A stretch of DNA of 63,816 bases from a virus. This document shows, piece after piece, positions 1-63,816 of the stretch. Positions within the stretch are counted from its first letter, which is position 1; each line of letters begins with the position of its first letter. The translations under genes and the position numbers were made by a program. Below the pieces are notes generated by a model. That model saw only the letters and a list, made by a program, of their open reading frames with translations. It had not been told where the DNA came from and made no database searches. The stretch covers positions 1 to 63,816 of IMG/VR virus record IMGVR_UViG_3300005253_000675; one strand, 5' to 3'.

Positions 1-50
1 CCCCCGGCCCCCCCCCCCCCCCCCAAGTGGGGGGGGGGGGGGGGACCACC
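1..50. other. low-complexity G/C homopolymer end
   Basis: The first ~50 bases are runs of C and G with almost no other base. No gene or structured repeat is visible. Similar runs occur at the other end, so this is most likely an assembly or sequencing artefact at the contig end rather than a real terminus. Confidence 0.7.
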
Positions 51-90
51 TCGGCCACGTGTCCGTCGCTCATCTGTCGGGTGGCGTACC

Positions 91-2745
91 TCACGCCTCC
101 GCCCTCTTGGGCAGGTCAGCCCGCCGCTTGCGCCAGGTGCCCTCCTCGGCTGGCTTGCAGCTGCCCCAGTCCTCTCCAAACTCGATGTCGACCACCACCG
201 GGACGCGGAGCTGAAAGTCCTCCATCTTCTCGCGGAGCACCCGGTTGAACCGGCCCCGGGCGCGCTTCTCCCGGGGCACGCTGAAGTCCAGCTCGTCGTG
301 GACGGTCAGGTGCATGGGCGTCGTCTCCCAGTCCAGGCCGTCGGCGACGGAGATCATCGCCTTCTTCATCAGGTCGGCCGCGCTGCCCTGGAGCAGGGCG
401 TTGAGCGCCTTGTGGGTGTGGGCGTAGCCGCGGCCGCGCTTCTCGAACCGGCGCTTCCGCCCGCCCCAGGTGACGATGTAGCCGCGCTGGTTCGCCCGGC
501 GGTCGGCGCGGTTGTAGAGGCGGCTCACCTCGGGCAGGCGGTCGTGGTACTCCTCCAGGAGGAGCGCCGCCTCGTGGAGGCTGACGCCGAGCTTCGCGGC
601 CATCAGCTTCTTGCCCATCCCGTAGACGATCCCGAAGTTGATGTTCTTGGCCGGGCGTCGCGGGATGCCGACCAGCTCCGCGCATATCTGGTGGAAGTCG
701 ATGTCCGGGTCCTCGTTGTAGGCCCGGGCGAGCTGGCCGCCGGCGTAGTGGGCCAGGTACCGGAACTCGATCTGAGAATTTTTACTAAACACTCCACAAG
801 AGAGGGCGAAGTTGTGGTCCCCCTCCACCGTGACGTGGTAGACGACTCTCTCTCCAGCTGGCTCGACGCTGACGACCCGGTGGTTCAGGGCAGCGGGCGC
901 ACCGCACCGGCGACAGGAGACGCAACGTACATTTACCTGACTCGGCCACTGATAGAACGCGTCACCGCAGTCCACGCAGGTTTGATCTTCCTTGCCGCCT
1001 CGCCAGTTGGGGTTGCCCTTACCCGCGTAGGAGCGGCGCCGTCTCAGGGCCGACCTGAGCACGCGAAGGCGCGTCTGCTCGTCGACGGTCTTGAAGGCGT
1101 GGAGCGCCCTGTGCTCCGTCTGGTCGACGTAAGCCAGGTTCCTCGGCGAGTTGTTTCGCTTGGCCTCGTCTACGTGGTGGACCTCCGCGCCCACCGGCTT
1201 GGGCCCGTGGTACGCCTCGGCCACCAGGTCGTGGGTATAGCGGTACTCGAAGGCGGAGGCGCTGTAGACGGTCTCGTAGCCAGCCCCGGCGGAGCCTCGA
1301 CGAAAGGCGGCTAAGCCGACGCCGGGCCTCAGGTCCTCAACCCTCACCTTGCCGCCGTCTCTCAGCACCATCTCGTGGTCGCCCGTGGCCGTGAACGACC
1401 CCTCGTTGTCGAGCGTGACCTTGAACGTGGGGGCCCTTCCGATCCGCGCCCACCTCGACACCTCTCCCCAGGACACCCGGCCCGCGTGCCAGGTAAACAC
1501 CCTGTCGCCGGCCGTCAGGCTGTCGATTCGCCTGGGCCCGGTGAGGGTCTCCACCATCGTCTCGCCCACCAGACAGTAGTCGGCCTTCTCCCAGACCTGC
1601 GTCCGGCTCGCCGGGACGTAGAGCCCGCGGATCAGCGGCGCCCACTCCTCGTCCCGGGCCGGCACGTTCTGGAGGTTGAGGCCGCCGCCGCTGGAGAACC
1701 GGCCGGACCGGGTGCCGAACCGCGGGTTCCGGAGCGGGTGGAACTCGCCGTGGATGACGCCGTTGGGGTCGACGTTCGCGAGGACGTAGTTGTCGATGAA
1801 CGTGCCCTTGAAGTGCTTGAGCTTCTTCATCCGCGTGATCGCCTCGGCGACCGGGTGCTGCACGTACTCCAGGTCGTCCTTGGTGATCGACGCGTTGCCC
1901 TCCGTGATGCCCTTCTCCAGCATCTTCTCCGTGGGCTGGTTCCGACGGTACGGGAGGCCCAGCTTGTCGAACAGCGTCGCGAGCTGGGCCGTGCTGGTGT
2001 AGCTGACGTCACCGAAGTCACTCTCCCACTTCCGCTCGGCCCGGGTGAGGAGCCGGCCCAGCTTATCCTTCAGGGCCAGCGCCTTGTTCACGTCCACCGG
2101 CACGCCGACCATGTGCATCCGCAGGAGGATCGGGATCAGCCGTAGCTCCATCTCGTAGACGTCGGCCAGTCCCTCCTCGCCCAGCCGCGGGCCGAGGTGG
2201 TCACCGAGCCCCAGCGTGATGCGGCTGTCCCGCTTCGCGTAGGGCTCGACCACGTCGCCGTGGGCCCGCCAGATGTTCTTGGCCTGGGCCTTGCGGGTGG
2301 CGCCGCCGCCGAACGCCTGCGAGCAGAAGTCCCACAGCTCGTCGCCCTCCTTCTCCATCTCGATGTGGCGCTGACCCAGGCCGTCGAGCGTGAGGTCCGG
2401 CTCCAGCTCGTTCAGGAGCGCGGCCATGAACCCGGTCTCCTCCACCCGGGCTCGCGGGAACGGGTGCTCGTGGCCCAGCTCGTAGGCCAGCATCCGGAGG
2501 TCGAAGCCGGCGGAGTGCATGAAGACGGTGAGGTCAGAGCGGTTCACCTCCCGCTTGACCCACCGGAGGACCTCCCGCTTGGAGCAGTTGTTGCCGCCCA
2601 TCTCGTGGCCCCAGCGGTAGTAGTGGTCGGAGCCGTCCGGCAGCGAGACGGAGAGCCCCACCAGCCGGTCGTCGTACGTCACCCCGGTCGTCTCGGTGTC
2701 CAGGCCGATCCGATCGACGCGGGCCAGGTCGACGAACTCAGCCAC
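91..2745 (-). CDS. family A DNA polymerase with 3'-5' exonuclease domain, interrupted by an intein
   Basis: Replicative phage DNA polymerase of the Pol I family, 884 aa as precursor. The N-terminal DEDD-type exonuclease shows DTET at residues 16-19. The polymerase domain has the R..SS..NLQN region near 349-360, motif A split between ADY (388-390) and SQIEFRYLAH (657-666), motif B with K700 and YG (RPAKNINFGIVYG), and motif C HDELDFS at 816-822. Removing residues 391-656 leaves about 618 aa, a normal size for phage Pol A. The start is GTG at 2745, and its first bases overlap the stop of the 82-aa gene upstream by 8 nt, suggesting translational coupling. It is the last gene of a long leftward operon of replication and nucleotide genes. 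Confidence 0.95.
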   Translation of the reverse strand: MAEFVDLARVDRIGLDTETTGVTYDDRLVGLSVSLPDGSDHYYRWGHEMGGNNCSKREVLRWVKREVNRSDLTVFMHSAGFDLRMLAYELGHEHPFPRARVEETGFMAALLNELEPDLTLDGLGQRHIEMEKEGDELWDFCSQAFGGGATRKAQAKNIWRAHGDVVEPYAKRDSRITLGLGDHLGPRLGEEGLADVYEMELRLIPILLRMHMVGVPVDVNKALALKDKLGRLLTRAERKWESDFGDVSYTSTAQLATLFDKLGLPYRRNQPTEKMLEKGITEGNASITKDDLEYVQHPVAEAITRMKKLKHFKGTFIDNYVLANVDPNGVIHGEFHPLRNPRFGTRSGRFSSGGGLNLQNVPARDEEWAPLIRGLYVPASRTQVWEKADYCLVGETMVETLTGPRRIDSLTAGDRVFTWHAGRVSWGEVSRWARIGRAPTFKVTLDNEGSFTATGDHEMVLRDGGKVRVEDLRPGVGLAAFRRGSAGAGYETVYSASAFEYRYTHDLVAEAYHGPKPVGAEVHHVDEAKRNNSPRNLAYVDQTEHRALHAFKTVDEQTRLRVLRSALRRRRSYAGKGNPNWRGGKEDQTCVDCGDAFYQWPSQVNVRCVSCRRCGAPAALNHRVVSVEPAGERVVYHVTVEGDHNFALSCGVFSKNSQIEFRYLAHYAGGQLARAYNEDPDIDFHQICAELVGIPRRPAKNINFGIVYGMGKKLMAAKLGVSLHEAALLLEEYHDRLPEVSRLYNRADRRANQRGYIVTWGGRKRRFEKRGRGYAHTHKALNALLQGSAADLMKKAMISVADGLDWETTPMHLTVHDELDFSVPREKRARGRFNRVLREKMEDFQLRVPVVVDIEFGEDWGSCKPAEEGTWRKRRADLPKRAEA
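778..1575 (-). mobile_element. intein with HNH homing endonuclease inside polymerase motif A
   Basis: Residues 391-656 of the polymerase form a 266-aa intein. It begins CLVGETMV (Cys1), has a TxxH block (TGDH, 454-457) and ends DHNFAL...VFSKN, followed by the +1 residue Ser657. The central part has an HNH core (HHVDEAKRNNSPRNL, about 523-537), an NPNWRGG motif and CxxC pairs (590-614) suggesting a zinc-binding endonuclease segment. Insertion lies between Tyr and Ser of motif A, the metal-binding core of the active site, so splicing is needed for activity. The residue before the terminal Asn is Lys rather than the usual His. The last ~60 bases of the intein reading frame are visibly AT-richer than the flanks. 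Confidence 0.92.
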
Positions 2746-2986
2746 GCGTCCTCGTCCACATCGTCTCGCGGAATTCTCTTGAGCCGATGCCGTACTTCTC
2801 GTGGAGCCGCCGGTTCAGGTCGCGGTCGAAGCAGCTCAGCCGGAGATGACGACCCTCGCGCAGCTCGTAGACCCGGCAGCGCTTGCTGCGGAAGAAGCCG
2901 CTGACCTGGCCGTCCGTCAACCCGATCCCGCGCAGGTAGATGCCGGCGCGCCGTCTCAGCTCTTTCAGGTCGCCGGGGTCAGCCAC
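2738..2986 (-). CDS. hypothetical protein, 82 aa
   Basis: Basic 82-residue protein starting at GTG 2986, rich in Arg and Leu, with a predicted helical N-terminus (ELRRRAGIYLRGIGL). I do not recognise a family. Its start overlaps the ThyX stop, and its stop overlaps the polymerase start, in both cases through the same 8-nt string GTGGCTGA. It therefore sits as a coupled cistron between thyX and the DNA polymerase. Confidence 0.75.
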   Translation of the reverse strand: MADPGDLKELRRRAGIYLRGIGLTDGQVSGFFRSKRCRVYELREGRHLRLSCFDRDLNRRLHEKYGIGSREFRETMWTRTRG

Positions 2987-3830
2987 GGATCGCCTCCAGC
3001 TTGGCCAGGAACTCGTCGGCCTCGCGCCCCTCCAGGCCGTACTCCCGCACCTCGTCTCGCGCCAGGCTCCAGTTGGGCGTGAGCACCAGGCCGCGCAGCG
3101 CCAGCAGCTCCGTTCGGCTGAACGTGACCGCCGCGGTACGGTAGTCGTGGAAGGCGTCGCTGATCGTGGGGAACGCCAGGTGAAAGAAGTAGAGGACCAC
3201 GTTGGCGTACTCGCGGATCTCCTCCTGGGCGTGGCTGTCCAGGCGCAGCCCCAGGAAGTGCATGAGGTTGTGGACGTCGATCTTCCAGAACGCCAGGGTG
3301 TAGGTCGAGAGCGGCAGGTCCTTCCGCGCCTGCTCTCGGGCCACGCCCGCGTCAAGCCGGCTCTTATATATCCACCGCGCTCGTTGCTGGAAGGCCACCT
3401 CCTCCTGGCTCAGCCGCTCGCCGACGTTCGACGCCACGCCCTGATCCGAGCCCTGCCTGTTCGCCTGGCTCTGGAGCCGCCAGGCGTCAGGCGCCGTCAC
3501 GGCCGTGTCGTCGATCGCCGCGGTATACCGCGTCGAGTACTCGTTGACGCTGGCCGTTCGGTGCCGGATCCACTGGCGCCAGGTGTCCATCGGGACCTTG
3601 ACGATGAAGACCATCTCGCACTGCTCGAAGGGCGTCGTGTGGTGGTGCCGCATCATGTAGCGCAGGAGGCGGCGGTCACCCGCCTCGTCTCGCTCGCCGT
3701 GCCTCCCGTAGCTGATGCGGGCGGCGTCCACCACCCGGTCGTCGTCGCCCATCACGTCCACGAGCTGGACGTATCCGTGGGTGCCCACGTCGACCTTCTC
3801 GCCGAGGGCGTCAGTCGCCATCTGATTCAT
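2979..3830 (-). CDS. thyX: flavin-dependent thymidylate synthase ThyX
   Basis: Makes dTMP from dUMP using FAD, NADPH and methylenetetrahydrofolate. The 283-aa protein contains the family signature RHRTASVNEYSTRY (about residues 89-102) and the downstream 'W..D..NL.HFL.LR.D.HAQ.EIR' region typical of ThyX. ATG 3830 is preceded by a strong GGAGG. It overlaps the stop of the upstream ThyA-fold gene by 4 nt (ATGA). Having its own ThyX means the neighbouring ThyA-fold enzyme need not make dTMP. Confidence 0.96.
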   Translation of the reverse strand: MNQMATDALGEKVDVGTHGYVQLVDVMGDDDRVVDAARISYGRHGERDEAGDRRLLRYMMRHHHTTPFEQCEMVFIVKVPMDTWRQWIRHRTASVNEYSTRYTAAIDDTAVTAPDAWRLQSQANRQGSDQGVASNVGERLSQEEVAFQQRARWIYKSRLDAGVAREQARKDLPLSTYTLAFWKIDVHNLMHFLGLRLDSHAQEEIREYANVVLYFFHLAFPTISDAFHDYRTAAVTFSRTELLALRGLVLTPNWSLARDEVREYGLEGREADEFLAKLEAIRG

Positions 3831-5068
3831 CGTTCTCCTCCTTGTTTTATCTCTGCTGTCTGGGTGGCTTGAAGATACGTCTGTGCCGCCTGAAGGAAAG
3901 CCCCGTCGTCGAGCATACCGAGCGAGACGTTACACCCGCGACACAGGAGGCCGCGCACCTCCCCGGTTCGGTGATCGTGGTCGATCACCAACCTACGGTC
4001 GTCACGTTGGCAGATCCCGCAGAGGCCGTTTTGACTCAGCAGAAGTAGTTGATAGTCGTCTGGCCCCAGGTCGTACTTGATCAGGATCGAGCATCGTCGA
4101 CATCGGTGAGATGAGGCGGTCTGGTGTCCCTGCCAGTAGTGCTCATCGGTACGCGGCAGCACGTACCTGCAGGTGTTACACAACAGTCCGTCAGAGTGAT
4201 GAGGTTGAAGCTGGTCTTGATACCATCGCGCTGAGGCTGGGAGGTTGGTGCTCATGCTCCCTTTTCTCCCGGGCACGCCGGCCGCGGTTCTCGCCCATCT
4301 GACTACCCGCGCCCACCGCTGCTCGGCGCGGTCACCGCTGTCCACCTGAAGACGACGAGGTACGACGAACATGGGCGGTAAGTCCTCGGCGCGGCTTGGC
4401 TCGTGGAGCGCGTTTAGCGCGTCCAGGTCACGATCTACGTAGGCGTGTAGGCTTCCCGTTTGATGCAGGTACCAACCGACGTCAACCGCCAGGGCGTAGG
4501 CCACTGCATGTTGAAGGTTTGTGAACATCCAGGCGTCGTAGGGCAGGCCCCAGAAGACGTCGTTTGACCGCATCGTAGCGATCATGTCGAGTCGGCCGTT
4601 CCTGATGAAGAACTGAAACTGGAGCGTACAGGGAATGTCCTTGGACGGTAGCCTGTTGTCCCACGGGCGCCAGATCAACGCGCAGGCTTGACGCGTGTCG
4701 GGGTCTCGTCCCAGCAGCTCGATGAGTCGGGGAAACTGCTCGTAGGTGCGGGGACCGTAGGCGCCGCGCAGACGGTCACTCTCAACGAACTGTGTGAAGT
4801 TCTTCGTGATCGAGATCAGCTGGGCTGCGTCTGAGAGCCCGGCTATCAGCTGTACCGACTCGGCGGCGCCGATCTCTAGTCGTAGCTTACGCCCCGTCCC
4901 GATCGGCACGACGCGTGAGGGGTCGTGAATCAGAATGGTCACGCCTCGTAGCTCCCGGGTCCTGAGGCCTCGGGGTGAGACCTCGTCGCCCTCATCTAGG
5001 ACCTTGCGTACGATCGCGGCGTAGCTGTCCGTCAGGCTGTCGACCTCGAAGTCAGCGACGAAGGGCAT
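3827..5068 (-). CDS. ThyA-superfamily nucleotide hydroxymethylase (dCMP-type by key residue) fused to an endonuclease VII-like HNH domain
   Basis: 413 aa. Residues ~1-250 match the thymidylate synthase / dCMP hydroxymethylase fold: GAYGPR (102-107), nucleophile in IPCTLQFQF (Cys147), MRSNDVFWGLPYD (166-178) and SLHAY (206-210). In E. coli ThyA, Asn177 lies 11 residues after Arg166 and reads the uracil ring; here Arg167 is followed 11 residues later by Asp178. Asp at this position is the known mark of dCMP hydroxymethylases and of engineered dCMP-methylating synthases. I infer dCMP hydroxymethylation, but have no direct proof. Residues ~290-413 are a recombination endonuclease VII-type domain (CGICQ at 350-354, IDHDHRTGEVRGLLCRGCN at 362-380). 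That 3' part is lower in GC than the ThyA part, suggesting a recently fused mobile endonuclease. The stop overlaps thyX. Confidence 0.88.
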   Translation of the reverse strand: MPFVADFEVDSLTDSYAAIVRKVLDEGDEVSPRGLRTRELRGVTILIHDPSRVVPIGTGRKLRLEIGAAESVQLIAGLSDAAQLISITKNFTQFVESDRLRGAYGPRTYEQFPRLIELLGRDPDTRQACALIWRPWDNRLPSKDIPCTLQFQFFIRNGRLDMIATMRSNDVFWGLPYDAWMFTNLQHAVAYALAVDVGWYLHQTGSLHAYVDRDLDALNALHEPSRAEDLPPMFVVPRRLQVDSGDRAEQRWARVVRWARTAAGVPGRKGSMSTNLPASARWYQDQLQPHHSDGLLCNTCRYVLPRTDEHYWQGHQTASSHRCRRCSILIKYDLGPDDYQLLLLSQNGLCGICQRDDRRLVIDHDHRTGEVRGLLCRGCNVSLGMLDDGAFLQAAQTYLQATQTAEIKQGGER

Positions 5069-5951
5069 CGATGGCCTCCTTGATGGGGTAGGGCTCGCCG
5101 TGATGGAAGCGCTTGGCGAACTGAGGGTGGTCCATGGGCTCGTGCTCGAAGCCGTGGGACGTCAGCCAGTCCTGGGCCACCTTGCCCAGCCCGATGATCC
5201 CGAGGGGGTTCAGCCGCTCGATGAAGCTGGGGTCCTCGGGCTGGCCGTCCGGCCTGAGGGCGTTGACCCAGTACAGCCAGCGCTCGTCCACGCCGGTCAG
5301 CTTCTCGGAGAGCCACGCGCTGCAGCCGTTGGTGCTGACGAACGGGAGCGGCGGGCCCGGCAGGTTGACGTTGATCCCGTTGGCCCGCTCGCCGACGAGC
5401 AGGACGGAGGTGTGCTCGAACCAGCCGACGCCCGGGCCGTGGTTGCCGGGCGAGCGGATCGTGACCAGGTCGTCACACAGCCGCTCCACCGTGTGACGGG
5501 TCCAGTCGTACGTGGTCGTGGGCAGCATCGACCCCTGCGTCTTGTAGAGCCGGTAGACCCACTCCAGCTGGTCGAGGGTGTCGAGCATCTCCAGCTGCTC
5601 GCGAGCCAGCCACGCGTCCCGGACGTGCGGGTCGTAGGGCGGGTAGCAGACGACCTGGACCACGCCGCCCAGGCCGAGGAGGGCGCGCTCCAGCACGCGC
5701 TGACCGTCGTCGCCGAGCATGTCGTGCTGCCGGAAGACCGGGCCGTAGATCCGCTCGCCCAGGTGGAGCCGGTCGCAGAGCACGTGCGACTGCTGGTACA
5801 GGTTCCGGGACATCGCGCCCAGCGTCTCGGTCAACACGTTCTGATGGTACGGTCCCTGATGGTGGCGGTTGACGCCGATCCAGCGGTAGGCCAGGTCGTC
5901 GGCCAACGTGCTCTTACCGGCGCCGTCGGGGCCTTCAACTATCGTCAGCAT
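5052..5951 (-). CDS. P-loop deoxynucleotide kinase fused to a uracil-DNA glycosylase-like domain
   Basis: 299 aa. The N-terminal half is a thymidylate/deoxynucleotide kinase: Walker A GPDGAGKST (7-15) and a DRLHLGERIYG segment (60-70) like the DR(W/L)..S..VYG motif of dTMP kinases. From about residue 183 the protein looks like the UDG fold: LLVGERANG, then WVNALRPDG (228-236), IIGLGKVA (252-259) and a late HP (275-276). Together these would phosphorylate a deoxynucleoside monophosphate and carry a base-recognition fold. Whether the second domain has glycosylase activity is unclear. It overlaps the MazG fusion and the ThyA-fold gene on either side, so it is probably co-expressed with them. Confidence 0.8.
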   Translation of the reverse strand: MLTIVEGPDGAGKSTLADDLAYRWIGVNRHHQGPYHQNVLTETLGAMSRNLYQQSHVLCDRLHLGERIYGPVFRQHDMLGDDGQRVLERALLGLGGVVQVVCYPPYDPHVRDAWLAREQLEMLDTLDQLEWVYRLYKTQGSMLPTTTYDWTRHTVERLCDDLVTIRSPGNHGPGVGWFEHTSVLLVGERANGINVNLPGPPLPFVSTNGCSAWLSEKLTGVDERWLYWVNALRPDGQPEDPSFIERLNPLGIIGLGKVAQDWLTSHGFEHEPMDHPQFAKRFHHGEPYPIKEAIDALRR

Positions 5952-6666
5952 CTGTCGTCTCCTTTTCTAGGAACGTCACGGGCTTGCCTCGTGAGCGGGC
6001 GTAGTCGATCTCGGCCTGGGTGGACGAGCCCACGTAGCCGCCCACGTTAACGACGCCCACCTCGTCAGCCAGGTCGATCTTGTGTAGGTGGAGCTGGTCC
6101 AGCTCCGCCTTCGTGGTGGCGTCCACGTCCTCCTCGTCAGCGTGGGAGAAGAACCCCACGCTGAGCACCATGAAGCCCGCGAGGGTGAAGTGCCGGTTCC
6201 AGCGAGCGTAGGCCTCCTTGAACTTCGTGGACCCGCAGAGGCACACGATCCTGGGCCCGGCCGAGTAGACCGGCGCGGGGACGCCGCTCGCTACGGCCCG
6301 GTCGATGATGCGCGCCGAGCGCGGCGGCTCCCAGCCCTCGGGCTTGCCCAGGTCGAACCCGCCGTAGGCGCGCTCGCTGACCACGCGCTCCTTCGACATG
6401 TTGGCTCGCTGGACGTCGGCCCAGAGCGCGTGCCAGGGGAGGCCCATCATCACGGCGGTGCCCATGGCCACGACCACCAGGTCGATCAGCGCGTCTGCCG
6501 CCTCGGGCAGGTCGTCCCGCTGGCAGGCCGCGTCGAACTCCAGCAGCTCCTCGCGCATGAAGCCCGACCGAAAGAGCTGGTCGGTCGTGGACAGGAACGT
6601 GGGGCCCGTCTCGATCGGCAGGCGGTGGTGCTGGTGCATCCGGTAAATGGAATCGAAGTTGGTCAC
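5935..6666 (-). CDS. MazG-like NTP pyrophosphohydrolase fused to a nucleoside 2-deoxyribosyltransferase-like domain
   Basis: 243 aa, GTG start in a GTGA overlap with the methyltransferase stop. Residues ~1-100 are all-alpha MazG/HisE type, with the metal-binding pattern REELLEF (38-44) followed by EAADALIDL (55-63). Residues ~138-236 match the nucleoside 2-deoxyribosyltransferase superfamily: IVCLCGSTKF (140-149) and STQAEIDYARSRGKPV (215-230). A likely role is removing an unwanted canonical dNTP (for example dCTP or dUTP) and breaking or exchanging deoxynucleoside bases so that a modified nucleotide dominates the pool. Substrates are inferred, not seen. Confidence 0.8.
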   Translation of the reverse strand: MTNFDSIYRMHQHHRLPIETGPTFLSTTDQLFRSGFMREELLEFDAACQRDDLPEAADALIDLVVVAMGTAVMMGLPWHALWADVQRANMSKERVVSERAYGGFDLGKPEGWEPPRSARIIDRAVASGVPAPVYSAGPRIVCLCGSTKFKEAYARWNRHFTLAGFMVLSVGFFSHADEEDVDATTKAELDQLHLHKIDLADEVGVVNVGGYVGSSTQAEIDYARSRGKPVTFLEKETTDADDS

Positions 6667-7763
6667 GTGATGATCTCCTCAGTGTGGTCCTTCTCCAGGT
6701 CGACGACGAACCGCCGACCGCGTTGACGCCGGCCGCGTTCCACGGCTCGGCGAAGGTTGTGGCCCAGCCACTCGCCGACGGTCGGCAGCACCGCCTGCGC
6801 CACCTCTGGGTAGCACGCCTCGGGCGTGGGCGGCGAGAACTCGTAGTCCACGGGATAGCCGCAGAGGACCTGCGACTCCTTGACGCTGAGCCAGCGGTCC
6901 TCGGTGGGATGAACGAGGTGGGTGCCGCCCATCATGGTCTTGCACGGCACGTTCGGCCGCAGACGTCGGTACGTGAACGCGGGCCGACCGATGACGGCGC
7001 CCAGCTTGTTGCGGGGCCAGGTCTCCTCGGGCCCGACGGTGGCGCGCATCTTCGCCTCCCAGTGGAGCCGGAGCGCCTGGCCCGGCGGACAGCCCTCCAT
7101 CATCGCCCGATCCCCGGCGCTCTCCATGTGACGGAAGGCGACGTGGGCGCGACACCTGAGGAGACCGGCCGCTCGCCAGGCCCGCGTGACCGAGACCTGC
7201 TGGTCAGGCTCCAGGTGAGGGTACTCCCAGTCGATCTTGACGCGGTGCGCCACGAAGAAGAACCGGCGGCGCTGCTGGGGCAGCCCGACGTGGACGCCGT
7301 TCAGGAGGACGTAGCTCACGGAGTAGCCCAGCTCCACCGCCTCCTCGGCCAGCTCGTCACACAGCTCGCGTCCCCGGTGGAAGGCGCCCTGCACGGACTC
7401 CCAGCACCAGACCGACGGGCGCAGGTACCGGATGGCGTCGAAGGCGTTGTAGACGCAGCTGACCCGGGGGTCGTGACGATAGTTGTCCTTGAAGTCGTGG
7501 TCGATCATCCGCTTGGGTCGGATGCCGGCGCCCGACCACGGGGCGCAGGGCGGGTTGCAGAACACCACCTTCACGCCGCGGCCGCGGTACGCGTCGAAGG
7601 GCCACGTCTCCGGGTTCGTGTGGACCTCGATACCGGGCATGTTCTGCCGGACCGTGTCCACGCCGAACGGGCCGTCCTCGAGATGGCCCAGCACGTCGAA
7701 CCCGGCGGCGCGCATGCCGATGGAAAAACCGCCTCCAAAAATATATATTCCGAGCGCGTTCAT
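6663..7763 (-). CDS. DNA cytosine-C5 methyltransferase
   Basis: 366 aa. Motif I-like IFGGGFSIGMRAAG (8-21), catalytic motif IV NPPCAPWS (70-77, Cys73), motif VI as WESV (121-124) where ENV is usual, and motif VIII GLPQQRRRFFFVA (160-172). A target-recognition segment (~175-290) and the C-terminal motifs follow. Transfers a methyl group, or acts on cytosine C5, in DNA; the Asn-to-Ser change in ENV could alter activity. It lies in the nucleotide-modification block, so it may protect phage DNA from restriction or prepare cytosine for further change. Start ATG 7763 overlaps the upstream small gene (ATGA). Confidence 0.9.
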   Translation of the reverse strand: MNALGIYIFGGGFSIGMRAAGFDVLGHLEDGPFGVDTVRQNMPGIEVHTNPETWPFDAYRGRGVKVVFCNPPCAPWSGAGIRPKRMIDHDFKDNYRHDPRVSCVYNAFDAIRYLRPSVWCWESVQGAFHRGRELCDELAEEAVELGYSVSYVLLNGVHVGLPQQRRRFFFVAHRVKIDWEYPHLEPDQQVSVTRAWRAAGLLRCRAHVAFRHMESAGDRAMMEGCPPGQALRLHWEAKMRATVGPEETWPRNKLGAVIGRPAFTYRRLRPNVPCKTMMGGTHLVHPTEDRWLSVKESQVLCGYPVDYEFSPPTPEACYPEVAQAVLPTVGEWLGHNLRRAVERGRRQRGRRFVVDLEKDHTEEIIT

Positions 7764-7921
7764 CTCGGGGCCTTTTCGAGCAGCTTCTTCTTCTGTTCAG
7801 CGTGTCTTTTACAGAAACATCCGTACGAGACGGTCCCGCTGCTCCGGACCTCGTAGGTAGCCTGCCTGAGACAGCCGGACGCTTGACACGTATCCAGTAA
7901 CCTCACCAGGTAGAACGCCAT
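7760..7921 (-). CDS. small Cys-containing hypothetical protein, 53 aa
   Basis: Short reading frame from ATG 7921 to TGA 7760-7762, overlapping the methyltransferase start as ATGA. It fills the gap between the helicase and the methyltransferase. It contains CQASGC and CFCKRH, a possible small zinc knuckle, and a basic tail (EQKKKLLEKAPR). Family not recognised. Confidence 0.72.
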   Translation of the reverse strand: MAFYLVRLLDTCQASGCLRQATYEVRSSGTVSYGCFCKRHAEQKKKLLEKAPR

Positions 7922-7931
7922 GATCGCTACC

Positions 7932-9443
7932 TCAGTGATGAGAGAATAGGGGGTTGTCGAAGCCGATGAGCTGAAGGGTTTCTTTCGCTCTGGTCAGGCC
8001 GACGTAGAAGACGCGTCGCTCGTGGTCCGGCTCGCGCTGGATCTCGCGCTGGATCACCCGGCTCAGGTCGGTCAGGAGGACGACGTGATCGGCCTGGCCG
8101 CCCTTGGCCGCGTGGATCGTCGAGAGGAAGACCTTGGGGGCGTCCGTCAGCGCCTTGGCCCCGTGGTGCCGGACCACCCGCCGGATGTAGCTGACCTCGT
8201 CGTCGGGGATCTTGTCCAGCGCCTCGAACCACGGCTCGTCCGTGAGCAGGCCCAGCTCCTCCCGTGCCGTGTCCAGGTCCACCTTCTCGCGCTCGCATCG
8301 CTCCAGCCGGGCGCGAGCGTCCAGGGAGACGCCGCGGCCCACGGTCATCGCCTCGTAGACCTCGTGCAGCTGGGCGGGCGAGACGCGGCCCTGCTTCCGC
8401 AGGCTCTCCCACAGCACGATGGGGTGCGACCAGGCGCCGCCGACGGTCGGCCGCTGGCCGTGGCCGAAGGGGACGCCCTCGCTCCGCAGGCGCGCCTCGA
8501 CCGCCTGGCCGAGGTAGTGGTTCCGGTACAGCACCAGGTACGAGCCCTCGCGGTCGTAGTCCACGTTCTCCTGGCTCATCAGCCAGCGGACCTCGCCGGC
8601 CTCGTCGCGGGGCTTCCACTCCTTGGGCTGCCGGCGCCGGATGCGGCTGACCATCTGGCCGGCCAGCTCGTGAACCGCGGCGGGGACGCGGTAGCTCTGG
8701 CCGAGCACCTCGACCTCCCCCTGCAGCGTCAGCAGCTCCTCGGGCTCGGCGCCCGCCCAGGCGAAGATCGCCTGGTCGTCGTCGCCCGCCACGTACACCC
8801 TCTCGGCGTCGGCCGCGAGCCGCTCCAGCGTGCGCCACTGGAGCCAGCTCAGGTCCTGGGCCTCGTCCACGAGGACGACGTCCACCGGCAGCGGGCCCTC
8901 GACGTTGATCAGGAGGTCGGTGAAGTCGAGCAGCCCCTCGTCCGTCTTCCACCTCGCGTAGGTCTCGCAGAAGTGCCGGGTGATGAAGAGGTCCTCGTCC
9001 TCGCGCCACCCGCGATAGCCCTCCTCGATCGTCTGACCGCGGTGCCGGCGGAGGTGGTCGAACGTCAGGAACCGGTCGCCGCGGAGGTTGCCGTTGGTCA
9101 TGGTCAGACCGGACTCCGTGGCGCGGCTCGGCCCCGTCATCTCCATGCCGATCAGCTCCGAGAACTCTCGCAGCTCGCCGTGGTGGATCATCATCGGGCC
9201 GCTGACCTCCAGCTCCCGGTAGGCGATGGAGTGCAGCGTCCGGAAGAACGGCATCTGCTCCTCGGTGAACCCGAACCGCTCGACCGTCCGGCTGACCGCC
9301 TCGCGGCGGGCCTTCGTGGTGAACGTGACGTAGGCGACTCGTTCAGGGGGAGTGCCTTCTTCTAGCGCCTCTTCGAGAAGGTTGAGGAGCGTGGTTGTCT
9401 TCCCCGTGCCCGGCGGGCCGAAGATCTTGGTCACCTGGTTCAT
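7932..9443 (-). CDS. UvrD/Rep-like superfamily 1 DNA helicase
   Basis: 503 aa from ATG 9443. Motif I GPPGTGKTT (9-17), motif II VDVVLVDEAQDLSW, motif III VYVAGDDDQAIFAWAG, motif V-like STIHAAKGGQADHVV and motif VI YVGLTRAKETL are all present. It is a 3'-5' ATP-dependent helicase for replication or recombination. An in-frame GTG at 9455 exists, but ATG 9443 forms an ATGA overlap with the 29-aa gene upstream and is preferred. Confidence 0.93.
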   Translation of the reverse strand: MNQVTKIFGPPGTGKTTTLLNLLEEALEEGTPPERVAYVTFTTKARREAVSRTVERFGFTEEQMPFFRTLHSIAYRELEVSGPMMIHHGELREFSELIGMEMTGPSRATESGLTMTNGNLRGDRFLTFDHLRRHRGQTIEEGYRGWREDEDLFITRHFCETYARWKTDEGLLDFTDLLINVEGPLPVDVVLVDEAQDLSWLQWRTLERLAADAERVYVAGDDDQAIFAWAGAEPEELLTLQGEVEVLGQSYRVPAAVHELAGQMVSRIRRRQPKEWKPRDEAGEVRWLMSQENVDYDREGSYLVLYRNHYLGQAVEARLRSEGVPFGHGQRPTVGGAWSHPIVLWESLRKQGRVSPAQLHEVYEAMTVGRGVSLDARARLERCEREKVDLDTAREELGLLTDEPWFEALDKIPDDEVSYIRRVVRHHGAKALTDAPKVFLSTIHAAKGGQADHVVLLTDLSRVIQREIQREPDHERRVFYVGLTRAKETLQLIGFDNPLFSHH

Positions 9444-9529
9444 TGGTCGCGCCACTCCTTCCAGAGGTCGAGCACGGCCACCACGAACGTGAACAGCGCG
9501 GCCGCGAAGTTGATGAGCGACCTGGTCAT
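9440..9529 (-). CDS. 29-aa single-pass membrane peptide
   Basis: Tiny cistron MTRSLINFAAALFTF... ending EWRDQ: a short hydrophobic helix with a charged C-terminus. Its ATG overlaps the stop of the 67-aa gene (ATGA, 9526-9529) and its TGA overlaps the helicase start (ATGA, 9440-9443). The double overlap is the main reason to call it real. Function unknown. Confidence 0.65.
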   Translation of the reverse strand: MTRSLINFAAALFTFVVAVLDLWKEWRDQ

Positions 9530-9729
9530 CGGTCGCGCTGCTCTCGCCCGACCGCCTCGACGACCGCGTCGTCCAGGGCCATGTACTCGTCGGCCGTCAA
9601 GGGCAGCCACAGCTGGTCGCCGATCTCGACGGACCGGAGCGTCTGTATGATGATCACGCTGATGGCGATCAGCAGGCCGACGACCACCACGACCGCGGCT
9701 ATGAATGCCTCAAAAATCAGGTCCGTCAT
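9526..9729 (-). CDS. small membrane protein, 67 aa
   Basis: N-terminal transmembrane helix (residues ~5-32, rich in V/I/A) followed by an acidic cytoplasmic tail. ATG 9729 lies within the end of the primase gene. Family not recognised. Confidence 0.7.
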   Translation of the reverse strand: MTDLIFEAFIAAVVVVVGLLIAISVIIIQTLRSVEIGDQLWLPLTADEYMALDDAVVEAVGREQRDR

Positions 9730-11269
9730 GTCCCTTCTCCTTGTAGTCCTGGGTCTGCTCCTTGGTGGGCGTCGGCATCCACCAGACGGCCAGGTCCGCG
9801 CCGCCGACCTTCAGGGTCGTGAAGCCGCCGCCCTCGTTCCTGATGACGCTCCAGATCCCGACGCTGTTCATGTCCCGGGCGCGACGGTTCTCCAGGAACT
9901 CGATGAGGGCGAGGGAGCGGAAGTAGACGCGGCCCTTGTGCTCCCAGGGCTTGTTGTCCAGGAGGTCCTCGTCGGTGTCCGACTTCATCCGCAGCATGAG
10001 GAACTCCATCAGCCGCAGGAGGAACTGGCCCAGCGGGCCGGCGTCGTCGGGCACCTCCACCACGATGTGGGTGGCGATCAGGTCGCGGACCTTCGTGTCC
10101 CAGTCCACGTTCTTGAGCTGGGGCACCTGGATCTTCGTCTTGCGGAAGGCCGTACGCTTGAACAGGGTCATGGAGCCCAGCTCGTCGGGCGTCAGCGTCA
10201 TCCGCCGGCCCGCCAGCTCCAGCTCGTATAGCGGGTCGTCGCGGCCGTTCTCGAAGCTGACCAGGCGGCCGAGCGGCGGGAAGGCGGCGCGGGCCGCGAC
10301 GCGGCTGAAGCGCTCGATCCCGAACTCCCGCTTCCGGCAGAGCGTCTTCTTGCAGAGCGTCTCGATCGGCGCGTCCTTGCACTTGTAGACGTAGTCGCTC
10401 CGGGTCAGGCTCCGGACGATGTTCTCGATCTCGTCGGCCGGGAGCGACGGGGTGACCACGCCGCTGTTCTCGTTGTAGTCCTCCAGGACCTTCTCCCAGC
10501 TGTCGGGGAACTTCAGCTTGAGGAAGATCCCGATGTTGTGGAGGGCGCCGTTCCGCGAGCCCTTGCCAATCTGCGTTTGGTGTAGGGTCTGGAGGCAGGG
10601 CGGCCCGTCCAGGAAGAAGGCGTCGTGGTCGACGCCCAGCTGGACCTGACGCACGTCCAGCTCGTTCTCGGTGAGCCGCATGGACTCGGCGTGATCGAGG
10701 AACGCCTCGAGGCTCATCGCCTCGCCGGCCTCGTCCACGCAGTAGCGGGTGGTGTCGTCGCTCCCGAAGTACGGTAGGTTGAGCCAGTTGCCCTTCTGCC
10801 CGGGCGAGAGCGCGATCTGCTTGGGAAAGTATTCCAGGGGCGGGGCGTTCCCCTCGTCGTCCGCTGGGTTCGTCAGCCCCAGCAGCTCGCTCCACCGCTT
10901 CATCTTGGCGAGCAGGTGGACCGGCTTGATCGGCTCCATGAAGAACAGAAACAGGTGGGCGCCGCCGCTCTTGGAGCGACAGATGACGAACGGCAGGCCG
11001 AGGACGCCCACCTCCTGGATGAGCGACGCGTGGTCCGTCTCGTCGTCGTCTAGGTCGATGCAGCCCCAGTGGCATGTGCCCGCGTCGCTGATCGGTACGA
11101 TGCCGATGCCCGTCTTGTCCCCGGCCAGATGCCGGTCCCACGCCCCGTCGGGGATGGGACCGGCCTTGGTGTAGGCGTTCAGCTTCGCCCCTGTCTTGGG
11201 GTCGGCCTCGTACTGCCCGTACCAGTCCTCGTTGCCGCGGAAGAGACGCTCGAAGCGCTCTCTCGACAT
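9710..11269 (-). CDS. archaeo-eukaryotic-type primase / PrimPol-like replication protein
   Basis: 519 aa. Residues ~60-110 carry CIDLDDD (70-76) and CRSKSGGAHLF (97-107), which fit the catalytic DxD and S-x-GG-x-H motifs of the AEP primase superfamily, closest to the TOTE-type primases. Cys residues at about 326-345 may bind zinc. The C-terminal part is uncharacterised. No separate DnaB-type helicase is seen beside it, but UvrD- and SNF2-like helicases are in the same operon. ATG 11269 starts just downstream of the ssDNA-binding-like gene. Confidence 0.8.
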   Translation of the reverse strand: MSRERFERLFRGNEDWYGQYEADPKTGAKLNAYTKAGPIPDGAWDRHLAGDKTGIGIVPISDAGTCHWGCIDLDDDETDHASLIQEVGVLGLPFVICRSKSGGAHLFLFFMEPIKPVHLLAKMKRWSELLGLTNPADDEGNAPPLEYFPKQIALSPGQKGNWLNLPYFGSDDTTRYCVDEAGEAMSLEAFLDHAESMRLTENELDVRQVQLGVDHDAFFLDGPPCLQTLHQTQIGKGSRNGALHNIGIFLKLKFPDSWEKVLEDYNENSGVVTPSLPADEIENIVRSLTRSDYVYKCKDAPIETLCKKTLCRKREFGIERFSRVAARAAFPPLGRLVSFENGRDDPLYELELAGRRMTLTPDELGSMTLFKRTAFRKTKIQVPQLKNVDWDTKVRDLIATHIVVEVPDDAGPLGQFLLRLMEFLMLRMKSDTDEDLLDNKPWEHKGRVYFRSLALIEFLENRRARDMNSVGIWSVIRNEGGGFTTLKVGGADLAVWWMPTPTKEQTQDYKEKGHDGPDF

Positions 11270-11275
11270 CCCAGG

Positions 11276-12106
11276 CTAGAAGCCCGGAGCGCCGTCTTCG
11301 ACCTCTGCCTCGGGTATCGCCTCGCCGTCCATCCGGCGCCAGTCCACCTGGCCGGCTCCGGCGTCCATCAGCTCCTCGAAGCCCCTGGCTCTGGGCACCA
11401 GCTCGCCCGCCTCCTCCATGTCGAAGAGGTCGACCTGGCACTCCGGCTTCTTCAGCACGAAGAACCGGCCCTTGTCGTTGACCTTCTCCACGGTGGTCGC
11501 CTTCCAGACGCTCCACCAGCGGGGCAGGTCGGCGTGGACCACGCCGTCGATCTCTCGGCGCTGGCGGCCGATGTCCGTGTTCCACAGGCGCGAGGGCGTG
11601 AGCCCCGTCATCTTCAGGGGGAAGATGGCCTCGCTCCAGCTGCCGTCCGGCAGCCGTACGAGGACGGCCTGCTGGTGGGTGTCCACGAGGTCGTGCTTGT
11701 CGAGGTCCTTGCAGTTGGCCTCGGCCTCCCGCATGTCCGGCGGGTGGAGCCCGACGAACCCGCCGCCCTCCTTCCGCTTGATCCACTCGATGATGTGGCG
11801 GCTGAAGTGGCAGGGGATGATCATCACGCCCTCGTCCCCGTCCCAGATGGCGCCGCTCACGGACTCGTGGAACATGCCGGGCTCGGCGCCCTCCACGTAG
11901 GCGTCGTCCTTCTTCGCGACCTGGGGGCTGAGCGCCTGCAGGATGTTGAGGAACGGCAGGGCCATCTCGGCCTGGCCGACCTCCTTGCTCCCGGCGCCGG
12001 CGTAGGCGGTCGCCATCTCTCCCCTGCTCATGCCGCCGATGATGGCGGTGTCCGTCTTCTTCCTCGCGACGCTCTTGGCGGGCTTCTTTTTCCTTGGTGT
12101 GGCCAT
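11276..12106 (-). CDS. replication-associated protein, possibly ssDNA-binding
   Basis: 276 aa with a Lys-rich start (MATPRKKKPAKSVARKK) and an ordered core containing ALPFLNILQALSPQV and GVMIIPCHFSRHIIEWIKR, ending in an acidic tail. Phage proteins of this general pattern are often found next to primases and are guessed to bind single-stranded DNA. The acidic C-terminus and location fit that, but no diagnostic motif is visible. Confidence 0.6.
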   Translation of the reverse strand: MATPRKKKPAKSVARKKTDTAIIGGMSRGEMATAYAGAGSKEVGQAEMALPFLNILQALSPQVAKKDDAYVEGAEPGMFHESVSGAIWDGDEGVMIIPCHFSRHIIEWIKRKEGGGFVGLHPPDMREAEANCKDLDKHDLVDTHQQAVLVRLPDGSWSEAIFPLKMTGLTPSRLWNTDIGRQRREIDGVVHADLPRWWSVWKATTVEKVNDKGRFFVLKKPECQVDLFDMEEAGELVPRARGFEELMDAGAGQVDWRRMDGEAIPEAEVEDGAPGF

Positions 12107-12133
12107 GACTAAACTCTCCTAGGTGTGATGGTG

Positions 12134-12607
12134 TTAGGCCTTCCTGAGGACAGCCTTCAGGAATGGGTGGGTGGTAATCGTAGCGGGTAGCTCGTTGCCC
12201 TCGGCGACCTGCTCCTTGCAGAACGCCTTGAGCGTCGACGGGTGGACGTGCTCCACCAGTAGATCGCCGTGCCCGTTCTTCTCCAGCCAGACGTAGAACG
12301 CCGGCCGATCTCCAGCGGGCAGCGCCACGTGCATGTCAGACTGGAGGAAGACCTTCCGCCCGTCCTGGAGGGTGAAGCCTCCCTTGCCGGTGGCCGCGAC
12401 CATCCCGGCCTCGTGCATGGCGTCGGGCAGCTCCTCCAGTCTGATGTGGTCGTAGGTCTTTTTCAACCCCTTCGCCTCGTCCGTCAGCTCATCCAGACGG
12501 TCCTTGGCGGTGGCCATGCGCCGAGCCAGCTCCAAGACGGCCGACGCCTTCGCGGGGTCAACCTCCTTAGCTTCGTGCTCGGCGAGCAACGTGCGTGGGT
12601 CTAACAA
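12134..12607 (-). CDS. hypothetical coiled-coil protein, 157 aa
   Basis: TTG start at 12607, chosen because GAGAGGAGGT lies directly upstream at normal spacing. Residues ~15-65 look helical and charged, likely a coiled coil. Located between the putative ssDNA-binding protein and a 110-aa gene in the replication operon. Family not recognised. Confidence 0.75.
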   Translation of the reverse strand: MLDPRTLLAEHEAKEVDPAKASAVLELARRMATAKDRLDELTDEAKGLKKTYDHIRLEELPDAMHEAGMVAATGKGGFTLQDGRKVFLQSDMHVALPAGDRPAFYVWLEKNGHGDLLVEHVHPSTLKAFCKEQVAEGNELPATITTHPFLKAVLRKA

Positions 12608-12623
12608 GCTGTACCTCCTCTCT

Positions 12624-12956
12624 TCAGGCGTGGTTGCAGGGGACGACGTAATACACCGGCACCCCGCGGTCCTTGCTCATCTGGCGGTCAAATTTTATCA
12701 TCGCGTACCGACCGCCGTTGGCACGCGCTGCCTCCACGCAGGCGATCCCAATGCCCGCCGGGTCACCGTTGGGTAGGATGAAGTCGTCGTCGCTGAAGTC
12801 TCGCAACGCGGTCCTGATCTTCTGGATCGTGGGGACCGCGTTGAGGAACACCTGGTCGCCGGCCGGCAGGAGAAAGACCAGCTCGCCGTAGTCAGCAGCG
12901 GGTAGGAAATTTTTGCGCGAATCCTCCTGGATAATGAACACTCTACCTTTTTTCAT
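12624..12956 (-). CDS. hypothetical protein, 110 aa
   Basis: Mixed alpha/beta-looking protein with no recognised motif. Its ATG overlaps the stop of the GIY-YIG endonuclease gene (ATGA, 12953-12956). Confidence 0.7.
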   Translation of the reverse strand: MKKGRVFIIQEDSRKNFLPAADYGELVFLLPAGDQVFLNAVPTIQKIRTALRDFSDDDFILPNGDPAGIGIACVEAARANGGRYAMIKFDRQMSKDRGVPVYYVVPCNHA

Positions 12957-13567
12957 TTGCGCTCCTTTTCTGCAGTTCGTCTCCGTCTCTGTCCTTCTCG
13001 GTGACGGCGTTTAGCGTCAGGGTCGTTAAACCTTTTCTTCTGCGCCCTACTCATATGACGCCGGGTCTCGTCACTGTGCGTTCTAGGCGGTCGTTTAAGC
13101 GCCGATTGGCTCATATTTTTTCGAGCTTCAAGCGACTTTTTAACCCCCCTAAGCTTTTCTCCGATACAAATTTTTGCTTTTTCGGTGTGCCTATACCCAC
13201 GAAGTTTACGCCTAGTTTCCTCAGATACCGGGGGCCTTCTTAAAGCAGCTTCGCTCATTTTGTTTCTTGTATCGTCAGTGACTACACGAACCTTAACGGC
13301 CTCGCTGATTCTACATTTCGCCTCTGGGCTATGGCGGTAGGTCACCGGTCCTGAGCCACCTGCGTTAAGGTTCCGCTTCGGTCGCCAAAGGTCGATGAGC
13401 TTCCTCTCAAGCCACTGCGCATACGCTCTATCGCACCGTACGAATCTCCTAAACGTTGCGCCCTTGAATTTTCGTTTATGCTCACGCTCACGTTTGAGTG
13501 GCCGCTTGGTCAGCCCGACGTACACCAGTGAACCTTTCTGGTATATCCCATATACGACGTACGGCAT
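12953..13567 (-). CDS. GIY-YIG homing endonuclease with NUMOD3-like repeats
   Basis: 204 aa from ATG 13567 (an in-frame ATG at 13588 overlaps the helicase end). The catalytic module opens with YVVYGIYQKGSLVYVGLT, then RREREHKRKFK-type basic residues and the E of 'WLERKLID'. About four short repeats of the form SxExRxxxSxAxK(R)RP follow, as in NUMOD3 DNA-binding modules. Its base composition is clearly lower in GC than both neighbours, as expected of a mobile free-standing endonuclease gene. It sits precisely between the SNF2 helicase stop and the next gene start. Confidence 0.88.
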   Translation of the reverse strand: MPYVVYGIYQKGSLVYVGLTKRPLKREREHKRKFKGATFRRFVRCDRAYAQWLERKLIDLWRPKRNLNAGGSGPVTYRHSPEAKCRISEAVKVRVVTDDTRNKMSEAALRRPPVSEETRRKLRGYRHTEKAKICIGEKLRGVKKSLEARKNMSQSALKRPPRTHSDETRRHMSRAQKKRFNDPDAKRRHREGQRRRRTAEKERK

Positions 13568-13569
13568 GG

Positions 13570-15342
13570 CTAGATCCACTCCCGCCATGAGTCGCCCGTG
13601 ATCAGGTCCGCGAGATTCTTCTTAGACCGCAGAGTCTCGAGGACCTTCTTGTCTAAGGTATCTCGCGCGACCAGGTCGACGTAGGTGACCGTCTTGTCCT
13701 GGCCGATCCGGTGGGCCCGGTCCTCGGACTGGAGGCGCGACTCCAGGTTGAAGCTGTTGCTGTAGTAGACGACCGTGTCGGCCGCGGTCAGGGTGATGCC
13801 GAGCCCGCCCGTCTCGGTCTGCCCGACGAAGAACCGGGTCGGGCTGGCCAGGTCCTGGAAGCGCTTGCGTCCCGCCGTGCGGAGGACGGTGCTGGTGCCG
13901 CCGTGGAACTGGGTCACGGCGTCCTCGCCCCACCGCGCCGCCAGGCCGTCGGCGATCAGCGCGATTTCCGCCCGGAACCGGGCCCAGATGATCACCTTGC
14001 TCGTCTCGGCCAGGTCCTCGAGGAACTCCATCAGCGCGACGATCTTCGCGTTGGTCCCCAGGATCGGCTCGACGTGGGTCTCCTCCAGCTCGGTCAGGTC
14101 GTTGTACGTCGTGATCGGCAGGAAGCCGCCGACGATCTGCTGGAGCCGGAGGAGCTGGGTGAGGACGATCGTGACGGACACCCGCTGGACCGCCTCCCGC
14201 CGCGTCACGACGTCGGTGAACATGTCCGCCTTCATCTGGTCGTAGGCGACGCGCTGCTCCTTGCCGAGGTCGACGTGGAGCCGCTCGAAGACCTTCGGCG
14301 GGAGGTCGATGCACTCGGCCCGCGTGACCCGGTAGGAGTAGGGCTCGATGATCTCGACCAGCTCCTCGAGGTTGGCGTAGCCGACGACCTGCTTGAGGTT
14401 GAACCCGCCCATGACGGCGTACCGGTTCCGGAACGTGTAGAAGCTGGAGAAGCCGAGGATGCCCGGGTCGAGGAACTTGAACTGGGTGTACAGGTCGAGC
14501 GGGCCCTGGGTGACGGGCGTCCCGCTCATCACGCGCCGGTAGGCGGCCAGCTGGCCCAGCTTGATCACGTTCTTCGTGCGCTTCGCCTTGGGCGTCTTGA
14601 TCCGGCTGGACTCGTCCACGATCATCAGGCAGCGGTGGAGCTGGAGGAACCGCTCGCAGGCCTCGTAGGCGCGGTCGGAGCTGAGCCCCTCGACGTTGAC
14701 GACGAACCACCTGAGAGCGGGGCTCGGGTGAGCGTCTACCGTTAGGAACGCGGCGATCCGGTCGCGCTGGGCCCGCCTCGCCTGGGCCGACCAGATCACC
14801 ACCTCGTGGGAGGACCACTCCGGCGCCATCAGCGCGACCTCCTCCTCCCAGGTGTCCTTGACGGAGTTGGGGCAGACGACGAGGACCCCGGCGATCTCGC
14901 CCTTGGCTCGCAGGTACGTGCCCGTGTCCACCTCGATGCGCGTCTTGCCCGTGCCCATCTCCATGAAGAGGGCGAACTCGGGCAGGTCCCGGCTCAGGGC
15001 GAAGACCTCCTCCTGGTGCTCGAACGGCGGGAGGCGGGTGCTGAACTTGAAGTCGGGCGCCCGCAGCCCCTGCTTGCGGCTCTCCCGGAGCACGTCCGAG
15101 TGGGCCTGCTGCTTGACGACCTTCTCGCGGATGGCGGCCGCGGGCTCGGACCAGGCGGCGGCGGGGAACGCCTCCAGCGCCCGGGTCACGTTGGGCCCGC
15201 TGGGCACGAAGATCCAGGCGCCGTTGCCCTCCGCGTAGTCCGGTTTCCAGTACCGGCGGTCGGGGAGTGAGCGCGCCAGGCTGACCGCCTCGATGGGCGA
15301 GACGAGCGCCAGGTTGTTCCCGAACTTTTCGATGCGGATCAT
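13570..15342 (-). CDS. SNF2-like superfamily 2 helicase
   Basis: 590 aa. Helicase motifs: Q/I region with MEMGTGKTRIEVD, II as IVDESSRIK, III as MSGTPVTQGPLD, V as VGQTETGGLGITLTAADTVVYYSN and VI as SEDRAHRIGQDKTV. It remodels or translocates on DNA during replication or repair. I chose ATG 15342 because a leader-like CAGACAGCAGAC lies just upstream; ATG 15384 in the same frame is possible. First gene of the leftward replication operon, divergent from the plus-strand DUF932 gene. Confidence 0.9.
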   Translation of the reverse strand: MIRIEKFGNNLALVSPIEAVSLARSLPDRRYWKPDYAEGNGAWIFVPSGPNVTRALEAFPAAAWSEPAAAIREKVVKQQAHSDVLRESRKQGLRAPDFKFSTRLPPFEHQEEVFALSRDLPEFALFMEMGTGKTRIEVDTGTYLRAKGEIAGVLVVCPNSVKDTWEEEVALMAPEWSSHEVVIWSAQARRAQRDRIAAFLTVDAHPSPALRWFVVNVEGLSSDRAYEACERFLQLHRCLMIVDESSRIKTPKAKRTKNVIKLGQLAAYRRVMSGTPVTQGPLDLYTQFKFLDPGILGFSSFYTFRNRYAVMGGFNLKQVVGYANLEELVEIIEPYSYRVTRAECIDLPPKVFERLHVDLGKEQRVAYDQMKADMFTDVVTRREAVQRVSVTIVLTQLLRLQQIVGGFLPITTYNDLTELEETHVEPILGTNAKIVALMEFLEDLAETSKVIIWARFRAEIALIADGLAARWGEDAVTQFHGGTSTVLRTAGRKRFQDLASPTRFFVGQTETGGLGITLTAADTVVYYSNSFNLESRLQSEDRAHRIGQDKTVTYVDLVARDTLDKKVLETLRSKKNLADLITGDSWREWI

Positions 15343-15416
15343 GAGGCGTGGTCTGCTGTCTGGGTAGCAACGGAGGACCATCATACACCGCGCCTGGCCA
15401 CTTGTAAACCGGCACT

Positions 15417-15446
15417 ATGTCCGTACACGTCTGGAGGTGGTATCTT
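15417..15446 (+). promoter_or_regulatory. repeated promoter-like element, copy 1
   Basis: ATGTCC, 18 nt, TATCTT, with GAGGTGG directly before the -10-like hexamer. Same arrangement as four other copies (RTGTAC, 18 nt, TATMTT). Lies 43 nt upstream of the DUF932 gene start. Confidence 0.7.
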
Positions 15447-15489
15447 TCAATCTTAGACAGTAGACCACCACATCGAGAGGAGGCGGATC

Positions 15490-16467
15490 ATGCCCGCAGC
15501 AGTCGAGTCAATGGCCTACGTCGGCCAGGTCCCGTGGCACGGGCTGGGCGAGAAGGTGAAGCCCGGCGTCAGCGCCGACGCCATGCTCAAGGCGGCCGGC
15601 CTGGACTGGGAGGTGGCCACCGCCAAGGCCAAGTGGGAGTACACGTTCAGGGGGAAGAAGAGGTATCGGACGTCGGACCAGATCCAGGTCCTGTACCGGA
15701 CGGACACGGGCGAGGACCTCAGCATGGTCGGCCCGAAGTACCAGCCCTTCCAGAACCACGAGATCCTGTCGTTCTTCCAGGAGTACGTGGAGCTGGGCGA
15801 CGCGGTGATCGAGACCGTGGGCAGCCTGAACGGCGGCCAGCACGTCTGGGCCCTGGCGGACCTCGGCGTCGGCTACGACGTCGGGACGAAGAGGAACCCC
15901 GACCAGGTCCAGGGGAAGGTGCTCCTCTTGAACCCTCACCTCTACGGGAAGGCCGCCATCCTGAAGATGACCGAGGTGCGCGTCGTCTGCTGGAACACCG
16001 CGACGGCCGCCCTCAGGGACGGCAACGAGTCCGTCCGGCTCTGGCACAACAAGGAGTTCAACGAGGAGCGGCAGGAGGAGGCCAAGCGTCGGCTCGGGAT
16101 CGCTCGCGAGCAGCTGAAGGCCGCGGAGAAGGAGGCGAGGCTCCTGAGCAAGACGGGGCTGGAGGACCCCATCGCGATCAGGGTCGCCGCCGGCGTCATG
16201 CGGGGCGACCCCGAGAACCCCGAGTACGAGGCGCAGAACCGGCGCACGCGTCGCGTCCTCGACCTCTTCTGGGGCGAGGGGATGGGCGCTGACCTGCCGT
16301 CCGCCTCGGGCACCGCGTGGGGCCTGCTCAACGCCGTCACGCAGTACCTGGACCACGAGTACGGGCGGTCGGTCAACAACCGGCTGGCGTACGCGTGGCT
16401 CGGCGGCGGCGAGGCCGTGAAGAACCGGACGCGTCGCGCGCTGCTGGAGATCGCGGCGAAGAACTAG
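15490..16467 (+). CDS. DUF932-family protein
   Basis: 325 aa with the DUF932 / phage-plasmid-like TIGR03299 hallmarks: VPWHGLG near the start, a central 'V.R.VCWNTATAAL' segment and a C-terminal helix-rich region. Function is unknown; the family occurs on phages and plasmids. ATG 15490 has GAGAGGAGGCG upstream. First gene of a rightward unit, preceded by promoter copy 1. Confidence 0.85.
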   Translation: MPAAVESMAYVGQVPWHGLGEKVKPGVSADAMLKAAGLDWEVATAKAKWEYTFRGKKRYRTSDQIQVLYRTDTGEDLSMVGPKYQPFQNHEILSFFQEYVELGDAVIETVGSLNGGQHVWALADLGVGYDVGTKRNPDQVQGKVLLLNPHLYGKAAILKMTEVRVVCWNTATAALRDGNESVRLWHNKEFNEERQEEAKRRLGIAREQLKAAEKEARLLSKTGLEDPIAIRVAAGVMRGDPENPEYEAQNRRTRRVLDLFWGEGMGADLPSASGTAWGLLNAVTQYLDHEYGRSVNNRLAYAWLGGGEAVKNRTRRALLEIAAKN

Positions 16468-16514
16468 GACGCGCCCACGTGCGGGGGAGGGCCAGCCCGG
16501 TCCTCCCCCTCCTT

Positions 16515-16530
16515 CAGACAGAGGACAGAC
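16515..16530 (+). promoter_or_regulatory. start-associated leader (CAGACAGAGGACAGAC)
   Basis: Variant of the leader repeated before many genes here. It contains the Shine-Dalgarno-like GAGG, ending 8 nt before ATG 16533. Confidence 0.6.
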
Positions 16531-16532
16531 CC

Positions 16533-16646
16533 ATGAACAAGACGGAAACCGTGATGGCGGAGTTCATGAACGCTATCGTCAAGGTGATCATCGTCGTCGC
16601 GATCGGCGTCGGCAAGTTCGTCGCCGCGCTGGAGCTTGAGCTATGA
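16533..16646 (+). CDS. 37-aa membrane peptide
   Basis: Small peptide with a hydrophobic helix (AIVKVIIVVAIGVGKFVAAL). ATG 16533 follows the conserved leader, and the stop overlaps the next ATG (ATGA at 16643). Function unknown. Confidence 0.7.
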   Translation: MNKTETVMAEFMNAIVKVIIVVAIGVGKFVAALELEL

Positions 16647-17026
16647 CCGACCCGATCGAGTACAACGGCAAGCCGATGAGGTTCGAGCCAATCAACATCA
16701 CCACCCTGGACATGCTTCGGCTCATGCGCCGAGGCACGCCTCAGGTGGTGCTCCTGGAGCCCGGGGACGCGACCAGGTACACCCTGCTGGCGGTCCCCCT
16801 GGGCACCGACGTGGCTTCTCACCTGGATGACTTTGGCATCCCCCGTAGGGAGGCGCACAACTACCTGTTCGTGAGCAAGCTGGCGGCTGAGGAGTGCCCA
16901 GGGACCTGGCTGCCCTTCGGTTCGGACCTGACGGTGGGCACCTACGACGTCGTACCACTCACGGACAACGAGTGGAGCAGGCGGTTCCTGGCCTGGTGGT
17001 TCACGAGGCTGTACGAGCTACTCTAG
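16643..17026 (+). CDS. hypothetical protein, 127 aa
   Basis: No recognised family. Begins in a 4-nt overlap with the 37-aa peptide gene and ends just before a conserved leader. Confidence 0.7.
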   Translation: MTDPIEYNGKPMRFEPINITTLDMLRLMRRGTPQVVLLEPGDATRYTLLAVPLGTDVASHLDDFGIPRREAHNYLFVSKLAAEECPGTWLPFGSDLTVGTYDVVPLTDNEWSRRFLAWWFTRLYELL

Positions 17027-17038
17027 ACAGGAGACAGA
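17024..17038 (+). promoter_or_regulatory. start-associated leader (TAGACAGGAGACAGA)
   Basis: Copy of the 15-nt leader. GGAG is followed by 8 nt and then ATG 17042. Confidence 0.7.
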
Positions 17039-17041
17039 CAG

Positions 17042-17452
17042 ATGACCAAGCCGAGATGGACCCCGGAGCTCTACCGGGCCGACGCGATCCCCGAGGGAGA
17101 GCGCTTTACCGTGGAGGAGGAGAGCCTGGGCCGGATGCACTACGCCCTGGAGGGCCGCGCCGTCAGGATGGCACTTCAGGCCGGCGCGGAACGCGTCACG
17201 GTGGTGGAGCTGGACCGCGACGTGATCGCCCACGTGGCCCCGTACCTTGACCCTCGTCGCGTCGCCGTGGTTCAGGGGGACGCGTTCATCCTCCGGCACC
17301 CGGTCGGGAGCCGCTGGTCCGTGGTCTGGCACGAGCTGTGCGAGGACAACCTTCCGCTGATGACCAAGCTTCACCGGAAGTTCGGCGGCCGGTGCGACTG
17401 GCAGGGCAGCTGGAGCCGAGAGTTCCTGGAACGGAGGAGGCCGAGATGGTAG
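17042..17452 (+). CDS. degenerate class I methyltransferase / spermidine synthase-like protein
   Basis: 136 aa. The segment ERVTVVELDRDVI (70-82) and VVQGDAF match motifs II and III of spermidine synthase-like Rossmann methyltransferases. The glycine-rich motif I expected before them is missing (ALEGRAVRMALQAGA instead), so SAM binding may be lost or altered. Follows the conserved leader. Confidence 0.55.
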   Translation: MTKPRWTPELYRADAIPEGERFTVEEESLGRMHYALEGRAVRMALQAGAERVTVVELDRDVIAHVAPYLDPRRVAVVQGDAFILRHPVGSRWSVVWHELCEDNLPLMTKLHRKFGGRCDWQGSWSREFLERRRPRW

Positions 17453-18021
17453 CCCAGGCGTCGGACTGGGTCTACCTCCACGCGGTCTGCCACCCCGGCG
17501 CCGGCACGTGGCTGCGGCTCGGACCCAACGGCGCCCACGTCCTGGAGTGCAAGGAGTGCCGCCAGATCGTCACCGCGTTCCGGGTCCTGAGCGGCGAGGC
17601 CGAGAACATCACGCACGAGCCGGGGCTGACGTACGAGGAGGCGGTGGAGCCGTTCTTCGCTCCCGAGGTCGGAGTGGTCTGCCACAACTGCGAGGCGGTG
17701 TTCACCTTCTCTCCGTCAGTACAACTGGCGGTCGAGGCGGGCTGGCTCCAGAGCGACTCGACGACCTGGGCCTGCCCGTCCTGTCGATCGAAGGCTATCC
17801 TTGACGCCTTGCCGCCGGACTACGAGCCAGGGCAGTGTAGGGCTCGCACCAAGGAGGGCTGGCGCTGTAAGCGGTCCGCGGCCGAGGGCCATGACATGTG
17901 TCGCCTACACCTGCGCACGGGCGGCGGGATCTGCGGCGCGGCCCACGACAGCGACCTGGGTCTCCAGATCTGTCGACGAGCCGCCGGACACAAGGAGGGC
18001 TGCGACTATGAGCCGATCTAG
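17446..18021 (+). CDS. zinc-finger-rich hypothetical protein, 191 aa
   Basis: Starts at ATG 17446 after GGAGGAGG, overlapping the previous gene by 7 nt. Contains several Cys/His clusters: CKECRQ, CHNCEAV, CPSCRSK, then two 'C(R)A.T..G..C.R.A..G...C..H' style modules at the C-terminus. Probably binds zinc; role unknown. Confidence 0.7.
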   Translation: MVAQASDWVYLHAVCHPGAGTWLRLGPNGAHVLECKECRQIVTAFRVLSGEAENITHEPGLTYEEAVEPFFAPEVGVVCHNCEAVFTFSPSVQLAVEAGWLQSDSTTWACPSCRSKAILDALPPDYEPGQCRARTKEGWRCKRSAAEGHDMCRLHLRTGGGICGAAHDSDLGLQICRRAAGHKEGCDYEPI

Positions 18022-18247
18022 CGGCGACGTACGGTGCCGGTTCACGGTGACCCTGGAGTTCGACATCACGGTTCAGGCCAACGACCCGGAGGTGGGTTTA
18101 CAAGAGGCTTTGACAAGAGCCGGTGAGGAACTCGGTGGCTACAATTTTGTAGAGGCCACCGATGTGAGGCTGGACTGGACCGAGGACGGCCGAGAGTGGA
18201 AGCCTGGAACAACCGGGAGGGGGCTTGAGACGGTCTACAACCACTAG
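18008..18247 (+). CDS. hypothetical protein, 79 aa
   Basis: ATG 18008 overlaps the end of the zinc-finger gene. Short beta-rich start (VRCRFTVTLEFDITVQAND). Family not recognised. Confidence 0.65.
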   Translation: MSRSSGDVRCRFTVTLEFDITVQANDPEVGLQEALTRAGEELGGYNFVEATDVRLDWTEDGREWKPGTTGRGLETVYNH

Positions 18248-18264
18248 TGCCGGGAGACAGACTG

Positions 18265-18429
18265 ATGCCGACGATGACGACGGACCGAGACGGACATCCA
18301 TGGAAGGCGTACCCCAGCGGCCGGATCCTCTGCGCCGCGACGACGCCCCTGCACGACGCTCTCCTGGACGACGGCACGTGCGACTGCCTCATCGCATCCT
18401 ACACGTGGCCCCTACGGAGGCGGTCGTGA
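18265..18429 (+). CDS. hypothetical protein, 54 aa
   Basis: Starts at ATG 18265, with GGGAGACAGACTG (leader variant, 8 nt from GGAG to ATG) directly upstream. Its TGA overlaps the next GTG (GTGA). Contains CAATTPLHDALLDDGTCDC. Family not recognised. Confidence 0.65.
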   Translation: MPTMTTDRDGHPWKAYPSGRILCAATTPLHDALLDDGTCDCLIASYTWPLRRRS

Positions 18430-18674
18430 GCTGGGGCGTGTGGTGCGCCCGGACGGGCGGCGCGTGGCTGAGGGAGGACGGCGAGGAGTGGACGGCCGTC
18501 ACCGAGGAGGAGGCGGTCGTCAAGGCGCAGGAGACGAGCCTCAGCGCGTACGAGACCCTCGTGATGGCGGGACGTGAGAACCCGCTGACCTACCGGGCCC
18601 GACTGTACGACGGTCGGGCCGCCAAGAGAGAGATCTACGAGACCCTGAGAACGAGGAGAGAGACCGATGGCTAG
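18426..18674 (+). CDS. hypothetical protein, 82 aa
   Basis: GTG 18426 start in a GTGA overlap with the 54-aa gene. Trp-rich start, helical middle. No recognised domain. Confidence 0.65.
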   Translation: MSWGVWCARTGGAWLREDGEEWTAVTEEEAVVKAQETSLSAYETLVMAGRENPLTYRARLYDGRAAKREIYETLRTRRETDG

Positions 18675-18849
18675 AGGCGACCAGATCCCGATGTTCAGGC
18701 CACGACCCGCTACGCTCCTAGAGGCAGCCCAGTGCGAGCTGGGCTACGCGGAGCCGCTCCAGAGCAGAACCGAGGGCGAGCGCACGCCAGAGCTGGCCAA
18801 GGAGCCGCCACGCGTCCAGCGAGCGATCTACGAGGCCCACCATGAGTGA
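18667..18849 (+). CDS. hypothetical protein, 60 aa
   Basis: Overlaps both neighbours by 8 nt. Charged, no recognised domain. Confidence 0.6.
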   Translation: MARGDQIPMFRPRPATLLEAAQCELGYAEPLQSRTEGERTPELAKEPPRVQRAIYEAHHE

Positions 18850-19117
18850 TCTTCCGACGCGGTTCGGGTTTCTCGAGACCGGGATGGTGGTCCTTCTAAA
18901 GGTTGACAAGGCAGAAGGCTTTGACGAGGAGCCGGTCATCCTAGTCGAGGAATCAGGGGAGACGACCTGGGTGTACGACGATGGTGACGGGAACATGCTC
19001 GAGGTTCCCACGAACCAGCTTCTAGCGGGCCGCGTGATCGAGCCTCTCGACGAGTACACCGAGGCCTGGGCCGCGATGCTTAGGCGCGAGAAGAGGAGGT
19101 TGAGGATCGTGCGCTAG
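18842..19117 (+). CDS. hypothetical protein, 91 aa
   Basis: Last gene of this rightward unit, ending about 30 nt before a strong hairpin. Small beta-type N-terminus, basic C-terminus (RREKRRLRIVR). No family recognised. Confidence 0.65.
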   Translation: MSDLPTRFGFLETGMVVLLKVDKAEGFDEEPVILVEESGETTWVYDDGDGNMLEVPTNQLLAGRVIEPLDEYTEAWAAMLRREKRRLRIVR

Positions 19118-19354
19118 GACTCTCCTGTCCCCAGCGGCGCGGTCGGCCCCCTGAACCAGCGGCATCGGTTCAGGGGGGTTCTTTGTTCCGCGAGGGCTTG
19201 GGGTCAGCAGGTCGCGGAGCCGCTCCAGGGTCTTTCGCCTGAGGACGACCACCCGTTCCTTCCTATGGGAGAGCGTCACGCGGTCCTCGCTGTCGTGGAG
19301 CCGGACCTCGAAGCGGCCGGCGCTCAGCACGCGCTCCGTCCTCAGCTTGGCCAC
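19022..19354 (-). CDS. hypothetical protein, 110 aa (C-terminal end uncertain)
   Basis: GTG start at 19354 immediately after the upstream stop. The first ~50 residues look like a plausible protein. The rest is read through the terminator hairpin and antisense to the 91-aa gene, so the annotated C-terminus is doubtful. Confidence 0.4.
   Translation of the reverse strand: MAKLRTERVLSAGRFEVRLHDSEDRVTLSHRKERVVVLRRKTLERLRDLLTPSPRGTKNPPEPMPLVQGADRAAGDRRVLAHDPQPPLLAPKHRGPGLGVLVERLDHAAR
19147..19177 (+). terminator. rho-independent terminator hairpin
   Basis: CCCCCTGAACC pairs perfectly with GGTTCAGGGGG (11 bp, 9-nt loop), followed by GTTCTTTGTT. It lies at the convergent junction of the plus unit ending at 19117 and the minus unit ending near 19022. 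Confidence 0.85.
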
Positions 19355-19606
19355 CTAGGCATCACCCTTGTGCCAGCCGAGCGGCAGATCCCAGACCTTA
19401 TCCTCGTACGCGCTCCCCATGCCGTGGCCAGGGAAGGCGATCTTTACGATGGAGAACGTTACCTCCACGAGCGCGTCGCACCAGCAGCACCGGGCCGTTA
19501 GCCGCGTTGTGGCCTCGCCTATCGTTCTATGGTGCCGGTGGATCTCATGGCCGCAGTGAAAGTCGTCGTCATCTCGGGGCTTGGGGCAGAATGGGTTCTT
19601 GGCCAT
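19355..19606 (-). CDS. zinc-binding hypothetical protein, 83 aa
   Basis: ATG 19606 follows AAGGA at suitable spacing and overlaps the upstream stop (TGATG). Contains C-x2-C clusters and His residues (CGHEIHRHH, CCWCDALVEVTF), suggesting a small zinc site. Confidence 0.65.
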   Translation of the reverse strand: MAKNPFCPKPRDDDDFHCGHEIHRHHRTIGEATTRLTARCCWCDALVEVTFSIVKIAFPGHGMGSAYEDKVWDLPLGWHKGDA

Positions 19607-19707
19607 CACATCCTTGGGGCGGTCAGCATCATGAACCCAAGATACATTAACGCAATTAAGAATGTTACCATCAGCAGGGTCACTGCCACCACCAGCCATG
19701 GTCTCAT
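19606..19707 (-). CDS. 33-aa membrane peptide
   Basis: Almost wholly hydrophobic peptide (MRPWLVVAVTLLMVTFLI...). The ATG overlaps the stop of the 27-aa gene (ATGA, 19704-19707). Third member of a tandem tiny-gene cassette. Confidence 0.6.
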   Translation of the reverse strand: MRPWLVVAVTLLMVTFLIALMYLGFMMLTAPRM

Positions 19708-19787
19708 GTTGCGATCTCCCAGAAGGCCACGCCCAACACGAAGCCCAGCGCCACCGTCAGCCAAAAGTATGCGTTCCAGGATCTCAT
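19704..19787 (-). CDS. 27-aa membrane peptide
   Basis: MRSWNAYFWLTVALGFVLGV..., one hydrophobic helix. The ATG overlaps the stop of the lipoprotein-like gene (ATGA, 19784-19787) and its stop overlaps the next ATG. Function unknown. Confidence 0.6.
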   Translation of the reverse strand: MRSWNAYFWLTVALGFVLGVAFWEIAT

Positions 19788-19933
19788 TCGAACACCATCA
19801 CCTTGTGGCACTCCACGTGCCCACGGATGTCTACCTCGCAGCGGTAGGTCACGGTATACCTAAGTTCGACGGGAGAAGAGCAGGCAACTCCCCACAGCAC
19901 AAACCCCAGTATGAGACAGAGTCGCGTAGACAA
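19784..19933 (-). CDS. small lipoprotein-like peptide, 49 aa
   Basis: Signal-like start (STRLCLILGFVLWGVAC) followed by SS and a short polar domain containing two more Cys. GVAC could act as a lipobox, although -3 Gly is atypical. I chose TTG 19933 because AAAGGAGG precedes it by 4 nt; an in-frame ATG at 19960 would give 58 aa. A small outer-membrane or surface lipoprotein, for example superinfection exclusion or spanin-like, is possible but unproven. Confidence 0.55.
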   Translation of the reverse strand: MSTRLCLILGFVLWGVACSSPVELRYTVTYRCEVDIRGHVECHKVMVFE

Positions 19934-19952
19934 GGTGCCTCCTTTAGATAGG

Positions 19953-20438
19953 TTACTCATACCTCTCTCCTAGATCAACCCAGGTCCCGTCCGTCACCTT
20001 GGCGTCACCCCGGTTCGCGAAGATGAGGGCGTCGAGCTCTCGGGCCAGCAGGTTCTTCACGTCCTTCAACGCCATCTGAGCCAGCGTGAGCTCCCGTAGG
20101 TTCTCACGTTGGATGACGTCGGGCACGTACCAGGGAAGCACGAGGACGTCCCTGTCGACGAGGACGACCACGAACCCGCGACCGCCGTCGTCCTCGCACC
20201 AGTCGCGGAGGTGGGCCCGCTGCTCCAGGGTGAGCCCCAGCGTCAGGGGCGTCGCGTCGCGGACCGGCCAGTGCGGCACGTACTTCAGCTCCAGCCAGGC
20301 CATCTGGCCCGGCGGCCGGTAGGCCACGTCGGGGACGCCCGCCCGCGTGCTCGTGCCCACCTTCCAGGCGCGTCGCCCGAAGTGCGTCGAGGTGAGGGCC
20401 GGCTTGACGTGGTTCGCCCAGAACGTCTCCTCGGTCAC
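19953..20438 (-). CDS. PD-(D/E)XK nuclease, VRR-NUC/resolvase-like
   Basis: 161 aa from GTG 20438, which forms a GTGA overlap with the 30-aa membrane peptide. AGVPDVAYRPPGQMAWLELK contains the D...ExK catalytic pattern, preceded by a conserved Glu near the N-terminus. Probably cuts DNA structures during recombination or packaging. Confidence 0.75.
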   Translation of the reverse strand: MTEETFWANHVKPALTSTHFGRRAWKVGTSTRAGVPDVAYRPPGQMAWLELKYVPHWPVRDATPLTLGLTLEQRAHLRDWCEDDGGRGFVVVLVDRDVLVLPWYVPDVIQRENLRELTLAQMALKDVKNLLARELDALIFANRGDAKVTDGTWVDLGERYE

Positions 20439-20527
20439 AGCAGCTCGTCCAGCGTGAGAAGCACGAAGACGACGACCACCCAGACGGCTGCCCCGACCAA
20501 CGCGACCCCAACTATGTTCGCGATCAC
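20435..20527 (-). CDS. 30-aa membrane peptide
   Basis: GTG start in a GTGA overlap with the upstream 148-aa gene and a stop in a GTGA overlap with the nuclease. Sequence is one hydrophobic helix (VALVGAAVWVVVVFVLL) ending TLDELL. The two overlaps make it more likely real than chance. Confidence 0.6.
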   Translation of the reverse strand: MIANIVGVALVGAAVWVVVVFVLLTLDELL

Positions 20528-20970
20528 CTCCGCTCTCCCAAGTAGCCTTGGCTGACCCACTGGCCGTCAACCCAGTCAACCTCTATGGGACCCGGTGGAC
20601 CGCCCCAGCCACCGTCGATCAGCCATGTGCCGCTCTGATAGTCAGAGCGGTTCAAGAACTCACCGACGGTACCCTTCCACATGGGTCCACGGCCCTCTCC
20701 GCGGCGCCAGATCGCCACGCCGACGCCCAGCGTGCCCGTCTCCGCGGCTAGAGTCGTCGGCAACCCGTTCGCCGTCAAGGCCTCTATGATGTTCTTCACC
20801 TCCGCCTCCATCGCGGGGACCGACGTCTCTGGGATCAGCTGAGCCAGCTGGGTCACGAGCGTCTTGGTGGAGTAGCCGTGCCGGGTCAGCGCCGTCAGCA
20901 TCGCGTAGGCCACGACGCCGTCGCCCTCGGTCATCAGGCCGTGCTGAACCATCCGCTCCCAGAGGCTCAT
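20524..20970 (-). CDS. hypothetical protein, 148 aa
   Basis: Helical N-terminus, then a Gly/Trp-rich tail (GTWLIDGGWGGPPGP). No family recognised. Coupled by 4-nt overlaps on both sides. Confidence 0.7.
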   Translation of the reverse strand: MSLWERMVQHGLMTEGDGVVAYAMLTALTRHGYSTKTLVTQLAQLIPETSVPAMEAEVKNIIEALTANGLPTTLAAETGTLGVGVAIWRRGEGRGPMWKGTVGEFLNRSDYQSGTWLIDGGWGGPPGPIEVDWVDGQWVSQGYLGERR

Positions 20971-21206
20971 CGGCCGGTCGCCTGCCGCATGAGACGCAGG
21001 GCGCTGAGCAGCATCAGCCGCGGGTTGGGCTCGACGCGGTCGAGCTTCATCGTCTCGTTCACGCCTCGCGACGCCCAGCTCAGCTGAAGCCCGCCGCTCT
21101 CGTCGGCGCGGAGCGTCAGCGTGTCGCGCTCCGGGTCAACCAGCAGCGCCTCCAGGTGGTCCATCAGGTCGTCGATCGGGTCGGTCTCCAGCTCGGGGTC
21201 AACCAC
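20967..21206 (-). CDS. hypothetical protein, 79 aa
   Basis: Acidic start (DPELETDPIDDLMDHLEAL). ATGA overlap with the next gene. No domain recognised. Confidence 0.65.
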   Translation of the reverse strand: MVDPELETDPIDDLMDHLEALLVDPERDTLTLRADESGGLQLSWASRGVNETMKLDRVEPNPRLMLLSALRLMRQATGR

Positions 21207-21220
21207 GTCAGCCTCCTTGG

Positions 21221-21484
21221 TTATGGTCCGGTCTCGTCACAGCCCAGCGGGCAGGTCAGCACGCTGGGGTTCCGGCCGCGGAAGACGAGCTTCGACCCGC
21301 AGTGGTCACAGTCGCCCACCTCGCCCTCCCAGCCCTCGTCCAGGTGGCGCTCCGCCGTGGCCAGGGCCCGCAGCCGCTGGGCCATGCGCCCCAGCTCCTC
21401 GCGGCTCTGGCTGATCACCGCGTCCCGGAGGCCGTCGAGCGCGTCGGCCACCTCGCGGAGCGCCTCGCCCGACGTCTCAGCCAT
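21221..21484 (-). CDS. hypothetical zinc-ribbon protein, 87 aa
   Basis: Helical first half, then CDHCGSKLVF...CPLGC, a four-Cys zinc ribbon. Overlaps the dCMP deaminase gene by 8 nt. Confidence 0.68.
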   Translation of the reverse strand: MAETSGEALREVADALDGLRDAVISQSREELGRMAQRLRALATAERHLDEGWEGEVGDCDHCGSKLVFRGRNPSVLTCPLGCDETGP

Positions 21485-22076
21485 CGACCGGCCGCTTCAG
21501 CTCGCCCGCGCCCTCGTAGACGCTGGCCACGGCCAGTTCGTAGTTCGCGGAGCCGCAGCTGGGGCAGTAGCCGCCGGCGTGGAGGGCGGGGTCGGCCTCG
21601 TACTTCGTCCGGCAGTGGAGACACAGCCGCAGCTCGGGCTCCTCGGCCTGGGCGCCGGTCCCGGAGCCGAGCACCCTCACCTCCACGCCGCCGGCCCTCA
21701 GGATCGCGACGCCGGCCTCCTCGTCACGGTGCCGTCCCTGGTACCACACGGTCTCGACGTTCCCCTGGTTCACGATCCGCTTGGCGCAGGCGGTACAGGG
21801 GGAGATCGTCGTGAACAGGACCAGGCCGCGCTCCTCGGTCCGGAGCTTGACCAGCGCGTTGTCCTCGGCGTGGAGGCAGCCGCAGTTCCCGGGCTCCTCG
21901 CGATCGCAGGCGTGGGGGCCGCCGCGGTAGTTGCCGTTGTAGCCGATGGAGTAGATCGCGGTCAGCCGGGCGTCGGCGACCACGCAGCCGACCTTGAGAC
22001 GGGCGCACGTAGCCCGGCGGGCCATGAGCCTCGCCACGCACATCATCGTCTCCTCCATCGAGGGGCGGTCGGTCAC
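21477..22076 (-). CDS. dCMP deaminase-like protein with C-terminal zinc ribbon
   Basis: 199 aa, GTG start. Cytidine/deoxycytidylate deaminase core with HAE (69-71) and SPCTACAK (92-99). An extra CxxC pair set (CLHCRTKY...CPSCGS) sits near the C-terminus. dCMP deaminases convert dCMP to dUMP and so feed thymidylate synthesis. In phages with modified cytosine the enzyme also sets the dCMP:dUMP balance. It may work with ThyX and the ThyA-fold enzyme at 3-5 kb. Confidence 0.88.
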   Translation of the reverse strand: MTDRPSMEETMMCVARLMARRATCARLKVGCVVADARLTAIYSIGYNGNYRGGPHACDREEPGNCGCLHAEDNALVKLRTEERGLVLFTTISPCTACAKRIVNQGNVETVWYQGRHRDEEAGVAILRAGGVEVRVLGSGTGAQAEEPELRLCLHCRTKYEADPALHAGGYCPSCGSANYELAVASVYEGAGELKRPVDG

Positions 22077-22116
22077 GTGAGAGCCCGGATATTCTTCGAT
22101 CGCTGTTCTATCCGCA

Positions 22117-22323
22117 TTATCTCAGTCTGCGCCTCAAGGCAAGCGCGCGAAGATTTTCAAGTTCCTCGGCACGTTCTGGGCTCAGTGCTTCGCCTGGATT
22201 TAGGTAGCGGTCACCGTTGGGATCACGAGCGCGAACGCCAAACCCAAGCCGATGCGTTAGAGGATGCTTGCGTTCTCGGTTGCGTTCCACCAGCGCGCGT
22301 AATTCGTGCTCTTGAAGTCTCAC
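22117..22323 (-). CDS. hypothetical protein, 68 aa
   Basis: GTG 22323 start in a GTGA overlap with the 117-aa gene. Highly charged, Arg-rich helical ends. No family recognised. Confidence 0.6.
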   Translation of the reverse strand: MRLQEHELRALVERNRERKHPLTHRLGFGVRARDPNGDRYLNPGEALSPERAEELENLRALALRRRLR

Positions 22324-22673
22324 AGGTTCATCCTCGTCTTCTTGCCGGTCGGTCGCAGGCGTCGGGTCCACTCCTCGGTCTCCTGGTCGGTGAGCACGTC
22401 GGCCGCCTTCTGGGAGACGCGCTCGAAGTGCTCGGTGTGGGGTCGCAGCCCCAGGGTCTCGCCGCGCACGTAGTGGGCCTTCCACTCGCGCCAGGCCCTC
22501 ACTATCGCCTCGCCGTCTCCAGGGCGCACGGGGAGGCCGCGGAGAGCCTGGTTCACGGTGTGGTAGCTGAGGTCCAGCTTGAGCTTGGCCGCGGCGTTCG
22601 CGGCCGTGCCGAAGAGGGACGTGATCTCGGCCCGCACGGCCTTGGCGATCGCGTAGGTCTTCTGGGTGGTCAC
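22320..22673 (-). CDS. putative HTH regulatory protein, paralogue of the 28558-28926 product
   Basis: 117 aa. The segment LFGTAANAAAKLKLD...ALRGLPV...W..WK.HYVRG aligns with LFGTIANAQRLLRCG...ALRGNPV...W..WK.LYVRG in the 122-aa protein at the start of this operon. The predicted helical bundle suggests a helix-turn-helix DNA-binding protein; this is inference. It is one of a pair of related proteins in the same operon. Confidence 0.65.
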   Translation of the reverse strand: MTTQKTYAIAKAVRAEITSLFGTAANAAAKLKLDLSYHTVNQALRGLPVRPGDGEAIVRAWREWKAHYVRGETLGLRPHTEHFERVSQKAADVLTDQETEEWTRRLRPTGKKTRMNL

Positions 22674-22858
22674 GTCGCTTTCTCTCCGGCTATGAGGATC
22701 TTCACGGTCTCGAACAGACGATGCCGTTTACAGAGCGCCCCGTTGCTCCAGCCTGACTCCGGGGCCAGGCACCGGTCGGTGATCTCAGCCGTGCAGCCGG
22801 GAAGGTACCCCTCAAGCGCGATGAGTTCTTCATTTGTGAAGGTCTTTACAAGGCTCAT
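22670..22858 (-). CDS. hypothetical protein, 62 aa
   Basis: ATG 22858, with four-base overlaps on both sides. Contains CTAEITDRC and CKRHR. No family recognised. Confidence 0.65.
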   Translation of the reverse strand: MSLVKTFTNEELIALEGYLPGCTAEITDRCLAPESGWSNGALCKRHRLFETVKILIAGEKAT

Positions 22859-23130
22859 TTTTTAGCCTCCTCGTCAGGGGCCCAGTCGGGGCGGCCGATC
22901 TCCAGCTGGATCGGCTGCATGGGCTGGCCGAAGCACATGAGGGTCAGGTAGACGTCCTCGCCCGCGGCGATCTCGGCCCGCTCGGCGTCGTCCAGCTTCC
23001 AGCGGGTCATGGTGCCCACCGTGCCGTCGCTGTACTCCACCACGGCCACGCAGCAGGTGAGGTACTCCGGCTGCTCCTCGGCCATCATGATCTCGCGGCA
23101 GCCGACCCTAGGCGCAACGGCCCTAGGCAT
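22855..23130 (-). CDS. hypothetical protein, 91 aa
   Basis: Start uncertain: ATG 23130 gives 91 aa, while internal ATGs at about 23088/23085 give 76-77 aa. Neither has a strong ribosome site. Acidic, with a conserved-looking beta core. Confidence 0.6.
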   Translation of the reverse strand: MPRAVAPRVGCREIMMAEEQPEYLTCCVAVVEYSDGTVGTMTRWKLDDAERAEIAAGEDVYLTLMCFGQPMQPIQLEIGRPDWAPDEEAKK

Positions 23131-23437
23131 CTTTTTCCCAGGCCAGGACCATTGCTATGCCCATATCCGGGTCAAGTGGGTGATCTGGGATTTCTATGAG
23201 GATCCCGCGCCTGATCATCTCGTCCCGGATGTCGAGACCAAATGGGCCCTCGCTGGCGTCAGCGCGCCGACAGACCCACGCCAGCGCCTCTTGGTACCCG
23301 AGGAAGATCTCGCTGGCGTCGTCGCCCGGCGGGTAGGCGTAGGCTCGGGCGTAGCTGCCCTGCCGGATCAGCACGTAGTCAGGGAACTCGTCGCCCTCGT
23401 CCTGGGGGATCTCCAAGATCAGCGGGGGCTTAGACAT
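23123..23437 (-). CDS. hypothetical protein, 104 aa
   Basis: ATG 23437, overlapping the upstream gene by 8 nt. Pro-rich start, alpha/beta body. No family recognised. Confidence 0.65.
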   Translation of the reverse strand: MSKPPLILEIPQDEGDEFPDYVLIRQGSYARAYAYPPGDDASEIFLGYQEALAWVCRRADASEGPFGLDIRDEMIRRGILIEIPDHPLDPDMGIAMVLAWEKDA

Positions 23438-23693
23438 CGGCGTCGCCCACGTAGTGCTGCTCCCGGACGTGGAACGGCCAGTCCTTCTCCTGGCGGCTGA
23501 GCGCCATCGCGGTGAGCCACGAGAGGTTGAGCACGGTGTGGCCCTCAAGGAGCGGGAGCCGCTCGACGTCGTGGGTCTCGAACGGCTCGCCCACGTCGTT
23601 GTGCGAGGCCAGGTGGGCGATCGCCCCGTCGTCCAGCTCCAGGTCCAGCTCGTGGAGGCGCTCGTTCAGCTTCCCCGTCGTCATGCGGCTCAT
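23430..23693 (-). CDS. hypothetical protein, 87 aa
   Basis: Charged small protein in the overlapping early array. No recognised domain. Confidence 0.65.
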   Translation of the reverse strand: MSRMTTGKLNERLHELDLELDDGAIAHLASHNDVGEPFETHDVERLPLLEGHTVLNLSWLTAMALSRQEKDWPFHVREQHYVGDADV

Positions 23694-23950
23694 CCTCGGA
23701 ACCGCCCGGTCTCGAAGCTGCGGACCGTCACCGGCATGTGGCCCGCGCAGGGCTCGCCATGCTCGACGGCCTTCCGGTTACACGGCCGGCCGCTCCGTCG
23801 ATCGATCACGCCACAGCGCTCGTAGGCGTGGTCCTTGGAGTGGCGGTGACAGAAGAGGGGGTCGGCGTCGATCACGCGGTTCTGGCACCGGCGCCTGTGG
23901 AACGTCTGGGCGGTGCAGCGGGAGTTCTGTCCCTGGGGGTTCATCGTCAC
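23690..23950 (-). CDS. hypothetical Cys/His-rich protein, 86 aa
   Basis: Two CHRH/CxxC-like modules (RRRCQNRVIDADPLFCHRH and CGVIDRRSGRPCNRK), as in small phage zinc proteins. ATGA coupled. Confidence 0.65.
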   Translation of the reverse strand: MTMNPQGQNSRCTAQTFHRRRCQNRVIDADPLFCHRHSKDHAYERCGVIDRRSGRPCNRKAVEHGEPCAGHMPVTVRSFETGRFRG

Positions 23951-24156
23951 TCGTCCCTGAAGATGCGGGAGGTGACCTGCTCGATCCCGATCTGGGCGGC
24001 CTCGCCGTTGCCCATGTTTCCCCGCCAGACCCGCATGGCGACGTCCACGGCCTCCTGGCGGGCCTCCGGCGTCAGCCGCCGGCCCACCGGGTCACGGTCC
24101 ACGTTCTGCTCGATCACGGCCCGGTTGCCGGGCAGGTGTCGGTGCGTCATGTTCAT
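23947..24156 (-). CDS. hypothetical protein, 69 aa
   Basis: Two in-frame ATGs are possible. 24156 makes an ATGA overlap with the upstream stop, whereas 24150 places the start exactly 8 nt after the GGAG of the leader, as elsewhere. I list the longer form. Helical charged protein, unknown function. Confidence 0.65.
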   Translation of the reverse strand: MNMTHRHLPGNRAVIEQNVDRDPVGRRLTPEARQEAVDVAMRVWRGNMGNGEAAQIGIEQVTSRIFRDE

Positions 24157-24341
24157 GTCTCCTGTCTGGAGGTGTAGTTGCGGTGGTTCTTGGCCCGGGC
24201 CCGCGAGGCTCGGTGCCGGCTCTTGTCCCGGAGGGCCTCGCGCTCCTCCAGGGTGATCTCGTACGACGTGCCGGCGGCGCGGTTCCAGGTCCAGAGCCGG
24301 CCGCAACGACGTCGGTGCTCCAACCTCGCCAGGCCCTTCAT
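24153..24341 (-). CDS. hypothetical basic protein, 62 aa
   Basis: Very Arg-rich small protein. ATG 24341 overlaps the stop of the 52-aa gene. No family recognised. Confidence 0.6.
   Translation of the reverse strand: MKGLARLEHRRRCGRLWTWNRAAGTSYEITLEEREALRDKSRHRASRARAKNHRNYTSRQET
24157..24168 (-). promoter_or_regulatory. start-associated leader (CAGACAGGAGAC)
   Basis: Copy of the leader inside the end of the upstream gene. It precedes the 69-aa gene. Confidence 0.6.
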
Positions 24342-24496
24342 TCGTCGATACCTGGACGCCAGTCAAAGTGCTTGGCGGCCTCACGCAGCCTGTTTGCGTG
24401 CTCGGGTTCGTGGTCCCGGTCAGCTTTGTCGGCTTCCCTAATGAGTTCCTCCTGCTTGATTTCGCGCTGGTGCCGTTTGATCGTAATGTGTTTCAT
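24338..24496 (-). CDS. hypothetical protein, 52 aa
   Basis: Charged helical peptide starting MKHITIKRHQREIKQEEL. ATGA overlaps on both sides (24338-24341 and 24493-24496). Confidence 0.65.
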   Translation of the reverse strand: MKHITIKRHQREIKQEELIREADKADRDHEPEHANRLREAAKHFDWRPGIDE

Positions 24497-24690
24497 AGGG
24501 AGCTTGGGACAGATAATGCGTCATCATCACGTGAACGCGCCCTGAGCTGACGGTAGGTGCTCCGTCGCGTGAGGCCGTACAGCACCACCCGGGACAGGAA
24601 CTCGGGGTCGGTCCGCTGGACCTCCTCGGCCTGCCTGGCGATGTCGTGCGGCAGCCTCACCTCGAGGCTGATCGTCCTGGTCTCCCACAT
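24493..24690 (-). CDS. ribbon-helix-helix-like protein, 65 aa
   Basis: RTISLEVRLPHDIARQAEEV resembles the strand-helix start of CopG/Arc-type ribbon-helix-helix DNA-binding proteins, followed by a second helix. Possible transcription regulator; motif call only. Confidence 0.5.
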   Translation of the reverse strand: MWETRTISLEVRLPHDIARQAEEVQRTDPEFLSRVVLYGLTRRSTYRQLRARSRDDDALSVPSSL

Positions 24691-24691
24691 G

Positions 24692-25405
24692 TCAAGCCTC
24701 CTCTCGCGCTCGGTTGAGCGTGTCCTCCGCGAACTGCGCGGGCTCCTCGACCTCGTGGTTCGAGATCTTCTCTAGCGCCTCTCGGTACCTCTTGAGAGGT
24801 CCGTCACCCGGCCTCACCCCGTCGAGAGCGGTGCGGGCGATCTCGGCGATTGCCGGGATCTTCGTGTTCTCGTGTGCGCCACCCTTGATAACGCTCTCGA
24901 TGGCTTCCAGAGCCTCACGCAGCTTGGCTTCCGTCGGACCAGAGGCACGAATGAACGCCGCCTCAGCCTCCCGCAGCCCATCGTCTAGCTGCTCGCGGCT
25001 ATGATCCGCGTCGATCAGCCCCGTGGCATCGCCACGTCTGTGCACCTCACAAATCCCAGCGCCACTCCCAGCAAACCGTACGCACTGCCGTCCAGTTTCC
25101 CGCGATACAGCCTTGCACCTCACCACATTTTCCCGCAGCCCATCGCTGGGCGCTGGTGGGCGGGTGAAACGACGGTCCCCCTTGCGTTTATCATTCGGCC
25201 CACAGTTGCATGGACGTGGGGGCCATTCGTGGGGCACCCCGTCGCGACACGTTGTCGGTTCACCCGTCACGCCATTGCGGTCCCAACCTTTTTTGACGGA
25301 ACAGCCAGAGCACAAATCCAACTCATTCGAACGACACCAGCTTGTGTGTTCACTCTCTCGCTCCCCACCAATGACCGGATCAGGGGCTGGTTTTTTAGTT
25401 GCCAT
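24692..25405 (-). CDS. hypothetical protein with Cys clusters and repeated REALExI helices, 237 aa
   Basis: N-terminal half has several Cys pairs (CSGCSVK, CNCG, CEVHR). The C-terminal half has two units of the form (L/Y)REALE.I...A..AL. The same style of unit recurs in the 258-aa product at 26061-26837. This stretch (about 24.7-27.1 kb) is visibly lower in GC than the rest of the window. Confidence 0.65.
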   Translation of the reverse strand: MATKKPAPDPVIGGERESEHTSWCRSNELDLCSGCSVKKGWDRNGVTGEPTTCRDGVPHEWPPRPCNCGPNDKRKGDRRFTRPPAPSDGLRENVVRCKAVSRETGRQCVRFAGSGAGICEVHRRGDATGLIDADHSREQLDDGLREAEAAFIRASGPTEAKLREALEAIESVIKGGAHENTKIPAIAEIARTALDGVRPGDGPLKRYREALEKISNHEVEEPAQFAEDTLNRAREEA

Positions 25406-25940
25406 ATCTACTCACTTCGATTCCCATTCCGCTTTTGGTATCTAGTTGGATGCCTTCGTCGTTCGTTGGTCCGGCCCAAGTGATTTCATGGACGCCGCCC
25501 GCCATCCGCTGCACGACAACCAAGGCGAGGTCTGCTACCGCATCGGGTATGGGCTCTGCGCCGTAACTATCCCAATCCTTCTTCAAGCTGCGGAAATGCA
25601 CGATACGCTTCACCACATCAGTTTCTAGCTGGATGGGCTTCTCGGGCTCTCCCCGCTCCTCGGTGGCTGCCTTGGCGTCGGCCTTGGCCTTGGCTCTTAA
25701 TACACCGACATTGTGTGGATCAAACGAGCCCCTACATGATGTCCCAGTGTGGGGAGCCTCAAGGATGCATCCCAGTTCACATTTCTTCTCCCCCCCACCG
25801 CTTGTATCGCTTTCGGTGGCTGCTGGGGGCTTGGGATCAATCCTGGGCATCCACCGGTGACCGCACACTCCACACTGTTTGCCGTAGCCGCCGAATTTCA
25901 CGAGTGTACTGTCGCAGGTACCGCATCGCTCACCCATCAT
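25395..25940 (-). CDS. hypothetical zinc-ribbon protein, 181 aa
   Basis: N-terminal four-Cys ribbon (CGTCDSTLV...CGVCGHRW). The C-terminal segment LKKDWDSYGAEPI resembles a small domain seen in many phage and plasmid proteins (K.WDSYG..P). Lower GC than most of the window. Confidence 0.68.
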   Translation of the reverse strand: MMGERCGTCDSTLVKFGGYGKQCGVCGHRWMPRIDPKPPAATESDTSGGGEKKCELGCILEAPHTGTSCRGSFDPHNVGVLRAKAKADAKAATEERGEPEKPIQLETDVVKRIVHFRSLKKDWDSYGAEPIPDAVADLALVVVQRMAGGVHEITWAGPTNDEGIQLDTKSGMGIEVSRYGN

Positions 25941-26068
25941 CCTGGCTCCTGCTCGGTGGGGGTGCCAAGTAATGTTTGGGTCTTGGGCTCTCGCTCACCC
26001 AACGGCGGACCCACATATAGCTTGCCATTCCATATCCTAAGGTAAAGCGTAAATACGACCTTACACAT
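25937..26068 (-). CDS. hypothetical protein, 43 aa
   Basis: ATG 26068 overlaps the upstream stop by 8 nt; TGA overlaps the next ATG (ATGA). Starts MCKVVFTLYLRIWNGKLYVG. Confidence 0.55.
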   Translation of the reverse strand: MCKVVFTLYLRIWNGKLYVGPPLGEREPKTQTLLGTPTEQEPG

Positions 26069-26837
26069 CTGGCTTCTCCTCCTGCGCTGGGGGCTCGGTA
26101 ATGAGCGGTTCATTCCACTCCAACATCAGACTCTTGTTGTAATGGCTGCCCTCATGTCCAGCTTTTCGAGTGCAGACTACGGGACACGCCTCGACCTTTC
26201 GGTCTATCGCTTCGCACTGTACTGTGGGCATTTCATGTTCTATTCGGGCTATATACTTAAGCATCCCCTCGAACCATGCCTGATCAACAGCGTTGCCCCT
26301 GGCCCTAGCGGCTTCCACATCTTCCCGGGCTTCTCGCTTCATCCTTTGCCAGTGTGTCTCGTCCACTTCTGTTGGGGGCTCGGCGGTGAGGGCGGCGCGG
26401 GCTTCGCAGTTATGGCATCCACATGGAGGATCACAGGCGTAATTTGCGAAGGGCTTCAGTGCCTTGCGCAACCTCGCCGCTCGCGCTCCCTCCAGCTCAT
26501 CCCTGGCTGTGGCGCAGAATGGGCACTCAATGTTGCCATCGTCCACTGAATAATGCTGCCCGCATACCTCACAGCTACGAGGACCCATGTCCCCCACAGG
26601 TCCAGCCTTCTCCTCATCCCCGGCTGTGGCTGATGGGTAAATGAGCAGGTGCCCCATCTCTGTGTTGAACCACCGCGCAAACTCTCTCGCGGCCTCCTCT
26701 ACCTCTACCCCGTCCGCGAAAACGAACCTGCCGTCGGCGGTGATGCGAAACATTTCCTCGCCCTCATTGGGATGAAATACGAGGGGGTGAGGCTCGGATT
26801 GCGACATTTTCATTTTTATCGGTGTGCGCTCACTCAT
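26061..26837 (-). CDS. hypothetical early protein with zinc ribbon, 258 aa
   Basis: ATG 26837. RFVFADGVEVEEAAREFARW is a recurrent phage early-protein module, followed by CEVCGQHY...CPFC, an LRKAL..A...CGCHNCEARAAL unit and a C-terminal Cys pair. The end PPAQEEKPDV resembles the ends of two neighbouring small products, pointing to local duplication. Confidence 0.65.
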   Translation of the reverse strand: MSERTPIKMKMSQSEPHPLVFHPNEGEEMFRITADGRFVFADGVEVEEAAREFARWFNTEMGHLLIYPSATAGDEEKAGPVGDMGPRSCEVCGQHYSVDDGNIECPFCATARDELEGARAARLRKALKPFANYACDPPCGCHNCEARAALTAEPPTEVDETHWQRMKREAREDVEAARARGNAVDQAWFEGMLKYIARIEHEMPTVQCEAIDRKVEACPVVCTRKAGHEGSHYNKSLMLEWNEPLITEPPAQEEKPDV

Positions 26838-27084
26838 CGGCTTTGGGCTCCTGGGGAGAGAGACGTTTGACCCACGCCTCATCGAACGCGGCCATCGCTT
26901 CTGCGGGCGAATCTCCGAAACCCGCAACGCCGTCTTGGAGATTCTCACCGTAGAGTGCGCACCACTGATCGCCGTCGATGCTCAGACTTGGACGGAAGAT
27001 GGTGCTGGGACAGACCGCTACGTTCGCGGCATCTAGCCGCCTGTCTGCTGAGGCGTTGTCGATGTCATCGCTGTAGGCTGTCAT
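26830..27084 (-). CDS. hypothetical protein, 84 aa
   Basis: IDGDQWCALYGENLQDGVAG followed by GFGDSPAEAMAAF is a pattern of a small conserved phage protein of unknown function. Overlaps neighbours by 4-8 nt. Confidence 0.68.
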   Translation of the reverse strand: MTAYSDDIDNASADRRLDAANVAVCPSTIFRPSLSIDGDQWCALYGENLQDGVAGFGDSPAEAMAAFDEAWVKRLSPQEPKADE

Positions 27085-27158
27085 TCCTGTTTCTCTTCCT
27101 GCGCTGGGGCCTCACGGTTATACTTGCCCTTCCAATTACACAGCCGCTCTACCTCCAT
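27081..27158 (-). CDS. 25-aa peptide
   Basis: MEVERLCNWKGKYNREAPAQ... The stop forms ATGA with the next gene. Its end resembles the C-terminus of the 258-aa product. Small and weakly supported. Confidence 0.4.
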   Translation of the reverse strand: MEVERLCNWKGKYNREAPAQEEKQE

Positions 27159-27364
27159 GGTCGAGACGACCCGGCCTTCGCGTGACCGGGCAGCTTGCCC
27201 TGCGAGCTAAGATGGCCCGACAGGCCACGCGCCGAGGGGAAGCCCTGGCCGCAGGTGCACCAGGCCACCCGGGGAAGGGCCGCGTACCAGCACGGTAGAC
27301 AGCGGCCAGCTGCCCCGGGGAAGTCGGCCGACGGCCGCTTTCCGCAGGTCCGGCAGGAGCTCAC
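27149..27364 (-). CDS. zinc-finger hypothetical protein, 71 aa
   Basis: CRTCGKRP...CLPCW zinc ribbon then WCTCGQGFPSARGLSGHLSS, close to a C2H2-like finger. ATGA overlap with the hypermodification gene stop. Confidence 0.68.
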   Translation of the reverse strand: MSSCRTCGKRPSADFPGAAGRCLPCWYAALPRVAWCTCGQGFPSARGLSGHLSSQGKLPGHAKAGSSRPWR

Positions 27365-28266
27365 GAGGCCACCTTGAACCGGCGCCGCAGGTTCTGGCCG
27401 TCGGTGCGTCGGGCCTCGTGGTACCGGCCGAACTCGCAGAGGCAGTTCTCCACGTCGGAGCGGTCCAGGTAGACGTAGTCGAGCGCGCCGTGGTCCCAGC
27501 TGGGCATCCGGCCCTCGAGGAACCGGTCCTGGCGGCCGCGGAGCCAGACGAGGCGCTCATTGTAGCCCGCCTCGCCGGGGCCGCGGTCGGGCGCGTTGTC
27601 GACGAGGTCCATCCCCCGCCGCGCGCCGGGCCCGAGCAGGGCGTACCCGTCGTTGGAGTGCGGCAGGTTTAACCCGTTCTCCGGGTAGCTGAGGTCCAGG
27701 CAGGTCTGGTAGGCGACGAAGGGGCCGATCCCCTGGAACTCACGTAGGAGCCGGAGCAGCTGACGCCGGTCCAGGAGCGTCCAGTCAGGCGCCTCGTCCT
27801 GGCGACGAGCGGCCAGCTCCGCCGCGGCCCGGGCCCAGAGCGTCGGCCAGCTGTCCCGCTTGGGGCCCGGGATGCCGGCGTTCCCGAGGAGGTACGCGCC
27901 CGTGTACGGATGGCCGGGGCCGAAGTCCGCCATCCGGGCCCTGACGTCATCCGCGTTCGAGAGACCGGCCTCGTCGATCGTCAGCCACCCCACGTGCGCC
28001 TTCGAGTCCTCGCGCAGCCCCTGGCGATACGCCAGGACGTTCAGGAGCACCTCGTCGTTCGACGCGTCTAGGTCGAGGCGGCCCTCGGCGACGTGGTCCA
28101 CCAGCCAGGCCGTCCCGGGGTCGAGCCGCCGGTAGACGTTCGTGAACCGGTAGGCGCGGAGGTACGGGTCGTCGGTCCACGGCGACGGCCGGCCCTCGAC
28201 GTGGCGGGCGTACCAGATCCGGTGTCGCTCCCGGACCCAGTGCCAGAACAGCTTCTCGTTGGTCAC
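27361..28266 (-). CDS. DNA base-hypermodification protein (5-hmdU DNA kinase helical domain / thymine pyrophosphorylase-like family)
   Basis: 301 aa from GTG 28266 (GTGA overlap). Residues 29-49 (PWTDDPYLRAY then RFTNVYRRLD), FQGIGPFVAYQ (177-187) and ENCLCEFGRYHEAR (273-286) match, from memory, the signatures of the family described as alpha-glutamyl/putrescinyl thymine pyrophosphorylases, which includes the helical domain of 5-hmdU DNA kinases in hypermodified phages. There is no fused P-loop here. Members act on hydroxymethylated pyrimidines already in DNA, forming or displacing an activated ester to attach other groups. It lies away from the nucleotide-metabolism block at 3-8 kb but likely works downstream of it. 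Confidence 0.8.
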   Translation of the reverse strand: MTNEKLFWHWVRERHRIWYARHVEGRPSPWTDDPYLRAYRFTNVYRRLDPGTAWLVDHVAEGRLDLDASNDEVLLNVLAYRQGLREDSKAHVGWLTIDEAGLSNADDVRARMADFGPGHPYTGAYLLGNAGIPGPKRDSWPTLWARAAAELAARRQDEAPDWTLLDRRQLLRLLREFQGIGPFVAYQTCLDLSYPENGLNLPHSNDGYALLGPGARRGMDLVDNAPDRGPGEAGYNERLVWLRGRQDRFLEGRMPSWDHGALDYVYLDRSDVENCLCEFGRYHEARRTDGQNLRRRFKVAS

Positions 28267-28490
28267 GTCGCCTTCTCCACCGGCATCGTCGCACCGCAGC
28301 ACGTGGACCAGCCCGTCCGCAGGCACGCGGTCACGTCCTCAGCCGACAGCTCCTCGATCCGGTCGCACGTCGGGCAGCGCACGATCATGAGCCCGAGGGC
28401 GTCGGAGATCGTCTCGTGCAGGGTCGCGGCCCGGGTGAGGAGCTCGCTCACCTCCTCTGACCTGACCGCGCCGCCGGCGTCCTTCTCCAC
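28263..28490 (-). CDS. hypothetical zinc-ribbon protein, 75 aa
   Basis: Taken from GTG 28490. CPTCDRIEEL...CCGATM suggests a zinc ribbon. A leader variant (CAGACAGAGGACAGG) lies upstream; its usual 8-nt spacing would fall on an in-frame ACG two codons before the GTG, so the start is uncertain. Confidence 0.6.
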   Translation of the reverse strand: MEKDAGGAVRSEEVSELLTRAATLHETISDALGLMIVRCPTCDRIEELSAEDVTACLRTGWSTCCGATMPVEKAT

Positions 28491-28557
28491 GTCCGTCGTC
28501 CTGTCCTCTGTCTGAGGTGGGCTCAGATGGTAGCTCCCCGCCGGCCGTTTGTACAAT

Positions 28558-28926
28558 CTATTTTGCGGAGCTCTCCGCGAAGCGGTGAAACCGGCCCCTC
28601 CGCCGCTTCCACTCGGCGACCTCCTGCTCCGACAGCCGGTCCATCGCCCGGTAGGCCAGCTCGATCGTCTCCGGTAGGCGGAACGTCATGTCCGGGGAGA
28701 AGGCCAGGCCCCTCACGTAGAGCTGCTTCCAGGTGCGCCAGGCCACCACGACGTCGTCGGCGTGAGACTTCGGCACCGGGTTTCCGCGGAGCGCCTCTCG
28801 CATCACCTGGTAGGGCACGTGACCACAGCGCAGCAGGCGCTGGGCGTTGGCGATCGTGCCGAACAGCGGTAGGACCTGGTCGCTGATGTCTTCGTCCACG
28901 GTGAGCTTCTCTTGGTGCTGACCCAT
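28558..28926 (-). CDS. putative HTH regulatory protein, paralogue of the 22320-22673 product
   Basis: 122 aa. Shares LFGT.AN, ALRG.PV and W..WK..YVRG with the 117-aa protein. First gene of the 19-29 kb leftward operon, where an autoregulator would sit. TAGGAGAGAGACCC precedes ATG 28926 with the same 8-nt GGAG spacing. Confidence 0.65.
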   Translation of the reverse strand: MGQHQEKLTVDEDISDQVLPLFGTIANAQRLLRCGHVPYQVMREALRGNPVPKSHADDVVVAWRTWKQLYVRGLAFSPDMTFRLPETIELAYRAMDRLSEQEVAEWKRRRGRFHRFAESSAK

Positions 28927-29196
28927 GGGTCTCTCTCCTATTACACGTGAGAATAAATTAATATAAAATATATACTTTTAATTCACTAGAACTACAGACT
29001 AGAGGCTAGAGGCAAGGGCGACAAGGTTTTAGGATAGGTAGATCAGGGGGACGAACCGAAGAAATAGTGCCCGGAGGAACTTACGAAAGTCGCTCGTGGT
29101 TGGGTATTCTTCTTTTTCGCTCGTGTAGTAGGTGGCGAGCCTTGAGGGTGGACGCTACCGTAAAGCGTTGATCGCCGAGGCCCTCGAGGAGAACCC
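28927..29196. promoter_or_regulatory. AT-rich divergent intergenic region
   Basis: 270 nt between the leftward early operon and the rightward late operon. The part at about 28940-28985 is almost pure A/T (AATAAATTAATATAAAATAT), the most AT-rich stretch in the window. On the minus strand, TATATT with CTGTAG 19 nt upstream is a weak match to the repeated promoter. Candidate promoter or replication origin; no tRNA or clear gene seen. Confidence 0.5.
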
Positions 29197-29361
29197 ATGG
29201 ACGTCCTGATCCCCCTGTCCGCCTTCCTGGCTGGGCTCGGCGTTCACCGTTGGAGAGAGCGTCTGCGGCGGGCTCGTGAGAGAGACGTCAGGGTCCGGGC
29301 GCGGGTGGACCTGGTGCTGCTCGACGCGGCGGCGCTCGCTGAACATCTCCAGGGTGACTAG
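29197..29361 (+). CDS. small membrane-anchored protein, 54 aa
   Basis: Short hydrophobic start (VLIPLSAFLAGLGVH) followed by an Arg-rich helix. Preceded by GAGGAG. First gene before the terminase small subunit. Confidence 0.6.
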   Translation: MDVLIPLSAFLAGLGVHRWRERLRRARERDVRVRARVDLVLLDAAALAEHLQGD

Positions 29362-29393
29362 GTGAGACGGGAGATCCGGGAGACGCGGCGCTG

Positions 29394-30191
29394 ATGCCCG
29401 GCCGCATCACCAAGGACCTCGTCAAGGCGAGGGGCGCACCCCCGGAGAAGGGCGGCGCCGCCTGGCGGAAGCTGGTGGCCCGGATCGTCAGGCACGTTCA
29501 CCAGAACCAGCCCATCTGCGGCGAGGCTGGCGGGAGGCGTCGGGACGGCTGGCCGTGCGAGAGCCGCTGGACCATGGCCAACGGGCTCTGCAAGATGCAC
29601 GGCGGAGCCGCCCGTCGAGGGGCCGAGCACCCCGCCTTCGTCCACGGCCGCGCCTCGCGCGTCTACGACGGTCTCCCCGCCCGGTTCAAGCAGGCCTATC
29701 TGGCCAGCATCCAGGACGACGACCTCCTGTCCCTGCGGTCGGAGCTGGCCATGGCCGACGTGCGCGCCGGGGAGCTGGTCGAGCGGCTCGACACCGGGGA
29801 GTCGGGCGAGCGGTGGCGGCGCCTGGGCCAGCTGGCCGAGGGGCTGGTGTCGGAGCTGGGGACGGACGACCCGTCCCCGGACGCGCTGCGAGGCAAGGCG
29901 GCCGAGATCTCGGCGCTGTCCGAGCGGGCGGCCGACGACGAGCGGGCGTGGCGCGAGCTGCGGTCCTCACACCAGCACCGGCGGAAGCTGGCCGACACGG
30001 AGCGGAAGCGTCTCAAGGACCTGCACGCGTACCTGACGGCCGAGGAGGCGCTGGCCATCATAGCCAGGCTCACGGACACCATCGTGCGGCACGTGGAGGA
30101 CAAGGCCGCGCTGACGGCTATCCTGCACGAGATCCAGGCGCTGACCGGCAACGACCCGGGCGATCAGCGGCGCTTGGCCCTGCTGTCGTGA
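29394..30191 (+). CDS. terminase small subunit-like protein
   Basis: 265 aa. Contains CKMHGGAARRGAEHPAFVHG followed by RAS, the 'HGG..G..p.f.hGr.S' motif common in phage small terminases, then a long helical region. Upstream of the large subunit as usual, with three small genes between. Confidence 0.7.
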   Translation: MPGRITKDLVKARGAPPEKGGAAWRKLVARIVRHVHQNQPICGEAGGRRRDGWPCESRWTMANGLCKMHGGAARRGAEHPAFVHGRASRVYDGLPARFKQAYLASIQDDDLLSLRSELAMADVRAGELVERLDTGESGERWRRLGQLAEGLVSELGTDDPSPDALRGKAAEISALSERAADDERAWRELRSSHQHRRKLADTERKRLKDLHAYLTAEEALAIIARLTDTIVRHVEDKAALTAILHEIQALTGNDPGDQRRLALLS

Positions 30192-30361
30192 CGAGGGGCC
30201 CACGAGAGAAGGGGCGACGCCGGCGCGGCAAGCACCACCGACGACGACGTGAGCGGGAGGAGCGACGTGAGAGGCGGGTACGCCAGACGACGGGCCAAAC
30301 GTACCCCGCGGGAGTCCGAGCGATCGGAGCCTGGGGCGACGTGGCGAAGAAGGCTGACTGA
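30188..30361 (+). CDS. highly basic small protein, 57 aa
   Basis: GTG 30188 in a GTGA overlap with the small terminase. The first 35 residues are mostly Arg/Lys. May bind nucleic acid. Confidence 0.6.
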   Translation: MTRGPREKGRRRRGKHHRRRREREERRERRVRQTTGQTYPAGVRAIGAWGDVAKKAD

Positions 30362-30379
30362 GAGGTGGAGACTCCTGGG

Positions 30380-30490
30380 ATGGCTGACCAGACTGTTGAG
30401 ACGATAGCCGACGCGGTGTCGAGCGGACCGCGCGACCCGGCGTTCTCCCTACTCGGTCGCCAGCACGTTAGCCCCAGGGTCAGCGCGTGA
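30380..30490 (+). CDS. 36-aa peptide
   Basis: MADQTVETIADAVSS...; ATG after GGAG at 30367-30370 region. Its stop overlaps the next GTG (GTGA). Low information content. Confidence 0.45.
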   Translation: MADQTVETIADAVSSGPRDPAFSLLGRQHVSPRVSA

Positions 30491-30990
30491 TCGTCTTTCA
30501 GGTGTGTGGGTACTGCAAGAGGCGTCAACCTGTCACCTTTGAGACTGACGGGATGGGTGGAGTCTTTGATCGTGGTCTGGACTATGATTGCGTTGATCGA
30601 CGGCGACGTGGGGTGTGCCTAGACTGCCCTCGCCCGGTGGAGGGGCCACGCTCCTTTCGTTGTCGCGTGTGTAAGACGGCCGTGAAGAAGAAGCGGTTGA
30701 GGTTGAGGCGGGAGGTGATCTTGGCTCGGCAGCGTATCTACTGGAAGAGACACCCGAGCTATAACACGAGGCGTCGCCCCGCGGCCCGCCGGTACAAGCA
30801 CGACTATGGGACCAAGTACGTCGGGGTCAACTGTAAGCCTCCCACGTGCCGATGCTGCGGTGACGACGTGCCGTTCTCCGGGCGGGGCCGACCGTTCCTG
30901 GAGTGCCCGCCGTGCCGCGCTAAGCTCAGGGCCAAACGTCTGGGTAACTGGGGCGGCCGGCGCGGGACCTACGTGACGGACCCAGCGTGA
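30487..30990 (+). CDS. Cys-rich putative mobile endonuclease-like protein, copy 1
   Basis: 167 aa, paralogue of the 63187-63702 product: both have CxxCxxRQxVxFETDGMG, a CLDCP/CQDCP pair, a basic helix with (A/E)RQR.YW.RH, RRPAAR.YKHDY and CRCCGD...GRGRP.LECP. Several zinc ribbons plus a basic core suggest a DNA-binding, perhaps endonuclease VII- or HNH-like, protein. It has lower GC than its neighbours and sits between the two terminase genes. Confidence 0.7.
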   Translation: MIVFQVCGYCKRRQPVTFETDGMGGVFDRGLDYDCVDRRRRGVCLDCPRPVEGPRSFRCRVCKTAVKKKRLRLRREVILARQRIYWKRHPSYNTRRRPAARRYKHDYGTKYVGVNCKPPTCRCCGDDVPFSGRGRPFLECPPCRAKLRAKRLGNWGGRRGTYVTDPA

Positions 30991-32522
30991 CCCACCCCAT
31001 CGCCCTCCAGATGCTGGACCAGGTCGCGGCGCGGCTGGCTCAGGAGGTCGGGGAGGAGGCGCCCGAGACCCGGCGCACGTACGAGTGGGAGGACGACTGG
31101 GAGGCCTGGCTCGACCGCATGTTCCCCGCCGCCTTCGCCGACGACTTCGCGCCTCACCAGGCGGAGTTCTGGGCCTGGGTCTGGAAGCTGCGTCGGGGCG
31201 TGCTCCCGGAGGAGCCGTTCGTCGGCGTCTGGAGCCGGGGCGGCGGGAAGTCCTCCTCGGCCGAGGGGGCGACGGTGGCGGTCGGCGTCCGCGGGGTACG
31301 TGGGTACGGGCTCTACGTCCGCGCCACCCAGGACCTGGCGGACACCAGCGTGGGGAACGTGGCCGCGAAGCTGGAGTCGTCCACCGTGGAGCGCTACTAC
31401 CCGGCCCATGCCCGGCGGCTGCTGTCCAAGTTCGGCAGCTCCCGGGGCTGGCGGCGGAACCGGATCCGGACGGCGGGCGGCTTCACCCTCGACGCGCTGG
31501 GCCTGGACGTGGCCGCGCGTGGCGTGAAGATGGAGGACCAGCGCCCGGACTTCATCATCTTCGACGACCTGGACGAGCTGCACGACTCGCCCCACGCGAC
31601 CAAGAAGAAGATCGACACCTTGACGAAGTCGCTGCTGCCAGCCGGCTCCAAGGACGTGGCGGTGATGGGCATCCAGAACCTGATCATCCCCCACGGCGTC
31701 TTCAGCCAGCTGGCCGACGGGCGCGCCCCGTTCCTGGTCAAGCGCCGGGTCAGCGGGCCGCACCCCGCGATCCGGGGGATGAAGACCAAGGTGAAGACGG
31801 TCAAGGGCAAGCGGATGGCGGTCATCACCGGCGGCACGCCGGTGTGGGGCGGCCAGGACCTGAAGGCCTGCCAGGACCTCATGGACCTCATCGGGCTGCC
31901 CGCGTTCCAGCAGGAGTGCCAGCACCAGGTGACCGAGCGCGAGGGCACGCTGTGGACGAAGGACATGATCAAGTACGTTGATCAGGTGCCCGAGCTGAAG
32001 CGGGCCGCGGTGGCCTGCGACCCCTCGGGCGGCGCGACCGAGATCGGGATCGTGGCGGCCGGCGAGGGCTACGACGGCAAGGCCTACGTGTTCGCGGACG
32101 AGACCCAGCCCGGCGCGCTGGGCTCGCTCAACTGGGGCAACGCGCTGATCGACGTGTACGACGAGTGGGAGCTGGACAAGATCCTGGGGGAGCGGAACTA
32201 CGGCGGCGACATGGTGGAGGGGAACATCAAGGCGGCCGCCGGGCTGAGGCGCGTCCCCTTCGAGTACGTGATCGCCTCCAGGGGCAAGACGCTCCGGGCC
32301 GAGCCCGTCTCCACGTTGTACGAGAACGGCGAGGTGCTGCACGTTGGAACCCACCCGGAGCTGGAGATCGAGATGACGGGCTGGGTGCAGGGCGACCCGT
32401 GGTCGCCGAACCGGCTGGACGCGCTGGTCCACGTCCTGACCTGGCTGATGCTGGGCAAGCGGAAGAAGGGCATGCGGTGGGGCTCACAGGCGAAGAAGAA
32501 AGCGAGGAGGGTGGCGGCATGA
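30987..32522 (+). CDS. terminase large subunit
   Basis: 511 aa, GTG start. ATPase Walker A SRGGGKSSS (83-91), Walker B FIIFDDLDE (189-197), then a nuclease domain opening with ACDPSGGATEIGIVAA and later acidic residues. Drives DNA packaging with the portal. Overlaps the upstream gene by 4 nt. Confidence 0.92.
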   Translation: MTHPIALQMLDQVAARLAQEVGEEAPETRRTYEWEDDWEAWLDRMFPAAFADDFAPHQAEFWAWVWKLRRGVLPEEPFVGVWSRGGGKSSSAEGATVAVGVRGVRGYGLYVRATQDLADTSVGNVAAKLESSTVERYYPAHARRLLSKFGSSRGWRRNRIRTAGGFTLDALGLDVAARGVKMEDQRPDFIIFDDLDELHDSPHATKKKIDTLTKSLLPAGSKDVAVMGIQNLIIPHGVFSQLADGRAPFLVKRRVSGPHPAIRGMKTKVKTVKGKRMAVITGGTPVWGGQDLKACQDLMDLIGLPAFQQECQHQVTEREGTLWTKDMIKYVDQVPELKRAAVACDPSGGATEIGIVAAGEGYDGKAYVFADETQPGALGSLNWGNALIDVYDEWELDKILGERNYGGDMVEGNIKAAAGLRRVPFEYVIASRGKTLRAEPVSTLYENGEVLHVGTHPELEIEMTGWVQGDPWSPNRLDALVHVLTWLMLGKRKKGMRWGSQAKKKARRVAA

Positions 32523-32541
32523 CCGGAGCGACGTTCCGGGG

Positions 32542-32646
32542 GTGGGCACGCCGACGGAGGTGACGGTGCCGCTCACCCTGGGCACGGACACGGTCCACGG
32601 CGGCGGCCTGATCACGGGAGAGCTACAGAAACTAGAGGAGGGGTGA
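32542..32646 (+). CDS. 34-aa peptide between terminase and portal
   Basis: GTG-started frame ending 1 nt before the portal ATG; GTPTEVTVPLTLGTDTVHGG. No other frame covers this gap convincingly. Confidence 0.4.
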   Translation: MGTPTEVTVPLTLGTDTVHGGGLITGELQKLEEG

Positions 32647-32647
32647 C

Positions 32648-34084
32648 ATGGCGGCGGAGAACGTAGGCAAGGCGTGGCGGCTGCTGGGGTCGCTGTTCAG
32701 CCGGGGCGGCGACTTCGCCCGGCGGATGGGGAAGACCTTCGGCGGGCTGCGTGACCTGTGGCCCACGCTGGGCTACCGAGACGACCCCGACGTTGAGACG
32801 TACCTGGACTTCTACGGGCGAGGCGACATCGCCTCCCAGATCGTGGACCTGCCGCCGGACACGTGCTGGCGCTTCCCCCCGGAGCTGCGTCTCGAGGGCG
32901 ACGAGGAGCAGACCGAGGGCAAGACGTTCCTCGACGAGGTCGACGAGCTGGACGACCGCATCGGGCTCTGGGCGAAGATGGCCCAGGTCGATCGGCTGTC
33001 GGGGATCGGGCGGTACGGGCTGCTCCTGATCGGGGCGCGGGGCACCGACGGCACGGAGACGCTGGCCGAGCCCCTCGACCGGTTGGACAGCCTCAAGGAC
33101 GTAATGTTCCTGAAGGCGTTCCACGAGGGGCTGACCAGCGTCAACAAGTGGGTGGTGGACGAGATGGACCCGCGGTTCGGCCTGCCCGAGAGCTACAACG
33201 TGGACTTCAGCACGGGGAGCGACGCCGGCCGGACCGGTCGCTCCGGCAGCTCCCGGACGCTGGTGGTCCACTGGACGCGGGTCATCCACGTGGCGGAGAA
33301 CCTGGTGGACGACGAGACGTTCGGCATCCCTAGGCTGGAGCGCGTGGTCAACAAGCTCGACGACCTAAACAAGCTCATCGGCTCAGCGGCCGAGATCTTC
33401 TGGGTGGCGGTGGCCGGCGTGCTCCACGCGGACATCGACCCGGACGTCGACGTGGACCCCGAGGACCAGGCGGCCTTCGAGACGGACCTGATCGAGGCGA
33501 TGCAGGGCATGCGGCGCGTGGTCCAGACCCGCGGCGTCGAGCTGAGCCGGATCGCCCACTCCGGGAGCGTCGACCCGCAGCCCACGTACGAGGCGATCGT
33601 CCAGCTGATCAGCGCCACGGCGCGCATCCCCGAGCGGGTGCTGTTCGGGTCGGAGCGGGGCGAGCTGGCGAGCTCCCAGGATCAGCGGCAGTGGCACGCG
33701 ACCATCAACGCCCGGCAGAACAACCACGTGGTGCCCGTCATCATCCGGGCGTTCTTCAACCGCATGGAGATGCTGGGCGTGAAGGTGCCCGACTACAAGG
33801 TGTTCTGGCAGCCGCTCGACTCGCCCACCGAGCTGGAGCTGGCCGAGATCGCCAAGCTCAAGGCCGAGGCCGCGGTGGCCCTGGCGCCGGGCCAGCAGGC
33901 CGACTTGCTGATCAAGCCCTGGGAGGCGCGGGAGATGCTCGGCCTGACGCCGGTGCCCGAGGACCCGCCCGAGGGCGCCGAGGAGGCGTTCTTTGAGCCG
34001 GTCGACGACACCCTCGTGATCGAGGAGCCGACGCCGCCCCTGGAGCTGCCGCCGGCGCCACCCGTTGAGGAGGAGGTTGCGTAA
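32648..34084 (+). CDS. portal protein (DUF1073-like)
   Basis: 478 aa. DUF1073-type portal features: LGYRDDPDVETYLDFYGRGD near the N-terminus, 'R.L..HW.R..H.AE..', IPERVLFGSERGELASSQDQ and 'W...IN.RQ'. The C-terminus is Pro/Glu-rich. Forms the dodecameric ring at the packaging vertex. Confidence 0.9.
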   Translation: MAAENVGKAWRLLGSLFSRGGDFARRMGKTFGGLRDLWPTLGYRDDPDVETYLDFYGRGDIASQIVDLPPDTCWRFPPELRLEGDEEQTEGKTFLDEVDELDDRIGLWAKMAQVDRLSGIGRYGLLLIGARGTDGTETLAEPLDRLDSLKDVMFLKAFHEGLTSVNKWVVDEMDPRFGLPESYNVDFSTGSDAGRTGRSGSSRTLVVHWTRVIHVAENLVDDETFGIPRLERVVNKLDDLNKLIGSAAEIFWVAVAGVLHADIDPDVDVDPEDQAAFETDLIEAMQGMRRVVQTRGVELSRIAHSGSVDPQPTYEAIVQLISATARIPERVLFGSERGELASSQDQRQWHATINARQNNHVVPVIIRAFFNRMEMLGVKVPDYKVFWQPLDSPTELELAEIAKLKAEAAVALAPGQQADLLIKPWEAREMLGLTPVPEDPPEGAEEAFFEPVDDTLVIEEPTPPLELPPAPPVEEEVA

Positions 34085-34257
34085 TGAGCACCAAGTGGCT
34101 GGACAACGTCACCTGGCCGAAGGCCGCGCTGTTCGGCGGCGTGGGCGTGGTGATCTTGCTCATCGTACATCCCCCGACGGCTGAGAGGATCCTCCTGGCG
34201 ATCATGGACCTGGCTCGGATCCTCGCCAACGCCGTCGGCACCCTAGGGGGAGGTTGA
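34084..34257 (+). CDS. small membrane protein, 57 aa
   Basis: One transmembrane helix (LFGGVGVVILLIV) and a hydrophobic C-terminal helix. ATG overlaps the portal stop (TAATG). Confidence 0.65.
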   Translation: MSTKWLDNVTWPKAALFGGVGVVILLIVHPPTAERILLAIMDLARILANAVGTLGGG

Positions 34258-34258
34258 T

Positions 34259-34654
34259 ATGAACCCGCGTAATTACGTCGTAATCGCGGCGCTCCTGCTC
34301 GCCGCCCCGCTCGCCGCTCAGCAGACCCAGACCACCGTGGTCCCCGACGTGGAGGTCACCGTCAACGGGGACACGATCGTGGTGAACGTGGAGGTGCTGT
34401 CCGACAGCGTCCGCCTCGCCCGGATCGCCGAGGCCGTCGAGGCGATCGCCGCGGCCGTCGCCGAGTGCGGCTGCCAGCAGCCCGCCGGCTCCTCCACGGT
34501 GGTTCGGGTTGGGCAGGGCCTGCTGGTCGTCGCCGCGTTCCTGGGCGTCCTCCAGCTGAAGCGGATCGCGGACCGGGAGCCGGACGTCCACAACGACGTG
34601 ACCGTGCCGCCTCACGGGCACCCCAAGCACGACCACGGAGAGAGCCCAGGATGA
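34259..34654 (+). CDS. exported or membrane protein, 131 aa
   Basis: N-terminal signal-like helix (YVVIAALLLAAPLAAQ), an extracytoplasmic part with CGC, then a transmembrane helix (VGQGLLVVAAFLGVLQL) and a His-rich tail. Unusual within a head gene cluster. Could relate to lysis or membrane interaction. Confidence 0.65.
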   Translation: MNPRNYVVIAALLLAAPLAAQQTQTTVVPDVEVTVNGDTIVVNVEVLSDSVRLARIAEAVEAIAAAVAECGCQQPAGSSTVVRVGQGLLVVAAFLGVLQLKRIADREPDVHNDVTVPPHGHPKHDHGESPG

Positions 34655-34965
34655 CCGTGACCCTAGAGTCCATCGCCGCGGCCACCATCCCGTCGGGCAA
34701 GCTCCTCGCCTGGATCGCGGCGACCGGCGCCGCGCTGTTCATGGCCGGCGTCGGGGCGACCCTGCAGTTCGGCTCGACGGCCGAGAACATCGAGGCCATC
34801 CCCGCCATGCAGGCCGACATCGCGGCCCGCCAGACCTCGCTGGATCAGCTGCTGGACTCCGTGGCCGTCGCCAGCGAGGCCCGGGCGCAGATCCTCTGCG
34901 TGGTGGTCATCGCGGTGGGCGGTGAGGTCCTGACCGCGCCCGAAGTCATCCGGAGGTGTCCGTGA
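34651..34965 (+). CDS. membrane protein, 104 aa
   Basis: Transmembrane helix at ~19-38 (LLAWIAATGAALFMAGVG), a short coiled coil and a second hydrophobic stretch (ILCVVVIAVGG). ATGA overlap with the upstream gene. Confidence 0.65.
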   Translation: MTVTLESIAAATIPSGKLLAWIAATGAALFMAGVGATLQFGSTAENIEAIPAMQADIAARQTSLDQLLDSVAVASEARAQILCVVVIAVGGEVLTAPEVIRRCP

Positions 34966-35207
34966 CCCAGGTGGTCCCCCTGACCCGGAACGTGGACCTC
35001 GACGACTGGCCCGCGGGGCAGTACCGGCGGACCAGGGTTCAGCTGCCGCCGGGCTTCTTGGCCGTGATCACCTGCCCGGCCTGCGGGGAGCGCGGCTCAC
35101 TGCACGACAGCCACGACGTCCACGCTGACGGGACGGTTCAGCCCAGCGTCGTCTGCCCGTGCGGGTTCCACGCGTACATCACCCTGGAGGGATACGCCGA
35201 TGCCTGA
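34962..35207 (+). CDS. zinc-ribbon hypothetical protein, 81 aa
   Basis: GTG 34962 is preferred: it makes a GTGA overlap and follows GGAGG by 5 nt. CPACGERGSL...CPCGFHAY is a zinc ribbon. Confidence 0.65.
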   Translation: MTQVVPLTRNVDLDDWPAGQYRRTRVQLPPGFLAVITCPACGERGSLHDSHDVHADGTVQPSVVCPCGFHAYITLEGYADA

Positions 35208-35556
35208 CCGCCTGGTCATCGACCCGACCGCCGAGAACACCTTCTTCCGGTGCCACGCGGTGATCATGGCCATGGACGTGCGGACCGTGCGTGACCAGCT
35301 CCTGAAGCTGGGCCGCTGGCCGGCGGACCGGGCGGTCCTGCGCGTGCTCGACTGGGAGGAGGCGGTGACCCGGCTCAAGAGCGACGCCGACTCCATGCTC
35401 GCGCTGACCCGGATGGTGGTGGCGATCGAGGACCCGGCTGGGCGGCTGTACCTGGTCCGCACGCCCGACCTCGTCTCCGGCGTGCCCGACGTCCACCGAC
35501 ACGTCCGCGAGGAGCAGGTGCGGCGGGCCCGCGACGAGGTGGGGCTCAAGGCGTGA
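35200..35556 (+). CDS. hypothetical protein, 118 aa
   Basis: Alpha/beta small protein before the MuF gene. No recognised domain. Overlaps both neighbours. Confidence 0.65.
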   Translation: MPDRLVIDPTAENTFFRCHAVIMAMDVRTVRDQLLKLGRWPADRAVLRVLDWEEAVTRLKSDADSMLALTRMVVAIEDPAGRLYLVRTPDLVSGVPDVHRHVREEQVRRARDEVGLKA

Positions 35557-36629
35557 GCACCGCGATCCGGCGGAACGTCCTGCCCAGCCGGCGACGGGAC
35601 GAGACCAAGGCGGAGTTCATCGACCGGTGTATGGGCCACCCCGAGGCGGTTAGGGAGTTCCCGCGGCCCGACCAGCGACGCGCGGTCTGCGAGACCCGGT
35701 CGGCGCCGCCCCGGGCCCGCCTCGCCCGGCGGCGTTACCGACGGCACCTCCAGACGGTCCGGCCGCCGAGGGGCGACCCGTCGCGCACCTCTCGGATCGT
35801 GCGGCGGTACCAGGCCGACCTGGCCCGGCGGTGGCGGGAGGTGAACCGCGTCCTGCGTCAGCTCATCGTGACGGACGACGTCCTCGGGCTGGGCACGCCG
35901 CCCCGGGCGTTCCTGCAGATCGATCTGCCGGGCCGGTTTGACTTCCCCGCTGACGTGCCCGGCAAGGCCGCCGCGTTCGACCGGTTCATGCGGGCGCTCC
36001 TCGACGCCGAGGTCCTGGAGCTGTCGCCGATCAGCGGGACCGGGAGCGGCTGGCAGAACAAGTACGTCCGGGCGTCGTACTCGGTCGGCGTCCAGCACGC
36101 GGACGCCTCGCTGCGGGCGGCGGGGGTCGAGCCGCCGCCGGGCGCGCTGGCCCAGACCCTCAACCAGCCGATCCACGCGGAGAAGCTCCAGCTCCTCTTC
36201 AGCCGGAACTTCAACGAGCTGCGGGGCGTGACGAACGCGCAGGCCCAGAGCCTCAGCCGGATCGTCACCGAGGGGCTGGCCACGGGACAGTCGCCGCGGG
36301 TGGTGGCCACCGAGATCAGCCGGTCCATCAGCTCGATCGGCGTGGTCCGCGGCCGGGTGATCGCCCGGACCGAGACCATCCGGGCCCACGCCACGGCGAC
36401 CCTGGCCCGGTTCGAGCAGAGTGGGATCGAGACGGTCGAGGGCTTCGCGGAGTTCGTGACGGCCGGCGACGACCGGGTCTGCCAGACGTGCCAGGACCTG
36501 GAGGGCCGGCGCTTCCCGCTGGACGAGGCGGCCGGCGTCATCCCCGTCCACGCCAACTGCCGGTGCGTGTGGCTGCCGGTACCCGACCCCCGCGAGCCGT
36601 CCTTCCGGACGCCCGAGTTCTTCGGGTGA
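35553..36629 (+). CDS. MuF-like phage head morphogenesis protein
   Basis: 358 aa, GTG start. C-terminal MuF domain: ARTETIRAHATATLARFEQ, then AGDDRVCQTCQDLEGR and IPVHANCRCVWLPV. Minor head protein ejected or packaged with DNA, usually next to the portal. Confidence 0.9.
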   Translation: MSTAIRRNVLPSRRRDETKAEFIDRCMGHPEAVREFPRPDQRRAVCETRSAPPRARLARRRYRRHLQTVRPPRGDPSRTSRIVRRYQADLARRWREVNRVLRQLIVTDDVLGLGTPPRAFLQIDLPGRFDFPADVPGKAAAFDRFMRALLDAEVLELSPISGTGSGWQNKYVRASYSVGVQHADASLRAAGVEPPPGALAQTLNQPIHAEKLQLLFSRNFNELRGVTNAQAQSLSRIVTEGLATGQSPRVVATEISRSISSIGVVRGRVIARTETIRAHATATLARFEQSGIETVEGFAEFVTAGDDRVCQTCQDLEGRRFPLDEAAGVIPVHANCRCVWLPVPDPREPSFRTPEFFG

Positions 36630-36877
36630 GCGTCGCCGAGGCGACGGAGCGCTGCCACTGCGCCGAGCAGGCGCTGGGCCGGGTGGAGCACCCGGAGCGC
36701 ACGTGCCCCGTCCACGGCCGCGTGTGGGCGCAGAACGAGCAGGTGCTGGCCTACGTCCAGGGCCGGCTGGGCGACCATACCAGCGCGGGTCAGTGCATCC
36801 TTCACATCGGCCCGGGCGGCGAGATCCGGCGGCTGGAGTGGCGGGCCGTCGAGAAGGTCGAGGACCTCCTGGAGTGA
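36626..36877 (+). CDS. hypothetical protein, 83 aa
   Basis: GTG 36626 in a GTGA overlap. Cys/His-rich start (CHCAEQALGRVEHPERTCPVHG). No family recognised. Confidence 0.6.
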   Translation: MSVAEATERCHCAEQALGRVEHPERTCPVHGRVWAQNEQVLAYVQGRLGDHTSAGQCILHIGPGGEIRRLEWRAVEKVEDLLE

Positions 36878-36924
36878 CGTGGCGGGACAATCGTGATCTC
36901 GCCACCAAACCCAGGGAGGGTAAC

Positions 36925-37152
36925 ATGTCGTTGAAGCTCGGAGAGACCGTGAGATACGTGGACGCCAGGGGGCGTGAGCGTCCGGCGCTGGTGACCGCGA
37001 TCCACGGGTCGGTGGAGAACGACCCCTCGATCAACCTCGTGATCGTCTCAGACGACGAGGAGAGGCACGACGCCTACGGGCGTCAGATCGAGCGGGAGAC
37101 GTCGGTCGTACACGAGTCTGACCAGGGCGCCGACGGGAACTTCTGGAGGTAG
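36925..37152 (+). CDS. hypothetical protein, 75 aa
   Basis: ATG 36925 follows GGGAGGG at good spacing. An upstream GTG at 36874 in frame would overlap the previous stop. SH3-like sequence (LKLGETVRYVDARGRERPAL) typical of small phage barrels. Confidence 0.65.
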   Translation: MSLKLGETVRYVDARGRERPALVTAIHGSVENDPSINLVIVSDDEERHDAYGRQIERETSVVHESDQGADGNFWR

Positions 37153-37196
37153 CGGCGAGACCGCCTGGAACCTCTGACGGGGAACCTCTCACGGCG

Positions 37197-37226
37197 GTGT
37201 ACTTATATCTCCAGAGGTGTTATCTT
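37197..37226 (+). promoter_or_regulatory. repeated promoter-like element, copy 2
   Basis: GTGTAC, 18 nt, TATCTT, with CAGAGGTG just before the -10-like hexamer. Lies between the head genes and the 57-aa gene at 37271, inside the late region. Confidence 0.75.
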
Positions 37227-37252
37227 TTAACATGAGACAGACGACAGCCCAC

Positions 37253-37267
37253 CAGACAGGAGACAGC
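37253..37267 (+). promoter_or_regulatory. start-associated leader (CAGACAGGAGACAGC)
   Basis: Copy of the leader; GGAG is 8 nt before ATG 37271. Confidence 0.7.
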
Positions 37268-37270
37268 GAG

Positions 37271-37444
37271 ATGACCGAGATCCAGAGAGCCGTGCTCGCC
37301 CAGATGCCCGGCGCCGTCTACGTGACGCTGAACAATCGCGGATGGGTGTTCCCCATCGACGTGCGGAACGACCCCGATCTCGCGACGTGGATTCTGGGGA
37401 CGTGGCTGGCAGACGCGTGGATCGCCGACCGGGAGGTGGCCTGA
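37271..37444 (+). CDS. hypothetical protein, 57 aa
   Basis: Preceded by promoter copy 2 and a leader copy. The arrangement matches the early genes at the right end rather than the structural genes around it, so this may be an early-type cassette inserted in the late operon. No family recognised. Confidence 0.68.
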   Translation: MTEIQRAVLAQMPGAVYVTLNNRGWVFPIDVRNDPDLATWILGTWLADAWIADREVA

Positions 37445-37445
37445 G

Positions 37446-37652
37446 ATGGTGACTACCGGCACGGTGCGATATGATCTCCTGGTTCACGCCGCGAACATTA
37501 TCAATCGGCGTGGTATGAAGGCGCTATGGGCGAACAGCGAGATCATAGCCTCCGGCGACCCTGAGGATCTTCCGTGTAGCGTAGAACCGTGGAGGGAGGT
37601 CTCTGAAAATGAGGCGTGGACCTTCGTTCCAACGGAAGAGGCCCACGCGTAG
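37446..37652 (+). CDS. hypothetical protein, 68 aa
   Basis: Second gene of the small cassette. No recognised domain. Confidence 0.62.
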   Translation: MVTTGTVRYDLLVHAANIINRRGMKALWANSEIIASGDPEDLPCSVEPWREVSENEAWTFVPTEEAHA

Positions 37653-37831
37653 CGCGGATGATAGAGGCCGCCGGCTTCTCGTAAGAGGAGGCTTGAGACG
37701 AGGGCCCCGTCGGCGTTGTCACCCTCTCCCCCTGTTTACATCCCGACGGGGGGAGGTTACCTATCCAACGGCGAGACACCCCCACCCGGAACCTCGTTCT
37801 CTGAAGCACGTCATCAGGAGACGAGGGTTCC
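37653..37831 (+). other. intergenic region with hairpin
   Basis: No gene seen. TCTCCCCC (37725-37732) can pair with GGGGGAGG (37749-37756) with one G-T pair, without a clear T tract. It may slow or end transcription from the cassette. CAGGAGAC, a leader-like string, precedes ATG 37832. Confidence 0.4.
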
Positions 37832-38248
37832 ATGAGCTTCATCAACGTTCCCGGGTTCGTTGAGGACGTCGCGTTGGACGACAGCGACAAGGTCATCACG
37901 GTGCCCGCTGGGGAACGCTGGGAGCTGCTCGGCGTCTACGCTGACCTGAGCACCACCACCGCGGTGGGCGTCCGTCAGCTGGAGATCGAGATCGCGACCG
38001 CCACCGGCGTCCTGATCCGGCTGGAGTTTGGCGAGACCCAGGCCCAGAGCGTCGCTAACAAGCTGTACGCCGCCGCTCTGGGCCTGGTGTCAGAGGTCCA
38101 CGTCGCCGGCGAGATGGTCTTCGAGCAGCTGCCCGCGTTCCATCTCGTGGAGGGCGACACCGTCCGGGTCTTCGACAGCGCGGTGATCGACGCCGGGGCC
38201 GACGACCTGGTCGTCCAGATCAACCGCCTCAGCAGCTCTGAAAAGTGA
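37832..38248 (+). CDS. putative virion protein, 138 aa
   Basis: Beta-rich protein (ITVPAGERWELLGVYADLST) resembling small carbohydrate-free phage head or tail accessory proteins. First gene of the capsid block. Identity uncertain. Confidence 0.6.
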   Translation: MSFINVPGFVEDVALDDSDKVITVPAGERWELLGVYADLSTTTAVGVRQLEIEIATATGVLIRLEFGETQAQSVANKLYAAALGLVSEVHVAGEMVFEQLPAFHLVEGDTVRVFDSAVIDAGADDLVVQINRLSSSEK

Positions 38249-39696
38249 GCAAGACGCGACAGGTCCTGAGGGTCAACGCCCAGCACCTCGTCCGCGACGA
38301 GGCCCGCGACGGCACCATGTTCCTCGTGGTGCCCGTGGTCATGCTCCAGGAGCAGATCCTCTTCTGCTCCAACTGCCACCCCGACGGCGAGTTCATCTCG
38401 GCCACCGAGATCACGAGCAGCCTCGTCGGCTGGAACAACCGGCCGGTGACGCTGAGCCACCCCGCCGCGGAGTGGAGCCCAGCCAACCACCAGCGCCTCG
38501 AGGTGGGCCGGGTCTTCAACGCGTTCTGGGACGGGAAGCTGAAGGCCGAGATGTGGCTGGACCTCAAGGCCCTGCGGCGCACCAGCGAGGGCAAGGCCGT
38601 CGAGGCCGGCTTCCGCGACCACAAGCTGCAGGAGGTGAGCACGGGCTACTTCGTGGACCGCATCGCCCGCGCCGGCAGGTTTCGGGGACAGACCTTCGCG
38701 ATCGTACAGATGAACATCGTGCCTGACCACCTCGCCGTCCTGACGAACGAGGTGGGGGCGTGCTCGATAGAGGGCGGCTGTGGCGCCCCTCGTCTCAACT
38801 CCAACGGAGGAGACCCCATGGATGATGAGACCACTTTCATAGAGCGTTTGGTTGGTGGGGCGAAGGCCCTGCTGGCCCTTGGCTCAGCCGTTGGGGATGG
38901 GTCCGACGACGGCGACAAGAAGTCACACGGACCCGGTAACGACGGAGACAAAGGGAAGGAGGCTTCCATGAAGAGGAAGGAACTCGTCGCTCTGCTCCTC
39001 AAGACCGAGAAGGTGTCGTTCTCGGAGAAGGAGCTGGGCAAGATGAAGGACGAGCAGCTGAAGTCACTGGCCACGTTGGCCGGCTGCGACTGTGGTGACG
39101 ACGACGCTGCCGAGGCCAAGAGGAAGGTCGAGGCCGAGGCCAAGAAGAAGGTCGAGGCCGAGGCCAAGGAGGAGGAGGCTTCCATGAAGAGGAAGGAACT
39201 CGTCGCCTGGCTGCTCAAGGCCGAGAACGTGGTGTTCTCGGAGGAGGAGCTGGGCAAGATGAAGGACGAGCAGCTGAAGTCGTTGGTGAAGCTGGCTGGC
39301 GATGACGCCGGCAGCTTCAACCCGGAAGACCAGAAGTTCCTGACGGCCCTCAGGGCCGCCGGTGGCGACTCGGTCGACGGGCTGGTCGCGCTGATGGAGG
39401 CCGGGAAGGTGGAGGCCGCGCGTCGGCAAGCCCTGCACGACGACCTCGTCAAGCAGCTGAACAAGGACGAGATCGTCGCGATGAGCAAGGCCGTGCTGAA
39501 CGGCATGAGCCTGGAGGCGCTCGAGGGCCTGGACCGCTCCCTGAACCCGACCAACTACGCTGGTCGGGGTGGAGCCCGGATCGAGAACCGGGGAGGCGAC
39601 GAGGAGCACTTCGCGCCTGACGCCCCCGCGATCCTTCTGGCGGAGCCCGACGGCACGAAGTCAGGCGACGGCGACGACGAGGGAGGTGACTCATGA
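38245..39696 (+). CDS. prohead protease (DUF2213-like) fused to scaffold domain
   Basis: 483 aa. Residues ~1-175 resemble DUF2213 prohead proteases: NNRPVTLSHP, LEVGRVFNAFWDGKLKAEMW and VSTGYFVD...IVPDHLAVL. The remainder is a charged, helical scaffold that contains two copies of an ~42-residue unit (EASMKRKELVA..LK.E, then ELGKMKDEQLKSL) separated by a Lys/Glu/Ala linker. The protease would cleave the scaffold after assembly. Confidence 0.82.
   Translation: MSKTRQVLRVNAQHLVRDEARDGTMFLVVPVVMLQEQILFCSNCHPDGEFISATEITSSLVGWNNRPVTLSHPAAEWSPANHQRLEVGRVFNAFWDGKLKAEMWLDLKALRRTSEGKAVEAGFRDHKLQEVSTGYFVDRIARAGRFRGQTFAIVQMNIVPDHLAVLTNEVGACSIEGGCGAPRLNSNGGDPMDDETTFIERLVGGAKALLALGSAVGDGSDDGDKKSHGPGNDGDKGKEASMKRKELVALLLKTEKVSFSEKELGKMKDEQLKSLATLAGCDCGDDDAAEAKRKVEAEAKKKVEAEAKEEEASMKRKELVAWLLKAENVVFSEEELGKMKDEQLKSLVKLAGDDAGSFNPEDQKFLTALRAAGGDSVDGLVALMEAGKVEAARRQALHDDLVKQLNKDEIVAMSKAVLNGMSLEALEGLDRSLNPTNYAGRGGARIENRGGDEEHFAPDAPAILLAEPDGTKSGDGDDEGGDS
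38959..39301 (+). repeat. imperfect direct repeat within scaffold domain
   Basis: Two copies starting at 38959 and 39175 (216-nt period), both opening GAGGCTTCCATGAAGAGGAA. They encode the duplicated scaffold helix unit. High identity at DNA level suggests a recent duplication. Confidence 0.8.
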
Positions 39697-40136
39697 GCCC
39701 CTCTGGAAGAGTCATCGTGCTCAAGGGCAACCCGATCGTGAAGGAAGCGTCAGCGTCTGTGGCAGGTCTCCTGCCCGGCATCCGTGTCAACCTTGAAGCT
39801 GCTGGTCAGCTTGAAGTTGCTGGTGTCGCGACCGAGCAAGACCCCGGTCGTAAGGCGTTTGTGGTTGAAGCCGATGTGGTAGGTAACACGGCGGCCGACG
39901 CATACGCGGACGACGATCAGGTGAAGTACATTGTCGCTGGACCTGGTGATGAGATTCTCATTCGTGTGACCGCTGCCCTTACGTGGGCGATCGGTGATCC
40001 GTTGTACGCTGCCGCTCTCGGGCGAGTCGGCGACATTCCACTCAGTACCGGCGTCGCTGCGGCGCCTATCGGCTATGCGCTGGAAGCGAATGCTGCGGCA
40101 GCGGTCGATACCCTCTTTGCCATGGAGGTGGCATGA
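39693..40136 (+). CDS. head decoration-like protein, 147 aa
   Basis: Beta-rich, small, directly before the major capsid gene, with ATGA overlaps. FVVEADVVGNTAADAYADDD and IGDPLYAAALGRV recall DUF2190-type capsid cement proteins. Assigned by position and pattern. Confidence 0.65.
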   Translation: MSPSGRVIVLKGNPIVKEASASVAGLLPGIRVNLEAAGQLEVAGVATEQDPGRKAFVVEADVVGNTAADAYADDDQVKYIVAGPGDEILIRVTAALTWAIGDPLYAAALGRVGDIPLSTGVAAAPIGYALEANAAAAVDTLFAMEVA

Positions 40137-41131
40137 TGAGAAACGGGGCAGCCTCCACCAGGTCGCTGCAGCAGCTGGCCGGCATCGGCAGCGCTGGAAA
40201 GCGGTTCGCCGCTTCAGGCTTCAACGTCAAGGTCCTTAGGACCTTGGACCTTCTTCGGAAGGACGAGTGGATCAGGGTGGACGAGGCGGTGGTGCGGGTG
40301 GCGCGCTCGCAGCTGGGCGCGGTCACGGACCTTCGCAACGCTGGGCTCGTGCGGAACCTCGGCTCCATCGGGGTGATGCTGGACCAGTTCGAGAAGGTCA
40401 CCGAGGTCGACGAGGCCGAGCAGAACATGACCGGGATCGCTCCCGGCCAGCGGGACCTGCCCGAGTACACGCTGGCCACGGTGCCCATCCCGGTGACGTT
40501 TCGGGACTTCCAGGTGAACATCAGGGTGCTGGAGGCCTCGCGTACCCGTGGCGCTGCCATGGACACGGTCACCGCGGAGATGTGCACCCGCCGGGTGACG
40601 GAGAAGCTGGACGACATGGTGTTCAACGGCTCGGTGGTCCAGGCCGACGGGGCGACCATCCTCGGTTACACGACCCATCCCGACCGGGCCACCGGTACGC
40701 TGACCGACACCGCTGGTGAAGGTTGGTTGCCGTCTGCGGCTCGTGACATCATCGCGGACGTGGTGGCCATGGTCGCGGTCCTGGAGGCGAGGAACTACCG
40801 TGGACCGTACATCCTGTACGTCCCGGTGAACTACAAGTCCGAGCTGCGGAACGACTACAGCACGGCCAAGGGTGACCGCACCTTCGAGGAGCGTATCCTG
40901 GCGATCGAGGAGATCACCGCGGTCAGGTCCACGGTCTCGCTCACGGCCGAGGTCGTGCTGGTACAGATGACGTCAGACGTGGTCGACCTGAGCGTGGGTC
41001 AGGACATCACCACCGTCGAGTGGGACGAGATGGGTGGGCTGGTCTCGAACTTCAAGATCATGGCGGCCTTGGCGCCCCGCGTCAAGAGCAGCGCGATCGA
41101 CGAGAACGGGGTCGCGCACTTCAGCGTCTAG
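40133..41131 (+). CDS. major capsid protein, encapsulin/linocin-like HK97 fold
   Basis: 332 aa. GLVRNLGSIGVMLDQFEKVT, PVTFRDFQVNIRVLEASR and EKLDDMVFNGS match the linocin M18/encapsulin-like major capsid group, which shares the HK97 fold. It is followed by a perfect hairpin, as often found after highly expressed capsid genes. Confidence 0.85.
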   Translation: MMRNGAASTRSLQQLAGIGSAGKRFAASGFNVKVLRTLDLLRKDEWIRVDEAVVRVARSQLGAVTDLRNAGLVRNLGSIGVMLDQFEKVTEVDEAEQNMTGIAPGQRDLPEYTLATVPIPVTFRDFQVNIRVLEASRTRGAAMDTVTAEMCTRRVTEKLDDMVFNGSVVQADGATILGYTTHPDRATGTLTDTAGEGWLPSAARDIIADVVAMVAVLEARNYRGPYILYVPVNYKSELRNDYSTAKGDRTFEERILAIEEITAVRSTVSLTAEVVLVQMTSDVVDLSVGQDITTVEWDEMGGLVSNFKIMAALAPRVKSSAIDENGVAHFSV

Positions 41132-41170
41132 GCGAGCTGAGGGTGACGAGCGGTAACGCAGGACGAGCAC

Positions 41171-41202
41171 CCGGGAGCCGAGCGACTCAGCTCGGCTCCC
41201 GG
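41171..41202 (+). terminator. perfect 12-bp hairpin after capsid gene
   Basis: CCGGGAGCCGAG pairs fully with CTCGGCTCCCGG around an 8-nt loop, 40 nt after the capsid stop. No T tract follows, so it may be an attenuator or an RNA-stabilising 3' end rather than a full stop. Confidence 0.75.
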
Positions 41203-41226
41203 TCCTCCTAAACGGGAGCACAAAAG

Positions 41227-41697
41227 ATGGCCAAGACGATCAAGGCGACGCACCGGCTACGCCGACCGCACGGCGTGATCTTCGACCCCAAGCGTCACTT
41301 TCTCAAGGGTGACGACGTGCCCGAGGCGGGAGCTCGGGTCACGCTCTCGGCCGGCACGCACGTCATCCCCTCGGTCGGGCAGCTCGCGAACCTGCCTGAC
41401 CGGTTCGAGTCCCTGTCAACCCCCGAGGCACCCGCCGAGATAGACGACCCCGAGGACGACGGTGACGGCGACCCCGAGGACGACGAGGGGAGCGAGGATG
41501 ATCACCGCGCGGCGGACGCCGCGGTCGACGCCGCCCTCGAAGCGGTGGGCGGCGACTGGAGCGCCCTGACGTCCCCGCAGCTGAGGGACCTGGCTGAGGC
41601 GTACGAGCTGGAGGTGCAGGGCACCGGGAGCGGCGGGAACGTGCTCAAGGCAGACTGGATACAGGCGGTCCAGGGAGCGCGTGGGGCGGTCGCCTAG
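41227..41697 (+). CDS. hypothetical head protein, 156 aa
   Basis: Basic N-terminus, long Asp/Glu-rich linker (residues ~70-95), then a SAP-like helical C-terminus (LTSPQLRDLAEAYELEVQG). Role in the head or connector is inferred from position. Confidence 0.62.
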   Translation: MAKTIKATHRLRRPHGVIFDPKRHFLKGDDVPEAGARVTLSAGTHVIPSVGQLANLPDRFESLSTPEAPAEIDDPEDDGDGDPEDDEGSEDDHRAADAAVDAALEAVGGDWSALTSPQLRDLAEAYELEVQGTGSGGNVLKADWIQAVQGARGAVA

Positions 41698-41830
41698 CGG
41701 CGTCGTCTTGGCCTGGGTGCGTGGTCTAGGGAGCAAGGCCATGCCCTAGGCCGCCACCCGGCCGAACGAGGGACGCCTCGCCGCTGAGCGAACAGCGGCG
41801 GGGACGACAACCTGAGAGGGAGGCCAAGCG
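41698..41830 (+). other. short intergenic region with hairpin
   Basis: No gene. CGCCGCTG (41779-41786) pairs with CAGCGGCG (41793-41800) around a 6-nt loop. GAGGGAGG lies before ATG 41831. Confidence 0.5.
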
Positions 41831-42226
41831 ATGGCCCTGAGAACGTCGGCGCCGGAGGTGTGCGCCATCATCGAGACGGACCTGGACGCGGACGCGGTCC
41901 TGCCGTTCATCATCCCGGCGAGCGCGCTGGTCGACCAGCACCTCGCGGGCTTCACCCCGGCGATTAGCGACGGCCTCCTCCTCCAGGTCGAGACGTACCT
42001 GGCCGCGCACTTCCTCGCCCTGTTCGACCCCCGCGCCGAGAGCGAGTCGGCCGACGGCGTACGGTTCAAGTACGAGGGCAAGACGGACATGGCCCTAGAC
42101 TCCAGCAAGTACGGGCAGATGGCCCAGGTCCTCGACCCGTCGGGCCGGCTGAAGCAGCTGAGCAAGGACAACCGGGTGGGCTGGCAGGTATCGGTCGCCA
42201 ACGAGCGGGACGTGGAGAACCTCTGA
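41831..42226 (+). CDS. head-tail connector-like protein, 131 aa
   Basis: Helical protein with VETYLAAHFLALFDPRAESE, as seen in phage adaptor proteins of the gp6/gp15 type. Position between capsid and tail genes supports it. Confidence 0.65.
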   Translation: MALRTSAPEVCAIIETDLDADAVLPFIIPASALVDQHLAGFTPAISDGLLLQVETYLAAHFLALFDPRAESESADGVRFKYEGKTDMALDSSKYGQMAQVLDPSGRLKQLSKDNRVGWQVSVANERDVENL

Positions 42227-42645
42227 TGGCCGGCGGCTTCCTCAGGCTCACCGGCGTGAGCGCGCTGGCCAGGCTGTTCAAGGACGTGGCCGACGCGGCC
42301 CGGTTCCCGGGCGAGTGGTGGGTGGGCTCGGCCGTGCCGTACGGCCCGTTTCACGAGTTCGGCACCACCCGGATCGTGGCGCGGCCCCACTGGCAGCCGT
42401 CGATCAACGCCGTGACCGCGAAGTTCGGGCTGGCGCCCGCGCGCCGTCAGCAGGAGTTCGTCAACGCGATGATCGAGGCGCCCCGCGGGCTGGTCAAGCT
42501 GGTGGCCTTCGACCTGGAGCGGACGGTGAAGATCTCGATCACCGCCCAGGGCATCATCGACACCAGCAACTACCGCAGCTCGATCGCCACCGGGCCCACG
42601 GAGGACGCGGCCTTCGGGGCCAGCGTCGGACAAACGATCAAGTGA
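42226..42645 (+). CDS. HK97 gp10-like neck/tail protein, 139 aa
   Basis: GSAVPYGPFHEFGTTRIVAR followed by PHWQPSI is the core pattern of gp10-like tail completion proteins. Overlaps both neighbours. Confidence 0.72.
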   Translation: MAGGFLRLTGVSALARLFKDVADAARFPGEWWVGSAVPYGPFHEFGTTRIVARPHWQPSINAVTAKFGLAPARRQQEFVNAMIEAPRGLVKLVAFDLERTVKISITAQGIIDTSNYRSSIATGPTEDAAFGASVGQTIK

Positions 42646-43688
42646 GCGCCTTCACCCGGATGGCTCGCCGCCACGGCGAGGACTTTGTGTATACCGGGTT
42701 TACCGAGGCCGTCAACTCCAAGATGGTACTCCCCGGGACCGCGGCCAATAACTCCAGCACCGATGACGATCTCGCGTTTGACGTGCTGGTCGGGGACCTG
42801 GACCTGAGGATCAAGCTGCAGATGGCGGACTTCTCGCGAGCCGGCGTCTTTCAGTACCTCATCCACAAGGCCGCGGGGACGCCGGCCACCACGGGCTTCT
42901 ACCTCAGGATGGAGAGCAGCGGCCTACTGCGGATGGTCGTCGCCGAGGGGGCCGTACAGCATAGTATAACGTCCACGGTTGAGGTTCCCGCCGCCCTGAA
43001 CGGGACCATCATCTGGCTCAGGGCCGCCATTGACCTCGACGACGGGGCGGGGAACCACGTGGTGGTGTTCTACACCTCGGTCGACGACCAGCGTACCTGG
43101 GTCGTGGTAGACACCGTGACCACCGCGGGGGTGATCGGCGCCGTGAACGACGTCGCCGAGAAGCTCAGGGTGGGCACCGACTACGTCGGGGCCAACTTCA
43201 CGACGGCCGACGTGTACCGGGTCCAGGTGCGGAACGGGATCGGCGGCGCCCTCGTGTACGACGCCCACTACGCAGCCCAGGCGGTAGGGGCCACGAGCTT
43301 CGCCGACCTCGCGTCCGCGTTGACCGTAACCATCAACGCCCCCGCCACGATCGCGGCGTCGGCCATCACGAGTCACGATGAGTACGGCGACGTGACGTAC
43401 ACGGCCGACGCTACCCCAGACACGATCAGGGGCATACGGCTCGACTCGAAGGACCGAAACGTGCTGGACGAGACCGGCGAGGAGAGGAGCGTCGACATCG
43501 AGGTGCTTGTGCCCGCCCCGCTCAAGAACTCCGCCGGGGTCGCGCTCACGCTGTCGGACGTCACGTCAGACAGGGCGCCGACGTTGACCGACGCGTCTGG
43601 GCGGCTATACCAGGTCGTCGGGATCGGCCACGAGGCCGCCACCCCGGTCGGCGCGCAGCGCATCCTCTGCGCCAGGCAGGTGGACTGA
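42642..43688 (+). CDS. neck/tail connector protein carrying an inserted concanavalin/LamG-like domain
   Basis: 348 aa, GTG start. The first ~22 residues (FTRMARRHGEDFVYT) and the last ~110 (DEYGDVTYTADATPDTIRG...) look like two halves of a short connector protein. Between them, residues ~25-235 are a beta-rich LamG/concanavalin-like module (LAFDVLVGDLDLRIKLQMAD, 'R.F..DL...V.V.YTS.D...TW'). Related modules occur in the tail gene at 48483 and probably at 57424. The insertion may display a glycan-binding domain at the neck. Confidence 0.7.
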   Translation: MSAFTRMARRHGEDFVYTGFTEAVNSKMVLPGTAANNSSTDDDLAFDVLVGDLDLRIKLQMADFSRAGVFQYLIHKAAGTPATTGFYLRMESSGLLRMVVAEGAVQHSITSTVEVPAALNGTIIWLRAAIDLDDGAGNHVVVFYTSVDDQRTWVVVDTVTTAGVIGAVNDVAEKLRVGTDYVGANFTTADVYRVQVRNGIGGALVYDAHYAAQAVGATSFADLASALTVTINAPATIAASAITSHDEYGDVTYTADATPDTIRGIRLDSKDRNVLDETGEERSVDIEVLVPAPLKNSAGVALTLSDVTSDRAPTLTDASGRLYQVVGIGHEAATPVGAQRILCARQVD

Positions 43689-44155
43689 TGCCTCTCCCCG
43701 TTAACGAGCCCAAGGTCCTGATCCTGGACCTTATCGAGGCGAAGTGGCTGGCCGCGAACGTCGTCGGCGACATGACGCCGGACTTTCACACGGGCTGGTG
43801 GAACCCTCGGTCTCTTCGGCCGCAGATCACGTTCACCAACCAGGATGAGGTCTACCAAGGCGTCTCGGGCTACGGCGCGATCGGGGCCGCCGGCCCGGTG
43901 CAGATCGCAGATGGCACGTTGTCCGTGAACTGCTGGGCTGTCCGCGACGAGGGCGCGGGTGGGACGAACCCCAAGAAGCTCGTACGTGAGATGGCGGAGG
44001 AGGTTCGGCGCATCATCCTGGCGAACGTCGTGCTCGTCACCAATCTCGAGTACGTCAGCGTCCTGTCGGTCGTGGACGTGGCACCGGTGGCCGGCAACAA
44101 GCCGGTGGTATTTCGGAAGAGCATCACCGTTGGCTTTAACTGGAGCACCACATGA
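43688..44155 (+). CDS. tail terminator-like protein, 155 aa
   Basis: Alpha/beta protein located where tail terminators usually lie, before the tail tube. ATGA overlaps. Assignment is mainly positional. Confidence 0.6.
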   Translation: MPLPVNEPKVLILDLIEAKWLAANVVGDMTPDFHTGWWNPRSLRPQITFTNQDEVYQGVSGYGAIGAAGPVQIADGTLSVNCWAVRDEGAGGTNPKKLVREMAEEVRRIILANVVLVTNLEYVSVLSVVDVAPVAGNKPVVFRKSITVGFNWSTT

Positions 44156-44331
44156 AGATCAAGGCCGTGAGCACGAGCACGCGGGCCATCACCCACCAGG
44201 GTGAGCGCGTGGAGTTCGACGAGAAGGGAGTCGGTACCATCAGCGACGTGAACGGCAGAGACCTCGTCGCCAACAACCCCAACTTCACCAAGGTGAAGAC
44301 CAGCAAGAAGGAGACGACCGATGCCGAATGA
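44152..44331 (+). CDS. hypothetical protein, 59 aa
   Basis: ATG overlaps the upstream stop (ATGA) and its stop lies inside the tail tube start. THQGERVEFDEKGVGTISD suggests a small beta protein. Confidence 0.6.
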   Translation: MKIKAVSTSTRAITHQGERVEFDEKGVGTISDVNGRDLVANNPNFTKVKTSKKETTDAE

Positions 44332-45553
44332 AGCGGGGATCCGAGCGCTGCGAGCCAACTTTATCCGGGAGACGATCCCCGGGGTGACGGACGCAGACCC
44401 AGACTGGCTGCGGTTCAGCGACGAGCTGGACGCGGCCACCTACGCCCCAGAGGGGAACGTCTTCGAGCGACGCGCCATCGGCTCGCCCGACGTGAGGGGG
44501 TTCGAGCTGGGGCCCGAGGCCCACGCGATGGGCGTCATCTACTCGATGCAGCGGTGGCTGGTGGGCGCCGACCCGCAGCCGGCGCCGCTGGACGCGGCCG
44601 CGGACGGCCTGCTCCGCGACGCCGAGGGCGGCTACCTGTCCACCCACTCCGTCCTGACGCGGCAGGCGTTCGCGACCGGCGGCACGGACGAGAACGGCTT
44701 CCGGATCTACTCCTATGGGGCCGGCGGGTTCCTCAGCGTGGTCAACGTGTCGGGCAACCCCGACTCGGGCGACCCGAGCAAGGTCGAGCTGACCTACCAG
44801 TTCGAGCGGGCGCGGTCGCACCTGATCAACCAGCCGGCCGTCACGGGCGGCGTGACGATCGTCAGCGACAGCGCCCTGGACACCACCCAGAGCGTGACGG
44901 TCGAGAACGAGGGCGCCGGCACCACGGAGACCATCGCGCTGAACGGCACGACCCCGGTGGTGGGGCTGACCCTGACCTTCGCGGACATCGACGCGATCGC
45001 GCTGGACGCGGAGACCGAGGGGAACATCACGATCACGTTCACCACGGGCGGCCTGGTCTGCGCGGTGATCGAGGGCAAGGTCAGCAACAACGGGATCGAG
45101 GGCGACCTCGGCCTGCCGCTGCTGGGCGCCGGCAGCTTCGAGGCGGCGCTGGGCCTCGCGTTCCAGACGGTGCTGAACGCCGGCGTGGCGAGGGGCGTCA
45201 GCCCGATCGCGACCAACGTCATGGGCATCAGCTTCGAGGTCACGAACAACCTGGCGCAGGACGCGGTGGTGGGCACGCGGAGGATGGTCATCAGCCCCGG
45301 AAACCGTGACCTGAAGTTCAACGCCACCGTCTTCAGCGACCAGGCGTCGCACGACGACATCGTGGCTCACCTCCAGGCCACCGAGGCGGACATGGTCTGG
45401 ACCTTCACCGGGGGCGCGACGGCCAGAGAGGTCACCCTCGGGGCGGCGGCGCTCACCTCGCCGGGCGAGCGGTCGTACGCCAAGGGCGAGGCCACGATGC
45501 AGCGGGACAACGAGTTCACGGCGAAGACCATCGCCATCACCGACGGGCTGTAA
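44321..45553 (+). CDS. major tail (tube) protein
   Basis: 410 aa. GIRALRANFIRETIPGVTD start and the repeated beta strands fit a phage tail tube protein. A central Ig-like stretch (LDTTQSVTVENEGAGTTETI) may be a surface-exposed insertion. Upstream of the chaperone pair as expected. Confidence 0.78.
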   Translation: MPNEAGIRALRANFIRETIPGVTDADPDWLRFSDELDAATYAPEGNVFERRAIGSPDVRGFELGPEAHAMGVIYSMQRWLVGADPQPAPLDAAADGLLRDAEGGYLSTHSVLTRQAFATGGTDENGFRIYSYGAGGFLSVVNVSGNPDSGDPSKVELTYQFERARSHLINQPAVTGGVTIVSDSALDTTQSVTVENEGAGTTETIALNGTTPVVGLTLTFADIDAIALDAETEGNITITFTTGGLVCAVIEGKVSNNGIEGDLGLPLLGAGSFEAALGLAFQTVLNAGVARGVSPIATNVMGISFEVTNNLAQDAVVGTRRMVISPGNRDLKFNATVFSDQASHDDIVAHLQATEADMVWTFTGGATAREVTLGAAALTSPGERSYAKGEATMQRDNEFTAKTIAITDGL

Positions 45554-45586
45554 GAGAACCAGCCCAGCTGTCACTGAGGAGTGATC

Positions 45587-46006
45587 ATGGCCGACGACAT
45601 CACCTCCTTCCTCGTCAAGCGTGACGGAGAGGGAAACGTAGAGCCGTACGAGGTAAAGGTCACGGGGATCAGGGAGGAGAACGAGCCCCTGCTCATCAAG
45701 ATCCTGCCCACGACGGTGGGCTCGCTGAAGGGGCTGACAGACCCCAACGCGGACGTGATCAAGTGGAGCATCGAGGACAAGATCGAGTACGTGCGTCGTC
45801 ACGTGGTGGAGCCGGACTTCGGGGCCCTCACCGCGGAGGAGCTGGAGGAGCGGATGACGATGTGGGACCTGGACATGATCCTCATCTCGGCGGTCCAGCA
45901 CGGCGGGCCGATGAGGCAGAAGAGGGGAGACGGTAAGAAGGGCCCTACCGGGGGCGGCCGGTCGAAGAGGAGATCGCCGCACTCGAAGCGTACCTCCACG
46001 ACCTAG
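45587..46006 (+). CDS. tail assembly chaperone (G-type)
   Basis: 139 aa from ATG 45587 (GGAG 5 nt upstream). Acidic, LTAEELEERMTMWDLD motif, then a basic end that looks like out-of-frame reading (KKGPTGGGRSKRR). Its last codons overlap a -1 reading frame that continues to 46167. Confidence 0.75.
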   Translation: MADDITSFLVKRDGEGNVEPYEVKVTGIREENEPLLIKILPTTVGSLKGLTDPNADVIKWSIEDKIEYVRRHVVEPDFGALTAEELEERMTMWDLDMILISAVQHGGPMRQKRGDGKKGPTGGGRSKRRSPHSKRTSTT

Positions 46007-46167
46007 GCTACCGGTACACCGGGCCCGGCAACCTGTACCAGGTGACGTTCTTCGAGATCGCGAGCCTCTCGGAGGGACGCCGGATCCTAGGACTCGTGGC
46101 GGACGGCGTGACCAGCGCGGAGGAGGCGGAGCTGAACAGGCTGGCTGAGGAGCTAGAGACGAGATAG
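45587..46167 (+). CDS. tail assembly chaperone G-T fusion made by probable -1 frameshift
   Basis: The -1 frame is open from 45937 to the TAG at 46165, encoding 'EEEIAALEAYLHDLGYRYTG...' which looks like a real protein, unlike the 0-frame end. The candidate slip site is C GGG GGC at 45949-45955. This matches the conserved G/GT organisation upstream of tape measure genes. Confidence 0.7.
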
Positions 46168-48486
46168 ATGGCCACCTTTCCGATCGGGGCACAGGTAGGC
46201 GCGGACACCAGCGCGTTCGTCGGCGCGATGGGCGGAGCCACCCGCGGGCTCAGCGCGTTCACGGGGGCGGCGGGCCTGGGCGCCGCGGCGATCGGCGTCT
46301 TCGCGGGGGCGGCCGGCCTGGGCGTCGCGATCAGCGCGGCCCGCGAGTTCCAGACCGAGATGATCAAGCTCAACACGCTGGTGGGCATCCAGTCCGAGCA
46401 GGTGGAGGCGTGGGCCGACTCGATCAAGGACCTGGCCGTCGAGACGGGGAAGGCGCCGGCCGACCTGGCCCGGGCGATGTTCGCCATCACGTCGGGCGGC
46501 GCGCGAGGGCAGGAGGCGCTGGACCTGCTGGAGCAGGCGGCCAAGGCGAGCGCCATCGGCCTGGGCGACATGACGGCGATCGGTCGCACGGCCACCGCGA
46601 TGCTCCAGGCCTTCGGGTCCGAGGGGCTCACGGCCGAGAAGGCGATCGACATCATGACCGCCACGGTGCGGCTGGGCAACCTGGAGGCCAGCGGCCTGGC
46701 CACCGCGTTCTCACGGGTCCTGGGTCCGGCCAAGGCGCTGGGTACCAACGTGGAGAACATCGGCGCGTTCATGGCCACGTTCACCCGCCTGGGCGGCTCC
46801 ACCGAGGAGGCGGCCACCGGGCTGCTCAACGTCTTCAACCTCCTGATCAAGCCGCCCAAGGACGCTCGCAAGGCGATGGCGGAGTTCGGCATCTCGATCG
46901 AGGACGTACGGGCGACTCTCGCCGAGGACGGGCTGCCTGCCGCCCTAGCCCAGATGAAGGCCGGCTTTGAGGGCAACATCGACGCGATGGGCCGGGTGAT
47001 CCCCAACACGCGAGCCCTCATCGGGTTCCTGAACACCGCCGGCCTGCAGGCGGACAGCTTCGCCTCCGACCTGATCTCGATCGAAAACTCCTTGGGAGAA
47101 ACGGAGGTGGCCTTCGAGACCTGGGGTCAGACGGCCGACGCGGCGTTCGACCGGTTCTCGGCCCAGGCGAAGACGGCCGCGATCACGATCGGCGACCTCT
47201 TCCTGCCCCCGCTGATCTTGCTGCTCAACACGCTGACCAGCCTGGTCGGGTTCCTGGAGAAGTCGGCCGACGGCTGGGGCCTGATCTTCGGGGCGGTCGG
47301 CAAGGCTGGCGAGGAGGTGAAGGAGTTCCTCGCGCTGGCGGCCTCGGTACCCGTAGAGATCGAGCCGGGCACCCAGGCCGTGTCGGAGTTTGCGGAGGCG
47401 CTGGAGGGTATGAGCGACCTCAACCTGGAGTCGCTCCAGGGCCTGGCCGTGTTCAACATCCGTCAGCTGCAGGAGGCGCTCGCCTCTGGGAAGCTGACCG
47501 CTGATCAGCGGGAGCAGGCCATCGGCCAGCTGGAGCGAGAGCGTGAGCGGTTGCGGCTGGTGAACGACGAGATCCGGGAGCAGATCGCCGCCCGCGACGC
47601 AGCCGCCGAGGCGCTCAAGAACGAGGTGGAGGAGAAGGCGTTGGCGCGGCTCGCGACGGAGGACGAGCTGGAGGGCATCGAGTCGATCGTGAACGCGCTT
47701 CAGGATGAGCTGGACGGGCTGACGATGACCCGGGCCGCGATCATCGACAAGGAGCTGGTAGACCTGCGGGCCACGGACACGACGCGCGAGGCCGTGGCAG
47801 AGCTCCTGGAGGAGATCAGGGCTCAGAACGCTCTGGCCGACGCGGTGAAGGACGCGGCCCGCGAGAAGGACAAGTCGGCCCGGGACGAGACGCGTCGCCT
47901 CGCAACCCTGAAGAAGGAACGGGAGCGGGCGGCCGCGACAGCCCAGCGAAGGGCAGAGCGTGAGGAGCTGGCCAAGCTGAACGCTGAGATGCAGGAGGCC
48001 ATGGCGATCGCCCAGCAGTTCGCCGACACGATCGCGACCGCGTTCGAGGACGTGATCAGCGGGACGTCCAGCGTCGCCGAGGCCTTTGGCACCATGGTGA
48101 CCGAGATCCTGAAGCAGATCCAGCGGATCATCATCCAGAAGACCATCGTCGAGCCGCTCGTGGGCGCGCTTCTGGGTCAGATTGGGCCGTCTGCGTCGCG
48201 AGCCCACGGTGGCTCGGTATCGGCGGGCAGCTCGTTCTTGGTCGGCGAGCGCGGACCGGAGCTGTTCACGCCCGGCACCTCGGGCAACATCACGCCGAAC
48301 AGTCAGCTAGGCGGCGGGGCCGCGGTCATCGTGCAGCAGACGATCATCTTCTCGCCGAGCCTGATCGACGGGCGGTCAGGGGAGCGGTTCATCCAGGAGC
48401 AGGCCGGCGTCATCACGGGCCTGGTCGCCGAGGGCGCCCAGCGCAGCGCCCAGCTGGCCGGCGCGTTCCAGGGCGAGACGGGATGA
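46168..48486 (+). CDS. tail tape measure protein
   Basis: 772 aa. TP901-type core (ITSGGARGQEALDLLEQAAK, 'G.MTAIGRTATAML'), hydrophobic N-terminal segments, a long coiled coil (~440-630) and a Gly-rich end with 'AHGGSVSAG.SFLVGERGPELF'. By the usual ~1.5 A per residue rule, the tail would be near 115 nm. Confidence 0.9.
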   Translation: MATFPIGAQVGADTSAFVGAMGGATRGLSAFTGAAGLGAAAIGVFAGAAGLGVAISAAREFQTEMIKLNTLVGIQSEQVEAWADSIKDLAVETGKAPADLARAMFAITSGGARGQEALDLLEQAAKASAIGLGDMTAIGRTATAMLQAFGSEGLTAEKAIDIMTATVRLGNLEASGLATAFSRVLGPAKALGTNVENIGAFMATFTRLGGSTEEAATGLLNVFNLLIKPPKDARKAMAEFGISIEDVRATLAEDGLPAALAQMKAGFEGNIDAMGRVIPNTRALIGFLNTAGLQADSFASDLISIENSLGETEVAFETWGQTADAAFDRFSAQAKTAAITIGDLFLPPLILLLNTLTSLVGFLEKSADGWGLIFGAVGKAGEEVKEFLALAASVPVEIEPGTQAVSEFAEALEGMSDLNLESLQGLAVFNIRQLQEALASGKLTADQREQAIGQLERERERLRLVNDEIREQIAARDAAAEALKNEVEEKALARLATEDELEGIESIVNALQDELDGLTMTRAAIIDKELVDLRATDTTREAVAELLEEIRAQNALADAVKDAAREKDKSARDETRRLATLKKERERAAATAQRRAEREELAKLNAEMQEAMAIAQQFADTIATAFEDVISGTSSVAEAFGTMVTEILKQIQRIIIQKTIVEPLVGALLGQIGPSASRAHGGSVSAGSSFLVGERGPELFTPGTSGNITPNSQLGGGAAVIVQQTIIFSPSLIDGRSGERFIQEQAGVITGLVAEGAQRSAQLAGAFQGETG

Positions 48487-50567
48487 CCCTCAAGCCCAGC
48501 ATCGCCAGCCCGGAGGTCGAGTTCGACGCCCGCAGCGTCGCCGGCGTGCCCGAGGACGACTGGGACCAGACGGTCACGTGGCCCGACACGGCGGGAAAGC
48601 TCGGCGGGCCGTTCGACGGCACCGGCGCCGGGGGCACGCGACGGTTCGAGGAGTTCGGCGTCCGCGGCACGTTGCCCCAGGTCCGGTGCCGAGGCACGGG
48701 CAGCACGCCCGCTCGTCAGGACCGGTTCAGCTTTGACGCCGCGCCCTTCATCAACAGCAACGTCACCTTCTTCGCGGTCGTCCACGCGATCAGCCTGACC
48801 AACCATCTCCCGATCATCGGATCAAGCGTGGCTTCGACGCCACCTCGGATATGGTCTGTGTTCGCTAAGTCGAACGGAGCCATTGTCTTTACTCGTGGCA
48901 CCGACCCCTACGACGTGATCTCGGCGACCGGGGTCATCGTCGCGGGTGGGCTCTACGTGATCACGGCGAGGGCCGAGGGAACGACCATGATCCTGCGCGT
49001 GAACGGGGTCCAGGTTGGGGTCAACGCCTCCGCGGGGTCCGTTCTCGACTGGGCTAGCCCTCGTCTCTTTGAGGTTAAAGATACGACGACCGGTGGCGTG
49101 GGCGACACCACGGGTCGGGACAAGGCCGCGGCGTGGATCAGCGGCTACAGCTCGGCGGCGTCGGACCAGGACGTCATCGACATGGAGGGCTTCCTCGCCG
49201 ACCGGTTCTCGGTGCCCGGGGTGGTCTCGCCCACGGCGTCAAAGCCCGCCATCGCCAGCCCACAGATCGAGTACGACGTGAACTCCCTCGGCGCCCTCGG
49301 CGAGGGCGACACCGTCGCCCCCTGGGACGACCAGACCGTCAACGGGAACGACGCCATCGCGGTGGGCACCCCGGAGATGGACCTCGGCGGGTGGCTGAAG
49401 GACGGCGGGCCGGCCGTGCGGATGACGCTGCCCGACGGGCAGGTCAACTTCACCGACCCGGGCTTCGGGGGAGAGGACGAGATCACGTGCTTCTGGGTCT
49501 TTCGGTTGGTGGACATGTCCGCCACGAACGTCCTCACGGGCGGGACCTCGTTCACGTCCCTGACGCAGATCGAGGCCTTCGTCACAGCAGCCGGCAAGGT
49601 CACGGTCAGCTTCGGGACCGACGAGGGGGTGCTGGCGGTGTCGTCCGCGGACGGCGAGATCCTGCCCGACACCGACTACGTCCTCAGCTTCACCCACTCC
49701 TCGACGGACGGGAAGATCCTCCGCAAGAAGGTGCTCGACGTGAACGGCGTCCAGATCGGGGCCAACCCCGCCAGCACCGGCAACCTCATCGTCTGGAGCG
49801 GGCCCCAGCTCTGCAACATCGTCGACGTCGCCTTCGCCAAGTTCATGAAGTACATGTGGTTCAGCGGCTACACGTCCCTGGCCTCCGTCGGCCAGCTCAT
49901 CCAGATGGAGGAGTTCCTGGCCGAGACGTTCCTCGGCCAGAGCCCCCTGGCGGGGTTCCCTCGCGACGTGCCGCCCCGGCGCGTGGGCGGCCTGTTCAAC
50001 CCGGGCGCCGTCAAGCGTCGCACGAACGCGGGGCTCACGCAGATCAGGTCACTGACCGCGATCGGCTGGTCGTGGACGGAGACCTTTCCCCTGCTCCGGG
50101 TGTCTGATCCCGACCACGTGGCGCTGACGGCGTTCATCAAGAACGCCTGGCATGCGGGCCAGATCTTCAAGGCCGTCCACCCCCTGCGTCCGGGCAGCGG
50201 GCTCACGCCCAACGGGCTCGGCACCGCGAACGTCATGGTCGTGGGAGCGGGCCAGACGGGGAACAGCGTTCTCACCGACGGGTGGCCCATCAACACTGTC
50301 AACTGCGTCGTGGCCGGGGACGTGATCTCCATCGGCGGCGAGGTCGCCGTCTACGAGGTGGTCCAGTCGGCCGACTCCAACGGGACGGGCGAGGTGACCG
50401 TCCTCGTGAACCCTAACCTTCGGTCGTCGCCCGCTGACAACGCCCTCGTGACGACGACCGACGTGGAGTTCGTCGTGACGATCCTAGACCGCTCCAGGTT
50501 CGAGTCGGCCCAGCCGCCGAACCTCTTCGCGGACTATCAGGTGACGTTCGGCGAGGCGCTGCTCTGA
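48483..50567 (+). CDS. distal tail protein with two N-terminal LamG-like domains
   Basis: 694 aa. Residues ~1-245 and ~250-490 are two related lectin-like units: each starts (K)P(S/A)IASPQ.E(Y/F)D, and each has an F....SL/ISG(Y)(S/T)S segment near its end. Residues ~510-694 are paralogous to the next gene product (GWSWTET vs GWSWNQT; PGSGLTPNGLG vs PGSGTSPNGLG; SRFESAQPP vs SRFEASRPP). This looks like duplication of a distal tail protein followed by gain of receptor-binding modules. Confidence 0.75.
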   Translation: MTLKPSIASPEVEFDARSVAGVPEDDWDQTVTWPDTAGKLGGPFDGTGAGGTRRFEEFGVRGTLPQVRCRGTGSTPARQDRFSFDAAPFINSNVTFFAVVHAISLTNHLPIIGSSVASTPPRIWSVFAKSNGAIVFTRGTDPYDVISATGVIVAGGLYVITARAEGTTMILRVNGVQVGVNASAGSVLDWASPRLFEVKDTTTGGVGDTTGRDKAAAWISGYSSAASDQDVIDMEGFLADRFSVPGVVSPTASKPAIASPQIEYDVNSLGALGEGDTVAPWDDQTVNGNDAIAVGTPEMDLGGWLKDGGPAVRMTLPDGQVNFTDPGFGGEDEITCFWVFRLVDMSATNVLTGGTSFTSLTQIEAFVTAAGKVTVSFGTDEGVLAVSSADGEILPDTDYVLSFTHSSTDGKILRKKVLDVNGVQIGANPASTGNLIVWSGPQLCNIVDVAFAKFMKYMWFSGYTSLASVGQLIQMEEFLAETFLGQSPLAGFPRDVPPRRVGGLFNPGAVKRRTNAGLTQIRSLTAIGWSWTETFPLLRVSDPDHVALTAFIKNAWHAGQIFKAVHPLRPGSGLTPNGLGTANVMVVGAGQTGNSVLTDGWPINTVNCVVAGDVISIGGEVAVYEVVQSADSNGTGEVTVLVNPNLRSSPADNALVTTTDVEFVVTILDRSRFESAQPPNLFADYQVTFGEALL

Positions 50568-51193
50568 TGGCCGTCTTCCCGGCGGCACCGGCGCCCATCA
50601 CCGTGGGCGACCTCTGGGGCTCGGGCGCGCTCAAGGACGTCGGGCCGTCGGGGCTCATCCAGCTGCGACCCACGAAGGCCGCGGGCTGGTCGTGGAACCA
50701 GACCTGGGGACTGCTCAGCGTGCGCAGCTTCGTCCACATGGAGCTGATCGCCTTCCTGGACCGGGCCTGGAACCGGGGGGAGATCTTCGACGTCACGCAC
50801 CCGCTGGTGCCCGGCAGTGGCACGTCGCCCAACGGGCTCGGCACGAGCGGGGTCCTGGTCGACGGCGCGGCTCAGCTGGTCGGCGCGACCTCCATCTTCA
50901 CGGACGGGTGGCCGGTCTCCACGCAGGACGTGACGCGAGCCGGGGACGTGATCAAGATCGCCGGCGACTCGGCGGTCTATCTCGTCACCGCCCGCGTCTC
51001 CTCGAACGGCGCGGGCGGGGCGGAGGTGCCCATCACCCCGCCCCTCAGAAAGAGCCCGGCTGACGACGCGGCCGTGACCACCGCCGACGTGACGTTCAGG
51101 GCGGTGCTGGCGGAGCGGTCACGGTTCGAGGCCTCACGCCCGCCCCTGTTCCACGGGGGCTACTCGGTCGTCTTCACGGAGGCCCTAGCGTGA
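50567..51193 (+). CDS. distal tail-like protein, 208 aa
   Basis: Paralogue of the C-terminal ~185 residues of the upstream product, without the LamG-like domains. Probably part of the tail tip hub. Confidence 0.7.
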   Translation: MAVFPAAPAPITVGDLWGSGALKDVGPSGLIQLRPTKAAGWSWNQTWGLLSVRSFVHMELIAFLDRAWNRGEIFDVTHPLVPGSGTSPNGLGTSGVLVDGAAQLVGATSIFTDGWPVSTQDVTRAGDVIKIAGDSAVYLVTARVSSNGAGGAEVPITPPLRKSPADDAAVTTADVTFRAVLAERSRFEASRPPLFHGGYSVVFTEALA

Positions 51194-51846
51194 GCCCGCG
51201 TACACTGAACACGGCGGTAGACGCGGAGAGGCTGGAGTTCACCTACCTCTACGAGATCAACCACAGCGGTGGGACGATCTTCATCACCAACGCGTCCCGG
51301 GACATCGTCGCCCTGGGCGAGACGTGGACCGCGGTCGGCGGCGCGCTGCTGCAGGGGCCGGTGTCGGACATGTCCGACCGCAAGGCCCAGGGCGTGGAGC
51401 TGAGCCTCTGGGGCGTCAGCCAGACGATCATCGCGCTGATCCAGCTCAACCAGTTCCGGGGACGGACCATCCTGATCTACCTCGTCGGCGGCGACCCCGA
51501 CACGGGCGCGTTTACGACGCCCGACCTCATCTTCAGGGGACGCCAGAACTCGGACTACAAGATCACCGAGGAGCGGGACCACGACTCCACGACGTCGGGC
51601 GGCTCGGTCGTCGTGAAGACCCGCATCTCGTCGGACCTCTCGCAGATCAACACCAAGATGTCCTGCCGCTGCTCGGTGCCCAGTCACCAGGCATACCTGA
51701 GTCGCGCCGGCTTAGACCCGGACGACGACTTCTTCGAGCGCACCCTCTCGATCATGAACACGGCGATCTACTGGGGCACGGAGAACCCCGACCTCCCGGA
51801 GCCCACGCCGCAGAACATCTGGGCCAACCGCGGTGGTGACAACTGA
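51190..51846 (+). CDS. tail tip protein (DUF2163/GTA gp13-like), 218 aa
   Basis: GTG start. 'R.LEFTYLYEI...' and the Cys pair CRCSVP fit the tail component between distal tail and NlpC/P60-like proteins in lambda- and GTA-like systems. Assignment is by order and pattern. Confidence 0.62.
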   Translation: MSPRTLNTAVDAERLEFTYLYEINHSGGTIFITNASRDIVALGETWTAVGGALLQGPVSDMSDRKAQGVELSLWGVSQTIIALIQLNQFRGRTILIYLVGGDPDTGAFTTPDLIFRGRQNSDYKITEERDHDSTTSGGSVVVKTRISSDLSQINTKMSCRCSVPSHQAYLSRAGLDPDDDFFERTLSIMNTAIYWGTENPDLPEPTPQNIWANRGGDN

Positions 51847-52301
51847 TGACCAGGCCGCGGCTGGAGCGCGTCGAGAACTGGGACTCACGCCTGGTAGAGT
51901 TCGCCCGAGAGGTCACGGACCAGCCGTTCGAGTGGGGCGTGACCGACTGCGCCTCGCTCGCGCGACGCGGGCTGGAGGTCGTCTTCGGGCTGGACCTGTG
52001 GCGGGGACACGTCGGCACGTGGAAGACGAGGCGCGGCGCCCTCGGCGTGTCCGGGCGAACGGAGCACCAGGAGGCCCTCAGAGCGTCCGGGGCGGTCGAG
52101 GTAGGCAAACACTACGCCTGGAGCGCCGACGTGGCACTGGGGGACAGCGTGGACGACCACGGCATGCTGCAGGTCGCGCTCCTGCTGCCCACGAGGAAGG
52201 CGATGACGTCCACGCCCGAGCGGGGCGTCCTGATCGTCGACAAGCTCAGCCTCGCCGAGGGCACCACGTTCTGGCGGTACACCACCGAGGAGACGGGCTG
52301 A
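51846..52301 (+). CDS. DUF6950/NlpC-P60-like tail protein
   Basis: 151 aa. FEWGVTDCASLARRGLEVVF contains the probable catalytic Cys, followed by a later His (DDHGMLQV). Probably a tail-associated peptidoglycan peptidase or assembly factor. Confidence 0.7.
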   Translation: MTRPRLERVENWDSRLVEFAREVTDQPFEWGVTDCASLARRGLEVVFGLDLWRGHVGTWKTRRGALGVSGRTEHQEALRASGAVEVGKHYAWSADVALGDSVDDHGMLQVALLLPTRKAMTSTPERGVLIVDKLSLAEGTTFWRYTTEETG

Positions 52302-54745
52302 TGTCCGGCGCCAAGGACTTCATCATCGGCGGCGTGGCCATCGGGCTGAGCTTCGTAGCGGCCGCGGTGCCGGGCGGGCAGTTCCTCGCGGGGCCGCTGT
52401 TCGCGTACGGCACCGGGCGGATCATCCAGGGGCTGACCAAGATCTTCTTCACCGAGGAGCAGCGGATCCAGGGGCAGAAGCTCAACGTCCGCAGCACCCA
52501 GGCGTCGCTCCCGGTGGTCTACGGGATCAGCCGCGTGGGCCTGAAGGTCATGGACATGCGCATCGTCAACGACCAGGACCCCGCCACACCGAGCGCCGAC
52601 CCGGCGGCGCTGTTTCCCACGGGCGGCGGGGAGGACGCGGACGAGGCCGCGGACAACGATGACATCCTCGCGAAGGTCGGCGCCCTGGCCCTGGGCGCGG
52701 TGGACGGCACCGGCGTCCAGGACATGAACAACGTCCGGGTCTACTCGGACACGTTCAACGCCATCCCCAACCCCGGCCCGTTCTCGGCGGCGCCGACTAA
52801 CGCGGGCGTGGACGCCCGGTACGCCACCCACCTGAAGTACATCCTGGAGGACGGGAGCGACGTCCAGTCGCCACGCGTCGAGCTACAGAACCAGCTGGGG
52901 TGGACCGCCAACTTCCACGGCCGAGGCGTGGCCTACGCCGCGTTCTTCTCGTTCTACCGGCCCGACGTGTGGAACCAGGGGATGCCGCAGTACACGGTCG
53001 AGGTCACGGGGAACCGGGTCTACGACCCGCGGACCTCGGCGTTCATCAACTTCGCCACGTCCGGGCCGTCGTCGGACAACCCCGCCCTCTGCGTCCTGGA
53101 CTACCTCACCTCGGGGAGGTACGGCGGGGCGGTCCCGTACGCGGCCCGCGACGGCGGGGCCGACGACTTTATCGACGAGCAAAGCTTCATCGACGCGGCC
53201 AACTACTGCGACGACCTGGTCTCGATCCAGCCGTCGGGGACCGAGAAGCGGTTCCGGATGAACGCTGCGCTCGACACCGGGATCATGGTGGCCGCCAACG
53301 TCCAGGACATGCTGGCCACCTGCCGGGGCGAGCTGATCTGGCAGAACGGGCTCTACCGGCTGATCATCCGACAGGTGACCACCCCGGAGACGTTCGAGCT
53401 CACGGAGGACAACATCGTCGGGGCGATCCAGTGGACCCGGAAGGGCGCGTCCGTCCCCAACCACATGGAGGCGGTCTTCCCCGACTCGCTGGACAACGAC
53501 TACAACCCGAACACGGTGACGTGGCCGCTGGTCGGCGACACGACGCTCCTGGACGAGGACGCCGGCGTGGAGAACCGGGCGGAGCTGGCCCTGCCCTACA
53601 CGACCACGTACCTGCAGGCCCAGCGTACGATCATGGTCCTGCTCCGCGAGGCGCGGAACGACGTCTTCATCAACCTCACCGCGACCCAGGCTGCCTACGA
53701 GCTGCAGGTGGGCGCCGTGGTGAAGGTCACCCACGAGGGGCCCGGCTTCGATCAGCTGGAGATGACGGTCCGCCAGATCTCCCTGACCCCGGACGGGCTC
53801 GTCGGGCTCGCGCTCCAGCAGTACACGGCCGCGGCCTACGACCTGGACACGCTCGCCGCCCAGCCGTCGGCGCCGACGACGAACCTTCCGGACCTGACGT
53901 CGATCGATCCGCCAACCGCGCTGGTATTAACCGCGGACGAGACGACCACGCTGCGGACCCAGGACGGTCAGGCGGTGCCCCGGATCCGGGTGGAGTGGAC
54001 GCCGCCGGTGGACCCGTACCTGTCGCACTACGAGGGCCAGTTCTTTCGGACCGCGGCACCGACGGAGCTGGAGGCGATCGCCAACCCGCAGAAGTTCGAC
54101 GACAACATCTTCATCTGGCCGGTGACGGAGGCCGAGAACTACACGGTCCAGATCAGGTCGGTGAACAGCCTCGGGGTCAAGAGCGCGTTCGTCTCGGCCA
54201 GTATAACTGTGGTCAGTGAGGGCCAACCCGACTTCTCGTTGACGGCGATTCTCGACGTATCCCTGGCGGCGGTCGTGGAGGCGGACGGGAACGCGGGAGT
54301 GGCGTCCTACAAGATCGCCTTCGTGAAGGGGTTCTCGCCGCTCACCGAGCCGACCGACGCGGTGGTCCGAGCCAGGGGGTTCGTGAACGGCCAGAAGCTC
54401 AGCGTCGCGGACGTCAACGCGGCCTACACCGACGTCCCGGTGGCGCTCGGCCCCGGCGAGGCGTGCCTGTTCAAGGCGTTCGCCTACTCGCTGGCGGGTG
54501 GCGTGGGGAACGAGTCAGAGCTGCCGGTGACGGCGTTCGTGACCCGGTTCATCGACCTGGTGTTCCTCAACCTGGCCGGGGGCAACTATACGATCGTGCA
54601 GGACGAGCTGCTCCACAACGCCGACATCGTGTTCGACCTGAGCGAGAGCCGGCTCAGGATCCAGGACTCGGTGCAGGGCGGGGCGGCGTTGGCCATCACG
54701 AGCGGTGACAGGATCCTGATCCTGGCCGCGCCGGACGTACCCTAA
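52301..54745 (+). CDS. tail tip attachment protein J-like, with fibronectin III domain
   Basis: 814 aa. N-terminal membrane-like helix region (FIIGGVAIGLSFVAAAVPGG), QASLPVVYGISRVG, a large hub domain with 'VQ.ML.TCRG.L.W.NG.YRL' and a fibronectin III-like segment near 540-640 (IRVEWTPPVDPYLSHYEGQF). The C-terminus likely contacts the receptor. Confidence 0.85.
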   Translation: MSGAKDFIIGGVAIGLSFVAAAVPGGQFLAGPLFAYGTGRIIQGLTKIFFTEEQRIQGQKLNVRSTQASLPVVYGISRVGLKVMDMRIVNDQDPATPSADPAALFPTGGGEDADEAADNDDILAKVGALALGAVDGTGVQDMNNVRVYSDTFNAIPNPGPFSAAPTNAGVDARYATHLKYILEDGSDVQSPRVELQNQLGWTANFHGRGVAYAAFFSFYRPDVWNQGMPQYTVEVTGNRVYDPRTSAFINFATSGPSSDNPALCVLDYLTSGRYGGAVPYAARDGGADDFIDEQSFIDAANYCDDLVSIQPSGTEKRFRMNAALDTGIMVAANVQDMLATCRGELIWQNGLYRLIIRQVTTPETFELTEDNIVGAIQWTRKGASVPNHMEAVFPDSLDNDYNPNTVTWPLVGDTTLLDEDAGVENRAELALPYTTTYLQAQRTIMVLLREARNDVFINLTATQAAYELQVGAVVKVTHEGPGFDQLEMTVRQISLTPDGLVGLALQQYTAAAYDLDTLAAQPSAPTTNLPDLTSIDPPTALVLTADETTTLRTQDGQAVPRIRVEWTPPVDPYLSHYEGQFFRTAAPTELEAIANPQKFDDNIFIWPVTEAENYTVQIRSVNSLGVKSAFVSASITVVSEGQPDFSLTAILDVSLAAVVEADGNAGVASYKIAFVKGFSPLTEPTDAVVRARGFVNGQKLSVADVNAAYTDVPVALGPGEACLFKAFAYSLAGGVGNESELPVTAFVTRFIDLVFLNLAGGNYTIVQDELLHNADIVFDLSESRLRIQDSVQGGAALAITSGDRILILAAPDVP

Positions 54746-54758
54746 AGGGAGAGACAGA

Positions 54759-55559
54759 ATGTCAACCTTCGTACTGATCGACGTCGGGGGCGGAGACCTT
54801 AGCGACCCGCTGAGGCTGGAGAACGACACGTCCGGGAACGCCGCGATCTTCCGGGTTCAGAACAACGGCAACCTCGTCGTGCTCATCGACGGCGTGCTCA
54901 TCACGCTGGCCAACCACGTACAGATCTCCAACAGCTTGATCGTCGGGCTGGGCCTCGTGCAGACGGGCACCGCCAGCGTGGGCTTCGGGCTCACCCCGCC
55001 CGCCGACGGGAAGCTGTTCGCCACGAAGACCGCCTCCAGCGGCTTCATCTTCGAGGGCGTGGACACGGAGGTCACGAACCCCTTCGGGATGCTGCTCAAC
55101 TTCTCGGCGTCCTCGCCGGACGACAACATCCGTCGGTTCCTGGAGTGTATCGACGCCACCACCGCTCGGTTGTTCATCGACTCAGACGGTGACGTGAACA
55201 ACCATGACGGGATCTACGGGACGATCTCCGACGAGACGCTCAAGCAGGACATCGAGGACGCCGCGTCTCAGTGGGACGACTTCAAGGCGCTGCGGTTCCG
55301 GAAGTTCAAATTCAAGACGGACGTGGCGGCGCACGGGGCTGGCGCGCAGACCAAGCTCGGGCTGGTCGCGCAGGAGGTGCGGGCCACGTCACCCGGCCTC
55401 GTCGGCTCGTCCGACATGAGGCACGACCAACGAGACCCCAAGAAGCCTCACGTTCCCGACATGAAGCTGACCCTGAAGCAGTCCATCGTGTTCATGAAGG
55501 GGATGAAGGCGCTACAGGAAGCGATGCTGCGGATCGAGGCACTGGAGGCGGGACCATGA
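54759..55559 (+). CDS. tail fibre with C-terminal S74 intramolecular chaperone
   Basis: 266 aa. Short fibre repeats, then the S74 peptidase/chaperone domain: ISDETLKQDIEDA, LRFRKFKFK and KLGLVAQEVRATSPGLV. The chaperone trimerises the fibre and usually cleaves itself off. Preceded by a leader-like GGGAGAGACAGA. Confidence 0.9.
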   Translation: MSTFVLIDVGGGDLSDPLRLENDTSGNAAIFRVQNNGNLVVLIDGVLITLANHVQISNSLIVGLGLVQTGTASVGFGLTPPADGKLFATKTASSGFIFEGVDTEVTNPFGMLLNFSASSPDDNIRRFLECIDATTARLFIDSDGDVNNHDGIYGTISDETLKQDIEDAASQWDDFKALRFRKFKFKTDVAAHGAGAQTKLGLVAQEVRATSPGLVGSSDMRHDQRDPKKPHVPDMKLTLKQSIVFMKGMKALQEAMLRIEALEAGP

Positions 55560-55774
55560 AGCTAGACAGCGAGGAACAACGAGAGGATCTGCTGGAGCTG
55601 CTCAGCACCGTGAGGGTCAGCACGACGCTCGGCACGATCCATGAGACGCAGGCCGAGGCCGACCGGATCATGGACCCGATCAGGAACGCCGGGATCGAGG
55701 GCGAGGACGAGCGGCCAGTGGTACCGATCGAGAGCCTGGCGCCTGACCCGCCGAAGCTGGAGGCCGTGCCGTGA
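55556..55774 (+). CDS. hypothetical protein, 72 aa
   Basis: ATGA overlap with the fibre gene. Acidic helical protein. No family recognised. Confidence 0.65.
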   Translation: MKLDSEEQREDLLELLSTVRVSTTLGTIHETQAEADRIMDPIRNAGIEGEDERPVVPIESLAPDPPKLEAVP

Positions 55775-56088
55775 GCATGTTCAACGACGAGAAGGGCAAG
55801 ACGAGCATGGGCCGCGCTCTGCTCCTGACCCACACGTTCTTCAACTGGATCTGGATGTGGCTGTTCATCCTCGGGCTCGTGGAGCCGATGGACGGCGACG
55901 TGCTCAACATGCTGATCGGCTCGCTGGACGTCACCATGTTCATCGTCTTCGGCGGCTGGGTGATCGGGCCTAGATCCTTCCAATACCTCTTCCCGCAGCT
56001 GGGCACGGTCGCGTCGGCCGCGGGGAAGCTGGTCGGTCGAGCCAGGGGGACCGACGACCGGTACACCGACGACGAGAGGGACCTGTGA
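55771..56088 (+). CDS. putative holin, 105 aa
   Basis: GTG start. Two transmembrane helices (TFFNWIWMWLFILGLV and LDVTMFIVFGGWVIG), charged C-terminus, directly upstream of the amidase. Identified by topology and position. Confidence 0.7.
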   Translation: MSMFNDEKGKTSMGRALLLTHTFFNWIWMWLFILGLVEPMDGDVLNMLIGSLDVTMFIVFGGWVIGPRSFQYLFPQLGTVASAAGKLVGRARGTDDRYTDDERDL

Positions 56089-56639
56089 GGGGCGTGCTCG
56101 GGTGGGACTACGAGCTGGTCGAGACCGTGGCCAACGGACAGTACAGCTCCCGGCTGAGGGACGAGCGGCGCGGGGTCATGCTGCACTACGACGGCTCGGG
56201 CTCGGACCGCGGGGCGGTCCAGTGGTTCGGCGACCCGCGCTGCCGGGTCTCCTACAACGTGCTCGTGCTCGACGACGGGGACTACGTTCAGATCGCCCCG
56301 GACGAGGCCCGTGCCTGGCACGCCGGCCGGTGCGCGACGTCTGACCCGGCCCAGCTCCCGTACACCGACGCCAACAGCGCCTTCTACGGGGTGGCCATCG
56401 CCAGCTCCGGCAAGGAGGCCGTCACGCCGGTCCAGCTGCTCACGGTGGTGGCGCTCTGCCGCGGCTACTTCCGGAGGCACGGGTGGCCACTGGGCCAGAC
56501 GTGGCGCATCGTGAGTCACCGGTCCGAGGCGACGCCCCGTGGCCGGAAGACCGACCCGGAGGGCGCGGACCTGAAGAACCCGATCATGTCTACCGAGTAC
56601 GTCCGCGGGCTACTATCTAAGGTGAGAGAGACGACGTGA
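56085..56639 (+). CDS. N-acetylmuramoyl-L-alanine amidase endolysin
   Basis: 184 aa, amidase_2 family: MLHYDGSG (zinc His), AWHAGRC, and SHRSEATPRGRKTDPEG with the second zinc His and catalytic Lys. Cleaves peptidoglycan. No signal peptide, so it relies on the holin. Confidence 0.9.
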   Translation: MRGVLGWDYELVETVANGQYSSRLRDERRGVMLHYDGSGSDRGAVQWFGDPRCRVSYNVLVLDDGDYVQIAPDEARAWHAGRCATSDPAQLPYTDANSAFYGVAIASSGKEAVTPVQLLTVVALCRGYFRRHGWPLGQTWRIVSHRSEATPRGRKTDPEGADLKNPIMSTEYVRGLLSKVRETT

Positions 56640-57424
56640 GCCCTCCAGGTCAGCGCTACCAGGTTCGACGGGACGACTTCTTCTACCTGCTGGCTCAGGG
56701 GCTCATCCCCAAGGCGAGCGGCCTCAACAAGTTTGGCCGAAATCCCGACATCGACACCGGCACCCTGCCGGAGGACGTGTGGGACGCGGGCGGCGTCTGG
56801 GTGCCCCCGACCATCGCCCGCGTCCACGACCTGGTCAGCACGAGCGTCAACGACGCGGCGGGGGGAACCGGCGCACGAACGGTCCGGCTCACGGGCCTGA
56901 CCAGCTGGTCGGCGCTACCGGAGACTGAGGTGGTGACCTTGGACGGCACCACCCCCGTCGCGACCCTCAAGGCCTGGGTCGTGATCTACCGGATGGAGAC
57001 GCTCACGTTTGGCGGCACGCGGTCGAACGAGGGCGACGTCACGGCGACGGCTGTCGTGGACGCGACCGTCACGGCCCAGATCGGCGTGGGCTCGGGTCAG
57101 ACGCTCATGGCCATCTTCGCGATCCCGTCGGCGCAGAAGCTCTTTCTCACGAGATACTACATAGGATGGGTTCGAAGCGCCGCGGCGGCCAACAGCGCTG
57201 ACCTGGACCTGTTGGTGAACCTTCGACCTGACCAGGCAGACGGCGGCTTCGTCACGAAACACCACCTGGGCCTGTTCGGCTCGGGTACCACGCATATCCC
57301 CCATGAGTTCAAGCCCTACCTCGTCATCCCCGGGCCGGCGATCATCAAGCTACAGGTGACGGACGTGAGCGCGAGCAACACGAGCATCACGGGCGGCTTC
57401 GACGGCGTAGTCGTGGAGGTGTGA
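56636..57424 (+). CDS. putative structural protein, 262 aa
   Basis: GTG start. GLNKFGRNPDIDTGTLPEDV followed by W is the opening pattern of structural proteins common in marine and other environmental phages. Beta-rich C-terminus. May decorate the virion. Confidence 0.65.
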   Translation: MSPPGQRYQVRRDDFFYLLAQGLIPKASGLNKFGRNPDIDTGTLPEDVWDAGGVWVPPTIARVHDLVSTSVNDAAGGTGARTVRLTGLTSWSALPETEVVTLDGTTPVATLKAWVVIYRMETLTFGGTRSNEGDVTATAVVDATVTAQIGVGSGQTLMAIFAIPSAQKLFLTRYYIGWVRSAAAANSADLDLLVNLRPDQADGGFVTKHHLGLFGSGTTHIPHEFKPYLVIPGPAIIKLQVTDVSASNTSITGGFDGVVVEV

Positions 57425-58212
57425 TGAGCGTCGAGACCGAGCTGACGAACGTGACCAAGGTGGAGGTGAGGTTCAACCTAGCCAGCCTCTCTAACGTAGA
57501 GATGCTGCCAGGTCTAGTGCCGCTGGAGCTGCCGCGGCTCGGTGACCTCACGCTCTACTACGACCCTCTAGAGCAGGGCGACCTCTCGATCATCGAGGAC
57601 GTGGTCAGCGGGGAGAGCATGACGCGGATCCCCTCGCTCGACTTCTCGTACAACGCCAGCCCGCCGTCCGTCGACCTGGCCGTGGGCACCGACGCTCGGA
57701 ACCTGCTCGTGGACCCGTCGCTCATCCGCGCCGGCGCCGACGGTATCCAAACCATCATGATGCTGCTGAAACCTGACGGCGTCATCGCCGACCAGTACGC
57801 GTTGGACTACGGGACCAACGGAAACACCATCCTCCTGGGATTCGTCGACAGCCGCTGGGAGTTCTTCGTCGGCGTCGGTGACTTCACGGGCGACGACCCG
57901 CGGACGGGCACGCAGATGGTCGCCACCGCGGGGGCGTGGCAGACCGTGTGCTACACGGTCGACGTGGACGGGGCCGGCAAGCAGAGCGGCTACCTCGACG
58001 GCGCGCTGGCCGTGGGTCCGCTCAATAAGACGTTCGACCTCACCCAGGCGGCCGCGGTGCTGGACCTGGGTCACACCAACGGCGCGGCCGACCTCGTGGG
58101 CGAGTTCGGGGCCTACCTGCACTGGACGGTCGCCCTGACGGCCGCCGAGGTCGCCCAGGCCCACAATTTCCTGCGAGCCATCAACGCGGGCTACGGACTA
58201 ACGGAGGCGTAG
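57424..58212 (+). CDS. putative LamG-like structural protein, 262 aa
   Basis: ATG 57424 (TGATG overlap; GTG 57421 also possible). The second half resembles a LamG/concanavalin module, ending EFGAYLHWTVALTAAEVAQA. Likely another glycan-binding virion protein. Confidence 0.6.
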   Translation: MSVETELTNVTKVEVRFNLASLSNVEMLPGLVPLELPRLGDLTLYYDPLEQGDLSIIEDVVSGESMTRIPSLDFSYNASPPSVDLAVGTDARNLLVDPSLIRAGADGIQTIMMLLKPDGVIADQYALDYGTNGNTILLGFVDSRWEFFVGVGDFTGDDPRTGTQMVATAGAWQTVCYTVDVDGAGKQSGYLDGALAVGPLNKTFDLTQAAAVLDLGHTNGAADLVGEFGAYLHWTVALTAAEVAQAHNFLRAINAGYGLTEA

Positions 58213-58216
58213 ACGT

Positions 58217-58588
58217 ATGAGCCAGTGCCAGACGTTTAACTTTCAGGCAGGGCAGGTCAGAGCCCGGATCATCCTGGCGGTAAAGACACGGGATCCCATC
58301 ACCCAGCTCCTGTCCGCCCTGGACCTGTCGGCCGCCACCCAGTTCGACGTCACGATCAAGAAGCCGTCCGGTGGCAAGGTCACCTATCTGTCCGGGCCCG
58401 GTGAGGTGATCTTCACCCCACCGCCCGACGGGACAGGGGACGGCACCGACGGCCTCATCGAGGCGGCTACCCTCCTCGCGACCGACCTGGACGAGGCCGG
58501 CACCTACCTCGTCCAGGCTGAGATCACGGACGCCGGGATCGACGGCTTCACGCAGGTCGGGTCGTTCACGGTGGGGGCGAACCTATGA
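58217..58588 (+). CDS. baseplate-like protein, 123 aa
   Basis: FNFQAGQVRARIILAV and FDVTIKKPSGGKVTYLSG recall BppU-type baseplate N-terminal domains. Position at the end of the tail block supports it. Confidence 0.55.
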   Translation: MSQCQTFNFQAGQVRARIILAVKTRDPITQLLSALDLSAATQFDVTIKKPSGGKVTYLSGPGEVIFTPPPDGTGDGTDGLIEAATLLATDLDEAGTYLVQAEITDAGIDGFTQVGSFTVGANL

Positions 58589-59277
58589 TGAAGGCCCAGC
58601 AGCTCGTCATCCTGGTCCTGGCGGTGGTCGTCACCGTCGGGGCCACCCGGTTCGTGGACGGCTTCGGTCGCCGCGGCCTCCAGCACGCCCTGGACACGCT
58701 CGCCTCCAACGAGATCCTGCGGCGCGCGGCCGACTCGCTACGGTGGGAGGTCCAGCTCGCGACCATCTCCGACGACCTCGGGGACCAGCTCCGCGCCGCG
58801 TCCGACTCGACCGGCAGCCTCGAGGACCGGACAGCCGTCCTGATCGCCAAGGTGGAGAGCCTCCAGGGCCGCGTCCAGCAGGCGACCGAGGTGAGCGTCA
58901 GCCTGATCGCCGCGCTCCGGACCGACTCCGCCTGGGCCGAGGTCTTCGCCGCCGCCCCGGACGCGCTGCCCGACTCCATCACGTCGCCGTACGACGACGG
59001 CCTCCTCTCGGGCCGCATCGCGTTCTATCCCCCTGTCACCGAGTTCGGCCTGGAGTACACGGCCCAGATCAGGGGGACGCTCGTGACCGCGGAGCTGCCG
59101 GACGGACGCTGGTCCGTGTTCGCTGCGGCCGAGGACACGGCCCGCGTCCGGTTCGACCTGCCGCGCGTCTTCATCGACCCGGCCGACCCGGTCGCGTACT
59201 GCTCCATCGTACAGCGCGGGAGGTGGGGCGGGCTCGGTGGGCTCATCGGCTATCTGGTGGGCTCGTTCGGCGGCTGA
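58585..59277 (+). CDS. membrane-anchored coiled-coil protein, 230 aa
   Basis: N-terminal transmembrane helix (QLVILVLAVVVTVGATRF), a helical coiled coil (~35-115) and a Gly-rich hydrophobic C-terminus (GGLGGLIGYLVGSFGG). Last late gene; an i-spanin-like role in lysis is possible. Confidence 0.6.
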   Translation: MMKAQQLVILVLAVVVTVGATRFVDGFGRRGLQHALDTLASNEILRRAADSLRWEVQLATISDDLGDQLRAASDSTGSLEDRTAVLIAKVESLQGRVQQATEVSVSLIAALRTDSAWAEVFAAAPDALPDSITSPYDDGLLSGRIAFYPPVTEFGLEYTAQIRGTLVTAELPDGRWSVFAAAEDTARVRFDLPRVFIDPADPVAYCSIVQRGRWGGLGGLIGYLVGSFGG

Positions 59278-59410
59278 GCTTGGTGGGGTGCGTGCGGCGG
59301 GCAGGATCGCGAGAGCGGCCGCGCCACGTAGCGCGTACGACGTGCGGGGACCACCTGGAGTGGTAGCGTCAGGGCGAGATACCCGGACGGCGTGAGCACA
59401 AACGAAACAA

Positions 59411-59443
59411 CCCCGGACGTCTAAGAGATTCAGACGCCCGGGG
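59411..59443 (-). terminator. bidirectional terminator hairpin
   Basis: CCCCGGACGTCT pairs with AGACGCCCGGGG (11 of 12 bp, 9-nt loop). On the minus strand it is followed by TTGTTTCGTTTG. Sits at the convergent end of the late and right-end early units. Confidence 0.82.
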
Positions 59444-59474
59444 TCCGGCCTCGCTGGGAGGGCTGGTTCGAGGC

Positions 59475-59666
59475 TCAGTCAGCGACCTCCACGGTGCAGC
59501 CCCACACGTCACAGACGCCGGTCATGTCGCCGTCCTTGTCATGGCGAGGGACGGCGCCCAGCTGGGCGATCCGGTCTGAGAGCGCGTCGCTGAAGTGTTC
59601 CTCCAGTGCCTCCACGGCCTTGAGGTCGTCACCCTTGATGGTGATGGTCACGGTACGTATCTTCAT
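59475..59666 (-). CDS. hypothetical protein, 63 aa
   Basis: ATG 59666 (ATGA overlap with the DUF2786 gene). Strand-rich start (TVTITIKGDDLKAVEALEEH) then a Cys pair. No family recognised. Confidence 0.65.
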   Translation of the reverse strand: MKIRTVTITIKGDDLKAVEALEEHFSDALSDRIAQLGAVPRHDKDGDMTGVCDVWGCTVEVAD

Positions 59667-60448
59667 GAGATCTTCTTGGTCTCGCTGAAGTCGCCCTCGT
59701 TGACGCCGCGGCCGGCGACGTCCACCTTGCTGCCGGCGCGTTGTCCGTCCTGCATACCGCGGTAGTTGCTCGTTCTCTTGGTGGTGAGGAACCGCGCCTT
59801 GCTGTATTCCTGGTGGCTCATCCACTCCTGGACCGCGTCCGCCTCGTCGTCTAGCCGGACGAGGGCGGTGTTGCTGGCGTACTGGACCTTGATCTCGTCC
59901 CGCTGCTCACGGAGGCGCCGCTGCACCTCAGCGACGAAGGCCTGCCGCCACGACTCCTTGAAGCCCAGTGCCTCGGTGACGGTGCGCTTCTCGCCGGGTG
60001 CCCGGCGGCCGCTGGTCCGGTTACCGTAGAAGACCTTGCGGTAGTCGCGCTCGCTCATGTTGACCACGAACCGAACGAGGAAGGCGGCGAGGTACGAGGC
60101 GATCTCCACGTTACCCTTGCGACCGATGATGTCGTAGGTGTTTCCGCCGCAGAGAATAATGCGGCAGTTTTGGCTTCGGCAGATGGAGCCGATCAGCTGC
60201 TCCATCCACTTGACCCGTACCTTGGAGTGTTTGATGTCGTGCTCTTCCGGCCAGAAGTGAAAGGCTCCGATTGGCTGGCCCGCCTTGCGCTCGGTCCAGT
60301 CGATGGCGCTCAGCTCCAGCTGCTCGCGGGCGGCGATCTCGGCGGCCTTGGCGGCGAAGGCCGCGGCCTCGGCCTGGGTGGTCGCGTCGTCGTTGGCCTG
60401 GGCCAGCAGCTTCTTGATGAGGTCGATGGTCTTCTCTTGCGGCGTCAT
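59663..60448 (-). CDS. DUF2786-family protein, 261 aa
   Basis: N-terminal IDLIKKLLAQANDDATTQAE resembles the DUF2786 start, followed by a second conserved domain of unknown function. Driven by promoter copy 3 and a leader copy. Confidence 0.78.
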   Translation of the reverse strand: MTPQEKTIDLIKKLLAQANDDATTQAEAAAFAAKAAEIAAREQLELSAIDWTERKAGQPIGAFHFWPEEHDIKHSKVRVKWMEQLIGSICRSQNCRIILCGGNTYDIIGRKGNVEIASYLAAFLVRFVVNMSERDYRKVFYGNRTSGRRAPGEKRTVTEALGFKESWRQAFVAEVQRRLREQRDEIKVQYASNTALVRLDDEADAVQEWMSHQEYSKARFLTTKRTSNYRGMQDGQRAGSKVDVAGRGVNEGDFSETKKIS

Positions 60449-60451
60449 GTC

Positions 60452-60466
60452 TCTGTCTCCTGTCTG
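60452..60466 (-). promoter_or_regulatory. start-associated leader (CAGACAGGAGACAGA)
   Basis: Exact copy of the consensus leader; GGAG is 8 nt before ATG 60448. Confidence 0.75.
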
Positions 60467-60492
60467 GTTTCGCTGTCAACTGTCTATATGAA

Positions 60493-60522
60493 AAGATACC
60501 ACCTCCAGAGAAGTTAGTACAC
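60493..60522 (-). promoter_or_regulatory. repeated promoter-like element, copy 3
   Basis: GTGTAC, 18 nt, TATCTT on the minus strand with TGGAGGTGG before the -10-like hexamer. Drives the DUF2786 gene. Confidence 0.8.
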
Positions 60523-60551
60523 CATATCCCTCCCTCTATATCCCTCAGCCC

Positions 60552-61697
60552 TCAGATGTGGCAGTCCACGATCGTCAGCCGCGCGCCGTCGGGCAGCGAG
60601 TCCAGCAGCTCGGCGAGCCGGGTCTCCCACTCCTGCGGGTCCACCTCGTCGCTGACCACGGCCCACGAGCCCATGGCGCCTCGCTCGTGCCACGTGCCGT
60701 CCTTCACCACCGCGTGAACGGAGAGGGCGCGGTCTCTCGCCCGCTGGACGTAGTCCTCGCGGGCCGTCGTCCAGACGCCGCTGTCCGCCGCGAGGTACGT
60801 CTTCGCCGAGAACGCCCACGCCGTCACGTCCCTTACCGCGGGCTGCTCGCGGTAGCTGGTCGCCGCCTCCTCGCGGCTGAGCTTCCCCGCGTCCAGCTCG
60901 GCGAGGAACGCCGTCCAGGGGGTGAACTCCCGGCCGGCGATCACCCCCTGGACGGCGTCCCACAGGGCGCCGGCGTCGGCGCCGGCCGCCACCCGCATCG
61001 TCTCCACGTCCACGTCGCGCTTGAGGGCCGAGTCCGCGCGGCCCGGGCCCGCTGGCCTCGTCCGCATCCCGGGCTCACCGACCTCGCCCTCGCCGCCGTC
61101 CCTCAAGAGGAAGTAGCCGGTCCACCGCCCGCCGACGAGGTACCAGTCCCACTGGGCGTTGGGGTTCGTGCGCCGAACGGTCTTGACGACGGCGCCCACC
61201 TCGTCCACGAGCGTATAGCCGTACTTGTGCTCGCCCTCCGTGTCCGGCTCCTCGCCGTGGGCGACGAGCGCGCGGTCATACCACTCCACGCAGAACTCTG
61301 GGAAGGAGCGTCGCTCGCTGGTCGGCAGGTCAGCCTCCTCCCAGCCGGCCGGCACCTCGTGGACCTGGGTGCGGTAGCCGCGGCCGTCGTCCCAGTCGTG
61401 CGACGTCCACTGGAGGCCCTTCCCGTTCCCGCCGGTCCCCCCGAGCGGGCCGATCTCCGTGGCCTCCGTGAGGGTGGGCTCGCGGTAGCAGGCCGGGGCG
61501 AAGCGGCTGACCCACTCGTGGTCGGCGTCCTCGCGGACCAGCGCGTCCGTGTGCCTGCAGTATGCGGTCCAGGCGTCGTCGGTCTCGTTCAGCTCCTGGA
61601 CGTGTTGGTCGTCTTGTCCCGTACACTCAAACTCGTGGAACGGGGCCAGCTGGTCCTCGACGTCGTCGCCGATCACCAGCACGGGGAAGTGTGACAT
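60552..61697 (-). CDS. hypothetical protein, 381 aa
   Basis: Trp/Tyr-rich protein with 'QWDWYLVGGRWTGYF', a pattern seen in uncharacterised phage and actinobacterial proteins. Its last codons (ARLTIVDCHI) are duplicated at 62644-62682. Preceded by a leader copy. Confidence 0.72.
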   Translation of the reverse strand: MSHFPVLVIGDDVEDQLAPFHEFECTGQDDQHVQELNETDDAWTAYCRHTDALVREDADHEWVSRFAPACYREPTLTEATEIGPLGGTGGNGKGLQWTSHDWDDGRGYRTQVHEVPAGWEEADLPTSERRSFPEFCVEWYDRALVAHGEEPDTEGEHKYGYTLVDEVGAVVKTVRRTNPNAQWDWYLVGGRWTGYFLLRDGGEGEVGEPGMRTRPAGPGRADSALKRDVDVETMRVAAGADAGALWDAVQGVIAGREFTPWTAFLAELDAGKLSREEAATSYREQPAVRDVTAWAFSAKTYLAADSGVWTTAREDYVQRARDRALSVHAVVKDGTWHERGAMGSWAVVSDEVDPQEWETRLAELLDSLPDGARLTIVDCHI

Positions 61698-61700
61698 GGG

Positions 61701-62111
61701 TCAGTCTCCTGTCTCTGAGAGGGTGGGGAACGAGGCACGTCGGTTCCAGGCGTTGAACACGTGGAGGCGGTTCTCGTGATGGACGGCCTGCTTCTGGGAG
61801 TGCTCCTTGCCGTAGATGTCTGTCCACGTATGGGTCCGGTGGCCGTCTCGCGTTGGTCCGCTGGCGTCGCAGTTGGGGCACCATAGAGAGCCGGGATCGC
61901 CCGTCTCCGCCGGCTCAAAGAACGTGGGCTCCTCGCCGCAGAACGGGCAGGGCTTCGCGTACTTGGTCCGGCACCGCTGGCGCTGGGGCTCGGCCCAGAC
62001 GGCCGAGACGGTCAGCGCGTCGCTGACCCTCACGTTACACAGAGGCAAGCCCTCGTCGTCCAGATAGTGAGTCTGGCCGGTAGGGCTCGCCCCAACTCTC
62101 GGGGCTGTCAT
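61701..62111 (-). CDS. Lar-like restriction alleviation zinc protein, 136 aa
   Basis: KPCPFCGEEPTFFEP...LWCPNCDASGP...HVFNAWNRRA matches the Lar/restriction-alleviation zinc-ribbon pattern (CPFCG...C..C...A...WN.R). May bind host restriction or methylation systems, but the family is broad. Confidence 0.65.
   Translation of the reverse strand: MTAPRVGASPTGQTHYLDDEGLPLCNVRVSDALTVSAVWAEPQRQRCRTKYAKPCPFCGEEPTFFEPAETGDPGSLWCPNCDASGPTRDGHRTHTWTDIYGKEHSQKQAVHHENRLHVFNAWNRRASFPTLSETGD
61703..61714 (-). promoter_or_regulatory. start-associated leader (AGACAGGAGACT)
   Basis: Lies inside the end of the 136-aa gene; GGAG is 8 nt before ATG 61697 of the 381-aa gene. Confidence 0.6.
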
Positions 62112-62117
62112 ATTGAC

Positions 62118-62132
62118 TCTGTCTCCTGTCTA
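62118..62132 (-). promoter_or_regulatory. start-associated leader (TAGACAGGAGACAGA)
   Basis: Copy before ATG 62111, with a longer 11-nt gap between GGAG and the start. Confidence 0.65.
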
Positions 62133-62175
62133 GAGGTCGTTCAACCTACGCGTCTCTCCCACGGACGACCACCTT

Positions 62176-62388
62176 CTATACGTTGTCCATGCTGTGATGG
62201 TAGAAGCCCTCGGCGATCGCGACGTCATACAGCTCGCCGGTCAGCCCCTCAAAGTCCTCGCTCACGCGGCACAGCTCCACGTGGAGCTTGGGGTTGGCGT
62301 CGCTCCAGTCGAAGAAGAACCGGAGGACGTCGTCGAGCTGCCTCTTGGTGGTGGCCGTCTCAGGCCCCCTCCTGTAGGCCGAGCGCAC
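62176..62388 (-). CDS. hypothetical protein, 70 aa
   Basis: GTG 62388 taken as start. A strong AGGAGGGGG lies inside the reading frame about 9 nt before an in-frame ACG, so the real start may be shorter. 'LRFFFDWSDANPKLHVELCR' is notable. Overlaps the 67-aa gene. Confidence 0.5.
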   Translation of the reverse strand: MRSAYRRGPETATTKRQLDDVLRFFFDWSDANPKLHVELCRVSEDFEGLTGELYDVAIAEGFYHHSMDNV

Positions 62389-62563
62389 CGGCGATCTCGT
62401 TCAGCTTCTCGGACACGTATCCCATGGTGCCGACGTGCGCCCAGTTGACGTCGTCGGTCTCGGCCTCGTTCGCGCGGCTGTTGAGTTCGAGGTAGATCTG
62501 GCGGGCGAGCTTCTCGTTCTCACCGCTAATCTCGATGAAGCGCTCTCTGGCGGTCTTGGTCAT
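62360..62563 (-). CDS. hypothetical protein, 67 aa
   Basis: ATG 62563 chosen from the leader 8 nt upstream. Charged helical protein (ISGENEKLARQIYLELNSRA). Driven by promoter copy 4. Confidence 0.68.
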   Translation of the reverse strand: MTKTARERFIEISGENEKLARQIYLELNSRANEAETDDVNWAHVGTMGYVSEKLNEIAGALGLQEGA

Positions 62564-62566
62564 CTG

Positions 62567-62581
62567 TCTGTCTCCTGTCTG
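62567..62581 (-). promoter_or_regulatory. start-associated leader (CAGACAGGAGACAGA)
   Basis: Exact copy, GGAG 8 nt before ATG 62563. Confidence 0.75.
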
Positions 62582-62601
62582 GTGGACGTTGCTCATACTA
62601 A

Positions 62602-62631
62602 AATATACCACCTCTAGAGAAGTCTGTACAC
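62602..62631 (-). promoter_or_regulatory. repeated promoter-like element, copy 4
   Basis: GTGTAC, 18 nt, TATATT, with TAGAGGTGG before the hexamer and TTAGTATGAGCAACG after it, shared with copy 5. Confidence 0.82.
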
Positions 62632-62643
62632 TATATCCCTCAC

Positions 62644-62682
62644 CTCAGATGTGGCAGTCCACGATCGTCAGCCGCGCGCCGT
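62644..62682 (-). pseudogene. remnant of the 381-aa gene 3' end
   Basis: 39-nt exact copy of 60551-60589 (last codons and stop of the 381-aa gene), again just upstream of a promoter copy. Relic of a duplication or deletion event. The rest of 62683-62783 holds no convincing gene. Confidence 0.75.
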
Positions 62683-62783
62683 TGAGCTATCCGGCGAGGT
62701 GGCGGTGTACGCGCGGCCTCATGGGCGGACGTTGCCCAGGAACTTTCTCATGATCTCCACGTACCGGGCCGCGGGTGACCGTC

Positions 62784-63116
62784 TTAGGCTACCTCCTGGA
62801 TAAGGTTATTGACAACGTACCGCTTGGCGGCCTTAAAGGAGCGGAAGATCTTGCTCCGAACCTCTACCGGGTAGGGCTCACCGCTGATCTTATCGACGGC
62901 ATCAAAGGCGAGAAGACCCGCGCGGCAGCCGTCGTCCGCCCAGTAGTTCCAGCGCGGGATCTCCATGTAACCCTGATGGTCGGCGCTGATCAGGCCGACC
63001 CGCTCACCGTCCACTAGGACCGCGTACTGTCCAGGCTGGTGGCCGATAGAGGAACGGTCGCCGAAGGTAACGAAGGCCTTGGCGATCTTCTTGAAAGTAA
63101 TGGTCCGGTTGGTCAT
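62784..63116 (-). CDS. hypothetical protein, 110 aa
   Basis: ATG 63116 chosen from the leader. Alpha/beta protein (QYAVLVDGERVGLISADHQG) ending in a basic helix. Promoter copy 5 upstream. No family recognised. Confidence 0.7.
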   Translation of the reverse strand: MTNRTITFKKIAKAFVTFGDRSSIGHQPGQYAVLVDGERVGLISADHQGYMEIPRWNYWADDGCRAGLLAFDAVDKISGEPYPVEVRSKIFRSFKAAKRYVVNNLIQEVA

Positions 63117-63119
63117 CTC

Positions 63120-63134
63120 TCTGTCTCCTGTCTG
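63120..63134 (-). promoter_or_regulatory. start-associated leader (CAGACAGGAGACAGA)
   Basis: Exact copy, GGAG 8 nt before ATG 63116. Confidence 0.75.
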
Positions 63135-63154
63135 GTGTGCGTTGCTCATACTAA

Positions 63155-63184
63155 AATATACCACCTCTAGGGGTGTAGGTACAT
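63155..63184 (-). promoter_or_regulatory. repeated promoter-like element, copy 5
   Basis: ATGTAC, 18 nt, TATATT; nearly identical to copy 4 from the -10-like hexamer through the leader. Confidence 0.82.
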
Positions 63185-63186
63185 GG

Positions 63187-63702
63187 TTATTTATCAGACG
63201 CATAGACGCCTCGTCGCCCTCCCCAAGGGTGATGCGAAGCCTTGATCTTGGCTAGGCATGCTGGGCACTCCAGCTTGGGTCGTCCACGTCCATCGTACGG
63301 CGCCTCGTCGCCGCAGCATCGACACATTGGAGGTTGACATCTGATCCCCACGTGCCTCGTCTGATAGTCGTGTTTGTACTGCCGAGCGGCTGGACGCCGG
63401 TTCTTATTGTAGCGGCGCTTGTGCCGTCTCCAATACCGGCGTTGCCTCTCTCGTGTCTCCTCTGGGATCAGCCGTCGGCGTCTGTCTTTCATAGCCTTCT
63501 TACAGGCCGCACATCTGAGCGCCACCCTCAGCCGACCCTCTACCCGATTCGGGCAGTCCTGACACAGGCCGCGTCGTCGTCGAGCCTCACAGCCACAGGT
63601 GAGACCGCCCTCGCGTACGACGCCCATGCCGTCGGTCTCGAAGCTGACGGCCTGACGTTTCCTACAGTGCTTGCACGTGAGAAAGGTCTTCTCCATCACC
63701 AC
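63187..63702 (-). CDS. Cys-rich putative mobile endonuclease-like protein, copy 2
   Basis: 171 aa, GTG start after GGGAGG. Paralogue of the 30487-30990 product, with the same order of Cys pairs, basic helix and RRPAARQYKHDY block. Separated by over 32 kb, which fits a mobile gene family. Confidence 0.7.
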   Translation of the reverse strand: MVMEKTFLTCKHCRKRQAVSFETDGMGVVREGGLTCGCEARRRRGLCQDCPNRVEGRLRVALRCAACKKAMKDRRRRLIPEETRERQRRYWRRHKRRYNKNRRPAARQYKHDYQTRHVGIRCQPPMCRCCGDEAPYDGRGRPKLECPACLAKIKASHHPWGGRRGVYASDK

Positions 63703-63756
63703 TGAACGACCTCCCTCTCGGGGTCTCCCCCTGGTCGCCGGCGACCCGGCCGAAGG

Positions 63757-63816
63757 TCGGGGGGGGGGGGGGGGGCGCCCCCCCCCCCCCCGGTGCCCCC
63801 CCCCACCTCGGGGGCG
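63757..63816. other. low-complexity G/C homopolymer end
   Basis: Runs of G then C and mixed G/C-only sequence. Probably artefactual, like the left end. Confidence 0.7.

Follow-up and report, generated by a model that had tools for sequence, protein, structure and literature searches.

The HMUDK_hel gene and its family

The window, i.e. the whole stretch of DNA analysed here, is an entire virus record from IMG/VR, 63,816 bases long. It encodes terminase, portal, tail and amidase proteins as well as replication functions, and a search for a long direct terminal repeat found none. The open reading frame at 27361-28266 (minus strand), which encodes a protein of 301 residues, is real. It starts with the GTG at 28266, which overlaps the stop codon of the upstream open reading frame and is preceded by GGAGAAGG, a strong Shine-Dalgarno sequence, so that the limits set in the initial annotation were correct, and its third-position GC is 0.93. 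The four motifs by which the gene had been recognized (PWTDDP, FTNVYRRLD, GIGPFVAYQ and CEFGRY) are all present.

The protein belongs to the HMUDK_hel/aGPT-Pplase1 family, as originally claimed from its likeness to the 5-hmdU DNA kinase helical domain and pyrophosphorylase group. Its sole Pfam match is to HMUDK_hel (the 5-hmdU DNA kinase helical domain, PF18723; E=4e-35, 122 bits versus a cut-off of 25), with positions 5-275 of 281, hence the whole domain, aligned; a search for the ADDT amino-acid transferase (PF18724) gave no match in the window. Among PHROGs it falls in phrog_2396 (E=1.2e-39), of unknown function. Identity with family members is 22-32%, with conservation of all 23 columns that are invariant in an alignment of eight diverse members and of the 11 columns invariant across 64 members; the family-invariant residues found in the two alignments include R14, R46, D49, R81, F183, D191, the GPG at 212-214, C277 and E278. 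With tblastn, 302 phage records were matched, those of Salmonella, Klebsiella and Pseudomonas phages included, with identity below 60% in all, and a single-protein scan of viral contigs revealed no direct relatives. NCBIfam held no model matching the protein, a PADLOC defence-system search gave no match, and no solved structure matched it by sequence. An AlphaFold2 model built with 64 sequences (mean pLDDT, 89.2; pTM, 0.88) was compared with the PDB by Foldseek, yielding endonuclease III, Mag1, AlkA-like and OGG glycosylases as top matches, all weak (E of 0.07 or more). The model is thus coherent with a glycosylase-like HhH fold, as judged from individually non-significant matches.

Some 20 kb separate the gene from the nucleotide block (2979-7763), confirming the distance initially noticed, and a dCMP deaminase gene (21477-22076; PF00383 E=1.1e-14; phrog_174) is 5 kb away; all are on the minus strand. 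Two small paralogous proteins, 36% identical and with no Pfam match, are encoded at 22320-22673 and 28558-28926 (both minus strand), the latter two genes upstream of the HMUDK_hel gene. Elsewhere in the window are found a family A DNA polymerase (91-2745, minus strand) with an apparent intein, as its residues 391-655, flanked by polymerase stretches, match Hint, HNH_3 and intein-splicing models; two paralogues rich in cysteine, 52% identical and far apart in the genome (30487-30990, plus strand, and 63187-63702, minus strand); and a homologue of the Lar restriction alleviation protein (61701-62111, minus strand; PF14354 E=9.5e-8).

The nucleotide module and the base it may serve

The only ThyA homologue of the window, encoded at 3827-5068 (minus strand), is a ThyA-superfamily pyrimidine hydroxymethylase (Thymidylat_synt E=2.5e-19) with catalytic Cys147, which finds its best PDB match in CMP 5-hydroxymethylase. 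A recombination endonuclease VII domain (Endonuclease_7 E=1e-18; residues 328-400) is fused to it in frame at the C-terminal side, the hydroxymethylase core being complete up to the fusion and retaining its active-site motifs. Alignment with T4 gp42 and the M6, ViI and Goe26 enzymes places Asp178 (GLPYDAW; codon at 4535-4537, minus strand) at the position separating dUMP from dCMP enzymes, a role known from thymidylate synthase and T4 dCMP hydroxymethylase. In the alignment this residue is Asn in all the hmU-phage enzymes compared (M6, ViI and SPO1-like Goe26) and in Pam3, Sonora, RHph_TM26 and Ab18, and Asp in T4 gp42, SirVictor, AXL3, DSL-LC01, ctUtU524 and the window enzyme. Residue and similarity together support a dCMP-type hydroxymethylase, although an Asp-type enzyme could instead produce 5-methyl- or 5-hydroxy-dCMP. 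The suspicion, voiced in the initial annotation, that the upstream enzyme is cytosine-specific is therefore supported at the gene level by the Asp/Asn position.

Next to it the window encodes ThyX, the flavin-dependent thymidylate synthase (2979-3830, minus strand; PF02511 E=5.2e-47; TIGR02170, 172.6 bits versus a cut-off of 87.9), a separate source of dTMP, so that the ThyA homologue is not needed for dTMP. On the other side, also on the minus strand, follow a P-loop deoxynucleotide kinase with a C-terminal domain (5052-5951) and an NTP pyrophosphohydrolase (5935-6666; PRA-PH/MazG-like, PF01503 E=7e-11; phrog_671), proposed to act as a pool cleaner of the dCTPase type. The kinase is assigned to phrog_761 (thymidylate kinase, E=1.9e-10) and its predicted structure matches the folds of thymidylate and deoxynucleoside kinases (YorR, E=2.5e-6); since it is also the sole Walker A kinase-like open reading frame in the window, it is best read, by fold and by linkage, as a putative hm-dNMP kinase. 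Its C-terminal domain (residues about 180-299) carries a conserved HPQxxKRF motif, has no Pfam match and is found apart from the kinase in two records (L179 and L182), both of which hold an HMUDK_hel match. The block is completed by a C5-cytosine methyltransferase homologue (6663-7763, minus strand; PF00145 E=2.5e-22) with PPC and QxRxR present and ESV replacing the usual ENV; in several relatives, as in the window, such a homologue with ESV adjoins the base-modification block.

As in the T4-like 5-hmdC pathway, a predicted dNTP pyrophosphohydrolase and a deoxynucleotide kinase adjoin the Asp-type hydroxymethylase, and the logic of these two activities is common to T4 and the window. T4 gp42 and the window enzyme also share Asp at the specificity site and the PCT active-site motif, but they belong to separate sequence lineages, that of the window being fused to Endonuclease VII. 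Also unlike T4, the window proteins compared with Pfam included no glycosyltransferase. A parallel in gene order is offered by Stenotrophomonas phage AXL3 (gp27-gp31), which has the same succession of methyltransferase, NTP pyrophosphohydrolase, kinase and Asp-type ThyA homologue, a kinase of the same architecture (34% identity), a dCMP deaminase and ThyX (gp50). AXL3 differs in that HMUDK_hel was found neither among the tblastn matches listed nor by profile in 37.5 kb of AXL3. Of 37 restriction enzymes, TasI and Tru1I alone cut AXL3 DNA (PMC7504290). The sites of both contain A/T only, a pattern compatible with modification of C (or G) and consistent with the Asp-type reading. AXL3 gp28 (L006:14943-15752) is annotated as a thymidylate synthase, yet it is Asp-type; judged by sequence, dCMP hydroxymethylase is the likelier assignment and would account for the G/C-specific restriction resistance.

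The thymidine hypermodification cassette of Pseudomonas phage M6 provides the opposite term of comparison. M6 gp055 (aGPT-Pplase1) contains the same Pfam domain as the window protein (E=8.1e-56 for gp055), and the two genomes share the invariant residues of HMUDK_hel, a dCMP deaminase and a ThyA-superfamily hydroxymethylase. The latter is Asn-type in M6 and Asp-type in the window, and M6 has an adjacent HMUDK P-loop kinase (gp054), ADDT, PLP and radical SAM genes, which the window does not. Indeed, searches of the window for the HMUDK_HMUD1 P-loop kinase (PF18748) and for an Asn-type (dUMP) hydroxymethylase gave, as for ADDT, no match. The original interpretation was accordingly borne out in part: the family and the cytosine-type upstream enzyme stood, while a thymine reading fits poorly here.

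Recurrence of the pairing among phages

In a survey of 80 IMG/VR loci with HMUDK_hel, ThyA homologues with a readable specificity residue within 10 kb were Asn-type at 52 of 53 loci and Asp-type at one (L063), near-identical contigs being included in the survey counts. For loci with no ThyA homologue nearby, the search was extended to the whole record, which revealed Asp-type enzymes in L024, L049, L035 and L091; those found in L083 and L088 were Asn-type. A second scan brought 14 further Asn-type loci and, over whole records, Asp-type enzymes in L245 and L270 and Asn-type enzymes in L241, L244 and L250. By contrast, at 80 loci with the kinase type of the window the ThyA homologue was Asp-type in all 73 readable cases (Fisher p=6e-35 for the Asp/Asn split between the two sets, uncorrected for relatedness). 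With Asn usual beside HMUDK_hel and Asp beside this kinase type, the window unites two systems that as a rule occur separately; HMUDK_hel is indeed rare among records with the kinase-type module of the window (3/49), and in the related record G060 the replication module is present but HMUDK_hel is not.

The combination nevertheless recurs. An Asp-type enzyme is paired with HMUDK_hel in at least eight other viral records (L024, L063, L049, L035, L091, L146, L245 and L270) and in Microbacterium phages, a group in which HMUDK_hel was found in 42 records and where the five phages checked (SirVictor, Pikmin, Neferthena, Chepli and Quartz) were all Asp-type. The cultured Microbacterium phages SirVictor, Golden, Pikmin and Neferthena (about 40 kb) resemble the window in having both genes. 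Their HMUDK_hel proteins lie on a branch distant from that of the window; in SirVictor the HMUDK_hel gene is adjoined by Ploopntkinase3, and some of these phages have an annotated glycosyltransferase. A single origin of the Asp-type HMUDK_hel proteins was rejected (AU p=0.0003 with eight held together); long branches in the tree make the precise position of the window protein uncertain.

The most telling relative is L245 (IMGVR_UViG_3300048588_000315). Beside its Asp-type ThyA homologue are an NTP pyrophosphohydrolase, a kinase and a deaminase, and HMUDK_hel (E=1.9e-40) stands together with a kinase, a radical SAM/SPASM protein and a methyltransferase. This second kinase carries an HMUDK-like INVRGTNGAGKTT motif with a PF18748 match (E=1.2e-4) below the cut-off. 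The segment L245:3312-7680, which comprises HMUDK_hel, a 326-residue open reading frame, the HMUDK-like kinase, the radical SAM/SPASM protein and the methyltransferase, is a candidate cytosine hypermodification cassette. In L024, also an Asp-type record, a UDG-superfamily protein (L024:10878-11504; PF03167 E=3.7e-9) is encoded directly downstream of HMUDK_hel.

No residue of HMUDK_hel was found to track the base type. Position 88, which is Thr in 37 of 43 Asn-type and none of five Asp-type proteins of a first set, was dropped as a base-specificity residue since Thr is also present in L035, L091 and most Microbacterium proteins. Likewise, a missing HMUDK kinase was not used as a mark of Asp-type records, since the same test detected one in no more than 12 of 36 Asn-type records and since in L035 the record-level search had missed a real HMUDK kinase (34.6 bits).

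A possible role in cytosine modification

Family membership, the presence of the Asp-type hydroxymethylase with its module and the recurrent pairing are established by computation. From these we infer the presence of hmC in DNA, the acceptor base and the phosphoryl-transfer reaction. The proposal, which we regard as evenly poised, is that the protein at 27361-28266 is a hypermodification enzyme of the HMUDK_hel family in a phage with modified cytosine, most likely hmC, and acts on hmC in DNA. The NTP pyrophosphohydrolase would lower dCTP, the Asp-type ThyA homologue would hydroxymethylate dCMP, the P-loop kinase (5052-5951) would phosphorylate hm-dCMP and the polymerase would incorporate hm-dCTP into DNA, with dCMP deaminase and ThyX maintaining the ordinary supply of dTTP. 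In the finished DNA, HMUDK_hel may then target the hydroxymethyl group of hmC, by phosphoryl transfer or activation, and the product would be a bulkier, charged base resisting host nucleases. A stand-alone role of HMUDK_hel is plausible, since 58 of 88 of its loci lack a compact P-loop protein within 2.5 kb.

The main evidence against the hmC reading is that the one 5-HMUDK tested phosphorylated hmU and not hmC (PMC6457204); the lack of an HMUDK kinase and of ADDT in the window, the rarity of HMUDK_hel with the module and the failure to find an HMUDK_hel residue that follows the base type are further points against it. The same hmU specificity favours the chief rival, according to which a thymine-type substrate is kept and HMUDK_hel acts on some hmU, formed by dCMP deaminase acting on hm-dCMP or by an Asp-type enzyme promiscuous enough to accept dUMP. 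A dCMP deaminase is present, and most HMUDK_hel relatives adjoin Asn-type enzymes. We nevertheless consider this explanation unlikely, by taking into account that the thymidine-pathway partners (Asn-type enzyme, HMUDK kinase and ADDT) were not found in the window, that ThyX implies that ordinary dTMP is wanted, and that HMUDK_hel is retained as well in Microbacterium phages whose enzymes resemble T4 gp42.

A non-kinase use of the glycosylase-like fold (for instance to remove a base, to transfer a different group or to bind modified DNA) would be in keeping with HhH-GPD DNA glycosylases being the best solved-structure matches and with the domain often standing alone, as at the 58 loci mentioned above. 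The weakness of the fold matches, the fusion of HMUDK P-loop kinase and HMUDK_hel in one protein in Goe26, and the adjacency of the two in M6, Sonora, Pam3 and others speak against it, and we hold it to be rather improbable. Still less credible is that the gene is a recent and selectively unimportant acquisition uncoupled from the base chemistry of the phage. Its distance from the nucleotide block, its scarcity among module records and its absence from G060 would agree with such an origin, but the open reading frame is intact, with high third-position GC, a strong Shine-Dalgarno sequence and all invariant residues, and the pairing is repeated in separate lineages.

Under the hmC reading, a broader and more tentative proposal, to which we lean slightly less than to its contrary, is that HMUDK_hel was recruited several times by hmC phages, opening a kinase-dependent route, parallel to that of thymidine, by which cytosine is hypermodified (to phosphomethyl-cytosine or derivatives); cassettes of the L245 type would be an elaborated form of it. 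Both the HMUDK_hel family and hmC phages are known. The pairing of HMUDK_hel with the Asp-type enzyme, its recurrence and the Asp/Asn predictor rule were not found described in the literature searched, the primary hypermodification papers being outside its scope; nor did the phrase 'hypermodified cytosine' return anything there, which is weak evidence for novelty. So far 5-hydroxymethyl-DNA kinases have been tied to thymidine hypermodification. If the family also works on cytosine, phages would have a second chemical handle with which to disguise their DNA, and the Asp or Asn of the neighbouring ThyA homologue would predict the modified base, a question that can be tested in sequenced and cultured Microbacterium phages with the same pairing, namely SirVictor, Golden, Pikmin and Neferthena.
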